Positions 1 to 10,452 of a stretch of DNA of 10,452 nt are shown one piece after another. The DNA comes from Vicinamibacteria bacterium (GTDB taxonomy: Bacteria; Acidobacteriota; Vicinamibacteria; Vicinamibacterales; 2-12-FULL-66-21). The notes beneath the pieces are model-generated. The model searched no databases. It had not been told where the DNA came from and saw only the letters and a list, made by a program, of their open reading frames with translations. Each line of letters opens with the position of its first letter. The stretch's first letter is position 1. The DNA lies in the NCBI GenBank assembly GCA_025937075.1, contig JAICSD010000118.1, positions 1 through 10,452 of the forward strand, given 5' to 3'. The position numbers and the translations under genes were made by a program.

Positions 1-486
1 ATGATGCTCGTCCTCGCCGTGATGTTCCCCGGCGGCGTGTTCTGGTGCGGGCGCGGGTGCGTCCTCGTCACCGCCGCCGAACGCGGGCATGCCGGTGTAC
101 CGCACGCCGTTCTGGACGATCCAGAAGATCTCCCCGTCCGACAGCGATTGCGTGCGCTCCTGACGCATGTCGGGCGGCTTCGGATACAAGCCTTTGCCAA
201 TCTCCGACTGCCCGCTGCCGTCGTTGCCGTGGCAGATCGCGCAGTGATCCGCGAAGTGCTCCATGCCGGCGCGGACGGCCGCCGCGGACGCCGGGACGGG
301 GTTGGTGCGGGATCGCGCGTCGGCGGGCATGATGAGCCGGCGCGCGCGGAGCGCAATCGCCGTCTCGAGTCGAGACGGTTGGGCGCGCGCACTGAACCCG
401 TGCCGCTGTGTGTACCACGCGGTGACGAGAATCGCCGCCGCGATCGCGACGACAAGTAGAACGAGCGCGCGCAGGAGTCGAAACAT
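1..486 (-). CDS. Membrane-anchored mono-haem c-type cytochrome (C-terminus cut by window edge)
   Basis: Electron-carrier protein, probably on the outer face of the cytoplasmic membrane. The reading frame is open from the ATG at 484-486 to base 1, giving 162 residues with no stop. Residues 4-24 form a hydrophobic segment after MFRLLR, read as an uncleaved anchor or signal peptide. The haem motif CAICH is at residues 82-86, followed by GNDGSG, and the likely axial Met is M133 in GMPAFG, as in class I cytochromes c. After the Met ligand comes a run rich in Gly, Asp/Glu, Ala-Pro and His (137-162), where the family usually goes straight into its last helix. The frame still runs when the window ends. 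The gene is divergent from the formate dehydrogenase operon with 120 bp between starts, so it may serve the same electron chain; that is inferred from position only. The cytochrome call is firm, the partner unknown. Confidence 0.88.
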   Translation of the reverse strand, partial: MFRLLRALVLLVVAIAAAILVTAWYTQRHGFSARAQPSRLETAIALRARRLIMPADARSRTNPVPASAAAVRAGMEHFADHCAICHGNDGSGQSEIGKGLYPKPPDMRQERTQSLSDGEIFWIVQNGVRYTGMPAFGGGDEDAPAPAPEHAAGEHHGEDEHH

Positions 487-606
487 AGAAGCTCTCGCTG
501 CCGGCTGGACCGATCGTCGACAGCCATGTTCTATGATACGGCGTGAAGCGCGCCGCAGGCGCGCCCGCCGGGGCCTGGAGTCCCCGCGAGCGAAGGGGTA
601 AGGGGG
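487..606. promoter_or_regulatory. Divergent intergenic region between cytochrome c and the fdh operon, with overlapping -10-like boxes
   Basis: This 120-bp spacer must hold the promoters of both divergent genes. TATGAT at 532-537 on the plus strand and TATCAT at 533-538 on the minus strand each match the sigma-70 -10 consensus at five of six positions and lie on the same bases. I see no convincing -35 hexamer at 16-18 bp for either one. No clear sigma-54, FNR or Crp site is visible. The fdhA ribosome binding site is AAGGGG at 593-598, 8 nt before its ATG. The cytochrome gene has only a weak GAGAG upstream. Promoter placement is tentative. Confidence 0.3.
548..586 (+). promoter_or_regulatory. 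Two GC-rich hairpins in the predicted fdhA leader
   Basis: A perfect 7-bp inverted repeat GCGCGCC-GCA-GGCGCGC occupies 548-564. A second stem, CGGGG (569-573) with CCCCG (582-586), has an 8-nt loop. Both lie between the -10-like box at 532-537 and the fdhA ribosome binding site at 593-598, so they would fold in the 5' leader of the operon transcript. There is no U-tract after either stem, so a simple intrinsic terminator is unlikely. They may stabilise the leader or simply be a dispersed GC-rich intergenic repeat. Confidence 0.4.
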
Positions 607-3600
607 ATGTTCAAGTTGCCGAGCTGGCCGGTGTTGACGCAAGCCGCGACGGGAGCGGACGGCACCGGTCCGGAGTCGATGAGCGCCGCCACCCGCGGGC
701 TGCGCCCTCGCACGGAAGGGACGGACGCCGCGCGTTCGGTGTGTCCGTACTGCGGCGTCGGATGCGGGCAGCTGCTCTTTCATCGCAAGGGCCGGCTCGT
801 GGCCGTCGAAGGAGATCCCGGATCCCCGATTTCGGAAGGACATCTCTGCCCCAAAGGCTCGGCGACATTCGAGCTTTTGACGCACTCCGGACGCGCGACG
901 CGCGTGAAGTACCGCGCCCCGTTTACGACAGCGTGGCAGGACATCGATCTCGAAACGGCGATGGACATGGTTGCCGATCGAGTCTGGCAATCGCGTGCCC
1001 GCCACTTCAGAGAGCGCGCCTCGATCGATTCGGAGCCCGACGCGCCGCTCATGCAGTGCCCCTCGATCGCGCACCTCGGGGGCGCCACCCTCGACAACGA
1101 AGAGAACTACCTGCTCAAGAAGCTGTTCACGGGAGGTCTGGGCATGGTTGCCGTGAGCAACCAGGCCCGGATATGACACAGCTCCACGGTGCCCGGTCTG
1201 GGCACCTCGTTCGGCCGCGGCGGGGCGACGACGGCGCAGCAGGACCTCGCCAACGCAGACGCGATCCTGATCATGGGATCGTCGATGGCCGAGAATCACC
1301 CGGTCGGCTTCCGGTGGGTCATCAAGGCGCGCGAACGCGGCGCGACGATCATCCACGTCGACCCGCGCTTCACCCGCACGTCGGCGATGGCCGACATGTG
1401 GGTGCCGCTCCGCGCGGGGTCTGACATCGTCTTTCTCGGCGCGCTGGTCAATTACGCCATCTCGCGGAATCTGATCTTCCGCGACTACGTCGTCGCGTAC
1501 ACGAACGCGCCGACGATCATCTCGCGTGAGTTTCGCGACACGGAAGATCTCGCGGGCTTCTTTTCCGGGTGGGACGCGGCGAAGCACCGGTATTCGCCGG
1601 AGTCATGGGCGTACAAGGGGTCGCGGCCAAAAGGCGGAGCGGACGCGACGGACCCGGACCGCGCAGGACACGCGAAGGAGCGCGGCGGCGAAGCGAGCGA
1701 GATGCCGCACGATCCGCCATCCGACCCCACGCTGCAGGACCCGCGGTGCGTCTACCAGATCCTGAAGCGGCACTTCGCGCGGTACACGCCCGAAATGGTG
1801 GAGGAGGTCTGCGGCGTCCCGGCCGGTGCGTTCCTCGGCGTCGCCGACGCGTTCTGCCGCGCGTCGGGTCCCGAGCGGACTGGCGCGATCTGCTACGCCG
1901 TCGGATGGACGCAGCATTCGACGGGCGTCCAGACGATTCGGACGGCGGCGATCCTGCAGCTCCTGCTCGGCAACATCGGCCGGCCGGGCGGCGGCATCCT
2001 CGCGCTGCGCGGCCACGCATCCATTCAAGGATCCACGGACATTCCGACACTCTACGACGTGCTGCCCGGGTATCTTCCGATGCCGCAGCTCGCCGAAGAA
2101 GGCCGCTCGCTCGCGGCGTACATCGAACGACACAAGCTGCCGCGCGGCTGGTGGAACAATCTCGACAAGTACATCATCTCGCTGTTGAAAGCCTGGTACG
2201 GCGGTGCGGCGACGGCGGCCAACGAGTTCGGCTTCGGCTGGCTTCCGCGCATCAGCGGCGATCATTCCCACTTCGGCTACTGGCTCGAGATGGCGGACGC
2301 TGCGGGCACGCTCGAAGGACTGTTCGTCATCGGCCAGAACCCCGCCGTCGGCGCGCCCAACGCGCGCCTGGAGCGCCGGGCGCTTGCGAATCTGCAGTGG
2401 CTCGTCGTGCGCGACATGGTGGAGACGGAAACGGCGACGTTCTGGCTCGATTCGCCGGAAGTGGCTCGCGGTGAATTGAAGACGAGCGATATCGCGACCG
2501 AGGTCTTCTTCTTCCCCGCTGCATCGCATGCGGAGAAGGAGGGCTGCTTTACCAACACCCAGCGCCTGCTGCAGTGGCACGAGAAGGCGATCGATCCGCC
2601 GGGCGACGCACGCAGCGAATCGTGGTTCGCGTACCATCTCGGGCACCGTCTCAAGAGCAAGGCGGCGCATGATCCGCGGCCGGGCAACGCGGGCCTCAAT
2701 GCGCTGACGTGGAGCTACCGCACGATCGGCTCGGACGACGAGCCGGACATCAACGACGTCCTGCAGGAGATCAACGGACGCCGCGTTGATGACGCGTCGC
2801 TGCTGCCCGGGTTCCACGCGCTCGCGAACGACGGGAGCACGCTGTGCGGCTGCTGGATCTATTCCGGTGTGTATCCTGCGCCGGATCGCAACCGCGCACG
2901 CGAACGGCGGCCATCGGGCAAGTACGGGCACGGATGGGGATTCGCGTGGCCGGCGGATCGGCGGATCCTCTATAACCGCGCCTCCGCGCGTCCCGACGGC
3001 AAACCGTGGAGCGAGCGCAAGAAGCTCGTGTGGTGGGACGAGGCTCGGCGCGAGTGGACGGGCGACGATGTGGCCGATTTCGGCCGGCAGAAAGCGCCTG
3101 ACTATATTCCTCCGCCCGACGCGCAAGGAGACGAAGCGCTGCGCGGCGACGCACCGTTCCTGATGCATGCCGACGGCAGGGGTTGGATCTGGGTCCCGAG
3201 CGGCCTCAAGGATGGCCCGCTGCCGGCGCACTACGAACCGCTCGAGTCGCCGGTCGCCAACCGCGTGTACCCGCAGCAGGAGAATCCCGTCGCCGATCCG
3301 AAACGGCGCCCTGACAATCAGTACGCAACATCACCCGGCGACGAGCGATATCCGCACGTGTTGACGACGTATCGCTTGACGGAACATCACACGGCGGGCG
3401 GCATGTCCCGGACGCTCTCGCATCTCGCGGAACTGCAGCCGGAACTGTTCTGCGAGATCTCGCCGGAGCTGGCGCGCGACATTGGCGCCGCGCACCGGCA
3501 GCGTGTCGTCATCTCCACGGCGAGAGGGTCGATCACTGCGCGGGCGCTCGTCACACGGCGCATCAGACCGCTGCGCGTCCAGGGACGGCTCGTGCACCAG

Positions 3601-3750
3601 ATTGCGCTCCCCTACCATTGGGGTCAGCGCGGTCTGGTCCGCGGTGATGTGGTGAACGATCTGCTCGCGATCTCCGAAGAGCCAAACGTGAAGATCATGG
3701 AATCGAAGGCGCTCGTCTGCCGGATCGATCCGGTGCGCAATGGCGGCTGA
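607..3750 (+). CDS. fdhA: Selenocysteine-containing formate dehydrogenase, catalytic alpha subunit (UGA 1174-1176 read as Sec)
   Basis: Catalytic subunit of a membrane-bound formate dehydrogenase: formate to CO2, two electrons passed to Fe-S clusters. Read through TGA 1174-1176 as Sec, the product is 1047 residues, close to E. coli FdnG (about 1015). C46, C49, C53 and C81 form the [4Fe-4S] motif (CPYCGVGC...CPKG). Sec190 sits in SNQARI-Sec-H, matching the FdnG active site NHARV-Sec-H, and is followed by the family motif FGRG and later AENHPVGFRW. The molybdopterin guanine dinucleotide-binding C-terminal domain spans about 915-1040 (TEHHTAGGMSR, LPYHWG). The start at 607 has AAGGGG 8 nt upstream; an in-frame stop at 544-546 rules out a long extension. 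No twin-arginine signal is present, and the MFKLPSWPVLTQ start resembles actinobacterial-type Sec formate dehydrogenases. Residues 338-373 are a charged insertion. The gene overlaps fdhB by 11 bp. Automatic callers will split it at the TGA. Confidence 0.93.
1174..1210 (+). promoter_or_regulatory. Bacterial SECIS element directing selenocysteine insertion at UGA 1174-1176
   Basis: The in-frame UGA is followed after exactly 11 nt by a hairpin: GGTGCCC (1188-1194), loop GGTCT (1195-1199), GGGCACC (1200-1206). An AC/GT pairing (1186-1187 with 1209-1210) can extend the base across a two-base bulge. The E. coli fdhF SECIS, as I recall it, also has an 11-nt gap and the same GGUCU loop, which is what SelB contacts. 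The stem lies in the coding sequence and encodes conserved residues after Sec190. The one departure is that the U usually bulged in E. coli faces an A here and can pair with it. Confidence 0.88.
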
Positions 3751-4543
3751 CCAGCGGACCACCGCGTTCCTCACGGACTCGACCCTGTGCATCGGCTGCA
3801 AGGCGTGCGAGGTCGCGTGCAAGGAATGGAACCAGGTGCCGAGCGACGGGTTCACCCTGACGGGCTTCTCGTACGACAACACCGCCGCGCTCGGCCACTC
3901 CACGTGGCGCCACGTGAAATTCGTCGAGCGCACGGGCGCTCTCGCCGGCCTCTCGAACGCAGACGCGGGGTATCGCAGCGCGTTTCGATGGGACTTCTCG
4001 TCCGACGTCTGCAAGCACTGCGAGCACGCCGGCTGCCTCGAGGCATGTCCGACCGGCTCGATCGTCCGAACGGAGTTCGGCGGCGTCTACATCCAACCCG
4101 ACGTGTGCAACGGCTGCGGCTACTGCATCGTCTCGTGCCCATTCGGCGTCGTCGATCGCCGTCCGGAAGATGGACGGGCGTTCAAGTGCACGTTCTGCTA
4201 CGACCGACAGAAGGCGGGGCTGAAGCCGGCGTGCGCCACGGCATGCCCGACCGAATCGATACAGTTCGGAACGATCGAGGAGATGCGCGCCAAAGCGCAC
4301 GCGCGGGTCGACGAGCTGAAGGACCGCGGCATCGACGACGCGATCGTCTACGATCCGGTCGACACCAGCGTCGGCGGAACGCACGCGATCTTCGTGTTCC
4401 GCGGCAAGCCGGAAGACTACAACCTGCCGTCCGCCCCCGACGTGCCGACCGTCCACCTGCGCAACGGCTGGTCGTCGGCCGCCATCGCTGCCGGCCTCAT
4501 GCTGATCGGGACCGCTGCCGCATTTTTCAGTCAGAAGTCATGA
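3740..4543 (+). CDS. fdhB: Formate dehydrogenase iron-sulfur (beta) subunit with C-terminal membrane helix
   Basis: Electron-transfer subunit that carries electrons from the catalytic subunit to the membrane subunit. All sixteen cysteines for four [4Fe-4S] clusters are visible: C17/C20/C23/C27 (CIGCKACEVAC), C91/C94/C99/C103, C123/C126/C129/C133 (CNGCGYCIVSC) and C150/C153/C165/C169. Residues about 246-263 (SAAIAAGLMLIGTAAAFF) form one C-terminal transmembrane helix, as in FdnH of E. coli formate dehydrogenase-N. The length, 267 residues, is close to that family. The ATG lies 11 bp inside the end of fdhA without a strong ribosome binding site, which points to coupled translation. Its stop overlaps the next start in ATGA. 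The assignment as the beta subunit rests on both sequence and operon position and is firm. Confidence 0.94.
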   Translation: MAADQRTTAFLTDSTLCIGCKACEVACKEWNQVPSDGFTLTGFSYDNTAALGHSTWRHVKFVERTGALAGLSNADAGYRSAFRWDFSSDVCKHCEHAGCLEACPTGSIVRTEFGGVYIQPDVCNGCGYCIVSCPFGVVDRRPEDGRAFKCTFCYDRQKAGLKPACATACPTESIQFGTIEEMRAKAHARVDELKDRGIDDAIVYDPVDTSVGGTHAIFVFRGKPEDYNLPSAPDVPTVHLRNGWSSAAIAAGLMLIGTAAAFFSQKS

Positions 4544-5436
4544 GTGAGTATTACGGCCTGCCGCTGCTGAAGGCCCCCGTGTGGACGTGGGAGATCCCGG
4601 CGTACTTCTTCGTCGGCGGCGCGGCGGGTGCAGCGGCGGTGATCGCGAATGCGGCGAAGCTCGCGGGCGGCCGCGACGATCTCGCCCGCGATGCACGATG
4701 GATTGCCGCGGCAGGCGGCATGCTGTCGCCGCCTCTTCTCATCGCCGATCTGGGGCGTCCCGAGCGGTTCCTGAACATGCTGCGGGTGTTCAAGCTGCAG
4801 AGTCCCATGTCCGTCGGCGTCTGGACGCTCGTCGGCTTCTCGAGCAGTGCCGCGGCGGCTGCGTTCGCGGATGCCGCGACGTCAGCGCTCGGCGAAGGCG
4901 TCCCGGTGCGGCTCGTGCGTGATGCGGCCGATGCGCTCGCCGCCGCAACAGGCCTCGTGCTCTCGACGTACACGGGCGTCCTGATTGGCGCGACGGCAAT
5001 TCCGGCGTGGTCGCAGAACGTGCGGCTCCTGCCGATCCACTTCGGGGCCTCAGGCGTCGGCGCCGCGGTATCGCTCCTCGAGTTGATGGGACACCGCGAT
5101 CCCGCGCTCAATCTGCTCGGCGCCGGCGCGGCGGCCGTCGAAACCTTGATCGGCGCCGGCATCGAGCTGCGCGACAGCCAGGCGCTCGCGCCGCTGAAGG
5201 AGAACGGCAGCGGCACGATCACGCGGCTTGGTGGATTGCTGTCAGGGCCGGTTCCGCTCGCGCTGCGGCTCTTCGCAGGCCGCTCGACGCACGCCCGCCG
5301 CGCGGCCGCCATCGCGACGCTCGCCGGCTCGCTGCTCACGCGCGTCGCCTGGATTGCCGCCGGCCGTGTGTCGGCTCACAAGAGCTCAGGAGATCAAGAG
5401 GGGATGACAGGAGACCAGGAGATCAAGAGGGGATAA
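4540..5436 (+). CDS. nrfD: NrfD/PsrC-family membrane subunit of the formate dehydrogenase
   Basis: Integral membrane subunit, probably the quinone-reacting anchor of the complex. The 298-residue product is strongly hydrophobic with about eight possible membrane segments; the clearest are near 17-42, 53-72, 88-112, 130-155 and 165-185. The N-terminal APVWTWEIPAYFFVGGAAGA and LLIADLGRPERFLNMLRV are typical of the NrfD/PsrC family. That family lacks haem, unlike the cytochrome b556 gamma subunit of E. coli formate dehydrogenase-N. The ATG overlaps the fdhB stop (ATGA). The last 16 residues or so (S283-G298, GDQEGMTGDQEIKRG) are encoded by a 29-bp tandem repeat in which the stop codon lies, so the tail is probably not conserved and may vary between strains. 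No further operon gene follows. Confidence 0.9.
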   Translation: MSEYYGLPLLKAPVWTWEIPAYFFVGGAAGAAAVIANAAKLAGGRDDLARDARWIAAAGGMLSPPLLIADLGRPERFLNMLRVFKLQSPMSVGVWTLVGFSSSAAAAAFADAATSALGEGVPVRLVRDAADALAAATGLVLSTYTGVLIGATAIPAWSQNVRLLPIHFGASGVGAAVSLLELMGHRDPALNLLGAGAAAVETLIGAGIELRDSQALAPLKENGSGTITRLGGLLSGPVPLALRLFAGRSTHARRAAAIATLAGSLLTRVAWIAAGRVSAHKSSGDQEGMTGDQEIKRG

Positions 5437-5483
5437 CAGGAGATCAGGAGATCAGGAGGGGATAACAGGAGATCAGGAGAGAG
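5387..5483. repeat. 29-bp tandem repeat, 3.3 copies, holding the nrfD stop codon
   Basis: Copies lie at 5387-5415, 5416-5444 and 5445-5473, with a partial copy at 5474-5483. Each reads CAGGAGATCAAGAGGGGAT, then RA, then CAGGAGAY, with only A/G and C/T changes between copies. The unit is itself built from the octamer CAGGAGAT. Because 29 is not a multiple of three, each copy shifts frame, and the nrfD frame meets TAA in the second copy (5434-5436). The array separates nrfD from the converging regulator gene. There are no variable spacers. Confidence 0.9.
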
Positions 5484-5488
5484 CCGTT

Positions 5489-5548
5489 GCACTCCGCGCC
5501 CGCACTCCGCACCCGCACCCGCACTCCGCACACGCACCCGCACTACGC
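5489..5548. repeat. 19-bp GC-rich tandem repeat holding the MocR-gene stop codon
   Basis: GCACTCCGCACCCGCACCC occupies 5502-5520, a near copy with one change lies at 5521-5539, and partial copies flank them (5489-5501 and 5540-5548). A shorter C-C-G-C-A-C motif repeats inside the unit. The stop of the regulator gene on the minus strand (5543-5545) falls in the last partial copy. It directly adjoins the 29-bp array, so the whole 106-bp convergent spacer is repeat sequence. No stem-loop with a U-tract is visible. Confidence 0.75.
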
Positions 5549-6991
5549 GGTCGCCGTCAATCGCGCCGTCGACAAACACCCGGCAAGCTTCCGGATGCTC
5601 TCCTCCATCGCCTGCGGCAGCACGCTCGTGAAGCAGAGCCGCAGCTCGGAATCGCCCGCCGGATCGGCATAGAACGCGCTGCCCGCGACGAACGCAACTC
5701 CGGCCGCGAGCGACCGATCCAGCACCGCCTCCGCGCTCATCCCGGCGGCAAGCCGGCACCACAAATACAGTCCGCCCCCGGGGCGTCCGAAGCGCAGCGC
5801 ATTGGCAGGCACGTGCCGCTGGATCGCGGCAATCATCTGCGTGCAGCGGCGCGCGTGCTCCGCGCGAATCGTCCGCAGGTGCGCGTCGAACGTGCCGTTG
5901 CGAATCAACCGCGCGATCGCGAGCTGCAGCAGGTTCGGCGTGTGCGGGTCGAGCCGCTGCTTGATGATCGCGATCTGGTCGACGATCGATGGCGCGGCGG
6001 AGATCCAGCCGAGTCGCAGGCCGGGCGCCATGACTTTCGAGAAGCTGTTCAGATAGATGACGAGATTGTGCTGATCCAGCTCGCGAAGCGACGAGGGCGC
6101 CGGCTCGGTGAAATACAAGTCGCGATAGGTCGCGTCCTCCACGATCGGCACGCGATACCGCTGCGCGAGCGACAGCAGCTCGCGCCGCGTACGAATCGGG
6201 AGCGTCACGCCCGTCGGATTGTGGAACGTCGGATTCGTGTAAATCAGCTTGGGCCGATAGCGGACGAGGAGGTCCTCGAGCTCGTCGCTGTCCGCGCGGA
6301 GGATGTCCCACCCGATCAGCTTCGCGCCTGCAGCGCGAAACGATTGAATCGCTCCCAGATATCCCGGCCGATCGATGATGACGGCGTCGCCCGGATCGAC
6401 GAGGCAGCGCGCGAGCAGATCGAGCCCCTGCTGCGCGCCTGAGAGAATCAGGACACTCTCGCGCGGCACGCCGTAGTGATCCGCAATGGCGTCGCGAAAC
6501 GCGGGCTGGCCTTCCGTGGGCGCGTGGCGCCACGCCGCAGCGGGATCGGTTCGCAGCAGATCCCCGATCGCCTCCTGAAAGGCGTCGTTCGGAAACTTGT
6601 CGATCGCCGGCTCACCCGCCGCGAGCGACAGCAGCCGCGCATCCGACGAGTGGCGGACGATGTCCCGCAGCGTCGAGTCGCTCGAACGCAGCGCGGCGGC
6701 CGCGATCTTGCCGCGCCACGCGAACGGCGTCCCCTCCGGCTCCGGCGCCGCGCACACGAACGTTCCGCGCCCCACGTAGCCGCGCAGCAGCCCGCGCGCC
6801 TCGAGCTCGCGATACGCGCTGACGACGGTCGTGCGGCTGATCTTCAGGTGCTGCGCGAGCGTGCGCTCGGGCGGCACTCGCGTGCCCGACGGCAGCTCAC
6901 CGCGTACGATGGCCCCTTCGAGCAAGGCAACCAGATGCCCGTAGAGAGGACGCTCGGACCGAACGAATTGACGCTGGAGCGAAGAGAGCAT
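5543..6991 (-). CDS. MocR/PdxR-type transcriptional regulator (GntR helix-turn-helix fused to aminotransferase-like domain)
   Basis: Transcription factor that uses pyridoxal phosphate as a sensor or cofactor. Residues 15-80 are a GntR-type winged helix (PLYGHLVALLEGAI, PSGTRVPPERTLAQHL, SRTTVVSAYRELEARG, GRGTFV). A linker of about 40 residues leads to a fold-type I aminotransferase domain from about 120 to 475. The Schiff-base lysine is K319 in SFSKVMAPGLRLGW, with N258 in NPTG and D286 in VEDATYRD as further cofactor contacts. Its length, 482 residues, is normal for the family. The start at 6991 is supported by GAGGT at 6998-7002, 6 nt upstream. It is divergent from the flavoprotein gene at 7256, and MocR genes often control a divergent neighbour and themselves. 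No amino-acid, vitamin B6 or GABA gene is adjacent, so the effector cannot be named. The stop lies in a tandem repeat. Confidence 0.9.
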   Translation of the reverse strand: MLSSLQRQFVRSERPLYGHLVALLEGAIVRGELPSGTRVPPERTLAQHLKISRTTVVSAYRELEARGLLRGYVGRGTFVCAAPEPEGTPFAWRGKIAAAALRSSDSTLRDIVRHSSDARLLSLAAGEPAIDKFPNDAFQEAIGDLLRTDPAAAWRHAPTEGQPAFRDAIADHYGVPRESVLILSGAQQGLDLLARCLVDPGDAVIIDRPGYLGAIQSFRAAGAKLIGWDILRADSDELEDLLVRYRPKLIYTNPTFHNPTGVTLPIRTRRELLSLAQRYRVPIVEDATYRDLYFTEPAPSSLRELDQHNLVIYLNSFSKVMAPGLRLGWISAAPSIVDQIAIIKQRLDPHTPNLLQLAIARLIRNGTFDAHLRTIRAEHARRCTQMIAAIQRHVPANALRFGRPGGGLYLWCRLAAGMSAEAVLDRSLAAGVAFVAGSAFYADPAGDSELRLCFTSVLPQAMEESIRKLAGCLSTARLTATA

Positions 6992-7125
6992 TGAAGTACC
7001 TCGTCCACGGACTATGCGTCGGAATGGTTCGCCGCAAGAGGTCCAATTCTCGCCTGGATGCGGCCGATCTCAATACCAATATGGGACGAACCGCCGGATC
7101 GGGGGGCGAAAAGGCAGTCCAATTC

Positions 7126-7168
7126 GGTTGTCGGTTGTGGGTTGTCGGGGGTTGGAAGGTTGAGGGTG
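7126..7168 (+). repeat. G-rich heptamer repeat (GGTTGTS) in the divergent spacer
   Basis: Three perfect-period heptamers, GGTTGTC, GGTTGTG and GGTTGTC, occupy 7126-7146. They run into a degenerate tract with GGGGGTTGG, AAGGTTG and AGGGTGG up to 7168. The plus strand is almost free of C and has many GG runs, so a two-tetrad G-quadruplex is possible. It immediately follows the second GTCCAATTC box. Confidence 0.6.
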
Positions 7169-7243
7169 GACCGGCAAGGCGCGACAAGACAGATGGCGCA
7201 CGCGCACGCCGCACCTGCGCGACGCACCCGCCCCCGAACCCGG

Positions 7244-7249
7244 TACGAT
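7244..7249 (+). promoter_or_regulatory. Possible -10 box (TACGAT) for a leaderless flavoprotein transcript
   Basis: TACGAT ends 6 bases before the ATG at 7256, so transcription from it would begin at or next to the start codon. No Shine-Dalgarno sequence is visible in the 20 bases before the ATG, which agrees with leaderless translation. There is no good -35 hexamer, so the call is weak. Confidence 0.25.
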
Positions 7250-7255
7250 CCACCC

Positions 7256-8182
7256 ATGTACGACGTCATCATCGTCGGCGCCGGTCCCGCAGGCCTCAGT
7301 GCTGCCTTGATTCTGGGCCGCTGCCGCCGTCGCGTGCTGGTCTGTGACAGCGGGCATCCGCGCAACGCGGCCTCGCGCGCGATGCACGGATTCCTCACGC
7401 GCGACGGCACCGACCCCCACGAGTTCCTCCGCCTCTCGCGCGAGCAGCTCGCGCAGTACGACACGATCGCCTTACGCGACTGCGACGTCACCGTGGCAGC
7501 CTGCCGGGCGGATGCACGCTTCGAGGTCACGATCGAGAACGGCGAACGCCTCGTCGCACGCAAGCTCTTGATCGCGACCGGAGTAGCCGACAACCTGCCA
7601 GAAATCCCCGGCTTCGCGGAGCTGTACGGCGCGAGCGTCTTCCATTGTCCGTACTGCGACGGCTGGGAAGTGCGTGACGAGCCGCTGGCCGTTTACGGAC
7701 GCGGCGATCGCGGGCTCGGTCTGTCGCTCGAACTGGTCGGCTGGAGCCGCGACATCGTGCTCTGCACCGACGGCCCGGCGGACATCGATGATCCGGGACG
7801 CGAGCGGCTGGGGCGCTGCGGCATCCCGGTTCGCGAGGAGCGCGTCACGCGGCTCGAAGGCGAACGCGGGCGCCTCACGCACATCGTCTTCGACACGGGC
7901 GAAGCGCTTCCCCGCCGAGCGCTGTTCTTCACGACGGGGCAGACGCAGCAGTCCGCGCTCGCGATTTCCTTGGGTTGCCGGTTCAACGACAAGGGCACCG
8001 TCAGAACCGGCAAGTACGAAACCACGCACTTGCCGGGACTTTACGTGGCGGGCGACGCGTCACGCGCGGTTCAGTGGGTCATCGTCGCCGCCGCGGAAGG
8101 TGCGGAGGCGGCGTTCGCGATCAACACCGATCTGCTGAAAGAAGATCTGAAAAGGATTGAATCGGGCGGCGTCAGCGTTTAG
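7256..8182 (+). CDS. NAD(P)/FAD-dependent oxidoreductase, thioredoxin-reductase-like
   Basis: Cytoplasmic flavoprotein of the low-molecular-weight thioredoxin reductase fold, 308 residues, the usual length. The FAD-binding motif GAGPAG is at 8-13 in MYDVIIVGAGPAGLSAA, and the second FAD motif is GLYVAGDAS at 261-269. A redox pair C131-P-Y-C134 followed by DGWE takes the place of the CATC of classical thioredoxin reductase; this CPYC form marks a side family whose disulfide or small-molecule substrates are mostly unknown. The usual NADPH-binding glycine motif (GGGxxA) appears as GRGDRG at 148-153, so NADPH binding is uncertain. The start was chosen at 7256 because the flavin fold begins at once; upstream in-frame sequence is repeat-coded and not protein-like. 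The gene is divergent from the MocR gene and its stop overlaps the M61 stop by 11 bp. The fold is firm, the substrate unknown. Confidence 0.88.
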   Translation: MYDVIIVGAGPAGLSAALILGRCRRRVLVCDSGHPRNAASRAMHGFLTRDGTDPHEFLRLSREQLAQYDTIALRDCDVTVAACRADARFEVTIENGERLVARKLLIATGVADNLPEIPGFAELYGASVFHCPYCDGWEVRDEPLAVYGRGDRGLGLSLELVGWSRDIVLCTDGPADIDDPGRERLGRCGIPVREERVTRLEGERGRLTHIVFDTGEALPRRALFFTTGQTQQSALAISLGCRFNDKGTVRTGKYETTHLPGLYVAGDASRAVQWVIVAAAEGAEAAFAINTDLLKEDLKRIESGGVSV

Positions 8183-10043
8183 ACCCGAGCCAGCTCTGTC
8201 GGAACGCCCTCTGCTCCGCCGTGGGCGTCCCGCCCGTCGACTCGATCGGCACCGCCTCGAACGCGGGATTCTCGGAGAGGATCAGCGTCGCGGTCTGCGG
8301 GCCGTCGCGGCGCGTGAACGCAATCGGCACGCGATCGCCAGGCTTGCGCGCGCGGAGAATCTGCTGGATGTCCTCGACGGAGCGGATGCCCTTCCCGTCG
8401 ATTCCGATAATCACATCGTCCTCTTCGAGGCCCGCGTCGTACGCGGGCGTGCGCGGCGCCACCAGCTCGTTGATCCGCGTCGACTGTCCGTCGAAGCGGA
8501 GATCGCCCATCCATGCACGGCGTTCGGCGCGTTTCCGCACGACGACGCCGGCGCGCGCGAGAAGGCGGGGATAGTCCACGGCCTCGCGTCCGCGGACGTA
8601 ACGGTTCATGAAATCGGCGGCGAACGTGGCATCGCCGCTCACCTCGGCAAGCCGGTCCTGCACGTCCGCGAGCGAGTACGGCTTCGCCACGAGCCCAGGC
8701 TCCGGCCCAGCCGGCCTGCCGTACGAGCGCCACATCGCCCGCATGAAATCGTCGAGGGTGATCTTGCCGTTCGATCTATCGCGCAGCGTCAGATCGAGGC
8801 CGAGCGCGACGGCACCGCCGTACGTGTAATAGGAGATGAACGTGATGTCGAAGTTGGTCGGATCCACCGAGCGCGCGGCGTCGACGAACGGCGCCATCCG
8901 GCTCATGTCCACGGCCGATCGGAACTGCCGGCCCGGATCGTTCACGACTGCGTTGGCGAGCTGTCCGAAGCCGCGTATCGTCTGCGCCTCGTCGGCGAGG
9001 CCCGCGCGCTGGCGAATGAGCGGCCCGTAGTACTGCGTGAATCCCTCGGCGAGCCACAGCGAGTCCGTCATGTTTGCTTCTTCGAAGTTGAACGGCTCGA
9101 GCCCCTGCGGCCGAATCCGCTCGACGTTCCAGCAATGGAAGAACTCGTGCGCCGCTGTGCCCAGCGCATTCCGGATGGATCGGCCGGTCACGACGGTGCT
9201 GTTCCGATGTTCCATGCCGTCGCCGTCGTCGTACGGCAGGTAGTCGGCGAGGAACGTGTACGTGCCCGGCTCGTACTCCGGAAACTCGCCGTAAACCGCC
9301 TCCGCTTCGTTGACGATCTTCTCGACGCCCGAGGCGTACTCGTCGATGTCGGCCTTCGATGCCTCGGCATGCGCGGCGACGCGGATCGTGAACGACTTGC
9401 CGTCAGGATTGTGGACCGTGAACTCGCGCAGCGCGTAGTCGCTCAGCTCCGTCGGGCTGTCGAACAGGTATTGCAGGTTCGGAGCGGTGAACGTCCAGGG
9501 ATCGGACGTCGGAAAGAGCTGCGTGGCAGGCTTCCATTTCGATCCCGCCGGCGGCACGAAGGTGATCCGGACGGGGCGATCGTCCAGGCCTCGAGCCCAC
9601 ATCAAGGTTGCCGGCAGGTTCATGTGCGCGTGGGTCGTGTCGATGGCGAGGTAGGTGCCGTCGACGCGATCGCCGTACACCTTGTAGGCGACGCGGATCG
9701 AGTCCGCATCGCTCGCATGAGTCGGCGGCACGTCCCACTCGTACGGGTTCGGACGCGACGGCGACAGCTCGCGACCCTGACCATCGAACGCGTGCACGTC
9801 GTAGACGTTCTTCGCAAACTCGTGTAGCGCGTAGCGTCCCGGCGACGATCGGCTCATGCGGAGCTGCAATGGTCCGGACGTGACGCCGTGGAACGTCGCT
9901 TCGACCTGCGCAAAGCGATGCTCGGGCGCGGGGAAGGAGACGCGGTATTCGATTGTTCCGTTCGTCCCATTCTGCGCCGCCACCCATACGACGAGCGCCG
10001 CGACAATCGTCACGGTCGCAATCGAGCTTCGAATCCTTCTCAC
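8172..10043 (-). CDS. Secreted M61-family metallo-aminopeptidase with C-terminal PDZ domain
   Basis: Zinc aminopeptidase related to the glycyl aminopeptidase of Sphingomonas, acting outside the cytoplasm on peptides. Residues 1-24 (RR, then a hydrophobic TVTIVAALVVWVAA) look like a signal peptide or anchor. The N-terminal beta domain runs to about 220. The catalytic zinc motif HEFFH is at 299-303 with E333 in WLAEGFTQYY as the third zinc ligand; the family motif GMEHRNST is at 276-283. A PDZ-like domain covers about 511-595 (APRTPAYDAGLEEDDVIIGI). The length is 623 residues, typical of the family. The start is GTG at 10041-10043, supported by AGAGGA at 10052-10057 (8 nt away). It is alone on its strand between a converging flavoprotein gene, with an 11-bp overlap of 3' ends, and the ABC permease upstream. 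No key residue is missing. Confidence 0.93.
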   Translation of the reverse strand: MRRIRSSIATVTIVAALVVWVAAQNGTNGTIEYRVSFPAPEHRFAQVEATFHGVTSGPLQLRMSRSSPGRYALHEFAKNVYDVHAFDGQGRELSPSRPNPYEWDVPPTHASDADSIRVAYKVYGDRVDGTYLAIDTTHAHMNLPATLMWARGLDDRPVRITFVPPAGSKWKPATQLFPTSDPWTFTAPNLQYLFDSPTELSDYALREFTVHNPDGKSFTIRVAAHAEASKADIDEYASGVEKIVNEAEAVYGEFPEYEPGTYTFLADYLPYDDGDGMEHRNSTVVTGRSIRNALGTAAHEFFHCWNVERIRPQGLEPFNFEEANMTDSLWLAEGFTQYYGPLIRQRAGLADEAQTIRGFGQLANAVVNDPGRQFRSAVDMSRMAPFVDAARSVDPTNFDITFISYYTYGGAVALGLDLTLRDRSNGKITLDDFMRAMWRSYGRPAGPEPGLVAKPYSLADVQDRLAEVSGDATFAADFMNRYVRGREAVDYPRLLARAGVVVRKRAERRAWMGDLRFDGQSTRINELVAPRTPAYDAGLEEDDVIIGIDGKGIRSVEDIQQILRARKPGDRVPIAFTRRDGPQTATLILSENPAFEAVPIESTGGTPTAEQRAFRQSWLGSKR

Positions 10044-10051
10044 GAATTTGG

Positions 10052-10083
10052 TCCTCTACACTGAGACACGTCTAAGAGACGTG
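10052..10083 (-). promoter_or_regulatory. M61 leader: ribosome binding site and a 17-bp palindrome
   Basis: The minus strand reads AGAGGA at 10057-10052, then 8 nt to the GTG start. Just upstream, CACGTCT-AAG-AGACGTG at 10067-10083 is a perfect 7-bp inverted repeat with a 3-bp centre. It lies 24-40 bp before the start codon, a position suited to an operator or to a hairpin at the 5' end of the message. No tract of U follows it. The ribosome binding site is clear; the role of the palindrome is inferred. Confidence 0.55.
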
Positions 10084-10121
10084 CCCTACATCTAGCGAGC
10101 TATTTCGGCATCCGGTATTGA

Positions 10122-10138
10122 CGAGCGCGCAGCGCTCG
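10122..10138. other. Perfect 7-bp hairpin CGAGCGC-GCA-GCGCTCG
   Basis: A perfect inverted repeat with a 3-base loop lies in the spacer between the ABC permease end and the M61 start. It follows a first, partial copy of the adjacent repeat (TCCGGTATTGAC at 10111-10122). It lacks a U-tract in either direction, so it is at best an atypical terminator of the permease transcript or a stabiliser of its 3' end. Confidence 0.45.
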
Positions 10139-10139
10139 C

Positions 10140-10204
10140 CCGGCATTGACCATCGTCAGTCCCCGGCATTGACCATCGTCAGTCCGGCATTGACACGTAT
10201 CAGT
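10140..10204. repeat. 21-bp tandem repeat of small dyads (three copies), overlapping the permease stop
   Basis: Units lie at 10140-10160, 10163-10183 and 10184-10204, each starting CCGG. Units one and two share CATTGACCATCGTCAGT exactly; the third keeps CATTGAC and TCAGT but differs between them. Each unit contains ATTGAC-CATC-GTCAGT, a 6-bp stem with one T-G pair and a 4-base loop. The third unit contains the TGA stop of the permease gene (10200-10202, minus strand). This is a small array of REP-like hairpins at a 3' end. Confidence 0.75.
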
Positions 10205-10452
10205 CAGCCCGCACCCATCGCCACATCTCCCCCAGCGTTGCCGCCTTTCCCTGCATCAGGAGCCCCGTCCGGAAGATCTTTCCGGCGGCGTAAACGGCCG
10301 CCATCACCGTGAGCACGGTCACCGTGACCGAGGCGGCGACCTGCCAGCCTGGCGGTCCCGGGGGAACGGCGATACGCATCAGCATCAAGAACGGAGACGC
10401 GGTGGGAATCATCGACAGCGCCACGGCCATGGGACTGTCCGGCGCCTTCGCG
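10200..10452 (-). CDS. ABC-2/NatB-type transporter permease, C-terminal part (gene cut by right window edge)
   Basis: Only the last 83 residues are in the window; the frame is open to the right edge and no start is assigned. The visible sequence starts AKAPDSPMAVALSMIPTASP and continues FLMLMRIAVPPGPPGWQ, which matches the conserved segment near the end of NatB-like ABC-2 permeases (a small-residue, Pro-rich stretch followed by FLMLMR). One transmembrane helix follows (VAASVTVTVLTVMAAVYAAG), then the typical tail KIFRTGLLMQGKAATLGEMWRWVRAD. Such permeases work with a cytoplasmic ATPase to export sodium, drugs or other substrates; the substrate cannot be told here. The family call is from recognition of the tail and is fairly sure. 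The stop lies inside a tandem repeat. Confidence 0.82.
   Translation of the reverse strand, partial: AKAPDSPMAVALSMIPTASPFLMLMRIAVPPGPPGWQVAASVTVTVLTVMAAVYAAGKIFRTGLLMQGKAATLGEMWRWVRAD

Follow-up and report, generated by a model that had tools for sequence, protein, structure and literature searches.

A TGA-split fdhA gene from Acidobacteriota is very probably an intact selenocysteine formate dehydrogenase gene in an fdhA-fdhB-nrfD operon

In bacteria, the selenocysteine (Sec) insertion element (SECIS) is located immediately after the UGA within the coding region and has a small apical loop with a G, as described in a passage of PMC1088965. A section of PMC1794560 lists FdhA among the most widespread bacterial selenoproteins, found in 67 of the 75 organisms that use Sec, and for Acidobacteria gives three selenoprotein families with four proteins as of 2006. 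A test set from 2025 contains three known selenoprotein genes of Occallatibacter riparius (Acidobacteriota), according to a passage in PMC12013277, and one of the loci used below (L029) comes from another Occallatibacter. From these two sources, Sec use in Acidobacteriota and Sec in the FdhA family are already established. For quinone-linked formate oxidation, a passage of PMC8076601 describes FqoABC, a tentative formate:quinone oxidoreductase composed of two FdnGH-like peripheral subunits and one NrfD-like membrane subunit. FqoC is named there in Actinobacteria, Chlorobi, Crenarchaeota, Chloroflexi, and Deltaproteobacteria, Acidobacteria not being mentioned in that passage, and the main text of the paper does not contain the word selenocysteine. 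It was the sole relevant source on FqoABC or FqoC found in the open-licence literature, and, judged by title, no publication retrieved from that literature was devoted to an acidobacterial Sec formate dehydrogenase.

In this study, a stretch of 10,452 nucleotides from a Vicinamibacteria bacterium was analyzed, which is referred to as the window. An fdhA gene interrupted by an in-frame TGA is followed in the window by two further genes (Table 1). The gene is very probably a real and intact gene of a Sec formate dehydrogenase. This reading is based on family cut-offs passed only by the joined protein, a TGA shared with relatives, covariation in the stem of a hairpin, purifying selection, and sel genes in the genomes of relatives.

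Table 1. Coordinates and predicted roles of the features at the fdhA locus in the window
Feature	Position	Strand	Remarks
fdhA (catalytic subunit, probable selenocysteine formate dehydrogenase)	607..3750	+	predicted single gene, 1047 aa, Sec190
Predicted selenocysteine 190 codon TGA	1174..1176	+	TGA common to best loci; Cys/X in aligned homologues
SECIS-like hairpin	1188..1206	+	7-bp stem GGTGCCC/GGGCACC; loop GGTCT 1195-1199
GTG (Val195), probable false start of 853-aa gene in standard calling	1189..1191	+	
Predicted true fdhA stop (TGA)	3748-3750	+	
fdhB (iron-sulphur electron-transfer subunit)	3740..4543	+	one predicted C-terminal membrane helix
nrfD-like gene (membrane subunit, Pfam NrfD)	4540..5436	+	overlaps fdhB end

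The list of open reading frames contains ORF 607-1176 and ORF 1189-3750, which share one frame and are separated by the TGA in the context NQARI-TGA-HSSTVPGLGTSFGRGG. Reading through from 607 to 3750 yields one protein of 1047 residues with the TGA as codon 190. The joined FdhA exceeded the cut-offs of both curated profiles for formate dehydrogenase alpha subunits, NF041513 (1562.5 bits with a cut-off of 1400, residues 4-1045) and TIGR01553 (887.1 with a cut-off of 814.2), whereas each half alone remained under the cut-offs of both. This bears out an earlier sequence-only reading, according to which the TGA divides two halves of one formate dehydrogenase. The protein has the [4Fe-4S] motif CPYCGVGC at residues 46-53, and a phmmer comparison with solved structures retrieved formate dehydrogenases named 'alpha subunit, selenocysteine-containing'. 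In these alignments, the residue opposite codon 190 is X (non-standard) in 8cm4_A and C in 9qm0_A. An alignment to FdnG and to Cys homologues, as the earlier reading had suggested, gave an E-value of 1.1e-200 with the nitrate-inducible formate dehydrogenase 1kqf_A and placed Cys at the site in 9qm0_A as well as in the database proteins P0024 and P0035. In comparisons with six relatives, in which 54-65% of the synonymous sites differed, pN/pS (Nei-Gojobori) was 0.24-0.36 for the upstream half of fdhA and 0.22-0.37 for the downstream half. The similar values indicate similar purifying selection on both halves, in agreement with the proposal that the gene is intact.

For the codon itself, genome contigs were scanned for fdhA relatives, and the best 80 of 313 were kept. 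All 80 loci have TGA at the aligned codon, which strengthens its assignment as a Sec codon; by record title they include Acidobacteriota, Actinobacteria, Chloroflexi, Eremiobacterota, and some others. Among 193 genomes of the class to which G043, the genome of the closest syntenic relative, belongs, at least five contain a relative that is at least 70% identical along most of its length, with TGA at the codon in 5/5. In 250 genomes of Terriglobia searched with P0035 as query, the matches listed include 17 genomes with a relative of at least 53% identity reaching the site, and TGA was found in 17/17 (six of these genomes also belong to the 80 loci); a 71% fragment in the Terriglobia genome G384 ends short of the Sec site. 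P0024 and P0035, known here as protein sequences, are full-length and have Cys at the site (2/120 among the best of 7,995 database proteins), so Sec may be replaceable. The site thus shows a mark of bacterial selenoprotein genes, an in-frame UGA aligned with Sec or Cys in homologues. A further genome of the G043 class, G125, has at G125:C186:2788-3144 a fragment with 80% identity that corresponds to residues 162-280 and contains two TGA codons in frame, possibly a decayed copy or an assembly error.

That a standard caller would split the gene had been predicted, and this is what the database entries look like: among the best 120 of 7,995 relatives, 118 begin beyond the TGA, with 111 starting at the equivalent of GTG 1189 (VPGLGT, MPGLGT, or a close variant) and seven further downstream; two are full-length with Cys. 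In the 118 entries, both the N-terminal region and the active-site residue are missing. Taken literally, the annotation of the 111 entries describes two separate subunits, with termination at the TGA and re-initiation at GTG 1189, and ORF 1189-3750 does begin with GTG. We consider this very unlikely. The sequence ahead of 1189 (GGATATGACACAGCTCCAC) shows no purine-rich ribosome site, the GTG is located inside the stem of the hairpin, the break falls on the residue aligned with the X of the solved 8cm4_A, and the Cys-bearing relatives P0024 and P0035 are one chain. Two-subunit translation from GTG 1189 was rejected on the missing ribosome site, the 8cm4_A alignment, and the single-chain Cys relatives. 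Since UGA recoding in E. coli is put at 30-40% in a passage of PMC4513850, some termination at the UGA is to be expected; the truncated chain made in this way would be without the active-site residue.

Under the reading of fdhA as one Sec-encoding gene, the sequence after the TGA should carry a SECIS. The gap between TGA and hairpin is exactly 11 nt (1177-1187), and the arms GGTGCCC (1188-1194) and GGGCACC (1200-1206) enclose the loop, so that gap, 7-bp stem, and GGTCT loop (1195-1199) are as first reported; TGA and hairpin together extend over 1174-1206 and not, as given at that time, over 1174..1210. Folded alone, the 19-nt hairpin reached -13.4 kcal/mol (z -3.63), and 0/200 shuffles were as stable. 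For the 40 nt from the TGA onward, z was -1.46 (17/200 shuffles as stable), and in an 81-nt context the folding energy was not unusual (z +0.66, 148/200), so it is covariation, not stability, that speaks for the hairpin. The hairpin 1188-1206 is the sole element in the centroid of the 81-nt fold. At E<=5, Rfam gave a single match in the window, SECIS_3 (RF01989; 1171-1229, E 4.7e-7). Its 42.3 bits do not reach the gathering score of 63 bits, and for this reason the element was filed as SECIS-like and not as SECIS_3. Scores under the gathering score were also obtained in the four relatives that SECIS_3 lists, L160, L001, L159, and L002 (L159 and L160 are the regions surrounding the L096 and L097 genes). 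The window hairpin is a SECIS-like element that would work in the same way as SECIS_3.

Covariation was counted in 82 sequences, namely the 80 loci (best 80 of 313), L097, and the window; L096, which has the same TGA and hairpin, was left out. In three of the stem pairs, both partners are third codon positions; with the T of the TGA counted as 0, these are Val-Gly 17-29, Pro-Leu 20-26, and Thr-Thr 14-32. Watson-Crick pairs were found in 79/82 sequences for Val-Gly (36.3 expected, z 11.1), in 82/82 for Pro-Leu (74.4 expected, z 8.8), and in 56/82 for Thr-Thr (35.2 expected, z 6.6). These are the strongest covariations among 1,881 third-position pairs, the best of the other 1,878, which are 3 to 57 nt apart, having a z of 4.4. 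The shuffle ignores relatedness, but the 1,878 other pairs share it and therefore act as a control. All four Watson-Crick types occur at the Val-Gly pair. The outermost pair, Thr-Thr, is the weakest and does not form even G-U in 22/82 sequences. In an alignment of 24 sequences picked for diversity, 95.2% of cells were paired, compared to 28.6-51.8% for structures slid by 1-3 columns, and the covariation score was 0.350 compared to 0.094 for shuffled alignments (reached by 0/500). Three of five measures exceeded all 500 shuffles in this alignment, and two were within the shuffles (pairs changed on both sides, 182/500; further pair types, 25/500). The loop is GGTCT in 62 of the 82 sequences, AGTTT in 11, AGTCT in eight, and GGGCT in one; of the 63 sequences with Gly at residue 197, 62 encode it by GGT, compared to 12.3% of 8,365 other Gly codons in the same reading frames. 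Judged from these synonymous changes, the hairpin is under selection, and a conserved stem-loop immediately after the UGA, as known from bacterial selenoprotein genes, is present. The synonymous covariation supporting the SECIS of the window is unusually clear, and the three synonymous stem pairs uphold the SECIS hairpin proposed at the outset. The single GGGCT loop, at L043:10568-10610, belongs to the locus of G043, the other 81/82 sequences having GGTCT, AGTTT, or AGTCT; this element had no SECIS_3 match at E<=1.

The TGA might also be a nonsense mutation or a sequencing error, fdhA then being a pseudogene or an artefact. The two partial genes obtained from a standard caller and the Cys at the site in 2/120 database relatives (best of 7,995) fit this idea, which we nevertheless regard as highly improbable: the codon is common to 80/80 loci (best 80 of 313) from separate genome records, selection is purifying on both sides of the TGA, and the hairpin directly 3' of it is conserved at synonymous sites. 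The finding of the same TGA in separately assembled genomes and the purifying selection on both halves led to the rejection of this explanation. A genome-wide change of code that gives TGA an ordinary amino acid, as in genetic codes 4 or 25, would account for a frame that is open when TGA is read as a residue, but it is the least probable of the alternatives and was rejected because of true TGA stops within the same operon (fdhA at 3748-3750 and fdhB at 4541-4543, both near the ends of the family profiles), with the MocR, TrxB-like, and M61 genes matching their families in ordinary open frames and the hairpin being left unexplained.

Sec insertion requires the sel genes, which were sought in 50 genomes of relatives (loci L001-L050 of the 80) and in 14 control genomes. 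At E<=0.001, selB and selD each matched in 14/14 controls and selA in 4/14, with scores over the cut-off in two, two, and one of them, so only counts over the cut-off were used. On this basis, selA was present in 47/50 genomes, selB in at least 46/50, and selD in at least 45/50; among the matches listed, selA was absent over the cut-off in three, selB in four, and selD in five of the 50. The tRNA-Sec model RF01852 matched in 14/14 controls and passed the Rfam cut-off in 5/14; consequently, only hits of at least 61.4 bits were counted and weaker ones were set aside. Such hits occurred in at least 40/50 genomes, while at least 43/50 passed the Rfam cut-off. The 10/50 genomes without a strong tRNA-Sec among the matches listed are all metagenome-assembled genomes (MAGs), and incompleteness is a likely reason. 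Both G001 and G043 have selA, selB, selD, and tRNA-Sec(UCA), and ARAGORN reported tRNA-Sec(tca) in 6/6 regions given, including those of G001 and G043. Another close relative, G002, has selB and selD, no match to selA, and no strong tRNA-Sec among the matches listed. One in-frame TGA is present in 38/45 selD genes; in the translated genes of G001 and G043 it lies between CAG and ASK near the N-terminus, which we take to be the known Sec site of SelD. The window's own organism would, by analogy with these relatives, possess the sel genes as well. A second formate dehydrogenase-like gene with about 43% identity and one in-frame TGA in its first stretch was observed at G043:C84:39422-42517; besides Sec-SelD, G043 may thus produce two or more formate dehydrogenases with Sec.

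The start of fdhB overlaps the end of fdhA, and its stop is an ordinary TGA (4541-4543). A homologue of fdhB directly follows fdhA in 71/80 loci, and an nrfD homologue is in the corresponding place in 67/80 (best 80 of 313 in both cases; some loci are cut by contig ends). The locus L043, from 'Acidobacteria bacterium isolate gp6 AA36', is syntenic with the window and has fdhA-fdhB-nrfD as well as the three genes that come next, for a MocR-type regulator (85% identity), a TrxB-like protein (77%), and an M61 peptidase (73%); group 6 (gp6) presumably corresponds to Vicinamibacteria. The three genes very probably represent an FdhAB-NrfD (formate:quinone-type) operon of Acidobacteriota. Upstream, a divergent gene on the minus strand (1-486) encodes a small membrane-anchored cytochrome c (Pfam Cytochrome_CBB3) and runs off the window; weak homologues (33-34% identity) were found in only 2/82 loci, L077 and L080, thousands of bases from fdhA. 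By eye, a unit like ggggataacaggagatcaggaga was seen to recur in short, imperfect tandem copies at 5390-5480, near and beyond the end of the nrfD-like gene, and in the intergenic region 10138-10205 ccggcattgaccatcgtcagt occurs twice, with a third copy in variant form.

Taken together, we assign a probability of roughly 0.96 to the reading of an intact operon in which Sec would be inserted at UGA 1174-1176 of fdhA via a SelB-bound hairpin and electrons would pass to quinone. SelB, bound to the hairpin 1188-1206, would deliver Sec-tRNA(Sec) with the anticodon UCA to the UGA, Sec would enter at residue 190, and translation would continue to 3750. Sec190 would sit at the Mo/W active site of the formate dehydrogenase, from which electrons would flow via the iron-sulphur clusters of FdhB to quinone at the NrfD-like subunit. 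In this scheme, we infer Sec insertion, SelB binding, formate as substrate, the cytoplasmic orientation, and quinone as acceptor.

The analysis of the window recovers an enzyme, very probably intact, whose gene is split by automatic gene calling. Where formate oxidation and selenium use in Acidobacteriota are counted from such truncated entries, the numbers may be underestimates. The covariation at synonymous sites provides a clean worked example of how a Sec codon can be distinguished from a broken gene from sequence alone. More tentatively, and at somewhat less than even odds, the NrfD-anchored formate:quinone oxidoreductases of Acidobacteriota and the other phyla seen here (by record title) could constitute a large, mostly Sec-dependent branch hidden in databases by N-terminal truncation, with a bulge-free class of SECIS (7-bp stem, RGUYU loop) and a matching SelB. 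If so, the availability of selenium would set a limit to formate respiration where these organisms live.

Compared to known systems, the likeness to FdnG, the alpha subunit of formate dehydrogenase-N, stands in part. The joined FdhA passes the TIGR01553 cut-off and aligns to 1kqf_A, as the sequence-only reading had implied; it fits NF041513 (formate_DH_Act) better, and the membrane subunit is NrfD-like. FdnG carries a Tat signal and the FdnI membrane subunit is a cytochrome b, whereas no twin-arginine (RR) motif was found in the first 45 residues of the window FdhA, which in this respect differs from the alpha subunit of FdnGHI. The 'Act' in the name of NF041513 suggests Actinobacteria, and the window FdhA would be an acidobacterial member. 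With E. coli fdhF and SECIS_3, the hairpin shares the placement after the UGA and the small apical loop with a G; the SECIS of E. coli fdhF has a bulged U, whereas the stem in the window is an uninterrupted 7 bp. The gene cluster resembles FqoABC in its FdnGH-like pair and NrfD-like membrane subunit, FqoC having eight transmembrane helices and the NrfD-like subunit of the window three strong hydrophobic segments in a crude Kyte-Doolittle scan at one threshold.
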